Shown piece by piece: positions 1-64,000 of a stretch of 64,000 nucleotides of DNA (the stretch's first letter is position 1; every line of letters begins with the position of its first letter). Location: positions 1 to 64,000 of the forward strand of contig JACZJC010000020.1 in assembly GCA_014860745.1 (NCBI GenBank). The letters are read 5' to 3'. Position numbers and translations under genes: made by a program. This DNA comes from Anaerolineales bacterium. GTDB taxonomy: Bacteria; Chloroflexota; Anaerolineae; Anaerolineales; Villigracilaceae. The notes under the pieces are model-generated. The model was not told the origin of the DNA. It saw only the letters and a program-made list of their open reading frames with translations, and made no database searches.

Positions 1-1
1 G

Positions 2-1048
2 ACAACCATTTGCGGGACAGACCTGCATATCATGAAAGGCGATGTGCCGACTGTGACGAATGGCCGCATTCTCGGGCACGAAGGTGTTGGGGTTATCGAA
101 CAGATCGGTGGAAATGTTACAAATTTTAAAATCGGCGATCATGTCCTGATCTCGTGCATCAGTTCGTGCGGAAGATGTGTCAACTGCAAGAAAGGCATGT
201 ACTCACATTGTGAGAATGGCGGCGGTTGGATTCTGGGAAACCTGATCGATGGGACTCAGGCTGAATATGTCCGTGTCCCATTTGCAGATAATAGTCTCTA
301 TGCGATTCCAGAAGGAGTCGACGAAGAATCGCTCGTTATGTTGAGTGATGTTTTGCCGACAGGATTCGAGTGCGGCGTTCTCAACGGGCAGATCAAGCCC
401 GGGGACACTGTGGCAGTTATCGGCGCAGGTCCGATCGGGCTGGCAGTCCTCCTGACAGCGCAGTTCTATTCTCCAGCGGAAATCATCATGGTTGATAACG
501 ATTCAAACCGTCTTGAAATCGCTAAGAAATTTGGGGCAACACTGGTGATCCATAATGATCTTGGCAATGCCGCTGAAAAGATCATGGCGCTGACGAATCA
601 TCGCGGTGTGGATGTGGCTGTGGAGGCTGTCGGGATCCCGTCGAGTTTCGATATTTGTCAGGAGATCGTCACGGCTGGCGGGCATATTGCCAATGTTGGC
701 GTGCATGGTAAGCCTGTTCAGTTAAATCTCGATAAGCTCTGGTCGCAGAACATTACGTTGAAAACCGGGCTGGTTGATACGGTAACGACGCCGATGCTTT
801 TGAAAACAATGCTTTCGGGAAAGCTTCAGCCGCAACAGTTGATCACACATCACTTCACGATGGATGAAATGATGCAGGCATACGATACGTTTGGTGATGC
901 GATGAAAGAGAAAGCTTTAAAAGTTATCATCACAAACGGGGTGTTATTGGATGAAGCCATACAGATTCCTGACTCATTTGACAGCGAAATATCGGAAAAA
1001 CAGTCACCCAGTGAAAGACTCGCTATCAATGACAGCCCCGGAGGATAA
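2..1048 (+). CDS. Zinc-dependent alcohol dehydrogenase family protein (5' end outside window)
   Basis: Medium-chain NAD(P)-dependent dehydrogenase that should oxidise an alcohol or reduce an aldehyde in the cytoplasm. The frame is open to the left edge, and the first visible residues TTICGTDLHI carry the catalytic-zinc Cys motif of the family, so the ATG at 32 is internal and only a short N-terminus is missing. GHEGVGVI follows with the second zinc-site His-Glu. The four structural-zinc cysteines lie in the CISSCGRCVNCKKGMYSHC stretch, and the Rossmann motif is VIGAGPIGLAV. About 348 residues are visible, which is full length for the family apart from the start. A polar tail of about 30 residues after KVIIT is unusual. 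The substrate cannot be read from the sequence. Confidence 0.93.
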   Translation, partial: TTICGTDLHIMKGDVPTVTNGRILGHEGVGVIEQIGGNVTNFKIGDHVLISCISSCGRCVNCKKGMYSHCENGGGWILGNLIDGTQAEYVRVPFADNSLYAIPEGVDEESLVMLSDVLPTGFECGVLNGQIKPGDTVAVIGAGPIGLAVLLTAQFYSPAEIIMVDNDSNRLEIAKKFGATLVIHNDLGNAAEKIMALTNHRGVDVAVEAVGIPSSFDICQEIVTAGGHIANVGVHGKPVQLNLDKLWSQNITLKTGLVDTVTTPMLLKTMLSGKLQPQQLITHHFTMDEMMQAYDTFGDAMKEKALKVIITNGVLLDEAIQIPDSFDSEISEKQSPSERLAINDSPGG

Positions 1049-1050
1049 AA

Positions 1051-1282
1051 ATGAAAAACAAGTTTTCTATATTTAATTTTAAATTGTTTTATTATCTCAG
1101 ACAGCTAATTACCAACGAATATCCAGATAGTAAGTCCGAAGTAAAAAAAAAGAAAAGTTGTGGCTGAAGACAACTTGCGCTGGCGGGATGATGGCGGACC
1201 AGTGGTTGAGATCACCAAGCCAAACACCCGAACGGCCGAGGACAATCCTGCCCAACCGACCAATGCGCCTGGAAAAGATTAG
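1051..1282 (+). pseudogene. Small frameshifted gene split at a poly-A run
   Basis: A strong ribosome site (GGAGGA at 1040-1045) precedes ATG 1051, which opens a 38-codon frame ending in a lysine run at TGA 1164-1166. The frame starting at GTG 1160 continues with an acidic, well-formed reading (WRDDGGPVVEITKPNTR) to TAG at 1280-1282. The two frames differ by one base and meet at a nine-A tract (1143-1151). One added or removed A-tract base would give one protein of about 77 residues. This is either slippage, a sequencing error or a true mutation. I do not recognise the product. It lies just after the alcohol dehydrogenase and could share its transcript. Confidence 0.4.
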
Positions 1283-1299
1283 CTGAATGACTTACGTAC

Positions 1300-1545
1300 A
1301 TGACAACTTCCAATCGTATTGAACACGACTCTCTTGGCGAAGTCTTCGTTCCCTCAAACACTCTATATGGCGCACAGACCCAACGCGCAATCGAGAACTT
1401 TCCCATATCAGGGCTAAAGCCTCCCAGGCTTTTATGGCGAACGACAGAAAACTCACGAATGAAGAACTCATCCGGGCGATCAGGTTATGTTGAACGATGC
1501 CTGGCAGAGGTAGCTTTTATCGAATGTAAGGAGCAAATAAAATGA
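1300..1545 (+). pseudogene. Remnant of class II fumarase N-terminus
   Basis: The first ~36 residues ([20 protein letters not shown] followed by [18 protein letters not shown]) match the conserved start of class II fumarase (FumC), which is normally about 460 residues. After FPISG the reading loses family similarity and stops after 81 codons. From about 1417 another frame reads [19 protein letters not shown], which resembles the start of a ferritin-like protein, so two fragments may be fused here. No SD-like sequence stands out before 1300. It should encode no active fumarase. Confidence 0.6.
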
Positions 1546-1619
1546 ATGATGATTTATCAATCAAATGGTCAGGGATGGAAAACAGACCCCTCAACAATAA
1601 CGGACAGGGGCAATTATGA
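1542..1619 (+). CDS. Possible 25-codon leader peptide overlapping folE
   Basis: ATG 1542 follows an AAGGAG-type ribosome site at about 1529-1534 and opens a 25-codon frame whose TGA (1617-1619) overlaps the folE start ATG at 1616 (ATGA). The arrangement suggests translational coupling, with ribosomes ending on the small ORF restarting at folE, which has only a weak site of its own (GGACAGGGG). The peptide ([16 protein letters not shown]...) has no family I recognise. It could be a relic tail of the remnant upstream. Confidence 0.3.
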
Positions 1620-2275
1620 AGATCCATAGCGATATTGAGGATGCTGAATATTTAGCTGCGATAGAACTACGGAAGCGGCCGGTCACAGATGACCAGTTTC
1701 ACAAATTCGAAGACTATGCGGCCGAGATCTTTTCCGCATTTGGTTTGGATTTGAATACATCAGCGACGAAAGATACACCGCGTCGTTTCATCAAAGCTCT
1801 ATACGATGCCACCGAAGGCTACGAGGGCGACCCCAACCTACTGAAGGTGTTCGACACTGAATGTCGCGGTGAACCCGACTGCCGGCTCAGTCAGGTGATC
1901 GAAGGACCCATCCGCTTCTTTGCCCTGTGCGAACACCATGCCCTGCCATTTTATGGCACGGCTTATATCGGTTATATTGCCCACGAGAATATCATTGGCA
2001 TATCCAAGCTCACCCGTCTCGTGCGGCTTTTCTCCCGTCGTTTTGCGGTGCAGGAACGGATCGGGCAGCAAATAGCAGATTCCTTGGAGACCATGCTCCA
2101 TCCACACGGAGTAGCGGTTCTCATTGAAGCTCATCATTTGTGCGTGGAAATGCGCGGCGTGCGGGAAATGGCACCGACCACCCGGACGACGGTTTGGCGC
2201 GGCCATTTTGCCGAGGATGCATCCCTGCGCTCGGAATTCTTTTCGGCCTGCAAGTTTCAACACGATGAAAAATAA
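1616..2275 (+). CDS. folE: GTP cyclohydrolase I
   Basis: FolE opens GTP to 7,8-dihydroneopterin triphosphate, the first step of tetrahydrofolate and biopterin-type pterin synthesis; the family acts as a cytosolic toroidal decamer. The 219 residues match the usual length. Zinc ligands are visible as Cys105 and His108 in LCEHHALPF and Cys176 in HHLCVEMRG. GISKLTRLVRLFSRR and QERIGQQIADSL are family hallmarks. The last conserved segment reads WRGHF where many homologues have LGGLF. The start is the ATG overlapping the small upstream ORF. The FAD reductase follows 10 bases after the stop, and a fragment of a pteridine-reductase-like short-chain dehydrogenase lies beyond, which hints at a former pterin locus. 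Confidence 0.95.
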   Translation: MKIHSDIEDAEYLAAIELRKRPVTDDQFHKFEDYAAEIFSAFGLDLNTSATKDTPRRFIKALYDATEGYEGDPNLLKVFDTECRGEPDCRLSQVIEGPIRFFALCEHHALPFYGTAYIGYIAHENIIGISKLTRLVRLFSRRFAVQERIGQQIADSLETMLHPHGVAVLIEAHHLCVEMRGVREMAPTTRTTVWRGHFAEDASLRSEFFSACKFQHDEK

Positions 2276-2285
2276 GAGGTGATGT

Positions 2286-3482
2286 ATGAATAACTACAAA
2301 TATCTGATTATCGGTGGGGGAATGACAGCGGACGCGGCAGTCAGTGGTATCCGGGAAATCGATTCGGAAGGTTCAATAGGGTTGATCAGTACTGAATCCG
2401 ACCCCCCATATGACCGGCCGCCGCTCAGCAAAGCATTGTGGAAGGGAAAATCCCTGGACAGTGTTTGGCGCAAAACGGAAAGCAAGAACGTCAGCATGCA
2501 TCTCGGACGAAAAATTGTCTCCCTGAGTGCCGATGAACTGTCTGCTCGGGATGACGAGGGAAATGACTATCACGGTGAAAAACTTTTATTGGCCACCGGA
2601 GGTACACCCCGCCGTTTTGATTTTGGTGGAGACGATATCATCTACTACCGCACTTTGGAAGATTACAGAAGCCTGGCCAGAATGAGCAAGGCCGATGATG
2701 ACTTTGCCGTGATTGGGGGAGGCTTTATCGGCGCAGAGATTGCCGCCGCTCTTGCGATGAATGGTAAAAAAGTGACCATGCTTTTTCCCGATGATGGGAT
2801 TGGCGCGCACATGTATCCGCATGATCTTTCCCAGTTCCTCAACGGCTACTTTCGGGAAAAAGGTGTTGAAATTCTCCCTGGGGAAAAAGTCACCGGTTTC
2901 TCCACCCGCAGCCGTCGCCATGTGCTGAAGACCAGTAGTGGTCGTGAGGTTTTGGCAAAGGGAGTTATTGCCGGGATTGGGATCGAACCAAATATCGAAC
3001 TGGCAACAGCAGCCGGTCTGAAATTAAATAAAGGGATCGTTGTGGATAAGTACTTGGTGACAAGCCACCCCCATATCTACGCGGCAGGCGATGTGGCTGA
3101 GTTTTTTAATCCCGTCCTCGGCAAGCACATGCGTGTCGAGCATGAAGACAACGCCAGCATGATGGGACGTCAGGCGGGTCGCAATATGGCAGGTGTTTCC
3201 GAACCCTATCATCACCTGCCGTACTTCTACTCCGACCTGTTCGAGCTGGGCTACGAAGCTGTGGGACTGTTGGATGCGCGTATGACGATTGCTGCTGATT
3301 GGGAAGAACCTTTCAAAAAAGGCATTGTCTATTATCTCAGCGATGACCGGGTACGCGGGGTGTTGTTGTGGAATGTATGGAAAAAGCTGGACAGTGCACG
3401 CGAGCTGATCGCCCAACCCGGTCCATTTAAGGCGGAAGACCTGAATGCAAAAAAAGCTCCGAGCTGGAAGATTTCTTATTAG
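2286..3482 (+). CDS. FAD-dependent NAD(P)H oxidoreductase (ferredoxin-reductase/AIF-like)
   Basis: Flavoprotein of the pyridine nucleotide-disulfide oxidoreductase superfamily. The FAD-binding start is YLIIGGGMTADAAV (residues ~5-18), the motif PPYDRPPLSKALW is typical of rubredoxin/ferredoxin reductases of the AIF type, the NAD(P)H motif is FAVIGGGFIGAEIA near residue 140, and the second FAD motif is IYAAGDVAEF near residue 260. The C-terminal ~75 residues form the dimerisation-type domain. There is no redox-active CxxxxC, so it is not a thioredoxin or dihydrolipoamide reductase. Length 398 is normal. It probably passes electrons to an Fe-S or rubredoxin partner; none is adjacent. RBS AGAGGTGAT precedes ATG 2286, and it is likely co-transcribed with folE. 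Confidence 0.88.
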   Translation: MNNYKYLIIGGGMTADAAVSGIREIDSEGSIGLISTESDPPYDRPPLSKALWKGKSLDSVWRKTESKNVSMHLGRKIVSLSADELSARDDEGNDYHGEKLLLATGGTPRRFDFGGDDIIYYRTLEDYRSLARMSKADDDFAVIGGGFIGAEIAAALAMNGKKVTMLFPDDGIGAHMYPHDLSQFLNGYFREKGVEILPGEKVTGFSTRSRRHVLKTSSGREVLAKGVIAGIGIEPNIELATAAGLKLNKGIVVDKYLVTSHPHIYAAGDVAEFFNPVLGKHMRVEHEDNASMMGRQAGRNMAGVSEPYHHLPYFYSDLFELGYEAVGLLDARMTIAADWEEPFKKGIVYYLSDDRVRGVLLWNVWKKLDSARELIAQPGPFKAEDLNAKKAPSWKISY

Positions 3483-3497
3483 TCAAAAGGCAATACC

Positions 3498-3701
3498 ATG
3501 TCACTCACTGGTGCAGCCCGGCGCATCGGCCGGTCCCTGTCCGTGGCGGTCGCGCAAACCGGAGCGGATGTGGCCATTCACTACGATAACTCGCGCAGCG
3601 AAGCAATCCCGGTATTCATGAGGAGATTGCTTACCCTACGGGTACGATGTCGGGCGAAAAACAAAAACGCCCTCGCAACGACATTGTTTAGTTATGGGTG
3701 A
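3498..3701 (+). pseudogene. Truncated short-chain dehydrogenase (pteridine-reductase-like N-terminus)
   Basis: Only the nucleotide-binding start of a short-chain dehydrogenase remains: TGAARRIGRSLSVAVAQ (TGxxxxIG) followed by GADVAIHYDNSRSEA. This form is common in pteridine-reductase-like members, which would suit the folE neighbour. After about residue 36 the family match stops and a different frame (SNPGIHEEIAYPTG, stop at 3689-3691) reads better, so this is a broken gene joined to another fragment. Full-length members have about 250 residues. Confidence 0.6.
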
Positions 3702-3835
3702 AGGAAACTATTCTTTTACGAACCTTTAGGCTGTTTGAAGATATTGGCATCACAGCGATTCAATTGGAAAGACTAAACGTTGAGGCTCTGCCCTCTGGCA
3801 GGACGCATTTCGAATCCCGTATTGTAAAGTAGAAG
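3698..3835 (+). pseudogene. C-terminal gene remnant of unknown family
   Basis: From GTG 3698 a 45-codon frame reads to TAG at 3833-3835 and ends in RTHFESRIVK. Its upstream frame is interrupted by the TAG at 3689-3691. It reads like the tail of a lost gene in a stretch made of fragments, but I cannot name the family and it could be chance. Confidence 0.2.
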
Positions 3836-3926
3836 ACTTCCCCCGCGCTTAGCGGAGGCATTTTGACGGAAGTGCATTCTGGATTGGGATTGCGGTAGAT
3901 ATATCGAAGCACGGAGGTGAATGTCC

Positions 3927-3986
3927 ATGCAAAGCACAGCCAAAGATGTAACGGCCTATCTGGCAGAAGTCCCCGCTGGAAGTTGA
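3927..3986 (+). pseudogene. DUF1801-like N-terminal stub
   Basis: A good ribosome site (GGAGGTGA at 3913-3920) precedes ATG 3927. The 19 codons MQSTAKDVTAYLAEVPAGS resemble the start of DUF1801 proteins (MQSxAxTxxEYLAxLP). A stop at 3984-3986 cuts it off four bases from the end of the convergent VOC gene, so the rest was probably lost in a rearrangement. Confidence 0.35.
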
Positions 3987-3989
3987 TCC

Positions 3990-4352
3990 TCACGCCTTTG
4001 CCCGTCCTTCCCAGAACTCGAGACGGTTGCCTTCGGGGTCCTGCATGTAGATGGCTCTGGAGCCCCAGACCAGCTTGATGGGGGTCGGCTCGAAACCCGC
4101 CTGAACCAGCTCGGAACGCAATTCATCCAGGTCCGCAACCTGCAGGCTGACGGTAACGCCTCTGCCATCGCCGCTCTTGATGGAAGTCCGCGCTTCGTCC
4201 GCCACGCTCAAGCGCGCCGATTCATTCAGCTTGAACTCCACGAACCAGTCTGTGCTGGAGAGCACCCGCAATTTCAGTCCCTCCCTGTAAAAGCCGACGG
4301 TTTCCTGCCATCTTTTGCAATATAAAATCGTATTCACTGCCTTGATCTTCAT
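3990..4352 (-). CDS. VOC (glyoxalase/bleomycin-resistance) family protein
   Basis: A 120-residue single vicinal-oxygen-chelate domain with paired beta-alpha-beta-beta-beta modules. The start MKIKAVNTILYCKRWQETV and FYREGLKLRVL, and the end AIYMQDPEGNRLEFWEG, are family hallmarks; the Glu in NRLEFWE is the usual metal ligand. Such proteins dimerise and act as glyoxalases, dioxygenases or antibiotic-binding proteins; the substrate here is unknown. It lies alone on the minus strand and converges with the DUF1801 stub. The start is the first ATG that gives the full domain. Confidence 0.85.
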   Translation of the reverse strand: MKIKAVNTILYCKRWQETVGFYREGLKLRVLSSTDWFVEFKLNESARLSVADEARTSIKSGDGRGVTVSLQVADLDELRSELVQAGFEPTPIKLVWGSRAIYMQDPEGNRLEFWEGRAKA

Positions 4353-4511
4353 CCTGGTCCTCTAAAACTGCGGAAATCCCTGCATTGGAGTTTTTGCTTG
4401 TGCGATTATACGACTGATTGAACAACAATCGGTTTGCCGCGCTCTTCATCTTTCCCTTCGAGCCTTTCAGTTTAATTCTTCACAGAAAAAATTTATGGCT
4501 GAGAAAGAAAG

Positions 4512-4540
4512 AGAGACGCCCCATCACGGGACGTCTCTCT
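4512..4540 (-). terminator. Intrinsic terminator after the DQxR-repeat gene
   Basis: AGAGACG...CGTCTCT arms form a GC-rich hairpin with a CCC/GGG extension and a short ATCAC loop. On the minus strand it is followed by a pyrimidine-rich run (CTCTCTTTCTTTCTC). It lies about 35 bases past the stop of the secreted repeat protein. Confidence 0.65.
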
Positions 4541-4574
4541 TTGAAAACATTTCGGAAAGAGGCGGGAAGCTTAT

Positions 4575-5057
4575 TTAATGTCCGTTGCCATTTCCGTTAC
4601 CGTTCGGTCCAGGCTCGGCAGCGGGCACGCAATCGAGATCGCATGTTCCCGGCCCGGGGCCGTACCCGCTGTTGGGCACGGGAGTTTCATCAGTCCACGG
4701 GTTGCTGGGATTCAAATGCAGGGGCTCCGTCGCTGCATCCTGATGGAGGCGCAGTTGATCGTGTGCCTGGTCGCGCAGTTGATCCCGAATGGGGTCGCAC
4801 ACCTGATCCCCGGCTTGACCGCAAAGCTGATCGCGTGTCTGGTCGCGCAGTTGATCGCGGGTCTGGTCTTGAAGCGCTTCCTCAGTGGGAAGAACGTCCA
4901 CACTCGCGGCCTGGTCCTGCTGTTGGATGCGATTCCACGACTGGACGCTCCACTGTTTGACATTGTAGAACGGTTCACCGGGCTGGCTGGTCACGGTCTC
5001 TGCGGCGCCGAACATCAAGCTCAGGCTGGTGAGGGCGGCAAGAAAGAGTTTGAACAT
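4575..5057 (-). CDS. Secreted protein with ten DQxR tetrapeptide repeats
   Basis: I do not recognise a family. The 160-residue protein has an N-terminal signal peptide (MFKLFLAALTSLSLMFGAAE) and is probably exported. A polar region carries ten consecutive four-residue units of the form D-Q-[LTAV]-[RCH] (about residues 64-103), encoded by a 12-bp tandem repeat at 4749-4868. Two central units read CGQA/GDQV and CDPI, adding Cys residues. The C-terminus is proline/glycine rich and ends in GNGNGNGH, a possible metal-binding or flexible tail, with another Cys pair (CDLDC). RBS AAGGAG lies just upstream of the ATG. The low-complexity helix-forming repeat suggests a structural or envelope role. Confidence 0.65.
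   Translation of the reverse strand: MFKLFLAALTSLSLMFGAAETVTSQPGEPFYNVKQWSVQSWNRIQQQDQAASVDVLPTEEALQDQTRDQLRDQTRDQLCGQAGDQVCDPIRDQLRDQAHDQLRLHQDAATEPLHLNPSNPWTDETPVPNSGYGPGPGTCDLDCVPAAEPGPNGNGNGNGH
4749..4868 (-). repeat. 12-bp tandem repeat (ten units) inside the secreted protein gene
   Basis: Ten in-frame 12-nt units, best seen on the + strand as variants of GCGCAGTTGATC alternating with GCGGGTCTGGTC, encode DQLR/DQTR. Units 5-7 have diverged. Such minisatellites can change copy number by slippage without a frameshift. Confidence 0.8.
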
Positions 5058-5250
5058 TTTATTTTCTCCTTATTGAAAATTGGTGTGTTCATTATTCTTG
5101 TCGCTTTGGACAATAAATAGTGACGGCCTTTACAGAACCTTTAATTTCCCCACTGGCAGGCATGTGTAAACCGAGAAATCAGGTCAAGATTTATGAAGAG
5201 TAGAAAATCGAACCACAGCCTTTCGTCTGTATAAACAAACTCGAATTTTC

Positions 5251-5496
5251 CTACGACTTTTCCACCACGAGCGTTGCCTCGGTCACTAATGCGGCAATCG
5301 CCCCGATGGCAGCCAACTGCGGAGCAAGCAGCGCGCCCACCACACCGAAGGTCATGGGAATTTCCATCAAGGTCTTGCCTTCCTTATCCTTGATGATCAA
5401 TTTGCGGATGTTGCCTTCGTGGAGCAATTCCTTGACCTTTGCAATTAATTTCTCCCCGTCGATTTTGAATTCTTCCGTGCGAGTCTTTTCGTTCAT
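5251..5496 (-). CDS. DUF4342 family protein
   Basis: Small 81-residue protein matching DUF4342: a charged N-terminal half (EEFKIDGEKLIAKVKELLHE, then GNIRKLIIKDKEGKTLMEIP) followed by a hydrophobic segment (FGVVGALLAPQLAAIGAIAA) that may insert in the membrane. The family is uncharacterised. It lies 17 bases downstream of the flavin-binding protein gene on the same strand and may be co-transcribed. A purine-rich RBS (GGAGGAAG) precedes the start. Confidence 0.85.
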   Translation of the reverse strand: MNEKTRTEEFKIDGEKLIAKVKELLHEGNIRKLIIKDKEGKTLMEIPMTFGVVGALLAPQLAAIGAIAALVTEATLVVEKS

Positions 5497-5513
5497 TCTT
5501 CCTCCAACTTTAA

Positions 5514-6086
5514 TTATTCAAACCATTTTTCATCCAGTGGCGGCCACTCGTCGCTCTGGTCTGCGCGCTGTTCCCAGTTTTCCTTCCCGCTCCATTCCTC
5601 GATCTTGACCGCATAAACGGAAGTGGCGCGCAGTTCCTTTTCGGTGATCTCGCGGTACTCCTTTCCCGCTTTCATTGCGGGAAAGTATTTGCCGATCAAT
5701 CCATATAATAATCTACGAGCTTCAACGGCATCGGTTACAACCCTTGCCGTACCGAAGACGACCACACTGCGAAATTGAAGCGAAAACTCGAGCGCCACGT
5801 TGGAAGGGAGCATCTTCCCCAGTTCGCTCGCCTCCATACTGACCTTTGGGTTGGTCTCGATGTTCGAGCGGACTCTCCCCGCGATATTCGAGTGAAAAAC
5901 GATCTGGTGGGATTCCTCGTCGAACCAGAACGTGCTGGGATTGATGAACGGCTGTCCATCCACCGCGGTGGCAAAATGTCCCACTTGGGCTTCCTTTAGG
6001 AAGGCGCGGATCCAGGCATCGTCCTTGGTCAGGTGCGGTCTGCGTTGAAACGCGGTGGGGGATTGGTTTTGGTAATCACGGGTCAT
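5514..6086 (-). CDS. Pyridoxamine-5'-phosphate-oxidase-like flavin-binding protein
   Basis: A 190-residue split-barrel protein of the PNPOx-like/NimA-type family, which bind FMN (or F420) and reduce or sequester small molecules. Typical pieces are VGHFATAVDGQPFINPSTFWFD, IVFHSNIAGRV (flavin phosphate region), NPKVSMEA and the barrel strand SVVVFGTARVV. The C-terminus has a Trp-rich tail. The true substrate is unknown; in related clusters such proteins act on nitro-compounds or oxidants. It starts 10 bases after the next upstream gene on the strand and probably shares an operon with 6097-6681 and 5251-5496. Confidence 0.85.
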   Translation of the reverse strand: MTRDYQNQSPTAFQRRPHLTKDDAWIRAFLKEAQVGHFATAVDGQPFINPSTFWFDEESHQIVFHSNIAGRVRSNIETNPKVSMEASELGKMLPSNVALEFSLQFRSVVVFGTARVVTDAVEARRLLYGLIGKYFPAMKAGKEYREITEKELRATSVYAVKIEEWSGKENWEQRADQSDEWPPLDEKWFE

Positions 6087-6096
6087 GGCAGGTATC

Positions 6097-6681
6097 TTAT
6101 TTCTTTGTCAGCTTTCTTTTGTATATATTTAACTCCAGCAAAAAAACGAATAACGCGCTGAAAATAGTGTACAGCCAGGTGCAGATGACACAACCAGAAC
6201 TGGCGGCAAAATAAACGGCCGCGCCGAAGGTCAGGCCGCACAAACTGGCAACTTCCAGGGTTTGCTGAAAGGAGATGCTGTCCGTTTTATACAGCGGCGG
6301 GGCGGTTGTCTTCTTCCAGCGGAAGGCATTTTGCAGGCCTTTATCCTTTTCAATCGCGTACTCCTTGATCTGGTTCATCGCCAGCATGGATTCGTACCAT
6401 GCAAGCCGCAGCCGCGCCAATTGAAGGATCGTGGTGGTGCCAAGAAATGTCAGGATAAGAAAGAGTCCGCTGAACAGCAGGCGGAAGGTGGGTGTGTCGG
6501 AGTTTTCGATCAACTGCGTGCTAAAGAGCGCCGCAACAAGCGAACCGACGGAAATGAGGTAAAAGGACGCAGCCCGCGCGCGGTCCTCATTGGCTTGTGT
6601 GGCCGTGGCGGCAATGTAATTGAACTCGGCGGTGAGGATTTCTTTGCTGTCTTCGGGGATGGATGTCTTTTTAGACGGCAT
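6097..6681 (-). CDS. Predicted four-helix membrane protein, unknown function
   Basis: No family recognised with confidence. The 194 residues start with a charged cytoplasmic helix (EEFNYIA-like, NEDRARAAS) and then two hydrophobic segments (FYLISVGSLVAALFS and LLFSGLFLILTFLGTTTIL), a charged middle (~110-130), and two more (ASLCGLTFGAAVYFAAS, CVICTWLYTIFSALFVFLLE). The plan of two hairpins around a soluble helix loosely recalls SLATT-type membrane proteins, but that is inference. It is the first gene of a small minus-strand group. Confidence 0.6.
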   Translation of the reverse strand: MPSKKTSIPEDSKEILTAEFNYIAATATQANEDRARAASFYLISVGSLVAALFSTQLIENSDTPTFRLLFSGLFLILTFLGTTTILQLARLRLAWYESMLAMNQIKEYAIEKDKGLQNAFRWKKTTAPPLYKTDSISFQQTLEVASLCGLTFGAAVYFAASSGCVICTWLYTIFSALFVFLLELNIYKRKLTKK

Positions 6682-6768
6682 GGGTTCGATCCTTTGATGT
6701 TATTTATTACCCGTGTTTGTACGTCATATCCGTGTATAACTAAATAAGGAATACTACCTTAAACAATA

Positions 6769-6806
6769 ACGCCTTTCAAAAGACATTCATGAAAGGCGTC
6801 GATTTT
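6769..6806 (-). terminator. Terminator hairpin (acts on both strands)
   Basis: ACGCCTTTC and GAAAGGCGT arms around a 13-nt loop. On the + strand a T6 run follows (CGATTTTTT); on the minus strand ATTGTTT follows. It lies directly downstream of the M29 aminopeptidase stop. Confidence 0.7.
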
Positions 6807-8069
6807 TTAGAGTTTGAACGCCCATTCGCCGCTGCGCATCACAGGCTCGCGCGAGCCGTCCTTGCGGATGCCGTCGATATCCATTTGCGGCGAACCGATC
6901 ATGAAGTCGACATGGTTGAGGCTGACGTTGCCCCCAGCGGAGATGAACTCCTCATCGTTCAATTCCGTTCCGCCCGTAAGCGTGAAGCGGTAGGCTCGCC
7001 CGATCGCGATGTGGCAGGAGGCGTTTTCGTCGAAGAGGGTGTTATAGAAGAGATGTCCGCGCTGGCCGATGGGTGAGGAGGCGGGCACGAGCGCCACTTC
7101 GCCGAGGCGCTGTGAACCTTCATCGGTATCCACCAGTTTTTGCAGGGCGGCTTCGCCCTTTTTCGCGGTGACTTTTATGATGCGCCCGTTTTCAAAAGTC
7201 ACCTGGAAATCTTCGATCAACGTGCCGCTGTAGCTGAGCGGGAAGGTGGCGGAGATGACCCCGTCGGCGCGGTTGCGGTCGGGCAGGGTGAAGACCTCTT
7301 CGGTGGGCATGTTGGCGGTGAAGGCGATGCCGTTCTGCGCGAGGGATTGCGCGCTGATCCAAAGATGTCCATTGGGCAGGCCGAGGGTAAAGTCGGTGCC
7401 TGGGGCTTTGTAGTACAGGCCGGTATATTGCTTTACCTGCAAATGTCTTGCGCGTTCGCGCAGGCTGACGATATGTTTTTCCCATGCCGCAATGGGGTCG
7501 GGCTGGTCGATGCGCGTGGTTTGGAAGATGGCTTCCCATAATTTCTCCTGCGCTTTTTTGGAGGAAAGATCGGGGAAGATCTTTTGCGCCCACGCTTCGC
7601 CTGCGGCGGCAACCACGCACCAATTGATCGCGTTTGTCGTCACCTTTTCACTGATGGGTCCCCAATTCTCCAGGTGCGTCCTTTGCATGTTGCCAACGAA
7701 TTCCGTATCGAGGCCGCCGAGTAGGTCGGGGTTGGAGCCTGCAATCGAAAGCATGGCGTCGCCATTTTCGATCATGTTCAGGAGGGCCTGGATCTGCCAT
7801 TTTGGATATTCTTGAAAGGAATCCCACGGGGCGTTTTGCACGCGCAGGCGCAACATTTCTTCATCGGCAAAGATGGCGTCTACATACTTTGCACCGGCGG
7901 CATACGCCGCCTTGCTGATCTCGCGCACGAGCGGAGCGAATTGGTGCGGCACGCCGCGCGTGGCTCCGAGGGTGATGATTAATCTCTGCCCGGCCCGAAT
8001 ATTCAAGCCGACTTTTACGATCGCTTCCGCATATTTTTCCAGCATCTTTTGGTGAGTTTTGCCCGTCAT
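6807..8069 (-). CDS. M29 family (AmpS/thermophilic) metallo-aminopeptidase
   Basis: A 420-residue leucyl-type aminopeptidase of MEROPS family M29, a cytosolic dimer with a two-metal centre that trims N-terminal residues from peptides. Family features: LEKYAEAIVKVGLNI(R/K)AGQRL at the start, NMPTEEVFTLPDR (first metal Glu), LGEVALV (second Glu), NASCHIAIGRAY (His), and NHVDFMIGSPQMDIDG (His and Asp). Length and order are complete. It stands alone, with a terminator after it and a GAGG ribosome site plus a TATACT-like box upstream on the minus strand. Confidence 0.93.
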   Translation of the reverse strand: MTGKTHQKMLEKYAEAIVKVGLNIRAGQRLIITLGATRGVPHQFAPLVREISKAAYAAGAKYVDAIFADEEMLRLRVQNAPWDSFQEYPKWQIQALLNMIENGDAMLSIAGSNPDLLGGLDTEFVGNMQRTHLENWGPISEKVTTNAINWCVVAAAGEAWAQKIFPDLSSKKAQEKLWEAIFQTTRIDQPDPIAAWEKHIVSLRERARHLQVKQYTGLYYKAPGTDFTLGLPNGHLWISAQSLAQNGIAFTANMPTEEVFTLPDRNRADGVISATFPLSYSGTLIEDFQVTFENGRIIKVTAKKGEAALQKLVDTDEGSQRLGEVALVPASSPIGQRGHLFYNTLFDENASCHIAIGRAYRFTLTGGTELNDEEFISAGGNVSLNHVDFMIGSPQMDIDGIRKDGSREPVMRSGEWAFKL

Positions 8070-8197
8070 AGCGCCTCGATTTATTGGAGTTAACCCAAGT
8101 ATAGCACGGAGGTTGAGATAGCCGCAAAGCGGTCGATGGTGGAAGGATATGTTATATACTTGGAGGCAGCCGTCATTCCATCGCTGAGGAGTTTGTC

Positions 8198-9328
8198 ATG
8201 CTTACCATTGAAAGAGTGGATACAGAGGATAAAAAGCAGGTCAGGCGTTTTGTGAAACTGCCGCATCGGATTTATGCGGACTGCCCGCAGTGGGTGCCGC
8301 CATTGTTTGTGGATGCGTACAACCAGCTTAATCGCAGGAAGCACCCTTTCCATGAACATTCGGATGTGGATTTTTTCCTGGCAGTGCGCGATGGAAAAGA
8401 TGTCGGTCGCATTGCCGCGATTGAGAATAAGCCTTTCAACAAATACCATAAAGAAAAGACTGCGGATTTTTATCTCTTTGAATGTGAAAATGATATGGAA
8501 GCCGCAACCGCGCTATTCACGACTGTCTTTGATTGGGCAAAAGCGCGCGGGTTGGATACGGTGATCGGGCCGAAGGGCATGGGTCCGCTGGATGGCTACG
8601 GAGTGCTGGTCTTTGGGCAGGAACACCGTCAGACGATGACCATGCTCAATTACAACCACGCCTATTACAGGTCACTGGTGGAGGCGCAGGGGTTTGTCAA
8701 AGAGGTGGATTTTGTCTCCTGTTATCTGCCCGCCGAAAAATTCCAGATTCCCGAACGAGTCAAACGCATCACTGAGCGTGTGATGCAGCGCGGCCATCTT
8801 GAGATAAAGACATTCAGGAATAAAAAGGAACTGTTGCAATGGGCGCCCCGCATTGGCAGGGCATATAACGACGCGTTCGTGCAGAACTGGGAATATTATC
8901 CGCTCACCCAGCGCGAGATCGATTTTGTGGTGGATAACATCATGACCATCGCAGACCACCGCCTGATAAAAATTATCACGCATGGCGAAGATGTGGTCGG
9001 ATTTCTCTTCGCGTTTCATGATGTATCCGCCGCGATGCAGCGCGCAAAGGGGAAGTTGTTCCCGTTCGGGTTGATCGACATCCTGCTGGAAATGCGCCGC
9101 ACGAACACGGTCTCTGTCAACGGCATGGGCATCCTGCCGGAGTTTCAGGGTCACGGCGGCAACGCGCTATTGTATTACGCGATGGGGAATACCTTGCTCA
9201 ACTTCAAACAATTCGTCCATGTGGAAATGACCCAGGTTGCGGAAACCACCGAACAGATGCGCGCAGATTTGAAAAACCTGAACGGGGTGGAGTATAAAAA
9301 CCATCGGGTGTATCGGAGGAAGATTTAA
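8198..9328 (+). CDS. GNAT-superfamily acyltransferase-like protein
   Basis: A 376-residue protein with N-terminal HPF(H)EHSDVDFFLAVRDGKDVGRIAAI, which is a GNAT-type acetyl-CoA-binding strand pattern, and a C-terminal half ending in INGMGILPEFQGHGGNALLYYAMG, the signature A motif region. It resembles uncharacterised YghO-like proteins of ~370-380 residues. The acceptor is unknown. RBS TGAGGAG lies at 8184-8190 just before ATG 8198. It is monocistronic, between two minus-strand genes. Confidence 0.75.
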   Translation: MLTIERVDTEDKKQVRRFVKLPHRIYADCPQWVPPLFVDAYNQLNRRKHPFHEHSDVDFFLAVRDGKDVGRIAAIENKPFNKYHKEKTADFYLFECENDMEAATALFTTVFDWAKARGLDTVIGPKGMGPLDGYGVLVFGQEHRQTMTMLNYNHAYYRSLVEAQGFVKEVDFVSCYLPAEKFQIPERVKRITERVMQRGHLEIKTFRNKKELLQWAPRIGRAYNDAFVQNWEYYPLTQREIDFVVDNIMTIADHRLIKIITHGEDVVGFLFAFHDVSAAMQRAKGKLFPFGLIDILLEMRRTNTVSVNGMGILPEFQGHGGNALLYYAMGNTLLNFKQFVHVEMTQVAETTEQMRADLKNLNGVEYKNHRVYRRKI

Positions 9329-9376
9329 TGCATCAAAAGCCGAAGGTCTTGCGTGTTTGATCTTCGACTGGATTAT

Positions 9377-11653
9377 TTAAGAAATCAGCTTTGCCACCCC
9401 GAAATTCATTGCCTCACTCATTTTATGAGTCTGTCCGATGTCTAATTTTTCCAAAGGCAGAATAATGTGGAATTGACTGCCGGGAAAATTGATCTCATCA
9501 TAGCCCGGGCTTTCCACCCAGATGCGCCCGCCGTGAGCTTCGACGATTCCCTTTGAGAGCGCCAGTCCCAATCCCGCGCCGCCGCCTTTGAAACGCGTCT
9601 TGCTGGTGGAGTGCTTGCCCAATTCACCGGGCTGGTAGAACTTGGTGAAAATGATCTCTCGCAGGTTTGGGTCTACGCCCACGCCCGTATCGGTGACGAT
9701 GATCTCGACGCCGCCGTTCGGCAGGTTGATGATGGAGGGGATATGATGCCCGGTGACTGTAATCTTTCCTTTATTGGGTGTGAACTTGGCCGCATTACGG
9801 ATGATGTGATGGAATAATTTTTTCAGCAAATTCGGGTCTGCCTTGACGTGCGGCAGGGCCGGCAGGTCGATGTTCAGGTGCTGTTCGCGCTCTTTGAACG
9901 ATTTTGCCTGTTCCACGCAAACTTCCTTGATCAGGTGGCCCAGCTCCACAGGCTGGAGGTGCGGCTTGAGCGAACGCGCATCGATCTGGGCTATGTCGAA
10001 CATCGAATCCATGACTTCGTGCAGGCGCAGCGTCCCATCATGGATGCCCAGCATCATTTTTTTGATATTTGGGTCGAGCTTTGAATCTTCCAGAAGCATT
10101 TCGGTGTAGCCTTTGATGACCGTCAGCGGCGTGCGGAGTTCGTGCGAAGCAATGCTGATGAAATCCGATTTTGCCTGGTCGAGACGTTCGAGGCTTTGGT
10201 TGTTTTTTTCCAAAGCGCGGCGCGCCTGTCGCAATTCGTTGTTCAGGCGCATCAAGTTATCGACGAGGCGGGCGTTTTCCAGCGCCACGGCGGTCTGGCT
10301 GGCGTGCGAGCTTAGGGTGGCAAGGTCTTCCTTGGTGTAGCGGTTGCCGCTCAATTTCGAGCCGAAGGCAAGCAGCCCGATCCATTGTTTTTTGGCAAAG
10401 ATGGGAATATAGACCTCGGCGTGCAACTGGCTGAACCAATCCCTCTCAAAGGGATGAGTCTGTTTGAAGGCCGGGAGCAGGTCCAGGTCGTATTGAAGAA
10501 GCGGTCGTTGTTCCCGAATAAAATAGGAAGCTAGAATCCCGTTTTCCGCCAATTCGACAGCCACAAGTTGTCTTTCTTCCGGGCTGCGGGCGGAACGAAG
10601 TTTATAGAGCTTTCGTCCGTCCGCCTGTCGTTCTGAATCCACAAGAAAAAGAAATCCACGTTCGATCTGCATGGATTCAAGGATGATGCCCACGGCAATG
10701 CTGGCGAGCCTGTCCATATCCAGAATATTGCTGATGCTTTCACTGTATTGATGGATGGTGAGGCTGGCATCATATTGATCGCCTTTCATCCATTTGTTGA
10801 TGACGCGTGAGATCAGCGAAGCCAGGGGGGTAAAGACCATGGCCAGCAGCAGGGAAATGAAAGCCCCTGCCAGCAGGGCATTGAAATTCGAACCCCGGCT
10901 GAAGACTGCCTGTATCAATAAAAATCCCGCCACATAAAACCCGACCACTGTAATAATGATGGCAAGGTAAACCACCACGCGCCTGGAAATGCCTTTGAGA
11001 TCGGGGACGTGGTGCGTGCCGATCACATACGCCATCATCACAGCCACGGCCAAACGGAAAGGCTGGCCAATGATGTTAATCCCGGAAAAAAGGATCACAT
11101 CGTTCACCAGTATCAGGAAGATGGCAGGCCACCAATAATTCAAACGATTGCGGAATAATTGCTGCTTCGCCTGCCTGCCTGCGTTGGCGAGCCCAAGGAT
11201 CAACCCAATTACAAAGACCAACCACCCTAAGATTGCCCAGGCCGGACCCAGCCGTGACCGTAACAAAATCAGCGTGCCGTTTGTCCAAATTGTGTCAGGC
11301 AGGTTCAACGCGTTTGTCAGGATGAGCGCCAGGCTGAGAGTCCACAATGTCCAAAGCCCGAACCATGCCCACCAGGTCTCGCGTTTCACGAAAGTCTTCA
11401 TCGCAACGATCATGATGGTGACCAGTGTGAATGCCGCGTAGATTTGAATTTCCTGGAAAAGGAGCGTATCCTCTCCGCCGGTCCATGCCGCTTCGGTGAC
11501 ATTCAAAACCAAAGCCAGCAGGGAATAGAGAACCACGAGCCAGGTTGCGGCTTGATGGCCTTCATCACGCCGCTGTATGGCGTAAAAAATGACCGGCAGG
11601 TAAAGGGCGCCGAGCAGGATCAAATAAATGAATTGAGTCAACGATGTGTTCAT
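9377..11653 (-). CDS. 7TM-GAF sensor histidine kinase
   Basis: Large membrane sensor kinase of 758 residues. About nine hydrophobic segments occupy residues 5-290 (histidine-kinase 7TM-type sensor plus extra helices), then a GAF domain (~300-465), a short coiled coil (LNNELRQARRALEKNN), HisKA with phospho-acceptor His504 in ASHELRTPL, and an HATPase domain with N box (HHIIRNAAKFTPNKGK), G1 (VTDTGVGVDP) and G2 (GGGAGLGLALSKG). No receiver domain and no response regulator gene is adjacent, so its partner lies elsewhere. It diverges from the GH13 gene; a TAAAAT box is 12 nt before its ATG. The sensed signal is unknown. Confidence 0.92.
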   Translation of the reverse strand: MNTSLTQFIYLILLGALYLPVIFYAIQRRDEGHQAATWLVVLYSLLALVLNVTEAAWTGGEDTLLFQEIQIYAAFTLVTIMIVAMKTFVKRETWWAWFGLWTLWTLSLALILTNALNLPDTIWTNGTLILLRSRLGPAWAILGWLVFVIGLILGLANAGRQAKQQLFRNRLNYWWPAIFLILVNDVILFSGINIIGQPFRLAVAVMMAYVIGTHHVPDLKGISRRVVVYLAIIITVVGFYVAGFLLIQAVFSRGSNFNALLAGAFISLLLAMVFTPLASLISRVINKWMKGDQYDASLTIHQYSESISNILDMDRLASIAVGIILESMQIERGFLFLVDSERQADGRKLYKLRSARSPEERQLVAVELAENGILASYFIREQRPLLQYDLDLLPAFKQTHPFERDWFSQLHAEVYIPIFAKKQWIGLLAFGSKLSGNRYTKEDLATLSSHASQTAVALENARLVDNLMRLNNELRQARRALEKNNQSLERLDQAKSDFISIASHELRTPLTVIKGYTEMLLEDSKLDPNIKKMMLGIHDGTLRLHEVMDSMFDIAQIDARSLKPHLQPVELGHLIKEVCVEQAKSFKEREQHLNIDLPALPHVKADPNLLKKLFHHIIRNAAKFTPNKGKITVTGHHIPSIINLPNGGVEIIVTDTGVGVDPNLREIIFTKFYQPGELGKHSTSKTRFKGGGAGLGLALSKGIVEAHGGRIWVESPGYDEINFPGSQFHIILPLEKLDIGQTHKMSEAMNFGVAKLIS

Positions 11654-11694
11654 AGAAACGCAGAAATTTTACTCGAAAAAATTCTCAAATCGGT

Positions 11695-11700
11695 TATCAT
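11695..11700 (+). promoter_or_regulatory. -10 box of a likely leaderless GH13 transcript
   Basis: TATCAT ends 7 nt before ATG 11708, so transcription would start at or next to the start codon. There is no SD sequence in this spacer. Confidence 0.45.
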
Positions 11701-11707
11701 TGTTGTT

Positions 11708-14692
11708 ATGCTTACCTCGCGCGCATCCCGCCAAAAATACAATTTTTCATTTGACTTTTTCCGCCCGGACGGGCATGTCGTTTTTTTGGACCTGGCATCT
11801 GCCCGCGCATTTTCCGCACAAATGTCAACGCTTCGCACCGCCCCCGTGCCTGCTACCGACCTTTATGCATTATCCCTGCTGGATGAGGCCTATCACATCC
11901 TCCTCAAGCATTTTTATAGCCGTTACACCGGTGTGATGGGACGCGCCATGGGCATGCTTCAATCCAACCTCGGCTCGAAATATGACCTGACCCTCACAAA
12001 ATTCACCGAGGAATTCCCGCCCGTTTCTGTTTATCGCGGCGAGACGACAGCCGGCGTTTATCTCTCGACCAAAATCCCAAACTTTGGCGACTTTGGCCGC
12101 GGTGTGCGTGCCGCCTCCATCGAAGAGATGCTGCTCATCAACAATTCCAACAAGAACCCGGCGGTCAATCCGTACAAAGACCTGGTGGATGATGCCGCCA
12201 TGAACGGCTCTGCTTACAAGGAATTCATGCAATTGCTTCTGGATTTTTTCGCACACCAACCTGGCTTTGGAAATGGCGAATCATCGCAGGGCGAATCCCT
12301 CACCGACATACTTGCGGCGCCAATTATTTCCTCTCCTGATTCGCTGGAAGGCCAGTTGAAGTACATCATCGAAAAGTGGGGATATTTGCTCGGCGAAGAA
12401 TTTTCCGTTCGCATTTTGCGCGGGTTGGATTATCTCCGCGAAGATTACATTCGCAAACAAGGGCCGATCGATTCAACCGAAGCCGAAACCTATGTCCCTT
12501 CCTTTGCCACTCCCGAATATGCCGAATATGAACGCTACAGCGCCGACAAAGAATGGATGCCCCGCCTCGTTTTGCTCGCCAAAAACACCTACGTCTGGCT
12601 CGACCAGTTATCCAGGCAATACCAATGCGAGATCAAAACTCTCGATCAGATCCCGGATGAAGAGCTGGACCTGCTGGCCTCGCGCGGATTTACCGGTTTG
12701 TGGCTGATCGGTCTCTGGGAACGAAGCCGCGCCTCCCAAAGAATCAAACAACGAATGGGGCAGGAAGATGCGGTTGCTTCGGCTTATTCTCTTCATTCAT
12801 ATGATATCGCCGGCGACCTCGGGGGGTGGGGAGCCCTTGAGAATTTGAGGAGCCGTGCCTGGTCTCGCGGCGTTCGTCTCTCGGCAGATATGGTTCCAAA
12901 TCATATGGGCATCGATTCAAATTGGGTTGTCGAACATCCCGATTGGTTCCTGTCATCATCCTTTTCCCCGTATCCAACTTATTCGTTTAAGTCTGAAAAT
13001 CTTTCAGACGATTTGCGTGTCGGCATATATCTGGAGGATCATTATTACGATAAAACTGATGCGGCGGTTGTCTTTCAGCGCCGTGACCTGCAAACCGGTG
13101 ATTTACGCTTTATCTATCACGGCAACGACGGTACCTCCTTCCCGTGGAACGATACGGCTCAATTGGATTACACCAATCCCGTTGTCCGTGAGGCGGTCAT
13201 TCAAGTCATCCTGCACGTCGCGCGCAATTTCCCCGTCATTCGTTTTGATGCGGCCATGACTCTCGCCAAGAAACACGTCCAACGTTTGTGGTTCCCTGAG
13301 CCCGGCGCTGGCGGCGCGATTCCATCCCGCTCGCAATATGGCATGACCAAAACTGAATTTGATGAAAAAGTCCCTGAAGAATTTTGGCGTGAAGTGGTGG
13401 ATCGTGTTTCTGCCGAAGTACCCGATACACTTTTGCTTGCTGAAGCCTTTTGGCTCATGGAAGGCTATTTCGTCCGCACGCTGGGGATGCACCGCGTTTA
13501 TAACTCCGCGTTCATGCACATGCTTCGAGATGAAGATAATGCCAAATATCGCATGGCCATCAAGAATACGCTTGAGTTCGATCCGCAAATACTAAAGCGG
13601 TATGTCAACTTCATGAATAATCCCGACGAAAAAACTGCCGTTGAACAGTTCGGCAAAGGCGACAAATATTTTGGCATCTGCACGCTTCTTTCCACACTAC
13701 CCGGCCTGCCCATGTTCGGCCATGGACAAGTGGAAGGGTTCTCCGAAAAATATGGGATGGAATTTCGCCGCCCCAAATGGGATGAAACCCGTGACGATGG
13801 ACTCGTCCGCGGCCATGACTGGCGCATCTTCCCGCTCCTTCACCGCCGCTACCTGTTCGCTGATGTTGAGCAGTTCCTGCTCTACGACTTTTACCGCCCC
13901 AACGGCAGCGTGGACGAAGAAGTCTTCGCCTATTCAAATCGATTTGAAGACCAACGCGGACTGGTTATCTACCACAACAAATTCGCCGATACCCGCGGCT
14001 GGATCAAAACCTCCACAGCGTATATTGACAAATCCATGGGCAAAACCAGGCGCAAGAATCTCGCCGAAGGGTTGGGGCTGCCCCGCGTTGGACACGTCAT
14101 CTTCAAGGATTACGTCACCCAGCTCGAATACATCCGCTCCTGCAAAGAATTGTGGGATAAAGGCTTATATGTTGAACTTGGCGCATATCAATGCCACGCC
14201 TTCATGGACTTCCGCTTTGTGGGTGACACCGAATGGAAAACCATCTGCGATCAATTGAACGGCGCAGGCGTCCCATCCATGCAAGGGGAGTGGAAGAAGT
14301 TGTTCGCGGTGGTGGAAGAAATTACAGGTGAAGAGAAAAAACCTGCAAAGAAACGTGCTATTCGTAAGGTTAGGGCGAAGAAAGTAACAGAAAAGAAGAA
14401 AGAAGCGATTTCTGCAAAAACTGTAAATACGAAAGCGAAGAAGATAAGAAGTAAAAAAGAAGTAGTGGTTGGCAAGAAGAGAACACCAACCAAAAAAGCG
14501 GCTGCTAAGAAAATCCTCCCCAAAGCATCAAAGAAATCTGCCGTGAAGAAAGTCGTTATTTCAAAACCCAAGACAAGGAAGAAATCTGTCTCCAAGGCGA
14601 GTTCAGTTGTAAAAAAGGACTTGGCAAAAAAGTCTGTTTTGCCTGGAAAGACAGCTATAAAGAAGCCGAGTGTAAAAAAGAAGTCGAAGTAA
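11708..14692 (+). CDS. GH13 alpha-amylase-family enzyme with lysine-rich histone-like tail
   Basis: A 994-residue glycoside hydrolase family 13 protein. An unassigned ~320-residue N-terminal domain precedes the catalytic barrel. Barrel motifs: GFTGLWLIGLWERS, DMVPNHMG (region I), IRFDAAM with nucleophile Asp514 (region II), LLLAEAFW with acid/base Glu579 (region III), and FMNNPDEKTA with Asp640 (region IV), where the usual His of NHD is Pro. Residues 875-994 form an extremely Lys/Ala/Ser-rich tail (KKRAIRKVRAKK, TKKAAAKKILPKASKK) like histone H1 or bacterial Hc1. No signal peptide is seen, so it is probably cytoplasmic and acts on alpha-glucans or maltodextrins. I chose ATG 11708 because an upstream in-frame extension runs antisense through the kinase gene and a -10 box sits just before 11708. 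Confidence 0.85.
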   Translation: MLTSRASRQKYNFSFDFFRPDGHVVFLDLASARAFSAQMSTLRTAPVPATDLYALSLLDEAYHILLKHFYSRYTGVMGRAMGMLQSNLGSKYDLTLTKFTEEFPPVSVYRGETTAGVYLSTKIPNFGDFGRGVRAASIEEMLLINNSNKNPAVNPYKDLVDDAAMNGSAYKEFMQLLLDFFAHQPGFGNGESSQGESLTDILAAPIISSPDSLEGQLKYIIEKWGYLLGEEFSVRILRGLDYLREDYIRKQGPIDSTEAETYVPSFATPEYAEYERYSADKEWMPRLVLLAKNTYVWLDQLSRQYQCEIKTLDQIPDEELDLLASRGFTGLWLIGLWERSRASQRIKQRMGQEDAVASAYSLHSYDIAGDLGGWGALENLRSRAWSRGVRLSADMVPNHMGIDSNWVVEHPDWFLSSSFSPYPTYSFKSENLSDDLRVGIYLEDHYYDKTDAAVVFQRRDLQTGDLRFIYHGNDGTSFPWNDTAQLDYTNPVVREAVIQVILHVARNFPVIRFDAAMTLAKKHVQRLWFPEPGAGGAIPSRSQYGMTKTEFDEKVPEEFWREVVDRVSAEVPDTLLLAEAFWLMEGYFVRTLGMHRVYNSAFMHMLRDEDNAKYRMAIKNTLEFDPQILKRYVNFMNNPDEKTAVEQFGKGDKYFGICTLLSTLPGLPMFGHGQVEGFSEKYGMEFRRPKWDETRDDGLVRGHDWRIFPLLHRRYLFADVEQFLLYDFYRPNGSVDEEVFAYSNRFEDQRGLVIYHNKFADTRGWIKTSTAYIDKSMGKTRRKNLAEGLGLPRVGHVIFKDYVTQLEYIRSCKELWDKGLYVELGAYQCHAFMDFRFVGDTEWKTICDQLNGAGVPSMQGEWKKLFAVVEEITGEEKKPAKKRAIRKVRAKKVTEKKKEAISAKTVNTKAKKIRSKKEVVVGKKRTPTKKAAAKKILPKASKKSAVKKVVISKPKTRKKSVSKASSVVKKDLAKKSVLPGKTAIKKPSVKKKSK

Positions 14693-14700
14693 CTATGAAA

Positions 14701-14735
14701 AAATACTGCGTTCATAAGAATGCAGTATTTTTTCA
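14701..14735. terminator. Bidirectional terminator between convergent genes
   Basis: AAATACTGC/GCAGTATTT arms with a 12-nt loop, flanked by an A run on the left and a T run on the right, so it can stop both the GH13 transcript and the convergent TIR transcript. Confidence 0.8.
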
Positions 14736-14757
14736 TTACATGATGGTTCAGCTGGAT

Positions 14758-15825
14758 TTATTTTCTTGTCAACTGCCAACTCATAATAGAACCGCCGATT
14801 GTCCATCCGATTGCAGTACCAATTCCCCAACTTAATGCCTTATCCATGCCCAGCCCATCAATTAATCCATTCCTCGCAATGGACCAGCCAATTGCTCCGC
14901 CAATTGCCCAAGCCAGCGTGATCACGACGATGCTTTTCCAATTGGAAAGAATATAGTCCATACCCAGAGTGATTGCCAATCCAAGGATCGCGAAGACCGC
15001 CATCCCAATCCCTGCTCCACTTGCGTCTGAGAGGAGTCCCCACCCAATTGACCAGCCCATGGCTCCAGCAAATGCCCAGGCGAGAATATTTCTGATCATA
15101 TTTTTTCGATCGGATGCCGTATTCTTAATTTGTAAAGCAATGGATGTCGTTAGTCCGCCGCCAATAGCCCCGCCGATTAATCCGCCGACTGCGCCGCCAG
15201 CGATCGCATCGTACTCGCTATACGTATAACCGCCGATTAACCCAGCGATTGCCCAACCTAAAGTAGCCCAGAGAATTCTCTGAGAATCCGTATTGATTGC
15301 GGTTGTGTTGTCAACCCCGAGATGTGAAGTTTCCCCAGCGATAATTTGTTGACCAATGGCCTTATCGTTCCCCAAAGATACCTGGTCTTTTACCTTTTCT
15401 TCTTCATCGTTTAATTCCTGCATGTATGCCGATAGTGCAGTTTCCAGCGAACGCAGGCCAATTTCTTCGTTATTGCGTATGTCAACAAATTGACGGTTGA
15501 TAAGCCGCAGAGAAATGGACGATTCTTCATCCCCGTTTGCCAGCACGGGGTATACACGTTTTCGGTATTGATCGGCGAGGCTGATTTCCCGTCTTACCCA
15601 CTCTGAGTTCTTTGAATCTGGCGATAGCACCACAATGATCGCAGAGGAATTTTTTATGGCTTTCTCAATTTCCTCTTCCCAGATGGGAGTTCCCGGGGAT
15701 AATTTTTCATTATCCAGCCATGCGTTAATTCCGCGTTTGCGTAGAAACGCTACGATACGCAGCATGACCGTGTAATCCTTGCGGCTATAACTTATAAAAA
15801 CTTGGCCAGTTGATTTGTTGGGCAT
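14758..15825 (-). CDS. TIR-domain membrane protein with glycine-zipper repeats
   Basis: A 355-residue protein (start MPNKSTGQVF; longer in-frame starts exist but add a basic stretch with no domain). Residues ~6-130 form a TIR_2 domain: QVFISYSRKDY, WLDNEKLSPGTPIWEEEIEKA, AIIVVLSPDSKNSEW. Glu80 in EWVRREISLA is where SARM1-like TIR enzymes have the catalytic Glu for NAD cleavage, so NADase activity is possible. Residues ~190-355 contain repeated hydrophobic glycine-rich helices (AWAIAGLIGG, AWAFAGAMGWSIGW, AWAIGGAIGWSIA, GIGTAIGWTIGGS), a glycine-zipper type membrane region. Family knowledge links such TIR proteins to signalling or antiphage death effectors; which applies here is unknown. Confidence 0.85.
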   Translation of the reverse strand: MPNKSTGQVFISYSRKDYTVMLRIVAFLRKRGINAWLDNEKLSPGTPIWEEEIEKAIKNSSAIIVVLSPDSKNSEWVRREISLADQYRKRVYPVLANGDEESSISLRLINRQFVDIRNNEEIGLRSLETALSAYMQELNDEEEKVKDQVSLGNDKAIGQQIIAGETSHLGVDNTTAINTDSQRILWATLGWAIAGLIGGYTYSEYDAIAGGAVGGLIGGAIGGGLTTSIALQIKNTASDRKNMIRNILAWAFAGAMGWSIGWGLLSDASGAGIGMAVFAILGLAITLGMDYILSNWKSIVVITLAWAIGGAIGWSIARNGLIDGLGMDKALSWGIGTAIGWTIGGSIMSWQLTRK

Positions 15826-16070
15826 GGGACTCTTCCGCAGTTTTCGTATAGGCTGAGATATAAAAAATTTAACACCAAACGATTTGTTTCGTTTTGGAGG
15901 AATTGTATGGGTGGGATAAAGCCTTTTGGCGGAATCAAACATCAGATTAAGGCGGATGCGGTTTTTGTCTGCGCGTAGCCACTTTAGGAAAACATAAAAT
16001 GGTAGAAAAACCTCATCCAACTAAAACCCTACAACTGCCATACGATTTGATTACGATCTGACATTTGTCA

Positions 16071-16099
16071 TTGACTCGTATTTTGAAAAGTACTATACT
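16071..16099 (+). promoter_or_regulatory. Strong sigma-70-type promoter for the SWIM gene leader
   Basis: TTGACT at 16071-16076, a 17-bp spacer and TATACT at 16094-16099. Transcription should start near 16106, about 113 nt before the SWIM-protein start codon. Confidence 0.8.
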
Positions 16100-16122
16100 C
16101 ATCGCATCGAGGTAACGCCACC

Positions 16123-16161
16123 ATGCGCTTATTTCAGGAAGTACCCATGCTCGTTGATTAA
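16123..16161 (+). CDS. 12-residue leader peptide
   Basis: GAGGT at 16109-16113 followed by ATG 16123 encodes MRLFQEVPMLVD and stops at TAA 16159-16161. The stop touches the left arm of the terminator hairpin that starts at 16161, so a ribosome finishing the leader would cover that arm. This is the geometry of translation-coupled attenuation. Confidence 0.45.
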   Translation: MRLFQEVPMLVD

Positions 16162-16191
16162 CACACGCGGATGTCTCCGCGTGTGTTTTTA
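16161..16191 (+). terminator. Attenuator-like intrinsic terminator ahead of the SWIM gene
   Basis: ACACACGCGG (16161-16170), loop ATGTCT, CCGCGTGTGT (16177-16186), then a T run. It lies between a strong promoter and the gene at 16219, so expression requires readthrough or antitermination. Alternatively the promoter-terminator pair makes a free ~85-nt RNA. Confidence 0.75.
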
Positions 16192-16218
16192 TTTTCCCTA
16201 GAAAAGGAGATTAATACA

Positions 16219-16461
16219 ATGGATTCTGGACTGATAGGAAAGGTAGAAAAGGCAAAACGCTATGCTGAAGACAGGCGCCGCTTTCACTTCAATCAGTTTG
16301 AACTTGATTTCCACGGCGACAATAGCGATCATCATGTTTCCTACAATAAAGGCGTTTTTAACTGCGATTGCGAGTTTTTCCTCACCCACAGGCGCTGCGG
16401 CCACTCCATGGCGCTTGAAATCCTCCTCAAAGATATGATCGTTGAAACAGTGCAGTCTTAA
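16219..16461 (+). CDS. Small SWIM-type zinc-finger protein
   Basis: 80-residue protein whose C-terminal half is CDCEFFLTHRRCGHSMALEI, the CxCx(n)CxH pattern of SWIM zinc fingers, which bind zinc and nucleic acid or protein partners. The N-terminal half is charged (KVEKAKRYAEDRRRFHF). The start is ATG 16219 with AAAAGGAGA seven bases before it; the earlier in-frame ATG at 16171 lies inside the terminator loop and lacks an RBS. It is monocistronic, bounded by a terminator on each side. Exact function unknown. Confidence 0.8.
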   Translation: MDSGLIGKVEKAKRYAEDRRRFHFNQFELDFHGDNSDHHVSYNKGVFNCDCEFFLTHRRCGHSMALEILLKDMIVETVQS

Positions 16462-16480
16462 TTACAATTGAATATCCAGG

Positions 16481-16513
16481 CTGCCATCCTCGTCGAGGAT
16501 GGCAGTTTTTTTA
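16481..16513 (+). terminator. Intrinsic terminator of the SWIM gene
   Basis: CTGCCATCCT/AGGATGGCAG stem with a short CGTCG loop and a T7 run. Confidence 0.9.
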
Positions 16514-16550
16514 TTCATCTTATTCTCATTAATTCTTAAAGATTATGGTG

Positions 16551-16556
16551 TAAAAT
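16551..16556 (+). promoter_or_regulatory. -10 box of a likely leaderless transcript
   Basis: TAAAAT ends 7 nt before ATG 16564 of the L,D-transpeptidase; no SD sequence is present. Confidence 0.45.
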
Positions 16557-16563
16557 TTTCCGA

Positions 16564-17646
16564 ATGAATTCAAAATTTTCACGGCGGGATTTTTTAAAAC
16601 TTGGCGGGCTTGCCCTCGGCGGACTCGCGTTTTCACCCTTCCTGCCAGGTTTGACCGATTTCGACGATAGCTTCGTTGTGCGGATTGCCACAGCTCAGAT
16701 GCCCGTGCGCAAGGAGCCGACCGATGAAAGCCGCATCGAATTAACCTGGTATCGCGATGAACTTGTGCATATTTACGATCAAGTGACCGCGGAAGGACCG
16801 CCGCATAACCCGGTTTGGTATCGGGTGTGGGGGGGGTATATGCATCGCGGACGTCTGCAGCGTGTAAAGACCCTTTATCAAACCCCGCCCGCCAGCATCC
16901 CGGAGGGGACCCGGTTAATCACCGATGTCGCGGTTCCATTCACCACGCCGTATCGTTTTTCAAAAACCTTCGGCTGGCAACCCCTGTCACCTCCCTTGTA
17001 TTATGGTTCTGTTCACTGGGTGGAGGCCCTGGAACAAGGTCCTCCGATGGCGGATTACAAAGGTCCCTGGTACCGCATCTTCGATGAACTTGATTCGAAT
17101 GTTTCTTATTACGTTCCGTCCATTCATATGCGGGTGCTTCCCGCTGAAGTAATGGACCCAATCTCGCCGGATGTGCCTTATGAACAGAAGTTGATCGAGG
17201 TCAACCTTACAAAGCAGGAATTGATCGCTTACGAATATGGCAATGTCGTTTTCCAGACAAATATTTCATCCGGCGTGCCTGGCGACCCCACCGGCGGAAC
17301 GGGTATTCCCACCACCACTCCGACTGGAAAATTTTCAATAATGGATAAAGTCCCTGCCAAGCACATGGGCAACAGCTATTTCAGCAGTGAAACCACTGGC
17401 AACCTGCTTGCCGATGTGGATAATTATGTGCTGCCCGGAGTGCCCTGGTCATCCTTTTTCACAACACAGGGACATGCCTTCCATGGCACCTACTGGCATG
17501 AAAATTTTGGCGCGCCTATGAGTCATGGCTGCATCAACATGCGCACCGACGAGGCCAACTGGCTATTCCGCTGGGTAAAGCCAAGTCATACCAGAGATGC
17601 GGTTGCCAACCGTGGGCTGGGTACCGTAGTTGAAGTTCATTATTAA
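16564..17646 (+). CDS. L,D-transpeptidase (YkuD) with Tat-type signal
   Basis: Exported cell-envelope enzyme of 360 residues that makes or remodels peptide cross-links or anchors proteins to peptidoglycan stems. The N-terminus SRRDFLKLGGLALGGLAFSP is a twin-arginine signal. The central part (~40-200) holds SH3-like strands (VRKEPTDESRIELTWYRDE). The YkuD domain starts near LIEVNLTKQELIAYE and ends in HGTYWHENFG and SHGCINMRTDEA, with catalytic Cys323. A paralogue lies at 42177. The start is ATG 16564, the only one giving the Tat signal. Confidence 0.92.
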   Translation: MNSKFSRRDFLKLGGLALGGLAFSPFLPGLTDFDDSFVVRIATAQMPVRKEPTDESRIELTWYRDELVHIYDQVTAEGPPHNPVWYRVWGGYMHRGRLQRVKTLYQTPPASIPEGTRLITDVAVPFTTPYRFSKTFGWQPLSPPLYYGSVHWVEALEQGPPMADYKGPWYRIFDELDSNVSYYVPSIHMRVLPAEVMDPISPDVPYEQKLIEVNLTKQELIAYEYGNVVFQTNISSGVPGDPTGGTGIPTTTPTGKFSIMDKVPAKHMGNSYFSSETTGNLLADVDNYVLPGVPWSSFFTTQGHAFHGTYWHENFGAPMSHGCINMRTDEANWLFRWVKPSHTRDAVANRGLGTVVEVHY

Positions 17647-17691
17647 TCCTTTTTGGATTTCCTTTCATAAACAGACGCCACACCCAAAGAT

Positions 17692-17720
17692 TTGACACCT
17701 CCCATCCTAAAGGATACGCT
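17692..17720 (+). promoter_or_regulatory. Promoter of the DNA methyltransferase gene
   Basis: TTGACA (17692-17697), 17-bp spacer, TACGCT (17715-17720). Only 5 nt separate it from ATG 17726, so the mRNA should be leaderless or nearly so. Confidence 0.6.
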
Positions 17721-17725
17721 TCACC

Positions 17726-18949
17726 ATGCCCATCTTAAACTGGAACGGTAAGCATCTTTCTCCGCCCGCGCCTGCTGCTCTTATTCAAGATTCAGTTCTC
17801 TACCCGAATGGACGGGGCTATCCAAAAGCACATACGGAAGGCCGTGTTATTCTCGGGGAAAACCTTTCTGTAATGGCCGCGCTCCTTCCGGAATATGAAG
17901 GCCGCATCAATTTGATTTATGCCGATCCGCCATTTTTTACCAACAGAAAATTTCCCGCCCGCGTTGGCAGGGGTGAGGACTCTCGCAAGCCATCCAAATG
18001 GAAACTGGCCGAAGGCTATCACGACTCCTGGGCTGATTTGGATTCCTACCTTCAATTCCTGTACGAACGGATTTCGTTGATGCACCAGCTTCTCGCGCCG
18101 ACAGGGACCATGTATCTCCACCTCGATTGGCATGCCGACGCCTACGCAAGGCTGATCCTCGATGAAATCTTCGGCGCTGAGAATTTTATAAACGAAATTA
18201 TCTGGGCTTACCACGGCCCGTCCCCAATAAAGACCGCATTCAACCGCAAACACGATACGATTTTGTCATACGCAAAAGGCGGGGATTATATCTTCAATGC
18301 TGACGATGTCCGTGAACCTTATAGCCCGAATACGGTCACCACTTTCAGATCATCCCGCAAGGCGGGCTTCGGCAAAATCCCTGATCTGGAGCGGGGAAAG
18401 GTTCCCGAAGATTGGTGGTATTTTCCTGTGGTGGCGCGCCTGCACAATGAACGCACAGGCTACCCGACACAAAAGCCTGAAGCGTTGCTGGAACGGATCA
18501 TCCGTGCATCTTCCAACAAAGGGGATTTCGTCGCAGACTTTTTCTGCGGCTCAGGTACGACATCTCTGGTGGCGGCCAGAAACGGACGCAAGTTCATCAC
18601 CTGTGATGAGTCCATTCGGGCGGTTCAAACCGCGCGTTCCAGGCTGGCTGACACAAAATCTGTTTTTTCGTTTGAGCGGGATGCTTCGATAAAGAACGAA
18701 TTTGCCACTAAATCGAAGAAAATAAAAGTAAACATCTCCGAAGGTTATGTCAGGTTGAATACTTCTCTTGATGTGGATTTCTGGGAGGTGGACCCGGATT
18801 GGGATGGGAAAATGTTCAAGAGTGCGGCGCAGGCTCAACGTCACGCACGAAGCGGTGAACTTCCTCTTGTATTAAAAATAAAAATCGGAGGCAGGCTCTG
18901 CATCCGATTGGTGACGGTTCAGGGAAAACAATTTCAGTTAAATATCTAA
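17726..18949 (+). CDS. Orphan DNA methyltransferase (N4-cytosine/N6-adenine type, beta-class order)
   Basis: Site-specific amino-methyltransferase of 407 residues. The catalytic motif IV is ADPPFF (Asp67-Phe70) and the SAM motif I comes later as DFFCGSGTTSLVAA (from Asp271), the order of beta-class enzymes. The motif YPTQKPEALLERII before motif I is also typical. No restriction endonuclease or specificity gene is adjacent, so it is a solitary methyltransferase that could mark DNA for regulation or protect against an absent enzyme. A C-terminal extension (~315-407) has no assignment. Its stop overlaps the convergent regulator by 12 bp. DPPF does not by itself decide between N4-cytosine and N6-adenine. 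Confidence 0.88.
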   Translation: MPILNWNGKHLSPPAPAALIQDSVLYPNGRGYPKAHTEGRVILGENLSVMAALLPEYEGRINLIYADPPFFTNRKFPARVGRGEDSRKPSKWKLAEGYHDSWADLDSYLQFLYERISLMHQLLAPTGTMYLHLDWHADAYARLILDEIFGAENFINEIIWAYHGPSPIKTAFNRKHDTILSYAKGGDYIFNADDVREPYSPNTVTTFRSSRKAGFGKIPDLERGKVPEDWWYFPVVARLHNERTGYPTQKPEALLERIIRASSNKGDFVADFFCGSGTTSLVAARNGRKFITCDESIRAVQTARSRLADTKSVFSFERDASIKNEFATKSKKIKVNISEGYVRLNTSLDVDFWEVDPDWDGKMFKSAAQAQRHARSGELPLVLKIKIGGRLCIRLVTVQGKQFQLNI

Positions 18950-19594
18950 ACGATAGCCAACCCCGCGGACGGTTTTCAGGAATTTGGGATTGTCGGGGTC
19001 AAGTTCGATCGCGCGGCGAAGCCAGGAGATGTGCACGTCGAGGGTGCGGGTATCGCCGGTGTAATTGGTTTCCCATGCTTTTTTGAAGAGAGGTTCGCGT
19101 TCCACCACTTCTCCATGTTTGTCCATCAGCAAATGCAATAAAGTGACAAGGCGGGGGGTGAGTTTGGAGCTTCTGCCAAGGCAGCGCACGCGGCGTTTTT
19201 CAAGATCCAACCGAATGGGACCGATATGCAAAACATTCTTGCCGTCACCAGGCAGCAGCGGTTTGATGCGGTTGACCAGTTTCTGTACGGTGAATGGGAG
19301 CATCAGTACCGCGTCGGCGGCGTCCTTGCTTACTTCCTTGTCGTCTTCAAGAATCAGGATGATGGGAAGTTTTGCGTCTTTTTCGCGAAGAGATTGGCAG
19401 ATGCGCAGGCCTGTGCTCCTTAATGAGGCGGCGTTGACGACGACCAGGCTCGGGCTGACTTCCTTTAGTAAAGCCACCGCTTTACTCCCGTTTTGGGCGA
19501 TATGTACATCAAATCCCTTCTTCTGCAAATCGGAGGCAAAAGAAGGGATCTCTGCGTGCTTAACTTCAATGACCAAAAGTGTTGTGGTCTTCAT
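18938..19594 (-). CDS. OmpR-type response regulator with degenerate receiver
   Basis: 218 residues: receiver-like domain (1-~120) and OmpR/PhoB winged helix (~125-218; LTPRLVTLLHLLMDKHGEVV, TRTLDVHISWLRRAIE, LKTVRGVGYRL). The receiver lacks the usual chemistry: the acidic pair after the first strand reads VIEVKH, the phospho-acceptor Asp is Asn54 in VVVNAAS, and the Lys of KPF is Leu (VLMLPF). It therefore should not be phosphorylated in the normal way and may act constitutively or by ligand or protein contact. No kinase is adjacent. The DNA-binding domain looks intact. Confidence 0.88.
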   Translation of the reverse strand: MKTTTLLVIEVKHAEIPSFASDLQKKGFDVHIAQNGSKAVALLKEVSPSLVVVNAASLRSTGLRICQSLREKDAKLPIILILEDDKEVSKDAADAVLMLPFTVQKLVNRIKPLLPGDGKNVLHIGPIRLDLEKRRVRCLGRSSKLTPRLVTLLHLLMDKHGEVVEREPLFKKAWETNYTGDTRTLDVHISWLRRAIELDPDNPKFLKTVRGVGYRLDI

Positions 19595-19784
19595 AATAAT
19601 TTTTGGAAAATACCTGCTTTGAAAAAAATATCACCCGACGGGCTTGATTTGGCAATTTAAGTTTATTAAGGTGTTTTTCATTATACACCAAATCTTAACA
19701 GATGTTTTCAACCTTCGGTACTATTCCCATAAATGTATTTATTTTCGTATTTAATCTTCAACTTGTCAGATTGCCAGCCTTTGC

Positions 19785-19813
19785 TTGACTTTTTCTTGTT
19801 TACTTGGTAATAT
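19785..19813 (+). promoter_or_regulatory. Promoter of the initiator tRNA gene
   Basis: TTGACT (19785-19790), 17-bp spacer, TAATAT (19808-19813), about 20 nt before the tRNA 5' end. Confidence 0.7.
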
Positions 19814-19833
19814 CGGCGGGCTAAACTAATCGA

Positions 19834-19905
19834 TGCGGGGTGGAGCAGTGGCAGCTCGTCGGGCTCATAACCCGAAGGTCGCAGGTTCAAGTCCTGCCCC
19901 CGCTA
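19834..19905 (+). tRNA. Initiator tRNA-Met (anticodon CAT)
   Basis: Full cloverleaf: acceptor TGCGGGG/CCCCGCT, D arm GAGC/GCTC, anticodon arm TCGGG-CTCATAA-CCCGA, T arm GCAGG-TTCAAGT-CCTGC, discriminator A. Three consecutive G:C pairs above the anticodon loop, the A11:T24 pair and an unpaired 1:72 position mark it as the initiator (formyl-Met) tRNA. The 1:72 pair here is T:T rather than the usual C:A. The 3' CCA is not encoded (CTA follows). Confidence 0.95.
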
Positions 19906-19909
19906 CTAA

Positions 19910-19943
19910 AAAGGATCACGAGAAATCGTGATCCTTTCGTTTT
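19910..19943 (+). terminator. Terminator of the initiator tRNA gene
   Basis: AAAGGATCACG/CGTGATCCTTT hairpin with a 6-nt loop followed by CGTTTT, five bases after the tRNA. Confidence 0.85.
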
Positions 19944-19993
19944 AAGTCTTGCGCGTATCCCGGCAAGTCCAGTTTTCTTTTCTTGCAAGGCAA
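19944..19993 (+). repeat. Direct repeat, left copy (50 bp)
   Basis: 50 bp that recur in the same orientation at 29357-29406 with two mismatches (core CGCGTATCCCGGCAAGTCC). It starts immediately after the tRNA terminator and bounds an island-like block of about 9.4 kb. Confidence 0.85.
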
Positions 19994-20070
19994 TTCCCAT
20001 TGTTTCAATCCTATTAATTCCACTCGCTTTCGCTCGGGGACGATGTAGAGGTGGGGGCATAAGCAAGTGA

Positions 20071-20096
20071 TATAATTTCCAAAGCGTTTTGGAAAA
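20071..20096 (+). promoter_or_regulatory. LacI-type operator overlapping a -10 box
   Basis: TATAAT (20071-20076) is followed directly by a palindrome TTTCCAAA-GCGT-TTTGGAAA (20076-20095) with a central CG, the usual form of LacI-family operators. It sits 7 bp before the start of the LacI pseudogene, so it was probably the autoregulatory site. Confidence 0.5.
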
Positions 20097-20102
20097 CCTG
20101 CC

Positions 20103-21007
20103 ATGCGCCCAACTATTTGTGATGTAGCTAAAAAAATTAAACCCCCTCTATAACCACGGTTTCACGTGCCCTGGATGGGTATGACGATGTTGCAGAGCGG
20201 ACTCGTAAACTTGTTATCGAAACTGCACATGAGATGGGGTACGCGCCTAATCGTGTGGCACGCCAATTGCGTCGCCAGCAGACAGACACCATCGGATATA
20301 TCATCCCATCCAATAATACCGGTTTTGCTGATCCATTTTTCTCTGAGTTCATTGCTGGCTTGGGCGATGAAGCATCAGCACATAATTACGACCTGCTGGT
20401 CACAACTGCCCCGCCAGCCAGTCCCAACGAGAAGGCTCAATATGAACGTTGGGTGCAGGGTGGCAAGGTTGACGGGCTGGTGGTGAACCGTGTCCAACTT
20501 GATGATTGGAGATTGCATTACCTTGCAGAACAGGGCGTTCCACACGTATCCCTGGAACGATCTCTGGCGCAAATGGATTTTGTCGGTGTGGAAGTCGATT
20601 CGTATAACGGCTTTCTTGAACTCATGGCTTATCTTGTTAATCAGGGGCATAGTCGTATCGCCTATATTGGCGGTGATCCCAAACTCAAGATCGAGAATGA
20701 CCACCACGCTGGCTATCAGGCTGGACTCAAAGCGGCAAACATCACCCTCGATCCCGCTCTTGTGACCCATGCCGACCTGACCCCGGAAGGTGGTTACCAG
20801 GCGGCGGAACATCTGCTAAAACCTGCCAACCCACCGACTGCAATTGTCTGCGTCAACGATTTGACAGCGATTGGTGCAATGCATGCATCCCACCAATATG
20901 GGCTCAAAGTAGGGCGTAACATCGCAATTCCCGGTTTCGACGGAATTGCAGAACGACAGGTCAAATTTCATCCCAAATTGCTTATTCGCGAATCGACAGG
21001 CGGATGA
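20103..21007 (+). pseudogene. Broken LacI-family transcription regulator
   Basis: The HTH begins in frame at ATG 20103 (MRPTICDVAKK) but a small indel near 20135-20143 shifts the frame, and the rest of the HTH (SITTVSRALDGYDDVAERT) and the periplasmic-binding-protein-like ligand domain (MGYAPNRVARQLRRQQTDTI...) follow in another frame. Near the C-terminus IAIPGFDGIAE jumps to KFHPKLLIRESTGG, missing about 40 residues that normally carry the TTVRQP region. Both lesions should abolish regulation. A shortened product of ~257 residues from ATG 20234 without the HTH is possible. Confidence 0.85.
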
Positions 21008-21063
21008 AATGGATACCATGCCATTCAAATAACCCGCCTAATTTTGTGGTAGGAAATATTTTC

Positions 21064-21309
21064 ATGCAAAACAATCAAAACGGCAAAAAAACTCATGACA
21101 TCACATCTTCCCAAAAAGAAGAGCTTTCTGAAATTCAGGAAGACCTCAATATCAGAGAACAACGACGGCGGATGTTCCCGCGTGTAGCACTCGTAGGATT
21201 GTGTGCAGGCTTGGTGGCTTCATTTTTTCGAATTGCTCTTACCGGAGCAAACGCTTTTCGAAAATGTTTGGCTCTCTGGCATCCGGAGGCATTAGCTTAT
21301 GGATCCTGA
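21064..21309 (+). pseudogene. Truncated ClC-type chloride channel N-terminus
   Basis: 81 codons: a charged start (TSSQKEELSEIQEDLNIREQ) then RRRMFPRVALVGLCAGLVAS and FFRIALTGANAFRKCLALWH, which resembles the cytoplasmic start and first membrane helix of ClC family channels (normally 400-600 residues). It ends at a stop at 21307-21309 and nothing of the channel follows. Like the LacI gene it looks like decay at the island edge. Confidence 0.45.
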
Positions 21310-21353
21310 GCCGCAGATCTCTGAGCACATCCTAAAAACGATAAGGAGTTAAT

Positions 21354-22979
21354 ATGGCCAAAACTGTCATCGCTGCTGCGTTGGGTGAATGCGTCCATGT
21401 CGCGGGCGTATCCAATTTTTTGCGCCTGGCTGAAGCCGCAGGCTGGCGGACGATATTTCTAGGTCCGGCAGTATCCATTGAAAAAGTCCTCGAAGCTGCC
21501 CGCGCCGAAAATGCAGACCTCGTCGGTATCTCGTATCGGCTCACACCCGAAAATGGCGAGCGTTTGCTGGGTCAATTTGCAGAGGAAGCCGCAGAACTTC
21601 ACGAAGCCGGAATCAAATTTGTCTTTGGCGGCACGCCGCCCGTTGCGGAACGTGTGTCGAAGCTTGGTTTCTTTGAAAAAATATTTGATGGGAGCGAATC
21701 GCCTGAACAAGTGCTCGCCTATCTGAAAGGTCAGCCTTCTCAAAACTTAACCGCCTCAGACTTCCCTCAGCTTGTTACTGAACGAATAGCATGGCGCGCC
21801 CCGTATCCGATTCTGCGCCATCATTTCGGCTTGCCCACAATGGAAGCCACAGTTGACGGAATCCAAAAGATCGCTGAAGCCCAATCCCTTGACCTGATCT
21901 CGCTTGGCACAGACCAGGATGCGCAGGAAAACTTCTTCCACCCCGAACGGCAGGATCCACGCCGCAAGGGAGCAGGCGGAGTCCCTGTCCGCACTTTGGA
22001 CGATTACCGTGCCTTGTATGAGGCCAGCCGCCACGGAAACTTCCCCATGCTTCGTGCATACTCTGGAACAGACGATTTCATCCGCTACGCCGAAGTGTTG
22101 ACTGAAGCCATTCACAACGCCTGGTGCGCCATCCCGCTCTTCTGGTTCAATCAAATGGATGGACGCGGCCCCTGGGATTTGGAAGGTTCCATCCGCGAAC
22201 ATCAAAAAGTGATGACATGGTACGGCGAACGGAATATTCCCGTTGAACTCAACGAGCCGCATCATTGGGGCATGCGCGATGCGCCGGATGTGATCTTTGT
22301 GGTTGCGGCATATCTCTCTGCGTATAATGCCAAAAAATATGGCGTGCAGGATTACATCGCGCAGATGATGTTCAACAGTCCGCCTGGCACGAGTGACGCG
22401 ATGGATCTGGCCAAAATGCTGGCAGTGCTTGAGATCATCAGACCGTTGGCGAAAAAAAACTTTCGTATCTGGAAGCAGACTCGCATTGGGTTACTCTCAC
22501 ATCCTCTTGATCTTGACGCGGCACGCGGACATCTCGCGGCCAGTACCTACCTGCAAATAGCGCTCAAACCAGACATCTATCACATCGTTGGGCATACAGA
22601 AGCAGATCATGCGGCAACTGCTGATGATGTCATCGAAGCCAGCAAAATTGTGCGACGTGCCATCAATAATGCGCTTGGTGCGCCCAATATGACCCGTTCG
22701 CCTGAAGTGCAGGATCGCAAGCGGCATCTGATTTCTGAAGCACGAGTCACTCTGGGGGCAATCCAGGATCTTGCAGGGGGAAACGTGCAAGATCCATTGG
22801 CCGACCCGCAGACATTGGCAAAAGCGGTTACTGCCGGGGTGTTGGATGCTCCCCAGTTAATGAGTAACAGCTTCGGGCGGGGAACGATCCGTACTCGAAT
22901 TGTGGAGGGTGCCTGTGAGGCAGTAGATGAATCGGGACGTATCCTTTCTGAGAGGGAACGTCTCACCAAAATAGTGTAG
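21354..22979 (+). CDS. Cobalamin-binding mutase-like protein
   Basis: 541 residues. Residues 1-~130 form a B12-binding domain: GECVHVAGVSNFLRLAEAAG with His15-x-x-Gly18, the base-off cobalamin ligand motif in which the usual Asp is Cys13; VSIEKVLEAARAENADLVGIS; and KFVFGGTPP. The larger C-terminal part (NFPMLRAYSGTDDFIRYAEV, IPLFWFNQMDGRGPWDLEGS, IPVELNEPHHWGMRDAPDV) has the look of the glutamate-mutase epsilon-type barrel, so an adenosylcobalamin-dependent rearrangement or transfer is inferred. The substrate is unknown. A clean AAGGAG site precedes ATG 21354. It is the first gene of an eight-gene operon, 38 bp ahead of the octopine-type dehydrogenase. Confidence 0.8.
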   Translation: MAKTVIAAALGECVHVAGVSNFLRLAEAAGWRTIFLGPAVSIEKVLEAARAENADLVGISYRLTPENGERLLGQFAEEAAELHEAGIKFVFGGTPPVAERVSKLGFFEKIFDGSESPEQVLAYLKGQPSQNLTASDFPQLVTERIAWRAPYPILRHHFGLPTMEATVDGIQKIAEAQSLDLISLGTDQDAQENFFHPERQDPRRKGAGGVPVRTLDDYRALYEASRHGNFPMLRAYSGTDDFIRYAEVLTEAIHNAWCAIPLFWFNQMDGRGPWDLEGSIREHQKVMTWYGERNIPVELNEPHHWGMRDAPDVIFVVAAYLSAYNAKKYGVQDYIAQMMFNSPPGTSDAMDLAKMLAVLEIIRPLAKKNFRIWKQTRIGLLSHPLDLDAARGHLAASTYLQIALKPDIYHIVGHTEADHAATADDVIEASKIVRRAINNALGAPNMTRSPEVQDRKRHLISEARVTLGAIQDLAGGNVQDPLADPQTLAKAVTAGVLDAPQLMSNSFGRGTIRTRIVEGACEAVDESGRILSERERLTKIV

Positions 22980-23017
22980 GGTGAATTTTTATTCGCTTTA
23001 TTTGAAAGGAAATTTTC

Positions 23018-24118
23018 ATGGCAGAAAAATATACAGTTTTGGGAGCGGGGCATGGCGGAAAGGCAATGGCAGCCCATTTGGCTTTAATGGGAGCGGATGT
23101 AGCCCTTTGGAATCGCACATTTGACCATATTTCGATTATCAAAAAGCGGGGCGGGATTGAACTTGAAAGTTTAGAGGGCGGCCCGCGCGGCTTTGGCAAA
23201 GTGAGTCTGGTTACATCTGATATAGCAGAGGCAATTGCACATGCGCAGGTCATTATGGTGGTACTGCCCTCCTCGGCCCATGCGGATGTTGCAAAGGTTG
23301 CCGCGCCTTTTCTTAAGGATGGGCAGATCGTCATCCTGCATCCGGGGCGCACGCTTGGTGCTCTGGAATTCACAAAGGTGATCCGCGATCTTGGCTGTAC
23401 GGCAGATGTGACCGTGGCGGAGGCAGAAACATTTATCTATGCCAGCCGCACGGATGGCCCGGCTCAGGCTCGTATTTTTCGAATTAAAGAGGCTGTCCCC
23501 TTGGCTGCACTGCCTTCCAACCGCAACGAGTTGGTGTTGGACGCCATCCAGCATGCGTACCCACAATTCATTGATGGCGTGGATGTTCTCCACACTGGTT
23601 TGAACAACATGGGCGCGATCTTTCATCCTGCGCTGACCCTGCTCAATGCAGGCTGGATTGAACACACTCACGGCGATTACCAGTTTTATATTGATGGGGT
23701 AACGCCATCTGTGGCGCGTGTTCTGGAAGTGCTCGACCGCGAGCGTGTGACAGTGGCTTCCTCGCTTGGGATTCGCGCCCGTACTTCGCTCGAATGGCTC
23801 AAGTTGGCATACGATACGGAAGGTGTTGACCTGCATGAAGCTGTACAAAACCAACCTGGTTATTATGGAATAAAAGCTCCTCCTACACTGAACCATCGTT
23901 ACCTTTTTGAAGATGTGCCGATGAGTATGGTGCCAATGGCTTCACTTGGTATACGTTATGGAGTCTCTGTGCGCGGCATGGATAGCATTATCCGTCTTGG
24001 AAGCATTATTCACCGTACTGACTACTGGCGGCGCGGTCGTACAGTGGAACGCCTCGGACTTGAACAATGGAGCGTAAGCGAACTGACGCGCTTTGTTAAA
24101 GAGGGGGTGATTGAATAG
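23018..24118 (+). CDS. NAD/NADP octopine/nopaline dehydrogenase family protein
   Basis: 366 residues. The N-terminal Rossmann domain starts TVLGAGHGGKAMAAHLAL (GxGxxG) and includes VIMVVLPSSAHADVA; the C-terminal octopine-dehydrogenase domain contains LNNMGAIFHPALTLLNAG with the conserved Asn/His region. The family reversibly couples amino acids to 2-oxoacids (opines) or oxidises related amines and hydroxyacids using NAD(P)H. Its place next to a B12 protein suggests it reduces or oxidises the substrate or product of the rearrangement. RBS GAAAGGAAA is upstream, and the methyltransferase begins 3 bases after its stop. Confidence 0.88.
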   Translation: MAEKYTVLGAGHGGKAMAAHLALMGADVALWNRTFDHISIIKKRGGIELESLEGGPRGFGKVSLVTSDIAEAIAHAQVIMVVLPSSAHADVAKVAAPFLKDGQIVILHPGRTLGALEFTKVIRDLGCTADVTVAEAETFIYASRTDGPAQARIFRIKEAVPLAALPSNRNELVLDAIQHAYPQFIDGVDVLHTGLNNMGAIFHPALTLLNAGWIEHTHGDYQFYIDGVTPSVARVLEVLDRERVTVASSLGIRARTSLEWLKLAYDTEGVDLHEAVQNQPGYYGIKAPPTLNHRYLFEDVPMSMVPMASLGIRYGVSVRGMDSIIRLGSIIHRTDYWRRGRTVERLGLEQWSVSELTRFVKEGVIE

Positions 24119-24121
24119 GCA

Positions 24122-24811
24122 ATGACCCGTTCAGAAATTAGCCGTGTAGCCCGCCCAAAGGGACAGGCGATTGCGACCTATGACTGTCTCAGCCGCTGGT
24201 ACGACTGTCTGTCTTCCAGCAGTGAATGGCCGCTCGCTGAGCAGGGATTGAATAAATTAAATGTCAACGCAGGCGAAACAGTACTTGAAATTGGTTTTGG
24301 TACTGGGCATGCCTTGCTTGCGCTGGCTAACGCTGTGGGTGAATCAGGCAGGGCGATTGGAATTGATATTTCGCAAGGCATGTTCAAAGTCGCCAGTAAT
24401 AGGATTGCCCGCGCAAATCTGTCTTGTCGCATCACTCTTGGACAGGGAGATGCCGCTGCTTTGTGCTTTCAAGCGAATTATTTTGATGCGATCTTCATTT
24501 CCTTTACGCTGGAATTATTCGACACTCCTGAAATTGCCATTGTTCTCTCGGAGTGTCGGCGTGTGCTGAAAGTTGATGGACGAATTTGTGTTGTGGCAAT
24601 GGCGCGCGACGAGCACGAGAATCTTCCTCAACGCATTTATGAGTGGTTCCACCAATACCTGCCAGCCTATGTGGATTGCCGTCCGATTTATGTTCAAATG
24701 GCACTGATGAAAGCTGGATTTCAAATTCAACAGGTTACCCGCAAACAAATGTGGGGCCTTCCAGTGGAGATTTGTATTGCACAAAATCCAAGAGAGAAAA
24801 ATGATGAATAA
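24122..24811 (+). CDS. Class I SAM-dependent methyltransferase (UbiE/MenG-like)
   Basis: 229 residues with SAM motif I VLEIGFGTGHALLALA, post-I IGIDISQGM, and motif II GDAAALCFQANYFDAIFISFTLELF. This is a methyltransferase_11/UbiE-like fold acting on a small molecule. The substrate is not readable. It overlaps the next gene (ATG 24801) by 11 bp and follows the dehydrogenase by 3 bp, so it belongs to the same operon and may methylate the pathway intermediate. Confidence 0.88.
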   Translation: MTRSEISRVARPKGQAIATYDCLSRWYDCLSSSSEWPLAEQGLNKLNVNAGETVLEIGFGTGHALLALANAVGESGRAIGIDISQGMFKVASNRIARANLSCRITLGQGDAAALCFQANYFDAIFISFTLELFDTPEIAIVLSECRRVLKVDGRICVVAMARDEHENLPQRIYEWFHQYLPAYVDCRPIYVQMALMKAGFQIQQVTRKQMWGLPVEICIAQNPREKNDE

Positions 24812-25328
24812 AGGAATAACAGCCAATCAACCTAAGGGGTTTCTGCGCTTCCTGTTTCGGTTGCCACTCTGGCTTTATCGAGTCAAATTGGGCTGGCTCC
24901 TGGACAAGCGTTTTCTCATGCTCACACACATCGGACGTAAAAGCGGACAGCCTCGTGAGGTAGTGCTTGAGGTAGTGCATGACGATTCGGAGACAGGCGT
25001 ATATTTTGTTGCGGCTGGATGGCGCGGAAAGGCAGATTGGTTTAAGAACATCCAATCAAATCCTGAGGTGCAAGTCATGGTTGGTTCGCGGACATTTAAA
25101 GCTAAAGCTGCTGTTGTGCAATTGGCCGAGGCTGCTTCCATTTTTTATCTCTATGCCCGCCGTCATCCATTTGCGTTTCGCGAACTCTCGCGCCTCATGA
25201 TGGGTGAAATGCTTCAGCCTGTTCAACGTGATTGTTTTTTGTTCGCGAACTCGGTGCCGCTGGTGAAATTGATTCCCTGCCTGTCTCTAAGAGAAGATAT
25301 TAAAAACGAGGGGAGAAATAATGGTTAA
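24801..25328 (+). CDS. Deazaflavin (F420)-dependent nitroreductase-family protein
   Basis: 175 residues from ATG 24801 (an in-frame ATG 24 bases upstream lies inside the methyltransferase and lacks an RBS). LTHIGRKSGQPREVVLEVV, VYFVAAGWRGKADWFKNI and NPEVQVMVGSRTFKAKA match the DDN/deazaflavin-dependent nitroreductase family, which use reduced F420 for two-electron reductions. The role in this operon is unknown, but it adds a second reductive step. It overlaps both neighbours, which indicates translational coupling. Confidence 0.85.
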   Translation: MMNKGITANQPKGFLRFLFRLPLWLYRVKLGWLLDKRFLMLTHIGRKSGQPREVVLEVVHDDSETGVYFVAAGWRGKADWFKNIQSNPEVQVMVGSRTFKAKAAVVQLAEAASIFYLYARRHPFAFRELSRLMMGEMLQPVQRDCFLFANSVPLVKLIPCLSLREDIKNEGRNNG

Positions 25329-25890
25329 TCTCTGGCTGGTCCGTCATGGTCAAACAGATTGGAATCTTACAGGCCGATGGCAGGGACAGGCTTCTGAAGC
25401 TCCCGGATTAAATGAAACGGGGCGTAAGCAGGCGTCAGTTGCCTCCGAAAAAATGAAAGGAATGGAAATCTCTGCCATTTACAGCAGTGACCTGCTTCGC
25501 GCAAAACAAACTGCAGAAGCGATTGCTGTCCCTTTGGAATTACCTGTTATTTTGGAACCACGTCTGCGCGAAATTAATCTTGGGGTTTGGGAAGGCATGC
25601 CCTCGGAAGATATCGAAATGCAATATCCGCAGGAACTGGCAGATCGAGCGCGAGATCCATTCCACACACACGCGCCAAATGGAGAATCACCATATGAAGT
25701 GGCAGAACGTGTGCTAAAGGCTGTAAACGAGATTGCCGATAGGCATCGTGATGAATCTGTTTTGATCGTCGCGCACGGAATCTCACTGGCGGTCATCATT
25801 TGTCACGCTGAAGGGTTCCCTGTAGAGGATGTGTACCAACATATTCCAGATAACGCAAAACCATATCGCGTGGATTGGGATGACCTGTAA
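25321..25890 (+). CDS. Histidine phosphatase (phosphoglycerate-mutase-like)
   Basis: 189 residues of the cofactor-independent-of-metal histidine phosphatase superfamily: LVRHGQTDWNLTGRWQGQ contains the RHG with the catalytic His, SSDLLRAKQTAEAIA the second Arg, LREINLGVWEGMPSEDI the Glu loop and VAHGISLAVI the second His. This form covers CobC alpha-ribazole phosphatases, sugar-phosphate phosphatases and GpmB-like enzymes. Given the B12 gene in the operon, alpha-ribazole-phosphate is one guess; a pathway phosphate ester is another. It overlaps the previous gene by 8 bp. Confidence 0.88.
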   Translation: MVNLWLVRHGQTDWNLTGRWQGQASEAPGLNETGRKQASVASEKMKGMEISAIYSSDLLRAKQTAEAIAVPLELPVILEPRLREINLGVWEGMPSEDIEMQYPQELADRARDPFHTHAPNGESPYEVAERVLKAVNEIADRHRDESVLIVAHGISLAVIICHAEGFPVEDVYQHIPDNAKPYRVDWDDL

Positions 25891-25910
25891 TTTGAGTTTC
25901 GGGTAAACAG

Positions 25911-27263
25911 ATGCAAATATTTAACTTCCTAAAACGATTAATGCACCCGCTGAACGCCAGTGAAAGGATGGATGTCACACAGGATGTTCGTCAATCTGCC
26001 GCCTCCAGTTTTGATTTTTTTCTATTGGTGGTATTGTCATGCAGCATCGCCACACTGGGACTAATCACCGATTCACCTGCCGTCATCATTGGCGCCATGC
26101 TGGTTGCGCCACTCATGTCTCCCATTATTGGCATTGGCTTGTCGTCCATTACCGGGGATTCGTTTTTAGCCCGTAATTCAACCATTGCATTATTTCGGGG
26201 TGCAGTCCTGGCGATTTTGCTGTCCAGCTTAATGACCCTGATCAATGTTAGATTGCCCTTTGTAGTTTTGCAGGAACTTCCCGGCGAAGTGTTGGCCCGT
26301 ACTCATCCATCTCCGATCGATCTGGTTGTTGCACTCGCTGGTGGTTTGGCCGCAGCGTACGCGCTTACGCGCCCCAATATCTCTGCGGCATTACCAGGTG
26401 TTGCGATTGCCACCGCACTCATGCCGCCACTTTGCACAGTGGGTATTGGCATTGCTCTCTTGAATTGGGATGTTGCGGGTGGGGCGCTTCTGCTCTTTAT
26501 TACCAATGCCATTACGATTGCCTTTGCCGCGGCATTGGTTTTCTTTCTGCGTGGGTTTTCGCCGGATACGCATCTTGTCAATCGACAACTTCCTCGTACC
26601 CTGGTTATTTCAGCTTTAATAACACTCACATTGCTTGTACCTTTAACTTATTACAGTGTTCAGTTTTTTCAACAGGCCAATCAGAATCGACTTATCAACG
26701 AGGTGGTTAATGAAGAGGTATCTCGTGTCGATGCAGAATTAGTTGAGATGGATTTATCTCGTACCGGTAACAACCTCGATATGGTCATCACAATAAGTAC
26801 AAGCAAAGCCCTGCGTTATGAACAGGTGATCACCTTGCAAAAAGCCATTGTGGATGGGCTTCAACTCCCGATTTCACTCAAGGTGAATCAGATTTTTACT
26901 GAACGGCTGGATCCACTTATCCCGCCGACACCAACTTTGACCAATACACTTGGTCCCAGCCCAACAGCGACATTAACTGCCACCCCTTTACCGCCTACCA
27001 TCACACCCACTTTTGCACCGACGGCTACGGCCATGCCGGGGTTGGCCCAGAGTATTGCTGCTGGATTGCCGCGTTTGCAGTTATATCAGTCTCCACAGGG
27101 GCCGGTCATTGGACAGATCCGCTCGGGACAGATATTGACAATGCTGTATGGCAGAGAAGAGATGGGAGGATTGATCTGGGTTGAAGTCGTGGATGTAGAG
27201 GGTAGAGTCGGTTGGATACCAGAAATTTATTTACAGGCGGTTACAGCCACCCCGTCGGAATAA
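25911..27263 (+). CDS. DUF389 membrane protein fused to an external SH3-like domain
   Basis: 450 residues. The first ~250 hold the DUF389 (TIGR00341-type) core with several membrane helices (SSFDFFLLVVLSCSIATLGL, PAVIIGAMLVAPLMSPIIGIG, ALPGVAIATALMPPLCTVGIG). After a ~90-residue soluble segment comes a Thr/Pro linker (~340-375; LTNTLGPSPTATLTATPLPP) and a C-terminal bacterial-SH3-like fold (LQLYQSPQGPVIGQIRSG, GWIPEIYLQAV). DUF389 is of unknown function, and the added extracytoplasmic SH3 suggests wall or peptide binding. It follows the phosphatase by 20 bp in the same operon. Confidence 0.85.
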   Translation: MQIFNFLKRLMHPLNASERMDVTQDVRQSAASSFDFFLLVVLSCSIATLGLITDSPAVIIGAMLVAPLMSPIIGIGLSSITGDSFLARNSTIALFRGAVLAILLSSLMTLINVRLPFVVLQELPGEVLARTHPSPIDLVVALAGGLAAAYALTRPNISAALPGVAIATALMPPLCTVGIGIALLNWDVAGGALLLFITNAITIAFAAALVFFLRGFSPDTHLVNRQLPRTLVISALITLTLLVPLTYYSVQFFQQANQNRLINEVVNEEVSRVDAELVEMDLSRTGNNLDMVITISTSKALRYEQVITLQKAIVDGLQLPISLKVNQIFTERLDPLIPPTPTLTNTLGPSPTATLTATPLPPTITPTFAPTATAMPGLAQSIAAGLPRLQLYQSPQGPVIGQIRSGQILTMLYGREEMGGLIWVEVVDVEGRVGWIPEIYLQAVTATPSE

Positions 27264-27280
27264 TATGAAAGGAAATATAT

Positions 27281-28765
27281 ATGTGTGGAATTGCAGGAAT
27301 CTATAAAGCACAATCGTCGCAAGATGTTGAACGGATGTTGGAAAAGATCGGTCACCGCGGACCGGATGGTCAGGGAGTAAAAAACCTGCCCGCAGGTACA
27401 TTGGGGCATGCCCGTTTGGCTATCATTGATGTGGAGGGCGGTTACCAGCCGATGGGATTTGACGATACCTGGATCGTTTTCAATGGCGAAATTTATAACT
27501 ATCGCGAATTGGCTCGTGAACACTTAAAAGATATACCCCTGAAAACGCATAGCGACACTGAAGTTATTGTTCAGCTCTATCGCAAATTTGGCCCGCCTGC
27601 CGTGAAATTACTCGATGGCATGTTTGCCTTTGCTCTCATACAGGGTGATGAGCTTTTCATGGCGCGCGACCCACTGGGAATTAAGCCGCTATATTGCGGT
27701 GAGCGGGATGGAAAGTTTTATTTTGCATCCGAGATCAAGGCTCTGGCGCTCGTGACTGATGAAATCCGTGAGTTTCCTGCGGGACACTGGTATCACTCAA
27801 AAACCGGCTGGCATGCTTTTTACGAAGTTGATCCCGAGTTACTGGAAATCAAAGAAGAGGGGCAAGCCATCGAAGCGATTCGTTCTACGCTGAAAGATGC
27901 AGTGCAAAAGCGCCTGCTCGCCGATGTGCCGGTGGGCATCAGCCTAAGCGGAGGTTTGGATAGCAGCATTGTTGCTTTACTTGCAAATGCAGGTACTGAT
28001 CATTTGCATTCGTTTGCCGTTGGCATGGATGGGAGTGAAGATCTACAGGCCGCACGCAAAATGGCGGATGTGCTGGGAACTCGCCACCATGAGCGGATAT
28101 ATACAGAACAGGAAATGCTGGCCGCGCTCCCGAAAGTGAACTATCACCTCGAATCCTTCGACCCCGCGCTTGTTCGTTCTGCCATTCCAAATTTTTTCCT
28201 GGCTGACATGGCTTCGAAATACGTCAAGGTCATTCTCACTGGCGAAGGCGCAGATGAGATCTATGCAGGCTACGATTACCTGCGTTCCTACGACAATCCT
28301 GAAATGCTGCAAAAGGAGATGGTGGGAATCACATCTGCTTTGCACAATACCAATCTCCAGCGTGCTGACCGTATCGCAATGGCATTTGGATTGGAAGCCC
28401 GCGTCCCATTTCTGGATGTGAAATCGGTTGCGCTGGGATTAGGGCTGCCTGCTCAATGGAAAACTCACCGCGAAAAGTCTGCCAAGTTTCTCCTGCGAAA
28501 ATCTTTTAGTGGTGATCTGCCAGATGAGATCACCAACCGTCCCAAACAGAAATTTTCAAAAGGAGCTGGCTCATCGGATGTGATTACCAAAAAGGTGGAT
28601 CAGGAAATTGCCGATCAGGAGTTCCACTCCGAACGTGCCCGACTGCTCTATCAATGGAACTACCGCCTGCCCAATAAAGAAGCTTTATACTATTACCGAA
28701 TTTTGCACGAGTTTTATCAAGATCAATGGATTTTTCCGACGATGGGACAGAGCCGCAGTTTGTAA
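27281..28765 (+). CDS. asnB: Asparagine synthase (glutamine-hydrolysing)
   Basis: 494 residues. An N-terminal class II glutamine amidotransferase domain starts MCGIAGIYK, with Cys2 as nucleophile after Met removal, HRGPDGQG, and WIVFNGEIYNYRELA. The C-terminal synthetase domain has the ATP PP-loop SLSGGLDSSIVALL, LTGEGADEIYAGY and R(I)AMAFGLEARVPFLD. It makes asparagine from aspartate, glutamine and ATP; in clusters such enzymes can also amidate or lactamise pathway products. Length fits the shorter bacterial/archaeal forms. RBS GAAAGGAAA precedes ATG 27281, 17 bp after the DUF389 gene. Confidence 0.92.
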   Translation: MCGIAGIYKAQSSQDVERMLEKIGHRGPDGQGVKNLPAGTLGHARLAIIDVEGGYQPMGFDDTWIVFNGEIYNYRELAREHLKDIPLKTHSDTEVIVQLYRKFGPPAVKLLDGMFAFALIQGDELFMARDPLGIKPLYCGERDGKFYFASEIKALALVTDEIREFPAGHWYHSKTGWHAFYEVDPELLEIKEEGQAIEAIRSTLKDAVQKRLLADVPVGISLSGGLDSSIVALLANAGTDHLHSFAVGMDGSEDLQAARKMADVLGTRHHERIYTEQEMLAALPKVNYHLESFDPALVRSAIPNFFLADMASKYVKVILTGEGADEIYAGYDYLRSYDNPEMLQKEMVGITSALHNTNLQRADRIAMAFGLEARVPFLDVKSVALGLGLPAQWKTHREKSAKFLLRKSFSGDLPDEITNRPKQKFSKGAGSSDVITKKVDQEIADQEFHSERARLLYQWNYRLPNKEALYYYRILHEFYQDQWIFPTMGQSRSL

Positions 28766-28780
28766 AAGGAGGAAGATATT

Positions 28781-29320
28781 ATGGAAGCCTTTGATTGGTA
28801 CTCCTGGGTTATCCTGCCTTTTATTGTATTTTTTGCACGTGTAGCGGATGTAACCCTTGGCACGCTTCGAATTATCTTTACCTCTCGCGGCAGGCGTAAT
28901 ATTGCTCCCCTACTTGGCTTTGTGGAAGTGTTTATTTGGATCGTAATTGTTGGGCAGATCGTAAAGAATGCACATAGCCTGACCGCTTACATTGGCTATG
29001 CCGCTGGCTTCGCAACAGGGACCTTTGTCGGAATGTTGATCGAGGAACGCATGGCAATGGGAACCCTGGTTTTGCGTATTATCCTCGCGAAAGGCGCAGA
29101 CGAACTTACCAACGCTTTACGAGGTGCCGGATTTGGCGTTACCAGTGTCAACGGTGAAGGCGGACAAGGACCAGTGAAATTACTCTACACAGTTGTTCAA
29201 CGCAAGAAACTGAGCACAGTTACCAACATAATCCATGAAATTTGTCCGGGCGCGTTTTTCTCTGTAGAGGAAATTCGATCCAGTGAGATGGGTATCTTTC
29301 CACGCTCAGGTCGCAGGTAG
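28781..29320 (+). CDS. UPF0316 (DUF5698/DUF2179) membrane protein
   Basis: 179 residues. Three N-terminal membrane helices (WVILPFIVFFARVADVTLGT, then LLGFVEVFIWIVIVGQIV and the AYIGYAAGFATGTFVGMLIE segment) are followed by a small soluble domain (GFGVTSVNGEGGQGPVKLLY, TNIIHEICPGAFFSVEEIRS). This is the UPF0316 pattern, of unknown function. It is the last gene of the operon, 15 bp after asnB with RBS AAAGGAGGA. Confidence 0.88.
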   Translation: MEAFDWYSWVILPFIVFFARVADVTLGTLRIIFTSRGRRNIAPLLGFVEVFIWIVIVGQIVKNAHSLTAYIGYAAGFATGTFVGMLIEERMAMGTLVLRIILAKGADELTNALRGAGFGVTSVNGEGGQGPVKLLYTVVQRKKLSTVTNIIHEICPGAFFSVEEIRSSEMGIFPRSGRR

Positions 29321-29356
29321 CTGGTTGGTGTCAGCAATATTCATAGTGCCTTGCTC

Positions 29357-29406
29357 AAGTCCTGCGCGTATCCCGGCAAGTCCAGGTTTCTTTTCTTGCA
29401 AGGCAA
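29357..29406 (+). repeat. Direct repeat, right copy (50 bp)
   Basis: Matches 19944-19993 at 48 of 50 positions, same orientation. It lies between the end of the B12 operon and the end of the convergent transporter gene, closing the island-like block. The preceding bases TCAAGTCCTGC also match part of the T arm of the tRNA at 19834-19905. Confidence 0.85.
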
Positions 29407-29449
29407 CTCAACTGGATTCCGTATTGGAATAAAGGGTACGTCGATAACT

Positions 29450-31417
29450 TTAATGGATTTCCTCTTCTTCGTGCACATGATAAGGCACATTGATGATCAC
29501 GATACCATGCTGACGTTTAAGCTGGCTGCGAAGAAGGTCTGCGGTGTTTGTGTGCAAGGTTCCAGTCAGGCGGTTTTCTGAAACAAACTCAGGCACAACA
29601 ATAGTGATGGTTTCGCCCGGCTGACGCTGCTGCGCAATTTCAGCGATATATCCAAGGATGGGTTCAAGAAAGAGGCGGTAGGGTGAATCCAGCATTACCA
29701 TACGAACACCTTCGCCCCAGGTTTCCCATTTTTGGCGGACCTTTTCAGCTTCCGCGGGTTCGATCGTTACATGCACCGCCGTTATGTCATCCGACAACAT
29801 TCGCGCATACCGCAGTGCGGCCAATGTGCCCTGATGCACGCCGCTGACGGGCATGATGACACGATGGCGGATGGTATGCGGGGGAATGATTCCGAAATTA
29901 TCGAGAGAAAGTTTCTTGGCGAGTTTGGAATAGTGATGGTGGATGAACCAGAAGGAAATGACCAGCACGGGAATGAGAATCAAGACCACCCATGCGCCGT
30001 CGCGGAATTTGGTGATGGCAAAAACCATCATCACAATTGCGGTACTCACCGACCCGAAGCCATTGATAACCATTTTGACACGCCAATCCTTTACGGAGCG
30101 GAGAGTCGAGCCGCGTTCCTGCTTTTCTTCACCCGGCTTAAGTTTGCCAATCTTGTGCCAGCGAAGAGCCATGCCTCCCTGGGAAAGCGTAAATGAAAGA
30201 AATACCCCGATCGCATACAAAGGTATCAACCTTGTCACGCTTGCATTGAAGATAACAAGGATGATGGAGGCGATCCCGGCAAGGGCAATGATTCCGCGCG
30301 AGTAGACCAGACGGCTGCCTCGATAGGTAAGCTGGCGGGGAAGGAAGCCGTCCTTGGCGACAAGCGCACCCAGTCGCGGGAAATCTGCAAATGCGGTATT
30401 GGCCGCCATAATAAGAATGACCGTTGTCGCGCCGATGAGCATAAGGTATAAGATTCCGCGGTCCACAAAAACCGTCCGCGCCAGTTGGGAGATCACGGTT
30501 TCGCTTTCCGAGGGGATGACACCGATTTCCTTGGCAAGATAGGATATGCCGAGAAATAAGGAACCCAGAATAAGCGACATCCATATGAGGGTGATGCCTG
30601 CATTTTTACTGCGAGGTTCCTTGAACGCGGTAATCCCGTTCGAGATGGCCTCGACCCCGGTCAGAGCCGTAGTGCCGCTGGCAAAGGCATGCAGGATCAA
30701 GAATGGGGTGATGGACGAAATGCCGTGGAGAGTCGCCAATTCCGGCGGATTGACGACAACCCCAAGCGAATTATTCATGAACAGGCGAAAAAGTCCCGTC
30801 CCAACGGTCAGGAACATCATTGTCACAAAGAAATAAGTCGGGATGGCAAATGCGGTGCCCGATTCCTTTACCCCGCGCAGGTTCATCGTCATGACGAACA
30901 ATATAAAAAATACGGATAGTGGAACCCGGTAATCGTAGAGCATTGGAAATGCGGATACGATCTGCGCAACCCCGGAAGCGATGGAAACGGACACCGTAAG
31001 AATGTAATCCGTCAGAAGCGAAGCCCCGGCAATCAATGCGGGCAGTTCTCCAAGGTTATCGCGCGCTACAATGTAGGCGCCGCCGCCATCCGGATACGCA
31101 TGGATCGTTTGCTCGTAGGAGATCGTGACGATTCCAAGCAGAATAACGATTGCAATCGAAATTGGAAATACAATCCCAAACGCCATCGTCCCGGCTGCGG
31201 CGAGAATGACAAGAATCTCCTGCGTGGCATAGGCAGTGGACGAGAGCGCATCCGAGGCAAAGACGGCGAGGCCGACCAGCTTTCCAATCGTTTGATGGGA
31301 TGCATCCGCAGTGGATAAGGGACGGCCTATGAACCAGGACCGAAATGTGCGCGGAGGTTCATAATCCGTGACACGTTCGATTATTGAAGTTTGTGAGTTG
31401 TCTTCGAGTTTGATCAT
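29450..31417 (-). CDS. KimA-like potassium transporter (APC superfamily, Usp-like C-terminus)
   Basis: 655 residues from ATG 31417, 11 bases after the previous gene's stop; an upstream in-frame ATG at 31474 would overlap that gene. The membrane part (~40-480) closely resembles B. subtilis KimA: GRPLSTADASHQTIGKLVGL, ASDALSSTAYATQEILVIL, YPDGGGAYIVARDNLGE, LTDYILTVSVSIASG and FASGTTALTGVEAISNGI. The C-terminal ~150 residues (RHRVIMPVSGVHQGTLAALR... DDITAVHVTIEPAEAEKVRQ) form a universal-stress-protein-like cytoplasmic domain as in KimA. Family knowledge makes it a proton-coupled K+ importer; the adjacent KdpDE-like pair supports a potassium role. No c-di-AMP riboswitch was seen upstream. Confidence 0.85.
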   Translation of the reverse strand: MIKLEDNSQTSIIERVTDYEPPRTFRSWFIGRPLSTADASHQTIGKLVGLAVFASDALSSTAYATQEILVILAAAGTMAFGIVFPISIAIVILLGIVTISYEQTIHAYPDGGGAYIVARDNLGELPALIAGASLLTDYILTVSVSIASGVAQIVSAFPMLYDYRVPLSVFFILFVMTMNLRGVKESGTAFAIPTYFFVTMMFLTVGTGLFRLFMNNSLGVVVNPPELATLHGISSITPFLILHAFASGTTALTGVEAISNGITAFKEPRSKNAGITLIWMSLILGSLFLGISYLAKEIGVIPSESETVISQLARTVFVDRGILYLMLIGATTVILIMAANTAFADFPRLGALVAKDGFLPRQLTYRGSRLVYSRGIIALAGIASIILVIFNASVTRLIPLYAIGVFLSFTLSQGGMALRWHKIGKLKPGEEKQERGSTLRSVKDWRVKMVINGFGSVSTAIVMMVFAITKFRDGAWVVLILIPVLVISFWFIHHHYSKLAKKLSLDNFGIIPPHTIRHRVIMPVSGVHQGTLAALRYARMLSDDITAVHVTIEPAEAEKVRQKWETWGEGVRMVMLDSPYRLFLEPILGYIAEIAQQRQPGETITIVVPEFVSENRLTGTLHTNTADLLRSQLKRQHGIVIINVPYHVHEEEEIH

Positions 31418-31427
31418 TTTTAATGGT

Positions 31428-32069
31428 TTATCCAAACAGATTGTTCCACGCCCAGATCGATGCGCCTTCCGCAAAAATAGAAAAGTACAGCAGGGCTGTT
31501 TGTGTCCATTGCCCCGGGAATTGAGTCAATTTTATTTGCAGCCCAAAGAAGGCAAGGATGATCAATATGGATCCCGCCCACGCTATCGTATTAACCGCCC
31601 AATTTCGGCGGGGCTGCTCGTCCGTTTGTGGCATGCCGGTAATGACATAAACCGTGGCTTTCAGATTTGATTCCAAAACCTGGCTCAGCGTCCTGCGAAT
31701 AATGCCCAGGCGGTGTTCTTCAAAACAAATGATGATGTCCCCCTCGCGCCATTCGGATTTAACCGCGTTCAACCAACTGTTTCCAATGTCGATTTTTGAA
31801 TCGACGATAATATTGCCGCCTGCCGTCATGGCAGACAAGGTTACAACCTGCCTGCGCAAACCTGGCTCAAGTGCCGCATCTCTGCTTAGACCGAGAAACT
31901 GGACGCGGCTTTCGAGCGCATTCGCCAACTCCCGTATTTTTCGCGCTGTGAGGGCAGGATCCACCCCGGCCTGAGGCACAAGAACAATTAATCGCCGGGC
32001 AGGTTGAGGGTCCGGAAGAGAGGCGGGCGTCAATTCGATTGCAGGGGGACGTTCATAAAGTTTTTTCAT
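31428..32069 (-). CDS. Membrane-anchored accessory protein of the K+ transporter locus, unknown family
   Basis: 213 residues. The first ~150 look like a soluble alpha/beta domain (RRLIVLVPQAGVDPALTARK, GDIIICFEEHRLGIIRRTLS, KATVYVITGMPQ) with a nucleotide-fold-like pattern that could be Usp-related; two membrane helices follow (NTIAWAGSILIILAFFGLQI and TALLYFSIFAEGASIWAW). I cannot assign a family. It is directly upstream of the KimA-like gene (10-bp gap), so it may regulate or assemble the transporter. RBS GAGGTGAT before ATG 32069 is strong. Confidence 0.6.
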   Translation of the reverse strand: MKKLYERPPAIELTPASLPDPQPARRLIVLVPQAGVDPALTARKIRELANALESRVQFLGLSRDAALEPGLRRQVVTLSAMTAGGNIIVDSKIDIGNSWLNAVKSEWREGDIIICFEEHRLGIIRRTLSQVLESNLKATVYVITGMPQTDEQPRRNWAVNTIAWAGSILIILAFFGLQIKLTQFPGQWTQTALLYFSIFAEGASIWAWNNLFG

Positions 32070-32149
32070 ATCACCTCATCGATGCTGTCATGGTATCAAC
32101 CCCGCGTAAAACGGTGACAAAAATTTCAGGCAATTGTGTAAAGAACAAA

Positions 32150-32176
32150 TAAAAACGCCCTTTTGCAAGGGCGCTG
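32150..32176 (-). terminator. Terminator of the KdpDE-like operon
   Basis: On the minus strand GCGCCCTTGCAAAAGGGCG is followed by TTTTTA. It lies about 105 bases past the response regulator stop and separates the two-component genes from the transporter genes. Confidence 0.8.
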
Positions 32177-32215
32177 TAAGCTGAGACGATATGTAAAGCG
32201 AGGCGGTTAGGCCGA

Positions 32216-32249
32216 AGCAATCTCCTTCACAGTGTTGGGGATTGCTTCA
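32216..32249 (-). other. Hairpin in the gap after the response regulator
   Basis: AAGCAATC/GATTGCTT arms with an interrupted inner stem, between the response regulator stop and the terminator. Its role is unclear; it may stabilise the 3' end of the message. The rest of the 211-bp gap holds only the terminator and the upstream region of the 32069 gene. Confidence 0.35.
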
Positions 32250-32280
32250 TCGGGCGATGCCTTTTTGCAATGACGATGAT

Positions 32281-32976
32281 TTATTCATCCGCGATAAAGC
32301 GATATCCAATCCCGGGCTCTGTGAGAATAAACTGCGGGCGTTCGGGATCGACCTCGAGTTTCTTGCGAAGCTGCCGCATGTAAACCCGCAAGTATTCGGT
32401 GTGGTTGGCATCGGCGGGGTCCCAAACATTTGTGAGGATGCTTTGGTGTGTGAGCACTCGCCCGTGATTGGCGGCCAGATAGGCGAGTAATTTATATTCG
32501 GTGGCGGTTAATTTGATTTCCTCGTCGCTGCGCTTGACGATATGCCATGCGAGATCGATGGTCAATTCGCCCGCACGGATGAGCTTGTTTTGCGGTCCCT
32601 GCCTGTTCGTGGAATGACGCAGCGCCACGCGCACGCGCGCCAGCAGTTCTTCAATGCCGAAGGGTTTTGTCAGATAATCGTCGGCGCCTTTATCGAGCGC
32701 GGTCACCTTGTCGCGTTCGCTGTCACGCACAGACAAGATGATGATCGGGCAGAGTGTCCACTCGCGCAAGCGTTTGCAAACTTCAACACCGTCCATATCG
32801 GGCAGGCCGAGGTCGAGGATCACAATGTCGGGTTCGTTTGCCGCCGCCAGCGTTAGGCCTTCATTACCGCTGCTGGCCGTCGTCACTTTAAATCCCTTTT
32901 CCGTCAAAATCGTTCGGATCGCCCGCTGGATTTGAAGTTCATCATCGATCACAAGGATATGCGGCTCGTTGCTCAT
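32281..32976 (-). CDS. KdpE-like OmpR-family response regulator
   Basis: 231 residues from ATG 32976, which overlaps the kinase stop by 4 bases (ATGA). The receiver is intact: acidic pair in VIDDE, phospho-acceptor Asp55 in DIVILDLGLPD, Thr/Ser in IIILSVRDSE and Lys in YLTKPFGIEELLAR. The C-terminal winged helix reads LTATEYKLLAYLAANHGRV and VYMRQLRKKLEVDPERPQFI. The family usually controls kdpFABC for K+ uptake; here no kdpFABC is present and the next genes downstream encode a KimA-like transporter, a plausible target. Confidence 0.92.
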   Translation of the reverse strand: MSNEPHILVIDDELQIQRAIRTILTEKGFKVTTASSGNEGLTLAAANEPDIVILDLGLPDMDGVEVCKRLREWTLCPIIILSVRDSERDKVTALDKGADDYLTKPFGIEELLARVRVALRHSTNRQGPQNKLIRAGELTIDLAWHIVKRSDEEIKLTATEYKLLAYLAANHGRVLTHQSILTNVWDPADANHTEYLRVYMRQLRKKLEVDPERPQFILTEPGIGYRFIADE

Positions 32977-34427
32977 TCGGCCTCCGGGTCGATTGGCATC
33001 TTTGGGGGTGAAACGCCTTCCCAAATTAATGGGAATGTAAAATTAAAAGCAAGGCCGTCTGGCACATTCTCCGCCCAAAGCCGTCCGTCGTGCGCTTCGA
33101 TGATTCCCTTGCAGATCGAAAGCCCAAGCCCGGTGCCGGTGACCCGGTCCGCGGCAGTGAGACGGAAAAATTTATCGAAGATCCGTTCGAGATGTTCCTG
33201 CGGCACCTGAGGCCCCTGATTGCGGACCACTACATGGATCGATTCGCCATCGACACATGCCTTCACCTGAATCGTGGATTTCTCTGGCGCATATTTCACA
33301 CTGTTACTTAGCAGATTCGTAAAGACCTGTTCCATCTGCACATAATCCACGGGGACGAGGGGCAAACTTTCCGGCACGTCCACTTCGATGCGATGTCCCC
33401 CGGCCAGGTGTTTCATCCGCGCCAGAACACTCCCCACGATCTCAGCCAAAATATTCCATTCGCGTTTTGGTTTCAGCACGCCCGATTCGATGCGCGACAT
33501 GTCGAGCAGGTTGCCGACCAGCATGTTCAAATGGTCGGCTTCATCATCGATCGCGGCGATTAACTCGGGGCGCGCCGCAGAATCCCAGCTGACGTCGCTG
33601 CTTCTCAAACTCGAAGCGGCAGCTTTGATGGTGGAAAGAGGCGTCCGCAGTTCGTGTGACACCGAGGAAAGGATAGCGGATTTTAATCGGTCGCTTTCTT
33701 CGAGGATTCTTGCCCGCGACTCAGCCTGCGCAAGCCGCGCCCGCTCGAGTGCCAGAGCGCCCTGGCTGGCAAAAGTTTGTAATAACCGCTTCTCACTGGA
33801 CGTGAGGGCTGGCCCTGCCCTCCAAAGCCGAATCTCCCCGAGAACGCCTCGCGCCACCTGGATGGGAAAAACCCATTCCGCTGGGCGGGTCGGTTGATTT
33901 GATTCGGGCAAACGAAATGCAAAAGGCTGCTCTGTTGTGATATTCAATTCCACAGCTTCGCCTTGCGAAACATCCTGGACTTGTTTTGCAAGAATTTGAG
34001 CAATGGTCTTTCCATCATGAAGTCCCGCCAGGGCAGTGCTGAGTTCGTAAAGCTGGGTGGCTTCGCGCTCACGAGCTGTGGCAGCCGCAAGCCCGGCCTG
34101 CATGCGCCCGACCAATTGGCTTATGACAATCGCCACAATTAAAAAAATGACCAGAATTACAACATCGGTTGGGCGGTGGACGGCGAAGTTGTAATACGGT
34201 CGGATGAAAAAATAATTGAAAGTAAGGAAAGTTACCAATGCGCTGGTGATCCCGGGTCCAAGCCCCCAAAATGCGGTGATCAGGCCGAGCGGAAGTAAAT
34301 ATAAAAGAGCGACAAGGGTGGTATCGAGCGCATCCCGCAGGGTGAATAAAACCCCCGTCACAAGAGATATGATTCCAAATGCAAGCAGGTACTGGGAAGG
34401 ACGGGAAATAAAGGTTGGAATCCGCAT
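32973..34427 (-). CDS. KdpD-like sensor histidine kinase without the N-terminal KdpD/Usp domains
   Basis: 484 residues beginning directly with the four-helix DUF4118 membrane domain (LLAFGIISLVTGVLFTL, LLYLLPLGLITAFWGLGPG, VTFLTFNYFFIRPYYNF, RPTDVVILVIFLIVAIVIS), then GAF (~125-255), HisKA with ILSSVSHELRTPLSTIKAA, and HATPase with FTNLLSNSVKYAPE, RIFDKFFRL and GTGLGLSICKGI. Full KdpD proteins are ~880-900 residues with soluble KdpD and Usp domains at the N-terminus, which are missing here. The small Usp-like protein at 31428-32069 might supply part of that function, but this is inference. Confidence 0.92.
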   Translation of the reverse strand: MRIPTFISRPSQYLLAFGIISLVTGVLFTLRDALDTTLVALLYLLPLGLITAFWGLGPGITSALVTFLTFNYFFIRPYYNFAVHRPTDVVILVIFLIVAIVISQLVGRMQAGLAAATAREREATQLYELSTALAGLHDGKTIAQILAKQVQDVSQGEAVELNITTEQPFAFRLPESNQPTRPAEWVFPIQVARGVLGEIRLWRAGPALTSSEKRLLQTFASQGALALERARLAQAESRARILEESDRLKSAILSSVSHELRTPLSTIKAAASSLRSSDVSWDSAARPELIAAIDDEADHLNMLVGNLLDMSRIESGVLKPKREWNILAEIVGSVLARMKHLAGGHRIEVDVPESLPLVPVDYVQMEQVFTNLLSNSVKYAPEKSTIQVKACVDGESIHVVVRNQGPQVPQEHLERIFDKFFRLTAADRVTGTGLGLSICKGIIEAHDGRLWAENVPDGLAFNFTFPLIWEGVSPPKMPIDPEAE

Positions 34428-34447
34428 GGCGAACAGGCCTTACAAAA

Positions 34448-35230
34448 TCACCAGGCGCAATCTGGGGTCGTATTGATGCCTGCCGATTTTCCAACGCGTT
34501 TGTACATGGTTACATTGGTGAAAGGTTCATCCAATAATCCGTCATGGATGGCCCAGGAGCGTTTGCGAATGCCGTTCGCCGCATCGGGCATGCGAAATGC
34601 AGTGGACCCGTCTAAATGAATGTGCAGGTCTCCGCCGGGCTGAAACCCCGCATGAATGCTGTCCATCAGCCGTTTGCCAATCTGGTACGAAAACCCATAA
34701 CGCTCGAAGATGACAGCATTGTGATAATACAATGGCTCGACAAAGTACATGTCATGCCCCAGCGCGGCGACGAATTCCTCAAAAGCTTCAATGGCCTGAC
34801 CGAGCAATCTCAACCCGCGCCGCACCTGACCCGGGGCCAGCCCGGCCTCGAGAGCTTTTTTTTCCGCTTCGATGTTTCTTTGCAGCGTGCCGAATTTCGT
34901 GGGCGTGCCGTTTGGCATCTTGTCCACATCAAAGCGCGGGGAACCAGGGTCGTTTAGGATATAGAGCAGCACATGGACCTGACCGTTCATCGTATCAGTG
35001 AGGTGGGCATAGAGGATGGGGTCGGGGAAATCAATTTTATGGAAGAGCCGCATTTCCACATCGGAAGAACCTGGGGCAAATCGGAATTGCAGCAGGTTGT
35101 ACCCGGATGCGGAGGTAAGCGGGGGAAGGTTGTATTTTTCCAATAGCGCTGAGGGAATGTAACGCGAGTAGATGGCGCGTTTTTCCGCTTCGGGCAGTAG
35201 GTTGATTCCGCCAATGGTTGAGGGGGGCAT
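34448..35230 (-). CDS. Conserved-looking protein of unknown function
   Basis: 260 residues from ATG 35230 (AAAGGG ribosome site on the minus strand); an in-frame ATG 39 bases upstream gives a basic lead of 13 residues. I recognise no family. There is no signal peptide or membrane helix. Notable parts: LLEKYNLPPLTSASGYNLLQ, DLHIHLDGSTAFRMPDAANG, and a mix of acidic and aromatic stretches suggesting a folded soluble enzyme or binding protein. Good codon structure over the whole length supports a real gene. It ends 20 bp before the KdpD-like kinase and may be in the same transcript. Confidence 0.6.
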   Translation of the reverse strand: MPPSTIGGINLLPEAEKRAIYSRYIPSALLEKYNLPPLTSASGYNLLQFRFAPGSSDVEMRLFHKIDFPDPILYAHLTDTMNGQVHVLLYILNDPGSPRFDVDKMPNGTPTKFGTLQRNIEAEKKALEAGLAPGQVRRGLRLLGQAIEAFEEFVAALGHDMYFVEPLYYHNAVIFERYGFSYQIGKRLMDSIHAGFQPGGDLHIHLDGSTAFRMPDAANGIRKRSWAIHDGLLDEPFTNVTMYKRVGKSAGINTTPDCAW

Positions 35231-35289
35231 GGATTTTTTACCCTTTCTGCTTTCCCTTTTCTTCAACATGAAGGAAGAGGAGGGACCGT

Positions 35290-35751
35290 TTATCGAACTC
35301 TTGTCGCTCTTTCACTGCTGCGCGCTTCATCGCGTTTGGCGATGGTGGCGCGTTTATCGTAGGCTTTCTTGCCTTTGGCGAGGGCAATCTCCACCTTGGC
35401 GCGTCCATCCTTTAAATAGACACGGGTTGGCACGACCGTCATGCCTTTGATGCGGACTTCATTCCATAATTCGCGGATCTGTTTTTTATGCAGGAGCAGG
35501 CGGCGTTTGCGGCGCGGTTCGTGGTTGAAGAATTTTCCCGCCTGTTCATAAGGGGCGATATGCGCCTCTAAGAGCCATGCCTGTTCTCCGTCCTGTACGT
35601 CCACGTAAGCTTCTTGAATGCTGACCTGCCCGGCGCGAATGGATTTGATCTCCGATCCATGCAGGACAATGCCCGCCTCGAATTTTTCCATAAGAAAATA
35701 TTCGAAGCTGGCTTTGCGGTTGGTTGCGATAATTTTGATGTTTTCAGACAC
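35290..35751 (-). CDS. smpB: SsrA-binding protein SmpB
   Basis: 153 residues. It binds tmRNA and brings it to stalled ribosomes for trans-translation. Family motifs: IIATNRKASFEYFL, EAGIVLHGSEIKSIRAGQVS, EAYVDVQDGE, HEPRRKRRLLLHKKQI, VPTRVYLKDGRAKVEIALAKGKK, and the basic tail (YDKRATIAKRDEARSSERAT) that mimics a codon-anticodon helix in the decoding centre. Complete length. It starts about 73 bases from the end of the MFS gene on the same strand. The tmRNA gene itself is not in this window. Confidence 0.96.
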   Translation of the reverse strand: MSENIKIIATNRKASFEYFLMEKFEAGIVLHGSEIKSIRAGQVSIQEAYVDVQDGEQAWLLEAHIAPYEQAGKFFNHEPRRKRRLLLHKKQIRELWNEVRIKGMTVVPTRVYLKDGRAKVEIALAKGKKAYDKRATIAKRDEARSSERATRVR

Positions 35752-35824
35752 AAGATGATTTTAGCATGAATTATCGGCGCATTTTGATGGTGGATGTGCA
35801 GGTGCATGCGACTGCACATGCGGG

Positions 35825-37078
35825 TTATCCCCATTTGAGCAGGAAAACGCCCGCCACGATTCGTGCCACACCGAAGATGATGAGAGCAGGCGCAAGCCCG
35901 ATCACATCTGCGATGAGCGGCCCGACGATGGAACTGGTGAGGACGGCAACGTTGAAGACGATGGTATACCATGCGAGGTGAGACGGACGGTCGTGAGGCG
36001 GGATGTTTTCGAGCATGTAATTGGCATACGCCCCGTTGACCAGCGCAAATAAAAATCCGCCGAGGAAGGAGATCGCGTAGAAGTGCCAGACGTTCTGCGC
36101 AAACGCCAGCATGATCGGGTAGCTGGCCATGCCTGCCACGCCCCAGCCGGTCACTTTTTTGTGGCCGTATCTATTTACGATTCTTCCAAGTTGTGTGGAC
36201 ACGATCAGAACGGTCAGGTAATAAAAAGCGGTGCCGTTGCCGAGGTGGCTGTCGTTTAGGTTGAGGACGCGCACATTGTAAAGCGGGTAGAGCGGCGCGG
36301 ACAGGTAATGCATCAGGTGAAACAGGAACAGGGCAATCAATACCTTCTTGAAATGAGATTTCCAAATATCGAGGCGCAGGAGGGAGGCAATGCCGCGGGA
36401 AGAGTCTGCTGGTTGTTCGGAATCAGTTGTCGGTGGAGTGGGCGGCGGTGTCGTTTCAGTTTGCAGAGGTCTCACGTGATAGATGTGATAACTGCTCATC
36501 GCCGCGCCGAATGCCCCGATCGCAAAAATGATTTGATAGCCTGCGGGAAAGGCGGTGTTTTTTAGGATCGTCCCTGCGATAAGGGAGGTAAGCATGTAGG
36601 CGATGGCAAAGGTGACGTTGCGTGTGCCCGCCACTCGCGCCCGGTATTGGTCGGGAACGGCTTCGGCAAAAAGGGCGTTAAACCCGACGCCAAGCGGAGT
36701 GAGTGGGATTGCCATAAGAAGCGTCAGGATGATAAGCGCCCAGATCTGTCCCTGTTCGTTGAAGAGCCAGGGCAGGGGAATCCAGAACAGATAGCCGATG
36801 CGAAAGGTGACGGATGACCAGAAGACCGCGCGGCCGGTGTGGCGTTTGCTGATCCAATATCCTGCGGGGATGGCGAGGAAAAGATTAACCACGGCAGACA
36901 TGGCGGCAAGCAGACCGATCTGCAAGCCTGTTGCCCCCAAACGGGTGGCATAGACACTAAGGAAGTTAATGGCAGTGCCGCTCAACACGCCGAACCAGGC
37001 TATGTCCAGATAGAGGTTTGTGAAATTGGAACGATATTCCTTCGGGATGTCGGATTGTCGAAAAAGGTTGAAACGCAT
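35825..37078 (-). CDS. Major facilitator superfamily transporter
   Basis: 417 residues from ATG 37078 with about 12 membrane helices in two halves. The first helices read LYLDIAWFGVLSGTAINFLSV and LGATGLQIGLLAAMSAVVNLF; the loop between helices 2 and 3 carries YWISKRHTGRAVFW, a typical MFS motif A position. A Thr/Pro-rich central loop (TETTPPPTPPTTDSEQPADS) separates the halves. Substrate unknown; this type is common as drug or metabolite exporters. The start is set by a TATAAT box 6 nt upstream (likely leaderless); an upstream ATG at 37117 has no support. Confidence 0.85.
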   Translation of the reverse strand: MRFNLFRQSDIPKEYRSNFTNLYLDIAWFGVLSGTAINFLSVYATRLGATGLQIGLLAAMSAVVNLFLAIPAGYWISKRHTGRAVFWSSVTFRIGYLFWIPLPWLFNEQGQIWALIILTLLMAIPLTPLGVGFNALFAEAVPDQYRARVAGTRNVTFAIAYMLTSLIAGTILKNTAFPAGYQIIFAIGAFGAAMSSYHIYHVRPLQTETTPPPTPPTTDSEQPADSSRGIASLLRLDIWKSHFKKVLIALFLFHLMHYLSAPLYPLYNVRVLNLNDSHLGNGTAFYYLTVLIVSTQLGRIVNRYGHKKVTGWGVAGMASYPIMLAFAQNVWHFYAISFLGGFLFALVNGAYANYMLENIPPHDRPSHLAWYTIVFNVAVLTSSIVGPLIADVIGLAPALIIFGVARIVAGVFLLKWG

Positions 37079-37084
37079 GGGGAG

Positions 37085-37090
37085 ATTATA
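37085..37090 (-). promoter_or_regulatory. -10 box of the likely leaderless MFS transcript
   Basis: Minus-strand TATAAT ends 6 nt before ATG 37078. It forms a divergent pair with the box at 37141-37146. Confidence 0.55.
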
Positions 37091-37140
37091 ACAATTTATG
37101 GATTCCGTTTCAGACAAATCTTTCGAAATTTAGATGGCCT

Positions 37141-37146
37141 TATAAT
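37141..37146 (+). promoter_or_regulatory. -10 box of the likely leaderless aminotransferase transcript
   Basis: TATAAT ends 7 nt before ATG 37154. No SD sequence lies between them. Confidence 0.6.
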
Positions 37147-37153
37147 TCTCTTC

Positions 37154-38296
37154 ATGTTCAACCTCAAACATCACTTCCTGCTCGACCCATCTGTCACCTT
37201 CCTTAATCACGGTTCCTACGGGGCAACACCGAGATCGGTTTTCAAGGAATATCAACGCTGGCAAAGGGAGCTTGAAAACCAGCCTGTTGAATTTTTAGGC
37301 AGGCGGCACAACGATTTGATGCGGACTTCGCGCGCAGCGCTGGGAAAATATCTCGGTACAAGCGCGGAGAATCTGGTCTATACCCAAAATGTGACGATTG
37401 CTTTGAACATCGTTGCGCGGTCGCTGGAATTGGCTCCGGGCGATGAAGTGCTTTCAACCTATCATGAATATGGCGCGTTGGATCGAACCTGGCGTTTCCT
37501 TTCGAAGGAACGCGGCTTTGCCTATCTCCATCAGCCCGTTGAACTCACTTCGCGAGACGAATTTGTCGAGTCGTTCTGGCGCGGCGTCACGCCGTGCACC
37601 CGCGTGATCTTCCTCAGCCACATCACTTCACCGACGGCCACGATCTTTCCCGTGGAAGAGATCATTCGGCGCGCCCGCGCAAAAAATATTATCACCGTGA
37701 TCGACGGCGCGCATGCGGCGGGTCAATTACCGCTTCATCTCGATTCCCTTGGCGCGGATTTTTACGGCGGAAATTTACACAAATGGTTGTGTGCTCCAAA
37801 AGGCGCAGGCTTTTTGTATGCACGGCCTGAAGTACAGCGCTTGCTCAAGCCGTTGGTTGTCTCGTGGGGATACGAATCCGAAACGCCGAGCGGTTCCGAA
37901 TTCATCGATCATCACGAATGGTGGGGCACGCGCGACATCGCTGCGTTTTTATCCGTCCCGAAGGCGATAGAATTTCAACAGGAGCAGGCCTGGGCGGAGG
38001 TGCGAAGCGCATGTCATCAACTGGCCGTGGAGACGTGGCAGCGAATCAACGCCTTGACCGGGCTCACGCCGCTTCATCGCTCCGCCGACACCTGGTTCGC
38101 CCAAATGACAGTATCCCCGCTCCCGCCAGAAACTGACATTGTCGAATGCAAGCGGCGGTTGTATGATGAATATCGAATCGAGATTCCTTTGATCGACTGG
38201 CATGGGAACAAATTAATCCGCCTCTCCGTCCAGGGATATAACTCGAGGCGTGATATGGATAAACTGCTGGAGGGTTTAAGAAGCCTGCTGGTTTAA
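37154..38296 (+). CDS. Class V aminotransferase (isopenicillin-N-epimerase/cysteine-desulfurase-like)
   Basis: 380 residues of the PLP-dependent aminotransferase class V family. Features: FLNHGSYGATPRSVF at the start, NVTIALNIVARSL, STYHEYGALDRTW, LSHITSPTATIFPVEEII, VIDGAHAAGQLPL (PLP-binding Asp/His) and GGNLHKWLCAPKGAGFLYA with the Schiff-base Lys. The start-to-end pattern is closest to isopenicillin N epimerase-like proteins of unknown substrate. ATG 37154 was chosen because the longer in-frame reading runs antisense into the MFS gene and TATAAT sits 7 nt before 37154. Confidence 0.9.
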   Translation: MFNLKHHFLLDPSVTFLNHGSYGATPRSVFKEYQRWQRELENQPVEFLGRRHNDLMRTSRAALGKYLGTSAENLVYTQNVTIALNIVARSLELAPGDEVLSTYHEYGALDRTWRFLSKERGFAYLHQPVELTSRDEFVESFWRGVTPCTRVIFLSHITSPTATIFPVEEIIRRARAKNIITVIDGAHAAGQLPLHLDSLGADFYGGNLHKWLCAPKGAGFLYARPEVQRLLKPLVVSWGYESETPSGSEFIDHHEWWGTRDIAAFLSVPKAIEFQQEQAWAEVRSACHQLAVETWQRINALTGLTPLHRSADTWFAQMTVSPLPPETDIVECKRRLYDEYRIEIPLIDWHGNKLIRLSVQGYNSRRDMDKLLEGLRSLLV

Positions 38297-38383
38297 TTCA
38301 AGAATATGAATGGCAATGCGCGCAGGTGACGAAAAATTTAAACCCAATGATTTTCTAGTATGATAATGGCATGGAGGCATTGC

Positions 38384-39097
38384 ATGAGATTGAAATTGAA
38401 AGTTGTATCAACCCTGGTTCTGGTGACGATTTTTATTGCAGCTTGCGGGGCCGGCACGGAGCAGCCCGCCGCAGACGATGTGGATTCATTAATGACCGCC
38501 GCCGTCGGTACGATGGTTTCATCCATTTTTGAAACGCAGACGGCCATGGTCACCCCTGCAACGGATACTCCCGTGTTTACGATGACACTGCAGCCTACGC
38601 CCACCCCATATCCGACAACTACCCCGCAGCCTTTACCCTCACCGACATTTATTTTTTACACGGCCACTTTGAGTCTTTCCACGCCTGGCACGCCGACCGT
38701 CACGGGCACACTACCCACTCCCACGGTCAACTCGAGTGCGCTGGCGTATGGTTGTAATAACCTTGCGTTCATTCGGGATGTGAATATCCCGCCGGGAACC
38801 GTTCTGAACAGGAAGGAGGAATTTACAAAAACCTGGAAGGTGCAAAACACAGGCACATGCAATTGGATGTACCAATACAGACTCGTTTTGCTTTCCGGCG
38901 AAGGCCAGAATGCTTCCGTTGATAATCTTGGAAGGCAGGTGGCTGTTTGGGATTGGGCGGAGGTTTCGATTCAGATGACCGCACCCAACCATGGGGGCAC
39001 ATACACCAGTTACTGGCGCATGGCGGACGGGGACGGCCATATGTTCGGCGCTACCCTGGCGTTATCTTTTGTCGTCGCTGAAGACCCAACCCCCTAA
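38384..39097 (+). CDS. Lipoprotein with NBR1-type Ig-like domain
   Basis: 237 residues. The signal peptide ends in a lipobox (LVTIFIAAC), a Thr/Pro linker spans ~60-120 (TMTLQPTPTPYPTTTPQPLP), and the C-terminal ~115 residues form an NBR1 central-domain Ig-like fold: FIRDVNIPPGTVLNRKEEFT, KTWKVQNTGTCNW, QMTAPNHGGTYTSYWRM. It should be anchored on the outer face of the membrane with a protein-interaction domain. The start at ATG 38384 follows GGAGG at 38373-38377; earlier in-frame ATGs lack an RBS. It precedes the CAP-LysM gene by about 35 bp. Confidence 0.85.
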   Translation: MRLKLKVVSTLVLVTIFIAACGAGTEQPAADDVDSLMTAAVGTMVSSIFETQTAMVTPATDTPVFTMTLQPTPTPYPTTTPQPLPSPTFIFYTATLSLSTPGTPTVTGTLPTPTVNSSALAYGCNNLAFIRDVNIPPGTVLNRKEEFTKTWKVQNTGTCNWMYQYRLVLLSGEGQNASVDNLGRQVAVWDWAEVSIQMTAPNHGGTYTSYWRMADGDGHMFGATLALSFVVAEDPTP

Positions 39098-39131
39098 AAA
39101 TGCCTTCACCAGGATCCTCGTCGATCTATCC

Positions 39132-40163
39132 ATGAGAATCTCAAATCGATTTTTGTTTTTGGTTATCCTGTTTTTGGCGGCGGTGAGTCTCCTGCCGTCG
39201 AAAATCGTTTCTGCGAATCCGGACCGAAGCCAGATTACAACCCCCAGTCAATTAATAGATGCCGTAAATAACCTGCGAATCTCCTATGGCTTGCCTCCTT
39301 TGACTTCGCACCCGATTCTGATGCAGTCTGCCCAATCTCAGGCGGATTATATGGCCGCCACCAGGCAGGTGACTCACTCCCGCCCCGGCAGCGTCACCTA
39401 CACTCAGCAACTTCTTTCGCTCGGCTTTCCCCTTGCAGGCGACCTATCGCTTGGCGGGTTTCGCGCCGAAAATATTTTGTTCGAATCCGGGCCGCTCGAT
39501 TGGAGCGGAGTCCCGCCCGGCTGGCAGGATGAACTGCACATGAACACCATGCTCTCACAGAATTTCACTCACATCGGCGCGGGAATCTCACAGGGCGCTG
39601 ACGGTTATTACTATGCCGTGGATACCGCCGCTTCGACCAGCAATGGGCAAATGCAGAGCACTGCTTCCGGCGTCCTTGCCGGTACGACTGGCGGATCGAG
39701 TGAGGCGGCGGGAGTCAGTCAATACATGGTCCCAGTGGTGAAGAGTACCGCCCGCCCGGATGGAGACGTGATTCACAAAGTCCAGTACGGCCAGACCCTG
39801 TGGAGCATCGCCATTGAATATGGAACGACGATCAGGAATATTCAGGCATTGAACAACCTTGGGGACGATCTGGTCGTATACCAAGGGCAGGCGCTTCTGG
39901 TGCAAAAGGCTGCCACACAACCTGCCCCTGAAACATCCACACCTACTCCGCCTCCGCCGGTGACGCAAGTGATCGTCCCAACTTCAACGATCGCCATGGC
40001 TTTTCCAACGGATTTGGTACCGACTCCCGCCATCGCGGAGACCCAATTGGTAGAACCTTCAACATCGAAACCGGTATCTTCGCAATTACTGGTTGTTCTT
40101 TTGATCCTCGCGGCATTTATAGGGGCCGGCGTGGCGGTCTGGCTGATCCGCGACCCGGATTGA
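39132..40163 (+). CDS. CAP-domain and LysM protein with C-terminal anchor
   Basis: 343 residues. Signal peptide (FLFLVILFLAAVSLLPSK), CAP/SCP domain (~35-190; AVNNLRISYGLPPLTSHPIL, MAATRQVTHSRPGSVT, NTMLSQNFTHIGAGISQG), LysM (~235-285; HKVQYGQTLWSIAIEYGTTI, LNNLGDDLVVYQGQALLV), a Thr/Pro linker and a C-terminal membrane helix (LLVVLLILAAFIGAGVAVWL). It is likely displayed on the cell surface and binds peptidoglycan. CAP enzymatic function is unknown in bacteria. The start is the ATG that gives the signal peptide; no clear SD is seen. It is likely co-transcribed with the NBR1-like lipoprotein. Confidence 0.88.
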   Translation: MRISNRFLFLVILFLAAVSLLPSKIVSANPDRSQITTPSQLIDAVNNLRISYGLPPLTSHPILMQSAQSQADYMAATRQVTHSRPGSVTYTQQLLSLGFPLAGDLSLGGFRAENILFESGPLDWSGVPPGWQDELHMNTMLSQNFTHIGAGISQGADGYYYAVDTAASTSNGQMQSTASGVLAGTTGGSSEAAGVSQYMVPVVKSTARPDGDVIHKVQYGQTLWSIAIEYGTTIRNIQALNNLGDDLVVYQGQALLVQKAATQPAPETSTPTPPPPVTQVIVPTSTIAMAFPTDLVPTPAIAETQLVEPSTSKPVSSQLLVVLLILAAFIGAGVAVWLIRDPD

Positions 40164-40235
40164 TTGAACAAGCCACGCGGTTTCCTGCCGCGGGCGATGA
40201 CTTGGGCAGGGAAATAAATTCGATTCTCGAAAAGG

Positions 40236-40241
40236 TATAAT
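40236..40241 (+). promoter_or_regulatory. -10 box upstream of the patatin gene
   Basis: TATAAT about 46 nt before the start codon; a -35 hexamer is not evident. Confidence 0.4.
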
Positions 40242-40287
40242 CCTTTCCGCTCGGAATGTCTAACAGACGGTATCAAGAAAGGTCTTT

Positions 40288-41178
40288 TTGAAACAAATGG
40301 ATATCACATTGGCATTAGGCGGAGGCGGCGCCAAGGGCAACTCTCACATCGGCGTATTACGCCGCCTTGAAAAAGAAGGATTCAAAATTCGCTCGGTGGC
40401 TGGTACAAGTTTTGGCGGGCTTGTGGCTGTTTTGTATGCGGTGGGATATTCACCGCAGGAAATTCAATCCGCTTTTGAGGTGGTGAATCAAAAACAGTTA
40501 TATGGACGCGATCACCATGATGGACCATCTCTGCTTGGAGTGAGCGGCGTTCGAAAATTGCTGGATCAAATGCTCGGAGAGAAAACGTTTGACGATGCCC
40601 GCATTCCTTGCGCTGTAACAGCGGTGGACATAAATGCCGGGAGTGAAGTTGTCCTAGCCAATGGACTCTTGAAAGATGCCATCCTCGCCACCATTGCACT
40701 GCCGGGTATTTTCCCGATCAAACATATTAACGGCTGGGATTTGACCGATGGCGGTGTGCTCAACCCTGTACCTGTCTCAGTGGCGCGGATGTTGTCTCCC
40801 AACCTGCCGGTTGTTGCGGTTGTGCTTAACGATCCAATGGACAAACCTGTACTCCCTTATACGATTCCTGTTTCAGGTATTTTTCCACGCCCCATAGTGG
40901 AGCGTCTCTCGCGCATGAGTCTTGCCCAATCCCTTGATATTTTTCTGCGCTCGGTGGATGTCAGCAGCCGGGCACTGGCTTTTTATCGTCTTGAACTTGA
41001 GAAACCGGATGTCATTATCCGCCCGAATGTGCATCATATCCACATGCTCGATAAAGTGATAGTGGCTGATATTGCCCAGCTTGGGGAACAGGCAGTCGAA
41101 GAAGCACTGCCTCAGCTCAAACGTGTTGTTTCGTGGCAGGCGCGAATCGGAAAAAAAATATTTGGAGCAGGCCGGTGA
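40288..41178 (+). CDS. Patatin-like phospholipase (RssA type)
   Basis: 296 residues of the patatin family of Ser-Asp lipid acyl hydrolases. The oxyanion loop is LALGGGGAKGNSHIGVL, the nucleophile is Ser41 in GTSFGG, and Asp154 lies in LTDGGVLNPVP. ATIALPGIFP is also typical. The start is TTG 40288 by spacing from AAGAAAGG (5 nt); the ATG at 40297 is 14 nt away and less likely. It is probably cytosolic or membrane-associated. GTG of the next gene overlaps its stop. Confidence 0.9.
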   Translation: MKQMDITLALGGGGAKGNSHIGVLRRLEKEGFKIRSVAGTSFGGLVAVLYAVGYSPQEIQSAFEVVNQKQLYGRDHHDGPSLLGVSGVRKLLDQMLGEKTFDDARIPCAVTAVDINAGSEVVLANGLLKDAILATIALPGIFPIKHINGWDLTDGGVLNPVPVSVARMLSPNLPVVAVVLNDPMDKPVLPYTIPVSGIFPRPIVERLSRMSLAQSLDIFLRSVDVSSRALAFYRLELEKPDVIIRPNVHHIHMLDKVIVADIAQLGEQAVEEALPQLKRVVSWQARIGKKIFGAGR

Positions 41179-41402
41179 GCCGCGACCTTCGAAAATATGT
41201 AAAAGATACCAACACGCGCATTCTGATCGGCGCGATCCTTTTACTGTTCGTCATCGGCATCGCCTTGATTTGGATTATTTATGGGTTTGGTGCGGCAGTC
41301 AGCGGTTTTCTCTGCCTGCTGGGCGCGCTCGTCCCAATTGCATTAATTTTTCTCGCCCTCTTCGGGCTGGATTGGATCGTAAAACGTGCAAACCGAGATT
41401 AA
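41175..41402 (+). CDS. Small two-helix membrane protein
   Basis: 75 residues from GTG 41175, whose GTGA overlaps the patatin stop. A basic start (SRDLRKYVKDTN) is followed by two membrane helices (LIGAILLLFVIGIALIWIIY, then FGAAVSGFLCLLGALVPIAL with LIFLALFGLDW). No family recognised. Its tight overlap on both sides puts it in an operon with patatin and the alpha/beta hydrolase. Confidence 0.6.
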   Translation: MSRDLRKYVKDTNTRILIGAILLLFVIGIALIWIIYGFGAAVSGFLCLLGALVPIALIFLALFGLDWIVKRANRD

Positions 41403-42045
41403 TTCCGAGCTTATCTCTTTCAACGATTGGACCCTGAGGGTCCGCTCCACTTCCGCGGATAATCCGCGCCTGCTGGTGCTTGTCCACGGCTGGACCGGCG
41501 ATGAGAATTCCATGTGGGTATTTGTCCGGCGACTCCCGGAAAATTTTTGGATCATTGCTCCGCGCGCGCCCCATCCAGCGGAATCCAGCGGGTTCTCATG
41601 GCGCCCGCATCTTTCCGGGACCTTTGGCATGCCCAGCCTCGAAATGTTTCTCCCCTCTGCTGGGGCATTGATCCGCCTCATAGACGAGTATGCAGCTTCG
41701 GTTAAGGTGGATGCGCGTCAATTCGACATGATGGGATTCAGCCAGGGCGGGGCAATGGTCAACCTGATCGGAATGTTGTATCCGCAGCGGGTCCGAAAAA
41801 TGGGGGTTCTGGCCGGGTTCGTCCCTTCCGGTTTGGAGAATCGAGTGGCCCAAAAAGTGCTGGCTGGAAAACATGTTTTTGTAGCTCATGGAACGCAGGA
41901 TAAATTGGTTTCTGTGGAACGTGCCCGCGAGTCTATTGGATTGCTTGAGCAGGCCGGCGCGCAGGTGACCTACTGCGAGGACGACGTTGGACACCGCTTG
42001 AGCGCAAATTGTCTGCGCGCACTGGAGAGTTACCTGCAAGATTAA
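41386..42045 (+). CDS. Alpha/beta hydrolase (carboxylesterase/phospholipase type)
   Basis: 219 residues with a complete catalytic triad: nucleophile Ser119 in MGFSQGGAM, Asp172 in GTQDKLV and His203 in DVGHRLS; HGWTGDENS is the oxyanion loop. The layout is that of small carboxylesterases/lysophospholipases. With patatin two genes upstream, a lipid ester substrate is reasonable but not proven. It starts at GTG 41386, overlapping the membrane-protein gene by 17 bp. Confidence 0.85.
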   Translation: MQTEINSELISFNDWTLRVRSTSADNPRLLVLVHGWTGDENSMWVFVRRLPENFWIIAPRAPHPAESSGFSWRPHLSGTFGMPSLEMFLPSAGALIRLIDEYAASVKVDARQFDMMGFSQGGAMVNLIGMLYPQRVRKMGVLAGFVPSGLENRVAQKVLAGKHVFVAHGTQDKLVSVERARESIGLLEQAGAQVTYCEDDVGHRLSANCLRALESYLQD

Positions 42046-42046
42046 T

Positions 42047-42117
42047 GTATTCTCACTGTGCTGTTGACGCTCATTTTGTTTACAGGTATGCTTGCAAGAG
42101 AATACGTTTTTCTTTTT
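42047..42117 (+). other. Inverted repeat around a promoter, possible long-loop terminator
   Basis: GTATTCTC (42047-42054) and GAGAATAC (42098-42105) flank the promoter at 42064-42092 and are followed by GTTTTTCTTTTT. It may be an operator pair, or a terminator for the upstream hydrolase with a 43-nt loop. Confidence 0.4.
42064..42092 (+). promoter_or_regulatory. Promoter of the second L,D-transpeptidase gene
   Basis: TTGACG (42064-42069), 17-bp spacer, TATGCT (42087-42092). The transcript would carry a leader of about 78 nt. Confidence 0.65.
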
Positions 42118-42176
42118 AGCAAAGCTGTGAGCGATGGGATTATCGCTGTACGGATTTTTATTTTCCAAGGTGAAGT

Positions 42177-43334
42177 ATGAAACGAACCATTTCAAGACGT
42201 GATTTTCTTAAACTGGCAGGTGTCGGATTGGGCGCGATGGCGTTCAACCCGTATAAATTTCCGCTGGTTGAATCTTTATATACCCCAAAACGATTGCCTC
42301 AATTCCCAACAAGTGAAATTATTGGCCGCGTGGTAGATAATGATGTAGATCTTCGCAGCCGCCCGACGAATGATCCCGGCTTGAACACATCGGTCGGTAA
42401 ACTAGGCGCAGATACGCTTGTGGAGTGGAACCGTGAAGTGATCGGGAATGTGGTTGGCGGACTTTCCAACCAGCGTTATATTGAAACGCCGCAAGGTTAT
42501 GTGTATGGGTCTGTGGTTCAGCCAACCCGCAATCTTCCCAATACACCGATCACCGAAATGCCTGCCGGCCAACCTGGTTTTTGGGTGGAAATCACCGTTC
42601 CTTATGTGGACCTTACTCACGAAGGTGTTGTGGCTTCTCCGTGGTTGCAGGATCACATTACCTATAGCTTCCCGCCGCGTTTGTATTATGGTCAGGTGGT
42701 GTGGATCGACCAGGTCCGACAGAGCAACGGTTTTGTAGAATATCGCTGGAGCGAAGATGCGTATGGTCATGGCTATGGATACGGCGGTTCCTATGGCGAA
42801 TTCTTCTGGCTGGATGGTGCCGCTGCCAAGGTCCTCACCGACGCGGATGTTGCGCCGATCAGCCCGGACTTTGATCCAAACGAAAAGACGATAGCCGTTG
42901 ATTTGGATTATCAGACTTTATCCTGTTACGAAGGTAAAAACGAAGTCTTCTTCTGCCGGATTTCAAGCGGCAAGGCGTACGACCCCGTCACGGGTCAAAT
43001 CACGGATGAGTTTGCCACCCCTGCTGGAAATCTATTTACCCACTGGAAGATTATTTCCAAAAACATGACAGCCGGTTCGGCCCAGGCGGGGTATTCCACC
43101 CCGGCTGTTCCCTGGTCAACCTTCATCAGCGGTGAAGGCATCGCCATTCATGGCGCGTTTTGGCATAATGCCTTCGGCGAGAAGCGGTCGCATGGCTGTA
43201 TTAATGTATCGCCGGAACACGCCAAGTGGATCTTCCGCTGGACGACGCCTTACATATCCCTTGCTCAAAGCGAAATGCGAATGAGCCTCCCGGATCACGG
43301 CACGATTGTGCTGTCTACGGAGAGGACTTTCTAA
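42177..43334 (+). CDS. L,D-transpeptidase (YkuD) with Tat-type signal, second copy
   Basis: 385 residues, paralogous to the protein at 16564. Tat signal (SRRDFLKLAGVGLGAMAFNP), SH3-like middle (VVDNDVDLRSRPTNDPGLN, GYVYGSVVQPTRNLPN), and YkuD domain (KTIAVDLDYQTLSCYEGKNE... FHNAFGEKRSHGCINVSPEH) with catalytic Cys341. It should act on peptidoglycan outside the membrane. RBS AAGGTGA lies 5 nt before ATG. CcdA follows 18 bp downstream, so the two may be co-transcribed. Confidence 0.93.
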   Translation: MKRTISRRDFLKLAGVGLGAMAFNPYKFPLVESLYTPKRLPQFPTSEIIGRVVDNDVDLRSRPTNDPGLNTSVGKLGADTLVEWNREVIGNVVGGLSNQRYIETPQGYVYGSVVQPTRNLPNTPITEMPAGQPGFWVEITVPYVDLTHEGVVASPWLQDHITYSFPPRLYYGQVVWIDQVRQSNGFVEYRWSEDAYGHGYGYGGSYGEFFWLDGAAAKVLTDADVAPISPDFDPNEKTIAVDLDYQTLSCYEGKNEVFFCRISSGKAYDPVTGQITDEFATPAGNLFTHWKIISKNMTAGSAQAGYSTPAVPWSTFISGEGIAIHGAFWHNAFGEKRSHGCINVSPEHAKWIFRWTTPYISLAQSEMRMSLPDHGTIVLSTERTF

Positions 43335-43352
43335 CCCGAGGTATTTAAATTC

Positions 43353-44075
43353 ATGGAAATTTCCCAAATTAGTGTTTGGCTCGCCTTTTTGGCGGGGCTT
43401 GCTTCCTTTCTTTCCCCCTGTGTATTTTCCCTTGTGCCGGCATATGTGGGGTATCTTGGCGGACGTGCAGCAGGCTCCGGAGACCAGCCCAATCGCTGGC
43501 TGACTTTCAGCCATGGTGTCGCATTTGTGTTGGGATTTAGCGTCGTTTTTATCCTTCTTGGGGTGGCGGCCTCCTTTGCGGGCGGCCTGCTGTATGACCT
43601 GCGGTATTGGCTGGCGAAAATCGGCGGCATTGTTGTTATCATCTTTGGCCTGCATATGATCGGTGTGTTTCATATCCCATTTCTCGCGTATGACACACGC
43701 GTACAACAAGCACCCGACCCAAAACTAGGCTATTTCTCTTCCGCGTTGATGGGCGTTTTCTTTTCGGCAGGTTGGTCTCCCTGTGTTGGTCCCGTCCTTG
43801 GCGCGATCCTCACCCTTGCCGTGAATGGCGGCTCCATCTCACAGGGAGCAACTCTCCTTACGTTCTATTCGGCGGGGCTCGCCATTCCATTTCTGGTTGC
43901 GGCATTGGGCATTGGCTGGGTGACCGCCACCCTGAAAAAATACAACAAGATTATGCGGTATGTCGAGATCGCGATGGGTGTCGTTCTGGTCATTGTCGGG
44001 GTGATGCTCTTCACCGGTCTTTTTGAGCTGATTGCCCAGCAGGGCCAATTTTTCTATTTTGATTTTGGGATTTAG
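43353..44075 (+). CDS. ccdA: Cytochrome c biogenesis protein CcdA
   Basis: 240 residues, six membrane helices. CcdA carries reducing equivalents from cytoplasmic thioredoxin across the membrane to extracytoplasmic thiol proteins. Redox cysteines are Cys23 in FLSPCVFSLVP and Cys144 in GWSPCVGPVLG, each before a proline-rich kink as in the family. Likely clients are apocytochrome c or other envelope disulfides. RBS GAGGT precedes ATG 43353. The glutaredoxin-DUF2085 gene follows after a 147-bp gap. Confidence 0.94.
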   Translation: MEISQISVWLAFLAGLASFLSPCVFSLVPAYVGYLGGRAAGSGDQPNRWLTFSHGVAFVLGFSVVFILLGVAASFAGGLLYDLRYWLAKIGGIVVIIFGLHMIGVFHIPFLAYDTRVQQAPDPKLGYFSSALMGVFFSAGWSPCVGPVLGAILTLAVNGGSISQGATLLTFYSAGLAIPFLVAALGIGWVTATLKKYNKIMRYVEIAMGVVLVIVGVMLFTGLFELIAQQGQFFYFDFGI

Positions 44076-44222
44076 CCTGCGCGTAAAAAACAAGGTTATT
44101 GATAGACCCTGAAGGTTTTTTTAGCGAACGAAATGGAATGTTTGCAAGAAGAACTCTGGTAAAAAACGGTTTTGATTGCAACGATAACCTTAAGGGTCTT
44201 TTATATTTAATAGGAAACTTCC

Positions 44223-45233
44223 ATGCTCAACGTGACCCTCTACACTCGCAAGGACTGCAAACTCTGTGACGAGGTCAAGGCTGAACTTGCTGGCCTTCAA
44301 GACCGGTATCCCCATCGACTTGTCGAAGTGGATATCGGTATGGATGCTGCCCTGGCTGCCAAATATGGCCAGCTCATCCCTGTGGTGGAGGCGGGTCCCT
44401 ACAAGCTGCAAGCGCCCATCTCCCGCCAGAAACTTCAAGTCACCCTTGGCGCCGCCTTGGATAGGAAGAATCAATTGGAAAAACTGGAAGACCCTGAATA
44501 CAAGCAGCGCATCCTAAAGGGGCAAAACGTAACCACCGGTGACCGCGTCTCGTTTTGGATTGCCCGGCGATATTTGCTGATCTTGAATCTCTTCATGCTC
44601 TTTTACGTTGGCCTGCCTTTCCTTGCGCCTACGTTGATGAAACTAAACGCGCCCTTGCCCGCACAGATCATCTACCGGATGTACAAACCTCTGTGCCATC
44701 AATTCGGGTTTCGCTCGTTTTTCCTGTACGGCGAACAGCCTTTCTATCCACTGGCAGAGGCGGGAGTGACTGGCGTTAAAACGTTCGAAGAAGTGACAGG
44801 CATCGCCGATCTGAACAACCCTTACAGTTTCACGCGATTCGACGCCCGTAACTACATCGGAAATGATGCGGTCGGTTTTAAAGTTGCTTTATGTGAGCGC
44901 GATGTGGCCATTTACCTTGCCATCCTCGGCTTTGGCCTGGTGTTTGGCCTGACAGGCCGCCGACTAAAATCCCTGCATTGGATGCTTTGGCTGGTGGTCG
45001 GCATGGGGCCGATCGGCCTCGACGGTTTCTCGCAGCTCTTCAGTCAGTTCAACTGGGATTGGCTCGCGGCCCTTGTCCCGTATCGTGAAAGCACACCAAT
45101 CCTGCGTACTCTGACTGGCGCGCTCTTTGGGCTTGCCACTGCCTGGTTTGCCTATCCCAATATCGAAGAGTCGATGAACGAAACCCGCCAATATTACATC
45201 AAAAAATTTGCGGTCAGGCAGGCTTCCGAATAA
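44223..45233 (+). CDS. Glutaredoxin-like domain fused to a DUF2085 membrane domain
   Basis: 336 residues. The N-terminal ~80 residues are a DUF836/glutaredoxin-like domain (VTLYTRKDCKLCDEVKAEL) with Cys12-x-x-Cys15 and the cis-Pro IPVVEAG. Residues ~110-320 form DUF2085: membrane helices plus PLCHQFGFRSFFLYGEQ, LCERDVAIYLAI and GPIGLDGFSQLF, the conserved CHQ, CERD and DG blocks. The fusion suggests electron transfer between a cytoplasmic thiol and conserved Cys/His of the membrane domain, near CcdA. DUF2085 function is unknown. Confidence 0.85.
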   Translation: MLNVTLYTRKDCKLCDEVKAELAGLQDRYPHRLVEVDIGMDAALAAKYGQLIPVVEAGPYKLQAPISRQKLQVTLGAALDRKNQLEKLEDPEYKQRILKGQNVTTGDRVSFWIARRYLLILNLFMLFYVGLPFLAPTLMKLNAPLPAQIIYRMYKPLCHQFGFRSFFLYGEQPFYPLAEAGVTGVKTFEEVTGIADLNNPYSFTRFDARNYIGNDAVGFKVALCERDVAIYLAILGFGLVFGLTGRRLKSLHWMLWLVVGMGPIGLDGFSQLFSQFNWDWLAALVPYRESTPILRTLTGALFGLATAWFAYPNIEESMNETRQYYIKKFAVRQASE

Positions 45234-46012
45234 TGCCATTTCATGAAAAGAATGACCTGCGTTATTACAGCTTTGATTTTTTTTCAAACACAGTCATGCA
45301 GGCTGTCTTTACAAGACACGGCGGGGTAAGCCCTGCTCCCTGGCAGTCCCTTAATCTCGGCGGATCGGTGGGGGATGAACCAGGTCGCGTGGCAGAGAAT
45401 CGACTGTGCATTTTCGATGCGCTTGGCCGCGACCGCGCCTCCATCCATGACGTTTGGCTGGTTCACGGCACAGACATTGTCTACGCCGACGCACCCCGCC
45501 CGCTCGAACATCATCCCGAACGCGCCGATATTCTTTTGACGAACAACCCCGAGGTTTCACTCTTCATGCGCTTCGCGGATTGTGTCCCTCTGCTTTTTCA
45601 CGACTCGAAGAAAAATGTCATTGGCATTGCCCATGCGGGCTGGATGGGAACGGTCAAGGGTGTGGCAGAGAAAGCCGTTGAAGGAATGCGATCCCGTTAC
45701 GGCAGCAAGCCCGAAGATATAGTTGCAGGCATTGGTCCATCCATTGGCGGGGATCATTATGAAGTCGGCGAAGATGTGGTTTCCCAATTCCGCGAGAAAT
45801 ACGGTAGGGATGAGGAGCGTATTCTCCAATCCAGAAATGGTAGTACCTATCTGGATTTGTGGGCAGCCAACCTGCTCCAGTTGCGAAATGCAGGCGTTGA
45901 GCAGGTACAGATTTCCGGTATTTGTACGGCTTGTCATTTGGAAGATTGGTTCTCGCACCGCGCTGAAAAAGGGAAGACGGGCCGCTTTGGCGTGTTGATG
46001 GCTTTGGTGTAA
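45233..46012 (+). CDS. pgeF: Multicopper-polyphenol-oxidase-like purine nucleoside enzyme (YlmD/YfiH family)
   Basis: 259 residues of the DUF152/LACC1 family. Motifs: FTRHGGVSPAPWQSLNLGG, VWLVHGTDIV (His), MRFADCVPLLFHD (Cys), IGIAHAGWMGTVKGVAEKAV (His) and AGIGPSIGGDHYEVG. These His-Cys-His residues bind zinc. The family was found to phosphorolyse/deaminate purine nucleosides, and in E. coli YfiH prevents peptidoglycan misincorporation. The start ATG overlaps the previous TAA by one base. With yggS and yggT downstream it mirrors the ylmD-ylmE-ylmG cell-division neighbourhood. Confidence 0.92.
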   Translation: MPFHEKNDLRYYSFDFFSNTVMQAVFTRHGGVSPAPWQSLNLGGSVGDEPGRVAENRLCIFDALGRDRASIHDVWLVHGTDIVYADAPRPLEHHPERADILLTNNPEVSLFMRFADCVPLLFHDSKKNVIGIAHAGWMGTVKGVAEKAVEGMRSRYGSKPEDIVAGIGPSIGGDHYEVGEDVVSQFREKYGRDEERILQSRNGSTYLDLWAANLLQLRNAGVEQVQISGICTACHLEDWFSHRAEKGKTGRFGVLMALV

Positions 46013-46183
46013 AACTCCGTAGACCGGAATTTGTCAGAAGGGCGAATGTTGGGCTCGTGCAAGCAGGCTTGGGTTAGGAAAGAAGCGCGGTTCGGTTACA
46101 GAGAGACGCATAAAATCCAAAGCCGGGTTTTGATTTTGACTCGTAAGTTGTTCCAATAATTTAGTAATGTATGTTACACGCGG

Positions 46184-46189
46184 TAAAAT
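46184..46189 (+). promoter_or_regulatory. -10 box of the likely leaderless yggS transcript
   Basis: TAAAAT ends 6 nt before ATG 46196; no SD is present. The 183-bp gap before yggS holds nothing else I can support. Confidence 0.5.
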
Positions 46190-46195
46190 AAATCC

Positions 46196-46921
46196 ATGAA
46201 TGAATTAGTCGAATCCATCCGGGAAAGATATCTGATAACGCTGGGGAAAATCGCCGCTGCCGCAATAAAAGCGGGACGAAACCCAGATTCAGTAAAGTTG
46301 GTAGTGGTGACGAAATCCCAGCCTGTGGATGTTGTGCGTGCGGCAGTGGAGGCGGGTGTGAATATTTTGGGAGAGAATTACCCCGAAGAAGGTGTTATGA
46401 AAATTCAATCTCTCCGGGAATTTTCTGCGGTAGAATGGCACATGATCGGCCATGTGCAAAGCCGTAAAGCGCCGCTCGTGGCTGGGAACTTTAACTTCTT
46501 ACATTCGCTCGACAGCCTGAAACTTGCCAAAAAGCTGGATCGGTTTTGCGGTGAAGCGGAGCGGAAGCTGCCTGTTTTACTTGAGTTCAATGTCGGCGGC
46601 GAGGAAAGCAAAGGCGGCTGGCCTGCCTGGGATGAGGCGCGCTGGCAGGAGCTTTCTGCTGAATTGGGTGAAATTTTTACCCTGCCGAATTTGAAAGTGC
46701 GAGGGCTGATGGCCATGCCCCCGCTGGGCGATACCGCGGAATTCTCGCGCCCATATTTTCAGAAGGTGAGGCATTTCCAGGAATTTCTTTTGGCGCAATT
46801 TCCGCAGGCAGACCTTTCGGAACTTTCGATGGGAACCAGCCTGGATTACGAAGTGGCGGTGGAAGAGGGTGCCACGTTTGTGCGGGTGGGTACGGCGATC
46901 GTCGGCGCGAGAAAAAAGTAA
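46196..46921 (+). CDS. YggS family PLP-binding homeostasis protein (PLPBP)
   Basis: 241 residues. Single TIM barrel of the alanine-racemase N-terminal type, lacking the second racemase domain. VKLVVVTKSQPVDVVRAAVE has the PLP-binding Lys; GENYPEEGVMKI, WHMIGHVQSRKAPLV and LSMGTSLDYEVAVEEGATFVRVG are family signatures. It buffers PLP and affects amino-acid balance. YggT follows 11 bp after the stop. Confidence 0.93.
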   Translation: MNELVESIRERYLITLGKIAAAAIKAGRNPDSVKLVVVTKSQPVDVVRAAVEAGVNILGENYPEEGVMKIQSLREFSAVEWHMIGHVQSRKAPLVAGNFNFLHSLDSLKLAKKLDRFCGEAERKLPVLLEFNVGGEESKGGWPAWDEARWQELSAELGEIFTLPNLKVRGLMAMPPLGDTAEFSRPYFQKVRHFQEFLLAQFPQADLSELSMGTSLDYEVAVEEGATFVRVGTAIVGARKK

Positions 46922-46932
46922 ACGGAGACGGA

Positions 46933-47196
46933 ATGAATTTTGAATTATTAGCATTGATCATTACTTCGATTGCGCGTTTGTTTATTTATGTTGTGATTGC
47001 CTCCTCCCTGCTTTCCTATTTCCTACCGCCCTATCATCCGGTGCGAGAGGCGTTGGACCGCATCGTGGACCCATTCCTGAATCCGATCCGTAATTTAATG
47101 CCGCGGGCGGGTATGATCGATTTCAGCCCGTTGATCTTGATTTTGGCGGTCGAGTTTTTATCGCGGATCCTGATCACGATCCTGTTCTCTTTGTAA
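46933..47196 (+). CDS. YggT family membrane protein
   Basis: 87 residues with two membrane helices: LIITSIARLFIYVVIASSLL then FSPLILILAVEFLSRILITI, joined by VDPFLNPIRNLMPRAGMID, the YggT signature. In Gram-positive and cyanobacterial relatives (YlmG) it acts in cell division or nucleoid distribution. It is in an operon between yggS and the DUF167 gene. RBS ACGGAGACGG precedes ATG 46933. Confidence 0.92.
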   Translation: MNFELLALIITSIARLFIYVVIASSLLSYFLPPYHPVREALDRIVDPFLNPIRNLMPRAGMIDFSPLILILAVEFLSRILITILFSL

Positions 47197-47208
47197 TCGA
47201 GGTGAATT

Positions 47209-47517
47209 ATGCCCAGAAAATATGTTCTTCATGATGGTCGGCGCGGGTCTGCTTTGGCGGTTCGCGTCACTCCGCGGGCCAGCGCCAGCCAGATCATTGG
47301 CGTCCTGGAGGATGGGACGATCAAGGTGCATCTCGCCACTGATGCCTCCGAAGAACAGATCAATGTTGAGTTGGTGGCATTCCTCGCTGAAGTGCTCGGG
47401 GTGCCAAAGTCACGGGTGGAGATCGTTGCCGGTGGGAATGGCAGGGATAAATTGATCTCGATCCTGGATATGGATGTGGAGACGGTTCATCAGCGCGTTT
47501 TAGCGTACATGGATTGA
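47209..47517 (+). CDS. DUF167 (YggU) family protein
   Basis: 102 residues matching DUF167: LAVRVTPRASASQIIGVLED, TIKVHLATDASEEQINVELV, AEVLGVPKSRVEIVAGGNGRDKLI. A small alpha/beta protein of unknown function, often found after yggT as here. RBS GAGGTGA precedes ATG 47209. A terminator follows. Confidence 0.9.
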   Translation: MPRKYVLHDGRRGSALAVRVTPRASASQIIGVLEDGTIKVHLATDASEEQINVELVAFLAEVLGVPKSRVEIVAGGNGRDKLISILDMDVETVHQRVLAYMD

Positions 47518-47537
47518 TTTTGTTGGATATGAATAAT

Positions 47538-47572
47538 AAAAGGATGAAAGACCAAGAGTCTTTCATCCTTTT
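47538..47572. terminator. Bidirectional terminator between convergent genes
   Basis: AAAAGGATGAAAG/CTTTCATCCTTTT stem with a ~9-nt loop; serves the yggU transcript and the convergent transglycosylase transcript. Confidence 0.85.
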
Positions 47573-47637
47573 GATTTAAGATCTTCAAATTGATATCTTA
47601 AAAGACCTCAAGAAACGCAAGTGATGACTTGTGTCAA

Positions 47638-50058
47638 TTATTCTGCCTTGCCATACAGCCGCCGATAGACGATGTGGATCTCATAAATATTGCGGATGTA
47701 ATTGCGCGTCTCTTCGAAGCGTACGGATTCAAGGAACAGATCGGGATCATCACCGGAGAGGTTCTTCCATTCCAGCGCGTTGCCCGGCCCGCCGTTGTAT
47801 GCGGCGAGCGCGGCATACAAATCCCCGCCGAACAAACGGAGATTATTGGCGAGATAATGTGTGCCAAACATGATGCTGACATACGGACGGTAGAGGTCGT
47901 CTTCCGTATAGTTGGGCGGCTTCCCAAGTTCAGATGCGATCTGAGCGCCGGTGGTCGGGATGACCTGCATCAATCCCCTCGCGCCCGCGCTCGAGCTGAC
48001 AAATCCCTCGAAGAGACTCTCCTGCCGGACCACGCTAAAGGTGAATAAGGGGTCAAATCCTTCCTGCTGTGATTCGGGAATGATCAAATCGGAATAATAC
48101 AACCCGTATCGGATGCGGCTGAAATAGGGAGGAGCCATCATCGATTCGGTGTGTTCGTCCAGCCCGGCCAGGGTCAATACCTGGCGTGCCGCAAAGATGG
48201 CGGAGCGGTACAGGCCGAGATCCACCAGGTAATTCGCCAGGCGGTAACTGCCAACCGCTTCCAGTTTCAATTCCAATTCTGTGCGCAGACTCTCGAATTC
48301 AAGGCGCGCTTTTTCATACAGCCCTAAATTCCAATATTCATTGCCGCGAATCACACGCTCATCCGATCCAAGAGCGCCTAAACCGTTTAAGTCCGTTTCA
48401 GGCGGGAGATTGAACGTCAGGCGAATCCAGGCATCCGCATCCCGTCGTTCTGCGGCGAGGTCAGGTGTGTAATTTGTGGAAGACGCCGGCGCAAAAGGCG
48501 CCTGGTCGGTGAGCAGGTCGCGGGCGCGTTCGCTGTAATATCCGCCGGAGTCCAGGTTTTGCCCGGTGCGCCATGCGTTTAGCGCGGCTTCATTATCGCC
48601 AAGTTTTTGCTGGCTTTTTCCGATCCATAAATTAGCCCGCGCCTGGGCCGTCGGAGATGGCGAGAGGCCGAGGCTGCGATTAAAGGAATCCAGCGCCGAT
48701 GTAAAATTCCCCTGGCGGTAATAAATGACGCCCATTAAAAATACAGCATCGGGTGCCTGGGTTGTGCCCGGATATTCATTCGCCACGCGGGACCAGGTTT
48801 CCACTGCCCTCTCGTATTGCGCATCCCGCTCGTAAATCCGCGCCGCGCTCATCAGGTAATCTGTGGAAAGCGTGGTGTTCGGGACGATGGAGACAAACTC
48901 TAAAAGAGTTTGTGCGGCTTTGGAATAATCTCCTTTTTGTGACCATTCGATAAACGCCTTTTCTCCCCACGCATCCCCCCAATTCGGGTGGGATGGAAAA
49001 TTGGCGATGAATGTTCCGTAATCCTGCAGAGCTTCATCGTAAAAACTTAAATTGCGGCGCGATTGTGCGCGGTAATAGTAGGCCGTCCCGTCGTTGTCGG
49101 CGGGGTTCGATGAAAGGTAGCGGTCAAATGCGGCGATGGCTACAGCATATTGCCCGGCGAAAAAATCCACCAGGCCGCGATCCAGCTCATTGACCGTACC
49201 GCCTGCATCGAGGAGGGCTACAAGGCTGAGATAGGCATGATATGAGAGCGGATAATTTTCCACAGCGAATCGAAATTTTTCCAAGGCCGCTTCGTTCTGA
49301 CCCTGCGCCTGATACACCAGCCCGGACTCGTACCCAGCCTGAGCCTTGATGTAATCGTTCGGGGCGCGCGCTGTGATGCCGTCATATAAAGCCAGCGCGG
49401 AATCATAATTTCCCATTCGGGTATGTGTGGATGCGACTTTCAAATCGACGGCGATGTCGTCGCCCAGGGCAGGAGATTGGATGGCAGCTGTATACGCCGC
49501 CAGCGCGGCGGGATAATCTTTGGCGCTGTAAAGGGCGTCGCCCCTTAATTCCTGAACGTAGGCATCGAGATAACCCGGGCGCAGAACCAGATATGTCTGC
49601 CATGAATCGGCGGCGGCGGAATAATTTTCCAGCCGAAAATGGACAAACCCCTGCAGGAAATATGCCTGGGCAAGATGCGGAGAATCAGGATATTCATTGA
49701 TTAATGCCTGAATCGAGGTGAAGGTCTCGTTATATCTTTTCTCGGCATATAGAATCCGCGCCTCTCCCCATTTGGCGGAGGCACGCAAGAGCGGGTCCGG
49801 CGAATCTTGAAGGACGATCTGGTAATCGAGAAGTGCGCTTTCGTAGTCTCCATAGAAGAGAGCCTTGTCGCCTACGCTAACGCGGGCAGTGATGGGCGGT
49901 GTGGGTGTGATCGTGGGGGTCGGCGATGCTTCGGGAGTGGGGGATTGGCTCGGAGTTAACGTCCAGCCGGGGGGGATGGTGGGAATGCCCGATAGGAGGG
50001 AACAGCCTGCAATGGAAAAAACAAGCCAGAGCCCGAGAATGAGGCGAAGAGTCTTCAT
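47638..50058 (-). CDS. Lytic transglycosylase lipoprotein with TPR repeats (SLT domain)
   Basis: 806 residues from ATG 50058, chosen because it gives a lipoprotein signal (LRLILGLWLVFSIAGC). A Thr/Pro linker (SQSPTPEASPTPTITPT) follows, then about 14 TPR-like helical repeats (~60-600; e.g. FYGDYESALLDYQIVLQDSP), and a C-terminal soluble lytic transglycosylase domain: VRQESLFEGFVSSSAGARGL with the catalytic Glu in RQES, MQVIPTTG, YNGGPGNALEW and YIRNIYEI. It should cleave glycan strands outside the membrane, with the TPR superhelix guiding substrate or partners. Confidence 0.92.
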   Translation of the reverse strand: MKTLRLILGLWLVFSIAGCSLLSGIPTIPPGWTLTPSQSPTPEASPTPTITPTPPITARVSVGDKALFYGDYESALLDYQIVLQDSPDPLLRASAKWGEARILYAEKRYNETFTSIQALINEYPDSPHLAQAYFLQGFVHFRLENYSAAADSWQTYLVLRPGYLDAYVQELRGDALYSAKDYPAALAAYTAAIQSPALGDDIAVDLKVASTHTRMGNYDSALALYDGITARAPNDYIKAQAGYESGLVYQAQGQNEAALEKFRFAVENYPLSYHAYLSLVALLDAGGTVNELDRGLVDFFAGQYAVAIAAFDRYLSSNPADNDGTAYYYRAQSRRNLSFYDEALQDYGTFIANFPSHPNWGDAWGEKAFIEWSQKGDYSKAAQTLLEFVSIVPNTTLSTDYLMSAARIYERDAQYERAVETWSRVANEYPGTTQAPDAVFLMGVIYYRQGNFTSALDSFNRSLGLSPSPTAQARANLWIGKSQQKLGDNEAALNAWRTGQNLDSGGYYSERARDLLTDQAPFAPASSTNYTPDLAAERRDADAWIRLTFNLPPETDLNGLGALGSDERVIRGNEYWNLGLYEKARLEFESLRTELELKLEAVGSYRLANYLVDLGLYRSAIFAARQVLTLAGLDEHTESMMAPPYFSRIRYGLYYSDLIIPESQQEGFDPLFTFSVVRQESLFEGFVSSSAGARGLMQVIPTTGAQIASELGKPPNYTEDDLYRPYVSIMFGTHYLANNLRLFGGDLYAALAAYNGGPGNALEWKNLSGDDPDLFLESVRFEETRNYIRNIYEIHIVYRRLYGKAE

Positions 50059-50099
50059 CCCATTTTTATAACGGTAAAAGACGGGTGCGTCAAGCAAGG

Positions 50100-50128
50100 T
50101 TGTATTCGAGTAATGTGTGATATATAAT
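50100..50128 (+). promoter_or_regulatory. Promoter of the polyamine-binding protein gene
   Basis: TTGTAT (50100-50105), 17-bp spacer, TATAAT (50123-50128), then a ~28-nt leader with RBS AGAGGAAG. Confidence 0.7.
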
Positions 50129-50163
50129 CGCCCTGCAAGATATTAAAATAAAAAAGAGGAAGA

Positions 50164-51309
50164 ATGAACGGGAAGCTCAATATTTATCGTTTGGTTCGGT
50201 CGATTTTTGTTGGTTTGTTGCTGGTTGGCGTTACAGGTTGTGCGGCAGGAAGCAATGAGTCTGATGAGCTTGTCACCTCCAGCGGATTTGTCTGCCCTCA
50301 GCCAAACCCGCGCGTGGAATTTGAAAGCAAGGAGATTAACATTTTCACGTGGACGGAGTATGTGCCGGCCGACATCCTTGATTGTTTTGGACTGGTGTAC
50401 GGCGTGAAAGTAAACACGGATTATTTCTCGTCCAATGAAGAATTGTATTCGAAGGTTTCAATCGGCCAGAATGTGAATCCCTATGATGTAATTCACCCCA
50501 GCGATTACATGATCGGCGTGTTGATGCGCGAAGGATTGTTGCAGGAATTGGATGCAGGCAGGCTGCCGAATAGCAAAAACCTGGATGCGGGTTTGTTGGC
50601 GGCGTATGGTGATTCGTTGAAGTATGTGGTGCCGTATCAAATGGGAACGCAGGCCATTGTGTACAACAGCGAAACCGTGGAAAATCCGCCGAAATCCTGG
50701 GCAGACTTGTGGAGCTCCGAATACGAGGGCCGCATTGTGGCCGTGGATGATAACCGCGTGGTGATCGGCGCGGCTTTGCTCATGCTTGGCTATGACGTGA
50801 ACACAACCGACGAAGCCCAATTGGAGGAAGCCAAACAAAAGTTGCTCGAGTTGATGCCAAACATCCGCGTGTTCGACAGTGACAGCCCAAAGACCCCGCT
50901 TCTTGCCGGTGACGTGGACCTCGGCATTGTCTGGAACGGTGAAGCATTTTTAGCCCAGCAGGAAAACGCCGCCTTTGAATATGTTTTTCCAGAGGAAGGA
51001 TCGATCATCTTCTACGACGGCATGGGCATTCCAGAGAAAGCTCCGCACCCCGATGCCAGTTATGCCTGGTTCAACTACTTGATGCAGGGTGAAGTGTTCT
51101 GGCTGACCCTGGTGGATTATCCCTACACAAACCCGAACAGCGCTGCACTTGAATTTGCCAGGGCAAATCAAACCGAGGTGTACAATGCCTACATATCCTC
51201 TGCCATAACGAATACACCCGCCGAGATGTTCGCAAAAGGCCACGAAGTACAAGACCTCGGCGCCGCGCTTTCGCTGTATGACGAAATTTGGACAGAGATA
51301 AAACAATAA
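50164..51309 (+). CDS. Spermidine/putrescine-type ABC transporter substrate-binding lipoprotein (PotD-like)
   Basis: 381 residues. The signal peptide ends with VGVTGCAAG (lipobox Cys). The periplasmic-binding fold starts INIFTWTEYVPADILDCFG and includes NPYDVIHPSDYMIGVLMREG and LKYVVPYQMGTQAIVYNSE, the pattern of PotD/PotF. It should capture polyamines or a similar cation at the cell surface. No permease or ATPase genes are adjacent, so the rest of the transporter is elsewhere or it is used alone. The aldolase gene follows after 21 bp. Confidence 0.9.
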   Translation: MNGKLNIYRLVRSIFVGLLLVGVTGCAAGSNESDELVTSSGFVCPQPNPRVEFESKEINIFTWTEYVPADILDCFGLVYGVKVNTDYFSSNEELYSKVSIGQNVNPYDVIHPSDYMIGVLMREGLLQELDAGRLPNSKNLDAGLLAAYGDSLKYVVPYQMGTQAIVYNSETVENPPKSWADLWSSEYEGRIVAVDDNRVVIGAALLMLGYDVNTTDEAQLEEAKQKLLELMPNIRVFDSDSPKTPLLAGDVDLGIVWNGEAFLAQQENAAFEYVFPEEGSIIFYDGMGIPEKAPHPDASYAWFNYLMQGEVFWLTLVDYPYTNPNSAALEFARANQTEVYNAYISSAITNTPAEMFAKGHEVQDLGAALSLYDEIWTEIKQ

Positions 51310-51330
51310 TCGGAAACCAAACTGGATTTC

Positions 51331-51999
51331 ATGTTAAATTTTTCAGCAACTGTAAACCAAACTGACCTGCGTCTTGCCATCATCGAATGCGGGCGTATTG
51401 CATATGAACGCCATTTGATGACTTCGAACGACGGCAACATTTCCGTACGCATGGAAAACGGCCAGGTCCTCATCACGCCATCGGGAGTTTCAAAGGGACG
51501 CCTGCAAGCCAACGACATGCTCGTCGTGGACCTTGATGGCAGGGTCGTTTCCTCCAGGCCGGACCGCAAGCCTTCCTCTGAAACACCCATGCACCTTGAA
51601 GTGTACAAAGCGCGCGAGGATGTCCGCGCGGTGGTGCATGCCCATCCGATCTTTGCCACCACGCTGACCGTTGCTGGTCTGGAATTCCCCGTGGACATGT
51701 TGCCCGAAGTCTTGCTCACGCTGGGCGATGTTCCCATCACGGAATACGCAACGCCATCCTCGCATGAAGATGCCGAGGTGATCCGTCCGTTCTTAAAAAC
51801 GCACAATGCGATGCTTCTCCGTCAGCATGGCAGCCTGACATATGGAAAGAATCTCGACGAAGCGCTGATCCATCTCGAACGCATCGAGCACGTTTCCGAA
51901 ATTTTCTGGCGCGCGAAAATGCTCGGCGAAGTGAAACTCGTCCCGCCGGAGGCGCAGGCAAAATTGCTCGCCATTCGGGATGCTTATTTCAAAAGGTAA
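51331..51999 (+). CDS. Class II aldolase/adducin family protein
   Basis: 222 residues. Zn-dependent class II aldolase fold: RHLMTSNDGNISVRMENGQV, ITPSGVSKGRLQANDMLVVD, ETPMHLEVYKAREDVRAVVH then AHPIFATTL with the metal His pair (HAH), and NAMLLRQHGSLTYGK (third His). It may be an L-fuculose-phosphate-type aldolase. It lies 3 bp before mtnA, which suggests it acts on 5-methylthioribulose- or 5-deoxyribulose-1-phosphate, either as the aldolase of the MTA/5-deoxyribose salvage shunt or as the MtnB dehydratase of the same fold. Confidence 0.88.
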   Translation: MLNFSATVNQTDLRLAIIECGRIAYERHLMTSNDGNISVRMENGQVLITPSGVSKGRLQANDMLVVDLDGRVVSSRPDRKPSSETPMHLEVYKAREDVRAVVHAHPIFATTLTVAGLEFPVDMLPEVLLTLGDVPITEYATPSSHEDAEVIRPFLKTHNAMLLRQHGSLTYGKNLDEALIHLERIEHVSEIFWRAKMLGEVKLVPPEAQAKLLAIRDAYFKR

Positions 52000-52002
52000 A
52001 TC

Positions 52003-53049
52003 ATGCGAACTGTTTTTTGGGAAAATAACGAACTGAAAATGATCGACCAGCGCATCCTGCCCGCGCGTTTTGAGGTCCTTTCGTATCGCGGGCATAAAGA
52101 GGTCGCTCATGCGATCACGGATATGGTGGTGCGTGGCGCGCCCGCCATTGGAGCGGCTGCCGCATTCGGCCTCGCCCTTGCCGGATTTGAATCCGCCTCT
52201 TCTTCAACCTCCGGCCTGCTCGCTGACCTGCAAGCAGCTTCTGTCACTTTGAAAGCGGCACGCCCGACGGCTGTGAACCTTGCCTGGGCGTTGGACCGAG
52301 TCATGGCTGTTGTATCAACTGTCGGCGGGGAAAGAAGCGCGGATGACCTCCGTCAACTTGTCTTGGATGAAGCGCAAAAACTCGCTGATGAAGATGTTGA
52401 GATCAACAAACGCATGGCAGAGCATGGCGCGGCGCTGATCGATGATGGCGATACCATCATCCACCACTGCAACACAGGCGCGCTCGCAACAGTGGATTGG
52501 GGGACAGCGCTTGGCGTCATCCGCACGGCGCATGAACAGGGAAAGAAGCTCCATGTGTTTGTGGATGAGACTCGCCCGCGTTTGCAAGGCGCGCGGCTTA
52601 CGGCGTGGGAGTTGGAACAGTATGGAATTCCGTACGAGATCATCAGCGATAACACGGCAGGGTATTTTCTGAAAGCGGGCAAGGTGCAAAAATGTTTCGT
52701 TGGTTCAGACCGTACCGCCGCGAATGGCGATGTGGCCAATAAGATCGGCACGTACATGCTGGCGCTGGCGGCATTTGATAATGGCGTGCCTTTTTATCCC
52801 GTTGTGCCAACCTCCACCGTTGACCTGTCGCTCGCGCACGGAGATTTGATCCCAATCGAAGAACGCGATCCGCAGGAGGTGCTTGGACTGGAGTTCGAAG
52901 GCCAGCGCGTTGCACCCAAAAATGCAAAAGCCCGCAACATTGCCTTTGATGTCACCCCGAATCGGTTGGTGACGGGAATTGTCACAGAGAATGGTGTGGC
53001 GTATCCGCCGTTTGAAGTCAGCTTGAAGAAGATGGTGTTGGGGAAGTAG
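52003..53049 (+). CDS. mtnA: S-methyl-5-thioribose-1-phosphate isomerase
   Basis: 348 residues of the eIF2B-like isomerase family. It converts methylthioribose-1-phosphate to methylthioribulose-1-phosphate in methionine salvage (and 5-deoxyribose-1-phosphate in the shunt). MVVRGAPAIGAAAAFGLALA, HHCNTGALATVDWGTALGVI with catalytic Cys156, DETRPRLQGARLTAWEL and VGSDRTAANGDVANKIGTY with Asp236 are the family marks. Complete length. It starts 3 bases after the aldolase stop. Confidence 0.95.
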   Translation: MRTVFWENNELKMIDQRILPARFEVLSYRGHKEVAHAITDMVVRGAPAIGAAAAFGLALAGFESASSSTSGLLADLQAASVTLKAARPTAVNLAWALDRVMAVVSTVGGERSADDLRQLVLDEAQKLADEDVEINKRMAEHGAALIDDGDTIIHHCNTGALATVDWGTALGVIRTAHEQGKKLHVFVDETRPRLQGARLTAWELEQYGIPYEIISDNTAGYFLKAGKVQKCFVGSDRTAANGDVANKIGTYMLALAAFDNGVPFYPVVPTSTVDLSLAHGDLIPIEERDPQEVLGLEFEGQRVAPKNAKARNIAFDVTPNRLVTGIVTENGVAYPPFEVSLKKMVLGK

Positions 53050-53073
53050 AAATTTGATTTACCTACTAGCAGT

Positions 53074-53102
53074 TTGAAAATTACTTGGATATCTTGTATA
53101 CT
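53074..53102 (+). promoter_or_regulatory. Promoter upstream of the 53191 lipoprotein gene
   Basis: TTGAAA (53074-53079), 17-bp spacer, TATACT (53097-53102). Confidence 0.65.
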
Positions 53103-53190
53103 GTAAAAGTGGCAGGGTAAATCACCTTATCGGAGTGTGTTGAGTTTTTTAGAATTTGAAACGCCATTTTTTGTGAAAAAGGAGTTTCAA

Positions 53191-53976
53191 ATGCGACACA
53201 GAATACTTTCTTGGGGATGTATATTGTTTTTGCTCGCGGCATGTGGATCACAGCCTGCAACACCGATTGAGGTGGCGCAACCGACTTCCGCGCCGACTGA
53301 AGTCCAGCCGACGAATCCACCCGCGGCTACACCCACGCTTGAGCCGACCGCAACACCTGTTCCCGCCAACACGCCGCTCCCGGAAGGCATTCTTTTTCGT
53401 GACGATTTTACCGGATACTTCCAGCCCGGGTGGACATGGGACTCGGAAGATCCCGCGAAATGGACATTTGTGGAAGATGACGGGGCGCAATGGCTTCAGA
53501 TCATTGGAAACCCCGGACGCTCGAACGTGTTGATGCGCGACATCCCCGAAGGAGATTTTGCCATCGTTGCCCGTATCAAAGCGGATCCTCACCTGAATTT
53601 CCATCAAGCCAATATCTTTGTCTTTCAAGACCTTGAGAACTACATCGTCGTCAATACCGGGTTCTGCCAGCCGTGTCCGGTCGGCGGACATGGGTATTTC
53701 ATGGAAACGGTCGTCACCGGTGGCAGTGCGCTTAACCATTACGAACTTCCGCGAGGCGAGAACGATCTGAACGTTTACCTGAAAATCGAGATTGTGGGCG
53801 ATGTGATCAGCGGCTACTATGCGACCCAGCCCGGCGAATGGGTTCGTATCGGGCGTTTCGGGAATTTCTATGACCTGAAATCCATTGGTTTGAGCGCTAC
53901 GAACTCCTCTCCTCCCGGCGGAACCCCGCAAGACATCATTGCGCGCTTTGATTACTTTGAGGTGGTTGTGCCGTAA
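53191..53976 (+). CDS. Lipoprotein with concanavalin-like (DUF1349-type) domain
   Basis: 261 residues. Signal and lipobox ILFLLAACGS, a Thr/Pro linker (~25-70), then a jelly-roll-like domain: LFRDDFTGYFQPGWTWDSED, VARIKADPHLNFHQANIFVF, ENYIVVNTGFCQPCPVGGHG and a C-terminal FDYFEVVVP strand, the DUF1349/LamG-like pattern. Probable surface-bound sugar- or glycan-binding protein. Two close Cys (CQPC) could form a disulfide. ATG 53191 with AAAGGAG 7 bases upstream; longer in-frame starts would remove the signal peptide. Confidence 0.8.
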   Translation: MRHRILSWGCILFLLAACGSQPATPIEVAQPTSAPTEVQPTNPPAATPTLEPTATPVPANTPLPEGILFRDDFTGYFQPGWTWDSEDPAKWTFVEDDGAQWLQIIGNPGRSNVLMRDIPEGDFAIVARIKADPHLNFHQANIFVFQDLENYIVVNTGFCQPCPVGGHGYFMETVVTGGSALNHYELPRGENDLNVYLKIEIVGDVISGYYATQPGEWVRIGRFGNFYDLKSIGLSATNSSPPGGTPQDIIARFDYFEVVVP

Positions 53977-54018
53977 CCGGATTTAACCGTTGCTGAAATT
54001 CTTTACAATCCACTCGCC

Positions 54019-54080
54019 CCGTGATAAACGTCACGGACGTTCGATATTCCAGCGCACTCGCAAGAGTGCGCTTTTTCTTT
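54019..54080 (+). other. Structured RNA/terminator element, copy A
   Basis: Two hairpins: CCGTGA-TAAACG-TCACGG (54019-54036) and GCGCACTC-GCAA-GAGTGCGC (54052-54071) with a GNRA-type loop and a T run after it. A related copy lies at 55342-55400. It may be a duplicated terminator with an upstream stem, or a regulatory leader. Confidence 0.6.
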
Positions 54081-54088
54081 TATAGGAG

Positions 54089-54116
54089 TTGATTTTTTAT
54101 TAATCCTCAATATAAT
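54089..54116 (+). promoter_or_regulatory. Promoter of the 54230 lipoprotein gene
   Basis: TTGATT (54089-54094), 16-bp spacer, TATAAT (54111-54116); leader of ~107 nt. Confidence 0.55.
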
Positions 54117-54229
54117 GAAAATGAATATCGGTTGATGCCGATACAAAAATACTCACTAGAGGAGGTGGCGATTAAACTTGTTGTTGCTGGGCTTCGTTTC
54201 TAGCAAGAGTCATTGACAAGGAGAGAAAG

Positions 54230-55303
54230 ATGAAACTAAATCGGATATTCACATGGGGAATCGTGCTTTTTCTATTAGCAGCTTGCGGCCCTTCTCCTGA
54301 GCAGATCGCCACCATGACCGCATCCGCATGGACGCCAACGCCTCTTCCGCCAACACAGACACCCATCCCTACGCCCATCCCAATTGACCTGACCATCACC
54401 ATCACGGATGAGACAGGCTCGCCAATTGGAGGTGCAAGCGTTGTATTCCCTGAATCAGGTGACGATGCACCTGTGCAAACCAACGAGCAGGGGCAATACT
54501 CCTGGAACAATTTGTCAGGTGAGGCAGCCACATTCACTTTTTTTGCACAGGGATATATGCCTGGAACTGCAGACCAGACACTAGTGCGAGGACCCAACGA
54601 TGTTTCCATTCCTTTGGAGCGCGACCCGTTTGGACTGCTTCCTTCCGAGGCTTGCGCGGCGGGAGAAAAATTTCTCTATGCTGAAGATTTCCAGGATAAT
54701 CGTGCGCAGGGCTGGAACGAAATCGACTTGAAAACCCCCGGCTGGGATATAGCCGCTTCCGCAGAGGAGGCGGGCGATATCATTCTCTCCGCACAGTTTT
54801 CGGAAATGCTGGGGGAAGGCCCGCTCAGTTCGCGGCTGAACGAAATGGAATTCGGGAATGCGGTTTGGCGTGTTAACTTCTTGATTGCGGAAAACTTTGC
54901 CAGGGAGCAAAACTGGTTTTCATTTAACTGGAAGCATGCCCTGAATCCTTTCGACCTGGGGGGGCAACAGGTATTCGATTCTCGTTATCAGATACCCATA
55001 GGGTTTAATTACTTTGCATTGCGCCGCCTGCAGCAGCCAGTCACCAACATCGGCATTGGACAGGTAAAAAATCCCAAGGCGGGCGAATGGCATCTGGTTG
55101 AGATTTCCTCCCACGAAGGACTGACAGGTGTTTGGCTGGACGGAAAACGACTGCTGGAGTACGAAGACCCACAGCCTATTCCGCCGGGAACCATTGGCCT
55201 CGAACTTTGGCTGAGCGGTAGTGAGACTATCGTCTATTTCGATGACATCTCTGTTTGTGAGCTCAGCGCGCCTTTTATATCCATTGTGCCTGTGGAACCT
55301 TGA
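54230..55303 (+). CDS. Lipoprotein with carboxypeptidase-regulatory-like and jelly-roll domains
   Basis: 357 residues. Signal and lipobox GIVLFLLAACGP, short Thr/Pro linker, then a carboxypeptidase-regulatory-like fold (~48-130; LTITITDETGSPIGGASVVF, NEQGQYSWNNLSGEAATFTF) and a C-terminal concanavalin-like domain (~150-350; LYAEDFQDNRAQGWNEIDLK, WHLVEISSHEGLTGVWLDGK, YFDDISVCEL). It is a likely outer-face binding protein and a relative of 53191. RBS AAGGAGAG precedes ATG. A second copy of the structured element follows its stop. Confidence 0.82.
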   Translation: MKLNRIFTWGIVLFLLAACGPSPEQIATMTASAWTPTPLPPTQTPIPTPIPIDLTITITDETGSPIGGASVVFPESGDDAPVQTNEQGQYSWNNLSGEAATFTFFAQGYMPGTADQTLVRGPNDVSIPLERDPFGLLPSEACAAGEKFLYAEDFQDNRAQGWNEIDLKTPGWDIAASAEEAGDIILSAQFSEMLGEGPLSSRLNEMEFGNAVWRVNFLIAENFAREQNWFSFNWKHALNPFDLGGQQVFDSRYQIPIGFNYFALRRLQQPVTNIGIGQVKNPKAGEWHLVEISSHEGLTGVWLDGKRLLEYEDPQPIPPGTIGLELWLSGSETIVYFDDISVCELSAPFISIVPVEP

Positions 55304-55341
55304 TTTTTTTTGTAGGGAATTTCTAGACAATCACGTTATGT

Positions 55342-55400
55342 CGTGATAAACTCACGCTCGTTCATAAATCCAGCGCACTCGCAAGGGTGCGCATTTTTCT
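55342..55400 (+). other. Structured RNA/terminator element, copy B
   Basis: CGTGA-TAAAC-TCACG and GCGCACTC-GCAA-GGGTGCGC with a T run, about 80 percent similar to 54019-54080. The last stem has a T:G wobble where copy A has T:A, so pairing is kept. It ends about 12 nt before the PfkB start codon. Confidence 0.6.
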
Positions 55401-55411
55401 GCGAGTTGCAA

Positions 55412-56377
55412 ATGGATATTCTTCTTACAGGCTCCGTGGCCTACGATTACCTGATGACTTTTCCCGGTCAATTCAAGGAACAGATCCTTCCCGAACGTCT
55501 GGCTTCCATCAGCCTGTCGTTTCTCGTGGACTCCATGTCCAAGCAGCGCGGCGGCATCGCCCCGAACATTGCGTACACCATGGCATTGCTCGGACAAAAG
55601 CCCCGTGTTATGGCAACCGTCGGTGAGGACTTTGGCGATTATCGCGCATGGCTCGATTCAAAAGGTGTGGACACATCCCTGATGAAGGTTGTTCCCGGTG
55701 TTTTCACCGCCTCCTTCTTTGCAACAACCGATCATGATTCTGCTCAAATTGCATCTTTCTACCCGGGGGCAATGGCCCATTCCGCCACCCAATCCCTCAA
55801 GGAACTCGATCAAAAACCAGACCTCGTGATCGTTTCTCCCAGCGCGCTCGATGCGATGATGAAGTTCCCCTCGGAATGCCGCGAACTGGGCATCGATTAT
55901 TTGTATGACCCGAGCCAGCAGGTGTTGAGACTCGAGGGTTCCGAACTCGCGCGGGACATGGAAGGGGCGTATTTCCTGTTTTGTAACGATTATGAATTCG
56001 GCCTGATCTCAAAGAAAACCGGCTGGAACTTGGATCAAATCCTCGAGCATGTAAAAGTGTTGGTGATTACACGCGGCAAGGACGGAGCTGATCTGTACTC
56101 GGACGGAGACTCGGTGCATATCCCAACCGTCCCTGAGGATGAGGTCGTAGACCCAACCGGCGTAGGGGATGCCTTTCGCGGAGGCTTCCTGGCGGGGTAC
56201 TCCCATGGGTTTGATTGGAAACTGTGCGGCGAGATCGGCTCGCTTTCCGCTGTATACTGCCTAGAACAGCGCGGCACGCAGAATCACAATTACACCCGCG
56301 AAGAGTTTGTCAAACGGTTTCGCCGTCATTTCGAAGACGGCGGCAAGCTGGATGTATTGTTGAATAATAAAAAGTAA
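55412..56377 (+). CDS. PfkB-family carbohydrate/nucleoside kinase (adenosine-kinase-like)
   Basis: 321 residues. Ribokinase fold: ILLTGSVAYDYLMTFPGQF, RGGIAPNIAYTMALLGQKPR and VATVGEDFGDYRAWL (substrate lid), and DPTGVGDAFRGGFLAGY with the catalytic Asp and ATP-anion hole. Its place directly before ahcY suggests adenosine kinase, which would remove the adenosine made by SAH hydrolysis; a ribose-type kinase is the alternative. ATG 55412 was chosen over an upstream in-frame ATG at 55343 that lies in the structured element. Confidence 0.85.
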   Translation: MDILLTGSVAYDYLMTFPGQFKEQILPERLASISLSFLVDSMSKQRGGIAPNIAYTMALLGQKPRVMATVGEDFGDYRAWLDSKGVDTSLMKVVPGVFTASFFATTDHDSAQIASFYPGAMAHSATQSLKELDQKPDLVIVSPSALDAMMKFPSECRELGIDYLYDPSQQVLRLEGSELARDMEGAYFLFCNDYEFGLISKKTGWNLDQILEHVKVLVITRGKDGADLYSDGDSVHIPTVPEDEVVDPTGVGDAFRGGFLAGYSHGFDWKLCGEIGSLSAVYCLEQRGTQNHNYTREEFVKRFRRHFEDGGKLDVLLNNKK

Positions 56378-56426
56378 GGCGGGGTCGATACTGCCTCTGG
56401 ATTTCGGTGGGACAAAGTTCCGCCTT
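56376..56426 (+). other. Long hairpin in the ahcY leader
   Basis: AAGGCGG (56376-56382) pairs with CCGCCTT (56420-56426) and encloses a 37-nt segment with further pairing potential, between the PfkB stop and ahcY. It is followed by CTATAAAATAAAGG. It could be a terminator of the kinase gene, a ligand-sensing leader of ahcY, or simple structure. Confidence 0.45.
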
Positions 56427-56450
56427 CTATAAAATAAAGGAGTTAGGTAA

Positions 56451-57782
<1,332 letters not shown>

Positions 57783-57820
57783 TTTAAGTTTCAGTACATC
57801 AAAACAACTGCCATCGAAAC

Positions 57821-57852
57821 AAAAACAGCCCGCGAAACCGCGGGCTGTTTTT
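57821..57852. terminator. Bidirectional terminator between ahcY and the SH3 lipoprotein
   Basis: AACAGCCCGCG/CGCGGGCTGTT stem, 4-nt loop, flanked by A5 and T5 runs. Confidence 0.92.
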
Positions 57853-57863
57853 GTTCTCAGCTT

Positions 57864-58652
57864 TTAAGGACAAACGATTACCACTTCTTTTGTTGCAGAT
57901 TTGCCGGCGTCGTTGAAGGCTTCCACGCCCAGTTTCATCGGCGTGCCTGCCGGGAAAGGCAATGGGGGAATTGGGTAGGTTACTACGTTTGGACCCACCG
58001 CGCCAAAGAAAGCGCCGTTTAGGTAAATGTTGAATCCTTTTTCGTTGTTGGATTTGTCCTCCCAATTAATGCTTCCCGTATATTGATAGGTGGGAAGGAC
58101 AATGGGAATACAAATTTTCGCAGCGGTCAGGTTATCGACCGCAACAGGCGGGGCCAGCGTTGCCGTGGCAGTGGGAGTGGAGGTTGGAAGTGGAGTTGGC
58201 GTTGGGGGGATTGCATACTCGGTCAACCCGGCTGTATTCCCGCTGACGGTTGCATATTGACCCCAAAGCCAGCATGTTCCGGACTTACCAGGGTTGTTGA
58301 TGATCCAGTAGTTCGTGGAAGTATTTTTACCGACCACTGTGGCCGTTTGTCCAACCAGTAATGCCCCGATCAGATCGTATTCTGTCCCCGGTCCAGTCCG
58401 GCAATTTGTATTTGTGCTGACCGATACCTGCGGAACGGATGGTGTTGGGGTGAATTCCGGGGTGGATGTAGGACCCGGTGTTGCTGTAAATTCAGGCGTT
58501 GAAGTAAATGGGGTTGGCTGCAACAGGAGAGCTTGGGCAGTAATGGTCAATGCCAGGGGCTCTTCGGTACTTTGTCCACCGGGGAGGTTGCAGGCGGTAA
58601 GGGAAACAATTAAAAATATGGATAATAATAAGATGGGCTTTTTGGTATACAT
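57864..58652 (-). CDS. Lipoprotein with SH3-like and fibronectin-type domains
   Basis: 262 residues. Signal and lipobox SIFLIVSLTACN, Thr/Pro linker (~38-72), a bacterial SH3 domain (~75-135; VSTNTNCRTGPGTEYDLIGA, GQTATVVGKNTSTNYWII), a second linker (PPTPTPLPTSTPTATATL), and a C-terminal fibronectin-III-like domain (~185-262; INWEDKSNNEKGFNIYLNGA). Likely surface-anchored, binding wall peptides. Monocistronic on the minus strand. Confidence 0.85.
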   Translation of the reverse strand: MYTKKPILLLSIFLIVSLTACNLPGGQSTEEPLALTITAQALLLQPTPFTSTPEFTATPGPTSTPEFTPTPSVPQVSVSTNTNCRTGPGTEYDLIGALLVGQTATVVGKNTSTNYWIINNPGKSGTCWLWGQYATVSGNTAGLTEYAIPPTPTPLPTSTPTATATLAPPVAVDNLTAAKICIPIVLPTYQYTGSINWEDKSNNEKGFNIYLNGAFFGAVGPNVVTYPIPPLPFPAGTPMKLGVEAFNDAGKSATKEVVIVCP

Positions 58653-58746
58653 AACACTCTCCTTTGTCTATGATTATGACATAACTTAAGGAAAGGTCAA
58701 GGATGGAAATATGAAATTTGTACTAATAGCTGATAAATCATTGGTA

Positions 58747-59589
58747 CTATGGCTTTGATTGATTTTCACATAACCCCTTCCATTCTTCAATGGACAGGGT
58801 CTCCGCGCGGCGCATGGGATCGATCCCTGCGGATGCAAGCAGGGCTTCGGAGGCCTGCGTGGAAATGTGCAGCCCTGAAGCAAGTGAATTGCGAAGGGTT
58901 TTTCTCTTCTGGGCGAAGCCTGCCTTGATGAGTTTAAAGAAGGTGTTGAGCAAATTTTTCGAAATCAGCGGCTCTTCGTATATATCGATGCGCAAAACGG
59001 CGGAATCCACTTTGGGGGCGGGGTGGAAGGAGCCTGCAGGGATTTTTGCAAAGATGCTCGGTTTGCCGTAGACTTGCACACTTAATGCCAGCAGGCTTAA
59101 GTCGCCGGGACTGGCACAGATACGGTCTGCAACTTCCTTTTGAATGGTTAATATCACCCGGCGCGGCTTGACATCACCCTCAAGCAGATGGCGGATGATG
59201 GCAGATGTGATGTTGTAGGGGATATTCGCGGCGACGATGTAATTGGGCTGATCTATTAATTCTGAAATGGGCAGCTTGAGGATGTCACCCTGCACAACGC
59301 GGACATTCTGATAAGGCTGAAGAACTGCCTGTAGTGGCGCAAGCAAGTACGGGTCCAGTTCGACCGCCGTCACTTTTCGGGCAGAAACTGCCAGATAGCG
59401 TGTGAGGCTGCCGAGGCCGGGTCCAATCTCCAAAACGTGGTCATCCTCAAAAATTTCCGCGGCGTTGGCAATTTTTTCAAGGGCGGATTCATCCTGCAAA
59501 AAATTCTGGCCGAGAGTTTTATCGGCGCGCAGGCCATATCGTTTGAGCACAGCGGAGGCATTAAGCGGGGGAATCGATTTGTATTTCAT
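58747..59589 (-). CDS. rsmA: 16S rRNA dimethyladenosine transferase
   Basis: 280 residues. KsgA/RsmA dimethylates A1518 and A1519 in helix 45 of 16S rRNA during small-subunit maturation. GLRADKTLGQNFLQDESALE, VLEIGPGLGSLTRYLA (SAM motif I), VRVVQGDILKL, AANIPYNITSAI (catalytic NIPY) and FAQKRKTLRNSL are present. Its start overlaps the LCP stop by 4 bases. Complete length. Confidence 0.95.
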   Translation of the reverse strand: MKYKSIPPLNASAVLKRYGLRADKTLGQNFLQDESALEKIANAAEIFEDDHVLEIGPGLGSLTRYLAVSARKVTAVELDPYLLAPLQAVLQPYQNVRVVQGDILKLPISELIDQPNYIVAANIPYNITSAIIRHLLEGDVKPRRVILTIQKEVADRICASPGDLSLLALSVQVYGKPSIFAKIPAGSFHPAPKVDSAVLRIDIYEEPLISKNLLNTFFKLIKAGFAQKRKTLRNSLASGLHISTQASEALLASAGIDPMRRAETLSIEEWKGLCENQSKP

Positions 59590-60710
59590 TCGCAGACCGC
59601 CGGGGCGTTTTCATCATCGGGTGTGGAAATGGGGATGATGGGGGCGGGCCATGTGCCTGCATGAAAGCGGCGGACGTAATCGCTGAGAATGGTGAAGTCT
59701 GCATCCAAAATGGAAATGCGTTTATCGAAGACCGGGTCGAATTCGCGGGTTTGTTTAAAGAGTTCCTGTGGGAAGCTGGTGAAGACGATGCTTTGCGGCG
59801 GGAGCTTGGTGCCGAGGCAGGCAAGCTGCGATAATTGTTCGGGGGTGAAATCGGTGCGGATGTTGTCTTTAAAGGTTTCGATCAGTTCGGGAATTTGAGT
59901 GACGATATTTGGGCTGGTAAGTTTTTTACGCAGGGCGCACAGGACGATATTTTGGTTATCTGCCCGCTCAAAGCTCCCGCCCTGGCGGTTGCGCGCCACT
60001 TTGAGGGCGCCGGCTCCATCAAGATGATGGACACCGATGGATAGGTCTGTACTTTCGGCGGCTGCCTCGGTGGTGATGTTAACTTCGATGCCGCCAAGAG
60101 CATCGATGATGTGTTCGAACGTGCGCATGTTGATGGAAACATAATGCTCGGTTTGCACGCCAAAGTTTTTATTGAGGGTCAACGCCAGAAGGCCGGGACC
60201 TGCGCTGGGATCGTCCCAGTATTTGAAACCAGGCTGGCCATATAAATATGCTTGGTTTAATTTCTCGTGATCTTGTCCATTTAGGTTGTCGGAAATATGC
60301 GGGATTTCAACCCACAGGTCGCGGGGAAATTCAAGCACAGTGACTCTCGGGGTAACGAAGTCCACGCGTACAACGCGGATCGCATCCGCCAGCCCATACG
60401 TGTAATTGTCACCGCGCGTATCCGCGCCGACAACGAGGATGTTCATGATGTTCGGCCCGCCGCATTTTGGCCCGGGCGTGCTCGTGATGTAGGAAGCGAT
60501 TGTCGGCGCGTATGTTACCAGCCCGGGGTGCGGACCGGGGGATGCTGTCCATGTGGGCGGCAGGCTTTGCTCGCTGATGGGCATTGCCGGCCCGAGCGGT
60601 TGCGCCGCAAAAGATTGATAGCTCGAAAAGATGTAATAGCCGAGCGAAACCAGAAGAACGCAGGCCATGATGGAAAGCAGGGCAATGATGTTTTTTTGGG
60701 ATTGTGACAT
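59586..60710 (-). CDS. LytR-CpsA-Psr (LCP) family protein
   Basis: 374 residues. One N-terminal membrane helix (IIALLSIMACVLLVSLGYYI), a Pro-rich spacer, then the LCP domain: ILVVGADTRGDNYTYGLADA, RVVRVDFVTPRVTVLEFPRD, KLNQAYLYGQPGF, VSINMRTFEHIIDALGGIEV and KVARNRQG. Family members attach phosphate-linked polymers to peptidoglycan on the outer face of the membrane. It lies 2 bases after the 3D-domain gene and 4 bases into rsmA, in one operon. Confidence 0.93.
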   Translation of the reverse strand: MSQSQKNIIALLSIMACVLLVSLGYYIFSSYQSFAAQPLGPAMPISEQSLPPTWTASPGPHPGLVTYAPTIASYITSTPGPKCGGPNIMNILVVGADTRGDNYTYGLADAIRVVRVDFVTPRVTVLEFPRDLWVEIPHISDNLNGQDHEKLNQAYLYGQPGFKYWDDPSAGPGLLALTLNKNFGVQTEHYVSINMRTFEHIIDALGGIEVNITTEAAAESTDLSIGVHHLDGAGALKVARNRQGGSFERADNQNIVLCALRKKLTSPNIVTQIPELIETFKDNIRTDFTPEQLSQLACLGTKLPPQSIVFTSFPQELFKQTREFDPVFDKRISILDADFTILSDYVRRFHAGTWPAPIIPISTPDDENAPAVCE

Positions 60711-60712
60711 GC

Positions 60713-61927
60713 TTATTTTAAGAAGTATGGAATTTCAACGGGGGCGGGCGCAAGGAAATACACCGTCACCCAGCCGGAGAGCCCGCCGATGGCATTGTCA
60801 TTGTAACCAAGATCGATCCATTTCGTGCGCGGCACGCCAAAAGCTGTTTCGATGATCGGTCCGCCGCCTGTGTCGCCAATCGTCGCAACACCGTAGCCGG
60901 GAATGTACACTTTCATGCCTGCCAGATAACTATAGATCGAATAATCCACCGCCACAATACCAAAGCCGGCCGGCGCGCCGCTTGCGGTTCCATAGGAGCA
61001 CCCGCCTGTGCCTGAATTGCATGGCGAATACCACGAAGCATACATTTCTGTCGCATACCAATATTCATATGGGATTTCCCCGCCTGCCGCTGCGAGGACG
61101 ATTTTCGTACCGTTAGCCACAATCTGATTTTGCGGTTCGCGCAACACGGTTTCATCTTCTGCCGCGCGGCTTACTTCGATTCCGTTTTCATAGCGGATGC
61201 GCGTACGGATCATTGCGAGTCCGCTCACGCCGGGCTGGAGGATCTCATCCTGCCCAAATGCAACGTCCACCGACTCGACAACTTCCTCGTCGAATGGAAT
61301 CGGCACTATTGTGGTGCTGATGGATTCATAGACTCGCGTCACGCGGATTTGCCCGTCGGCAGGCAGCGCTTCATTCTCCAGCGGAGAGCTGGTATCCAGT
61401 CCGATCAGCGGAATCCCAGCCTCGGCCAGCGCCGCCCCAACCGTCCCTGCGGAAGAGCGGATGTTGATCACATTGCTGCCGGTGGTAATGACCAGATCCC
61501 TCGCCGGCAAATAGGTTACCGTCATTGAGTCAGTGATAGCGGTTTCAGTTGGGGGATCGATTTTGTCATGTACATGGAGTGAATAACCCGCTTCGGTTAA
61601 TGCCTGTCCCACTGTAAGCGCGGAAGTCTGCAGGGTTTGTCCGCTTTCAGGTGTGACGAGGGTCAACACAACAGCGCGGCGCAATTGTAATTGGACGGGA
61701 GAATTAATGGTAATGTTTTCATCCAGTGCAAAGGGAATGCCGTTTATGAAGACCCGGTCTGCGGTCTGCGGCGGAATACCTGCTTCGGTCAAAATCAAAA
61801 GAGGCGTTCTCTGGATCGAACTGACCAGTCGTGTCGTTTCACCGTCGATGATTGTGATGGATAAGAGGGATGTTGACTGGCAGGCAGACAAAAACAAAGC
61901 GAGAACCAGCCATCGAAAAATATTCAT
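60713..61927 (-). CDS. Wall-associated lipoprotein with DUF348, G5 and 3D domains (YabE-like)
   Basis: 404 residues. Lipoprotein signal (LVLALFLSAC), three ubiquitin-like DUF348 repeats (~25-190; e.g. TRLVSSIQRTPLLILTEAGI, QTSALTVGQALTEAGYSL, SSAGTVGAALAEAGIPLIG), a G5 domain (~205-275; VPIPFDEEVVESVDVAFGQD) and a C-terminal 3D domain (MYASWYSPCNSGTGGCSYGT, GYGVATIGDTGGGP, KWIDLGYNDN) with the conserved aspartates of the double-psi barrel. B. subtilis YabE and RpfB-like proteins share this plan and act on peptidoglycan. It is first in the operon with LCP and rsmA. Confidence 0.9.
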   Translation of the reverse strand: MNIFRWLVLALFLSACQSTSLLSITIIDGETTRLVSSIQRTPLLILTEAGIPPQTADRVFINGIPFALDENITINSPVQLQLRRAVVLTLVTPESGQTLQTSALTVGQALTEAGYSLHVHDKIDPPTETAITDSMTVTYLPARDLVITTGSNVINIRSSAGTVGAALAEAGIPLIGLDTSSPLENEALPADGQIRVTRVYESISTTIVPIPFDEEVVESVDVAFGQDEILQPGVSGLAMIRTRIRYENGIEVSRAAEDETVLREPQNQIVANGTKIVLAAAGGEIPYEYWYATEMYASWYSPCNSGTGGCSYGTASGAPAGFGIVAVDYSIYSYLAGMKVYIPGYGVATIGDTGGGPIIETAFGVPRTKWIDLGYNDNAIGGLSGWVTVYFLAPAPVEIPYFLK

Positions 61928-62020
61928 GCGGGTAATTATAAACGACCGATTTGCTCCCTGCGCCGTCCTCGGCGCAGAGGTATTGACAAAACCCTCGCCG
62001 AGACGGTGATGTGAGCCAGT

Positions 62021-62680
62021 TTACTTGCAATCCTCATCTTCGCAGTCGCATTCCAGTCCCCTGGCCTTCTCAAAGGACTCACGGCCTTCGTTGAACGAAA
62101 AATAGATCAACCCCGCCGCGCCGAGGCTGTCAACAAAACCGAAGCCGGTCAGTTGGTAGATGAAACTCGAAACCAGCAAAACCACCGACATGTAGATGCA
62201 AACCATTGTGCAATTTGCATCGGCCAGAATGGGCATCGAATTGAGCGCCCGGCCCACTTTGCGTTTGCCCATTACCAAAGCCCACATCACGGCGATGGAG
62301 ATAATGGAGATGACCAGCCCGGGCAGTGTCGTTTCCGGTTTGTGGTTGGTGACGATATTATAGAATGCCGTTACCCCGAGCCCGACAGCGAGAATGTAAA
62401 ACGCGGTCCCCGTGACCCGCAAGGCAGTGATCTCGAACGGGGTACGGGATGTATGCGGGTTTTTCCGGATGCGATTCACCATCACCAAAATTCCGATCCC
62501 AGACATGACCTCGATGAACGAGTCTACACCGAAACCGAAGAGGGCCAGCGACTCATCGCTGACGCTGAAGATTATCGAAACAAGGCCTTCAACGATATTG
62601 TAAAAAATGGTGAAAAAGGCAAGCCATAAGGCGTATTGCCAATAAATTGTCTGGGCGGTCTTTTCCGTAAGTGTAGTCAT
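62021..62680 (-). CDS. Cation-diffusion-facilitator-like membrane protein with Cys-rich tail
   Basis: 219 residues. Six membrane helices in the CDF pattern (ALWLAFFTIFYNIVEGLVSI, SLALFGFGVDSFIEVMSG, AFYILAVGLGVTAFYNI, GLVISIISIAVMWALVMG, IYMSVVLLVSSFIYQL). Asp of the first site is kept in GVDSFIEV, but the second HxxxD is replaced by a Cys pair (ADANCTMVCIYMS). The cytoplasmic CDF C-terminal domain is absent; instead the protein ends in CDCEDEDCK. So it is an atypical CDF, perhaps for a thiophilic metal, or inactive. The blue-copper lipoprotein next door is divergent. Confidence 0.75.
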   Translation of the reverse strand: MTTLTEKTAQTIYWQYALWLAFFTIFYNIVEGLVSIIFSVSDESLALFGFGVDSFIEVMSGIGILVMVNRIRKNPHTSRTPFEITALRVTGTAFYILAVGLGVTAFYNIVTNHKPETTLPGLVISIISIAVMWALVMGKRKVGRALNSMPILADANCTMVCIYMSVVLLVSSFIYQLTGFGFVDSLGAAGLIYFSFNEGRESFEKARGLECDCEDEDCK

Positions 62681-62818
62681 GCATCACCTCATTTTCTCGC
62701 AACCCTGCTGAGTGTAACTCATCCGGGTTGAATGCAAAAGCCGTGAAGTCCCTCTTGAATAATGAGCAGGAATTAGGTAAACTGATTTCATCCCAACGAC
62801 CAGTAAAGGAGTGTTGTC

Positions 62819-63226
62819 ATGAAAAAGTTTTTATTTGTGTTTCCCGTTTTGCTTGCAATGTCGCTTCTCATCGCCGCCTGCGGGGGCGGAAATCGACCCA
62901 CCATCCTGGATGTGACCTTTGCGGAATTCACCTTCACACCGGCTGAGTTCACCGTGCCGGCCGGGCGGGAGGTCACCATCAATGTCGTGAATGAAGGTGC
63001 TGTGGCCCATGAGTTTGTCATTATGAAACTCGGTGAAACCGTCGGTGATGACTTCGGCGATGAAGATGAAGATAACATCTACTGGGAAGTCGAAGCGGAA
63101 CCGGGAGAAAGCCTTACCGCCACCTTCACCGCGCCTTCCGAACCGGGTGAATACCAGGTCGTATGCGGTACGGCAGGCCATTATTTGGCGGGCATGCTCG
63201 GCAAGTTGACCGTGGTTGCCCCGTAG
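62819..63226 (+). CDS. Cupredoxin (type-1 copper) lipoprotein
   Basis: 135 residues. Lipobox SLLIAACGG with Cys21, then a cupredoxin fold starting VTFAEFTFTPAEFTVPAGRE. The four type-1 copper ligands are visible: His64 (AVAHEF) and Cys116, His121 and Met126 in VVCGTAGHYLAGML. An acidic insert (DDFGDEDEDN) is unusual. It is an outer-face one-electron carrier, perhaps for respiration. RBS AAAGGAG precedes ATG 62819. It diverges from the CDF-like gene. Confidence 0.92.
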   Translation: MKKFLFVFPVLLAMSLLIAACGGGNRPTILDVTFAEFTFTPAEFTVPAGREVTINVVNEGAVAHEFVIMKLGETVGDDFGDEDEDNIYWEVEAEPGESLTATFTAPSEPGEYQVVCGTAGHYLAGMLGKLTVVAP

Positions 63227-63244
63227 ACACATTTTGGCCGATTG

Positions 63245-63281
63245 AAACTCCCGGATGACGAAATGTCCGGGAGTTTCTTTT
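63245..63281 (+). terminator. Terminator of the cupredoxin gene
   Basis: AAACTCCCGGA/TCCGGGAGTTT hairpin with a 10-nt loop, followed by CTTTTTC. Confidence 0.88.
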
Positions 63282-63286
63282 TCGGA

Positions 63287-63292
63287 TAAAAT
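63287..63292 (+). promoter_or_regulatory. -10 box of the likely leaderless rRNA-methyltransferase transcript
   Basis: TAAAAT ends 6 nt before GTG 63299; no SD lies between. Confidence 0.45.
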
Positions 63293-63298
63293 CAACGC

Positions 63299-64000
63299 GT
63301 GAATTTGATTACCAGCACTTCCAACTCTTTAATTAAACAAGCACGTGCCTTGCGTCAAAAAAAAGCGCGGAACGAGAGCGGATTATTTCTTGTGGAAGGG
63401 ATTCATCACGTCGGCGAGGCCGTGGAAGCCGGCTGGGAGATTGACACCATCCTGTATGCCTCGGGCTTGTTGACAAGCCCCTTCGCTCACGAATTGATCT
63501 CCCGCTTCTCTTTCAAGCCCCAGCCTGTTACCGCGCAAGTGATGGAAGCGCTGGCTGACAAGGAAAATCCCCAGGGCATTCTTGCAATTGTCAGGCAGAG
63601 GAAGAGTCAACTCAAAGACCTCGGACCATTTACCCGCGCGGTGGCGCTTGTTTCCCCGCAGGACCCGGGCAATGTCGGAACGATTTTACGCACCCTGGAT
63701 GCTGTCGGCGCAAACGTGCTCTTTCTTCTCGATGGGGGTGTGGAGTTGTATCATCCCACTGTTGTCCGCGCCAGCATGGGGACATTGTTTTGGAAACCCG
63801 TCATCCAGGTATCATTCGCTGAATTTCTCGATTGGTCGCGCAAAGGGAAGATTCAACTTATTGGCACTTCCGCCAAAGCGGATGTGGATTATCAAACGCT
63901 GGTTCCGCAAATCCCCTGGGTTTTGGTTTTAGGCAACGAGCAAAAAGGCCTTTCGAAGGAACAGACTGCCGCTTGTGATGTGTCAGTTTCCCTCCCCATG
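63299..64000 (+). CDS. TrmH/SpoU-family RNA 2'-O-methyltransferase (3' end outside window)
   Basis: Starts at GTG 63299; no upstream in-frame start is possible because of a TAA at 63287. 234 residues are visible. The N-terminal SpoU substrate-binding part reads NSLIKQARALRQKKARNESG and LFLVEGIHHVGEAVEAGWEI. The SPOUT catalytic domain follows: LVSPQDPGNVGTILRTLDAV (motif 1), VVRASMGTLFWKPV (motif 2) and VLVLGNEQKGLSKEQ (motif 3). It methylates a ribose of 23S rRNA or tRNA. The C-terminus is cut by the window just after VSLPM, so only ~25-35 residues are missing. Confidence 0.93.
   Translation, partial: MNLITSTSNSLIKQARALRQKKARNESGLFLVEGIHHVGEAVEAGWEIDTILYASGLLTSPFAHELISRFSFKPQPVTAQVMEALADKENPQGILAIVRQRKSQLKDLGPFTRAVALVSPQDPGNVGTILRTLDAVGANVLFLLDGGVELYHPTVVRASMGTLFWKPVIQVSFAEFLDWSRKGKIQLIGTSAKADVDYQTLVPQIPWVLVLGNEQKGLSKEQTAACDVSVSLPM

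Follow-up and report, generated by a model that had tools for sequence, protein, structure and literature searches.

In the glutamate mutase GlmS/GlmE from Clostridium cochlearium (1cb7 and 6h9e), glutamate is held in GlmE by Arg66, Arg149, Arg100, Glu171 and Tyr177 (PMC10947579), and a glutamate residue is reported to interact with the adenosyl group in this enzyme as well as in the acyl-CoA mutase MCM, with Glu338 taking the same role in ornithine 4,5-aminomutase (OAM; PMC4413051). The DxHxxG motif has been called the one sequence motif that methyltransferases and isomerases share (PMC3727330), and in octopine dehydrogenase His212, Arg324 and a His–Asp relay have been described (PMC2924402). 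The gene pair reported here is built from known enzyme classes; among the open-licence papers listed, none dealt with such a pair according to its title or the start of its abstract.

The window (the whole stretch of 64 000 nucleotides that was analysed) belongs to a 4.3-Mb genome, the nearest named relatives of which are Anaerolineales metagenome assemblies. Five open reading frames lie on the plus strand, spaced by 38 bp and 3 bp and then overlapping. Core gene 1 (21354–22979) encodes a 541-residue protein with a B12-binding domain (Pfam, E = 2e-12) and a GlmE-like barrel, and core gene 2 (23018–24118) encodes an opine-type (octopine/CENDH-like) NAD(P)-dependent dehydrogenase of 366 residues (PF02317, Octopine_DH, E = 6e-45). 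They are followed by three accessory genes for a UbiE-like SAM methyltransferase (MT; 24122–24811; Pfam E = 6e-22), a deazaflavin-dependent reductase-like protein (DDN; about 24801–25328; F420H2_quin_red E = 1e-12, TIGR00026 above its cut-off) and a histidine phosphatase of branch 1 (HP; 25321–25890; His_Phos_1 E = 8e-59). The same strand continues with an accessory DUF389 membrane protein (25911–27263), an asparagine synthase B (AsnB; 27281–28765) with the N-terminus MCGIAG and thus an intact Cys2, and a DUF5698/DUF2179 protein (28781–29320), assigned by Pfam; the last two are recurrent partners of the pair. The first-pass annotation had described five tightly packed genes of these families, in agreement with the coordinates, the gaps and Pfam. 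Two narrower assignments were rejected: MT as the corrinoid protein-associated methyltransferase CpaM (NF043040, 72.9 bits against a cut-off of 180, with UbiE-type models scoring as high) and AsnB as N-acetylglutaminylglutamine amidotransferase (270 bits against a cut-off of 570, compared with 557 against 499 for the NCBIfam AsnB model). No riboswitch was found in the window, where the sole Rfam match at the gathering threshold is a tRNA. Just upstream of the pair (20234–21309), a LacI-type gene is 78% identical to that of the related locus L018 and is followed by a 101-residue fragment matching the N-terminus of a ClC chloride channel (73% over 86 residues); the channel (556 residues) is intact at the matching place in L018.

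The core gene 1 product is, according to its predicted structure, a GlmE-like barrel fused behind a B12-binding domain. The Pfam B12-binding match covers residues 4–99, the domain extends over about residues 1–128 and the barrel over about 133–525, and no Pfam model matches the C-terminal ∼400 residues. The AF2 model, built with 40 homologues, has a mean pLDDT of 84.7 and a pTM of 0.80, and its top solved fold is GlmE (Z = 30.9, 363 residues, r.m.s.d. 2.9, 17% identity), followed by lysine 5,6-aminomutase (Z = 28.1) and ornithine 4,5-aminomutase (Z = 24.7), with the acyl-CoA mutases (MCM and ICM) showing a related fold at Z of about 15–20. A profile comparison with hhalign, in which GlmE was represented by seven Chloroflexota sequences, aligned the family with GlmE over 341 columns (probability 94.5%, E = 7.7e-8). 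The GlmE-like second domain of the first-pass annotation, for which modelling of the barrel had been suggested, is thereby borne out. Unlike GlmS/GlmE, the protein is a single fused chain with the B12 domain first, and neither it nor its host genome contains a match to PF06368 (GlmE) at E ≤ 0.001. The host genome encodes a cobalamin adenosyltransferase.

Residues 13–18 read CVHVAG, and the motif CxHxxG, in which cysteine replaces the usual aspartate of DxHxxG while histidine and glycine are kept, is present in 81 of 81 sequences, in agreement with the Cys13 substitution of the first-pass annotation; His15 is invariant. Glu416, which aligns with GlmE Glu330, is likewise invariant (81/81) and is shared with glutamate mutase, as is the barrel fold. 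The residues that hold glutamate in GlmE have no such counterparts: Arg66, Arg149, Arg100, Glu171 and Tyr177 map to His157, Tyr236, Gln191, Pro261 and Gln267, of which the first four are invariant (81/81) and the last is Gln in 80 sequences and Arg in one. This mapping comes from hhalign, for which the profile was of low diversity (Neff 1.7). Since the arginine claw (Arg66, Arg100 and Arg149) is absent at the aligned positions, as is Glu171, and DxHxxG has lost its aspartate, the enzyme does not look like a glutamate mutase. Invariant Arg155 and Arg234 lie two residues ahead of the positions aligned with Arg66 and Arg149, which may reflect a shifted site of carboxylate binding or an alignment register that is off by two. 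PLP aminomutases need a lysine that makes the aldimine with PLP; no invariant lysine was found in 40 aligned rows, and the best candidate, Lys354, sits in the barrel and is Arg in four of the 81 sequences, which speaks against a PLP aminomutase.

The core gene 2 product is, by family and catalytic residues, a true opine-type dehydrogenase. PF02317 matches with 153 bits, NAD domain models match too, and homology to CENDH (1bg6) extends over residues 3–351 (E = 3.4e-75). His203, Arg294 and Asp299 align with residues 212, 324 and 329 of octopine dehydrogenase (3c7a), where we take 329 to be the number of the relay aspartate, and the same His, Arg and Asp are found in CENDH. Among 79 aligned rows, His203 is His in 77 (two gaps), Arg294 is Arg in 74 (four gaps and one His) and at position 299 there are 68 rows with Asp and six with Glu (five gaps). 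The octopine-type assignment of the first-pass annotation therefore holds; what distinguishes this dehydrogenase from CENDH and octopine dehydrogenase is its constant pairing with a B12 protein.

Exact peptide patterns, scanned against contigs, identified 166 relatives, of which 80 (loci L018–L097) are listed and analysed here; all carry Chloroflexi or Anaerolineae labels or genus names of that group. The dehydrogenase adjoins the mutase in 78 of the 80 loci, directly downstream in 76 and upstream in two (L057 and L059), a count that includes the dehydrogenase of L034 and the contig-cut dehydrogenases of L078 and L097. The two exceptions are L028, with none nearby, and L083, where the contig ends 466 bp past the mutase. 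The gap between the two genes, measurable at 72 loci, is a 4-bp overlap in 13 and at most 20 bp in 38 (overlaps included). At the level of genomes, the mutase occurs in 16 of 61 relatives, and these 16 are also the ones with a close dehydrogenase; in G047 the pair is separated by 1.9 kb, and G059 has just a 33% homologue. Across 301 genomes of the phylum the mutase profile matches 22, namely 15 of the window type (one cut by a contig end), one fused to MutL and six with the B12 domain only, and dehydrogenases of at least 60% identity occur in exactly the 15 window-type genomes, while 37 further genomes contain homologues of 27–39% only. The relatedness of the genomes makes p-values for this co-occurrence optimistic, and the correlation of mutase and dehydrogenase distances (r = 0.45 over 72 loci) is uninformative without a species tree. 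Inside the genus the pair is patchy (10 of 37 genomes). No homologue from outside Chloroflexota is among the matches listed (80 of 166), the whole-genome searches having covered the phylum only, and no match was found on plasmids. The family is present in the records of three named strains, Bellilinea caldifistulae GOMI-1, Anaerolinea thermolimosa IMO-1 and Ornatilinea apprima P3M-1. One relative, G009, has two copies of the pair on separate contigs (C5 and C56), with mutases 91% and 73% identical to that of the window; both copies are accompanied on their contigs by AsnB-like and DUF5698 genes.

It is thus the two-gene pair, and not the five-gene set, that is a real conserved unit: the adjacency of mutase and octopine-type dehydrogenase that the first-pass annotation wished to see in other genomes is confirmed, whereas its five-gene pathway is not. 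Among the 80 listed loci, an MT homologue lies near the pair in four (L019, L020, L033 and L054), a DDN homologue in three (L018–L020) and an HP homologue just downstream in two (L018 and L020); other HP genes are upstream in L055, about 10 kb away in L031 and a weak 64-bit match in L064. MT, DDN and HP are local additions to the pair, and the DUF389 gene is near three of the 80.

AsnB, DUF5698 and cation transporters are better partners than these three. Homologues of AsnB (E ≤ 1e-80) were found in 11 of the 61 relatives, all 11 of which have the pair, and in nine of these the AsnB gene shares a contig with the pair and lies no more than about 5 kb from it; the only match in G048 and one of the two in G009 span the synthetase half alone. 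In the phylum sample they occur in six of 15 genomes with the pair and three of 286 without it. DUF5698 proteins of at least 54% identity are found in 12 of 16 relatives with the pair and none of 45 without, although distant forms are more widespread (29 of 61 relatives in all). ATP-grasp ligase homologues lie near seven of the 80 listed pairs (three confirmed by Pfam). A mutual exclusion of the two ligase types was considered and dropped: 17 loci have AsnB only, six ATP-grasp only, one both and 56 neither, which is too few, and the AsnB cluster counted mixes normal and glutaminase-dead forms.

The glutaminase-dead forms, AsnB relatives without Cys2, lie near six pairs (L030, 12881–14224; L055, 10397–11737; L063, 8817–10000; L065, 13779–15122; L070, 483–1640; L231, 197–1525). 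Cys2 is replaced by Ser in three, Thr in one and Ala in one, and L070 has no alignable N-terminus. The five with an N-terminus also lack the segment around FNGEIYN, presumably the AsnB glutamine site, while all six keep the ATP motif SGGxDSS. Beta-lactam synthetases, the substrate of which is N2-(2-carboxyethyl)arginine, are related to asparagine synthetase (PMC6097109), and the forms near the six pairs resemble them and CarA in being AsnB relatives with SGGxDSS and without Cys2; however, they score higher to AsnB itself (171 bits to 1ct9, compared with 84 to 1jgt and 54 to 1q15). The window does not contain such a form, its own AsnB having Cys2.

A distant branch of the mutase, which keeps CxHxxG, is fused to MutL (270 bits to PF13941, MutL/GlmL). 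A search of 20 genomes from the order of G240 gave eight matches, six of which closely resemble the MutL-fused protein of L122, and the fused open reading frames encode about 1220–1380 residues comprising B12 domain, barrel and MutL (L229 is cut by a contig end). A dehydrogenase of the octopine type, from another subfamily, lies directly upstream at three of the four fused loci examined out of six (L122, L227 and L229), and none was found in the 18 kb seen at L228. RpiR-type regulators precede all four (by Pfam at L122 and L228, by similarity at L227 and L229), and dipeptide-type solute-binding proteins (SBP_bac_5) occur at L122 and L228 together with ABC genes recognized by eye. The same order of bacteria also includes two window-type pairs, L230 and L231. 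In contrast to this branch, MutL is absent beside the window pair, and MutL encoded elsewhere was rejected as evidence of partnership: 57 of 61 relatives have a match above the cut-off, comprising all 16 that carry the pair and 41 of the 45 that lack it. The host genome has a MutL-like ATPase (L136, 7476–9233, contig C64) although it has no GlmE match.

On balance, we favour the reading that the pair forms a two-gene module in which an opine dehydrogenase and an adenosylcobalamin-dependent carbon-skeleton mutase catalyse successive steps on a single amino-acid-derived compound. The core gene 1 product would be an isomerase of the GlmE/aminomutase fold class, with His15 as the lower cobalt ligand and Glu416 helping to break the Co–C bond, and the core gene 2 product would use NAD(P)H to join an amino acid and a 2-oxo acid or would split such a compound. 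A radical isomerization of an amino acid or opine would thus be coupled to reductive N-alkylation or its reverse, and in some lineages an asparagine-synthetase-type or ATP-grasp ligase may act nearby. Support for the module comes from the fold and profile matches to GlmE, the invariant Glu416 and His15, the retained dehydrogenase residues, the adjacency and shared occurrence of the two genes, the cobalamin adenosyltransferase of the host genome and the existence of the MutL-fused branch; from these we infer cobalamin binding, isomerase activity and the order, direction and product of the steps. A B12-dependent rearrangement joined to a redox step, as the first-pass annotation had imagined it, is likely, while its substrate, direction and product stay at the level of inference. 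The loss of the GlmE substrate residues, the replacement of Asp by Cys, the loci without a dehydrogenase (L228 and L028) and a MutL that is not beside the window pair and is present regardless of it count against the module as proposed. The ligase partners favour biosynthesis, which is probably the direction in the window-type branch, and the importers beside two fused loci favour catabolism in the fused branch.

A catabolic module, in which the dehydrogenase splits an imported opine or oxidizes the product of the mutase, would suit the RpiR-type regulators of the fused branch and the binding proteins and ABC genes at L122 and L228, and it has a precedent in OAM followed by 2,4-diaminopentanoate dehydrogenase (PMC4413051), where the mutase likewise precedes a dehydrogenase, of a different family. 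We nevertheless consider it unlikely, as none of the genes seen next to the window pair is for uptake and the AsnB, glutaminase-dead AsnB and ATP-grasp neighbours suit synthesis better. By far less probable is a role of the 541-residue protein as a B12-based sensor or methyl carrier, linked to these genes for some other reason. B12 domains are also found in sensors and methyltransferases, and the N-terminal domain matches, among others, a MerR-family protein and methionine synthase, but the barrel matches isomerases over about 310–366 residues with the catalytic glutamate kept.

The neighbourhood also suggests, by analogy, that the module might supply a compatible solute against salt stress or ion stress, namely an amino acid that is rearranged, N-carboxyalkylated and, in some cases, amidated. 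Genes for ion transport, of families identified with Pfam (Na/Ca exchanger, NhaA, CPA antiporters, CitMHS and ClC), occur at 29 of the 80 listed loci and at none of 60 random 20-kb stretches from three pair-bearing genomes, and a held-out test (models from L018–L039, loci L040–L097) gave nine of 58 against none of 60. Homologues of c-di-AMP receptors lie within 10 kb of the pair at nine of the 80 loci (L035, L036, L039, L043, L046, L047, L072, L076 and L090) and in none of the 60 controls. There is a precedent in lysine 2,3-aminomutase and an acetyltransferase (AblA/AblB), which yield N-epsilon-acetyl-beta-lysine (PMC9128505). However, the transport models were built from the pair loci themselves, which favours them, the loci are related, the controls come from three genomes and 51 of the 80 loci have no such transporter. 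Moreover, we know of no osmolyte that matches the predicted product, and a compatible solute is a doubtful reading. Very remote indeed is the reading that the mutase acts on the opine itself, which would give Chloroflexota a B12-dependent way to a beta-amino acid or lactam. The dehydrogenase would make an N-(1-carboxyethyl) amino acid, and the mutase would turn CH3-CH(NHR)-COOH into RNH-CH2-CH2-COOH, with the branched-to-linear topology of glutamate mutase except that it would be nitrogen that migrates, and without PLP. The glutaminase-dead AsnB of some lineages would then close or amidate the beta-amino acid in the manner of beta-lactam synthetase and N2-(2-carboxyethyl)arginine.

The consecutive action of mutase and dehydrogenase on one amino-acid-derived compound thus remains the preferred reading. 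To our knowledge, few adenosylcobalamin-dependent carbon-skeleton mutase reactions are known, and the family described here combines a GlmE-like barrel with a changed active site, an invariant cysteine in place of the aspartate of other B12 isomerases and a constant redox partner. Because of this partner, the mutase reaction should be reachable by a coupled NAD(P)H assay, just as ornithine aminomutase has been assayed via its dehydrogenase (PMC4413051). The pair points to an undescribed amino-acid pathway in some Chloroflexota, and should its product prove to be a stress solute or a lactam, this would represent a new class of bacterial metabolite.
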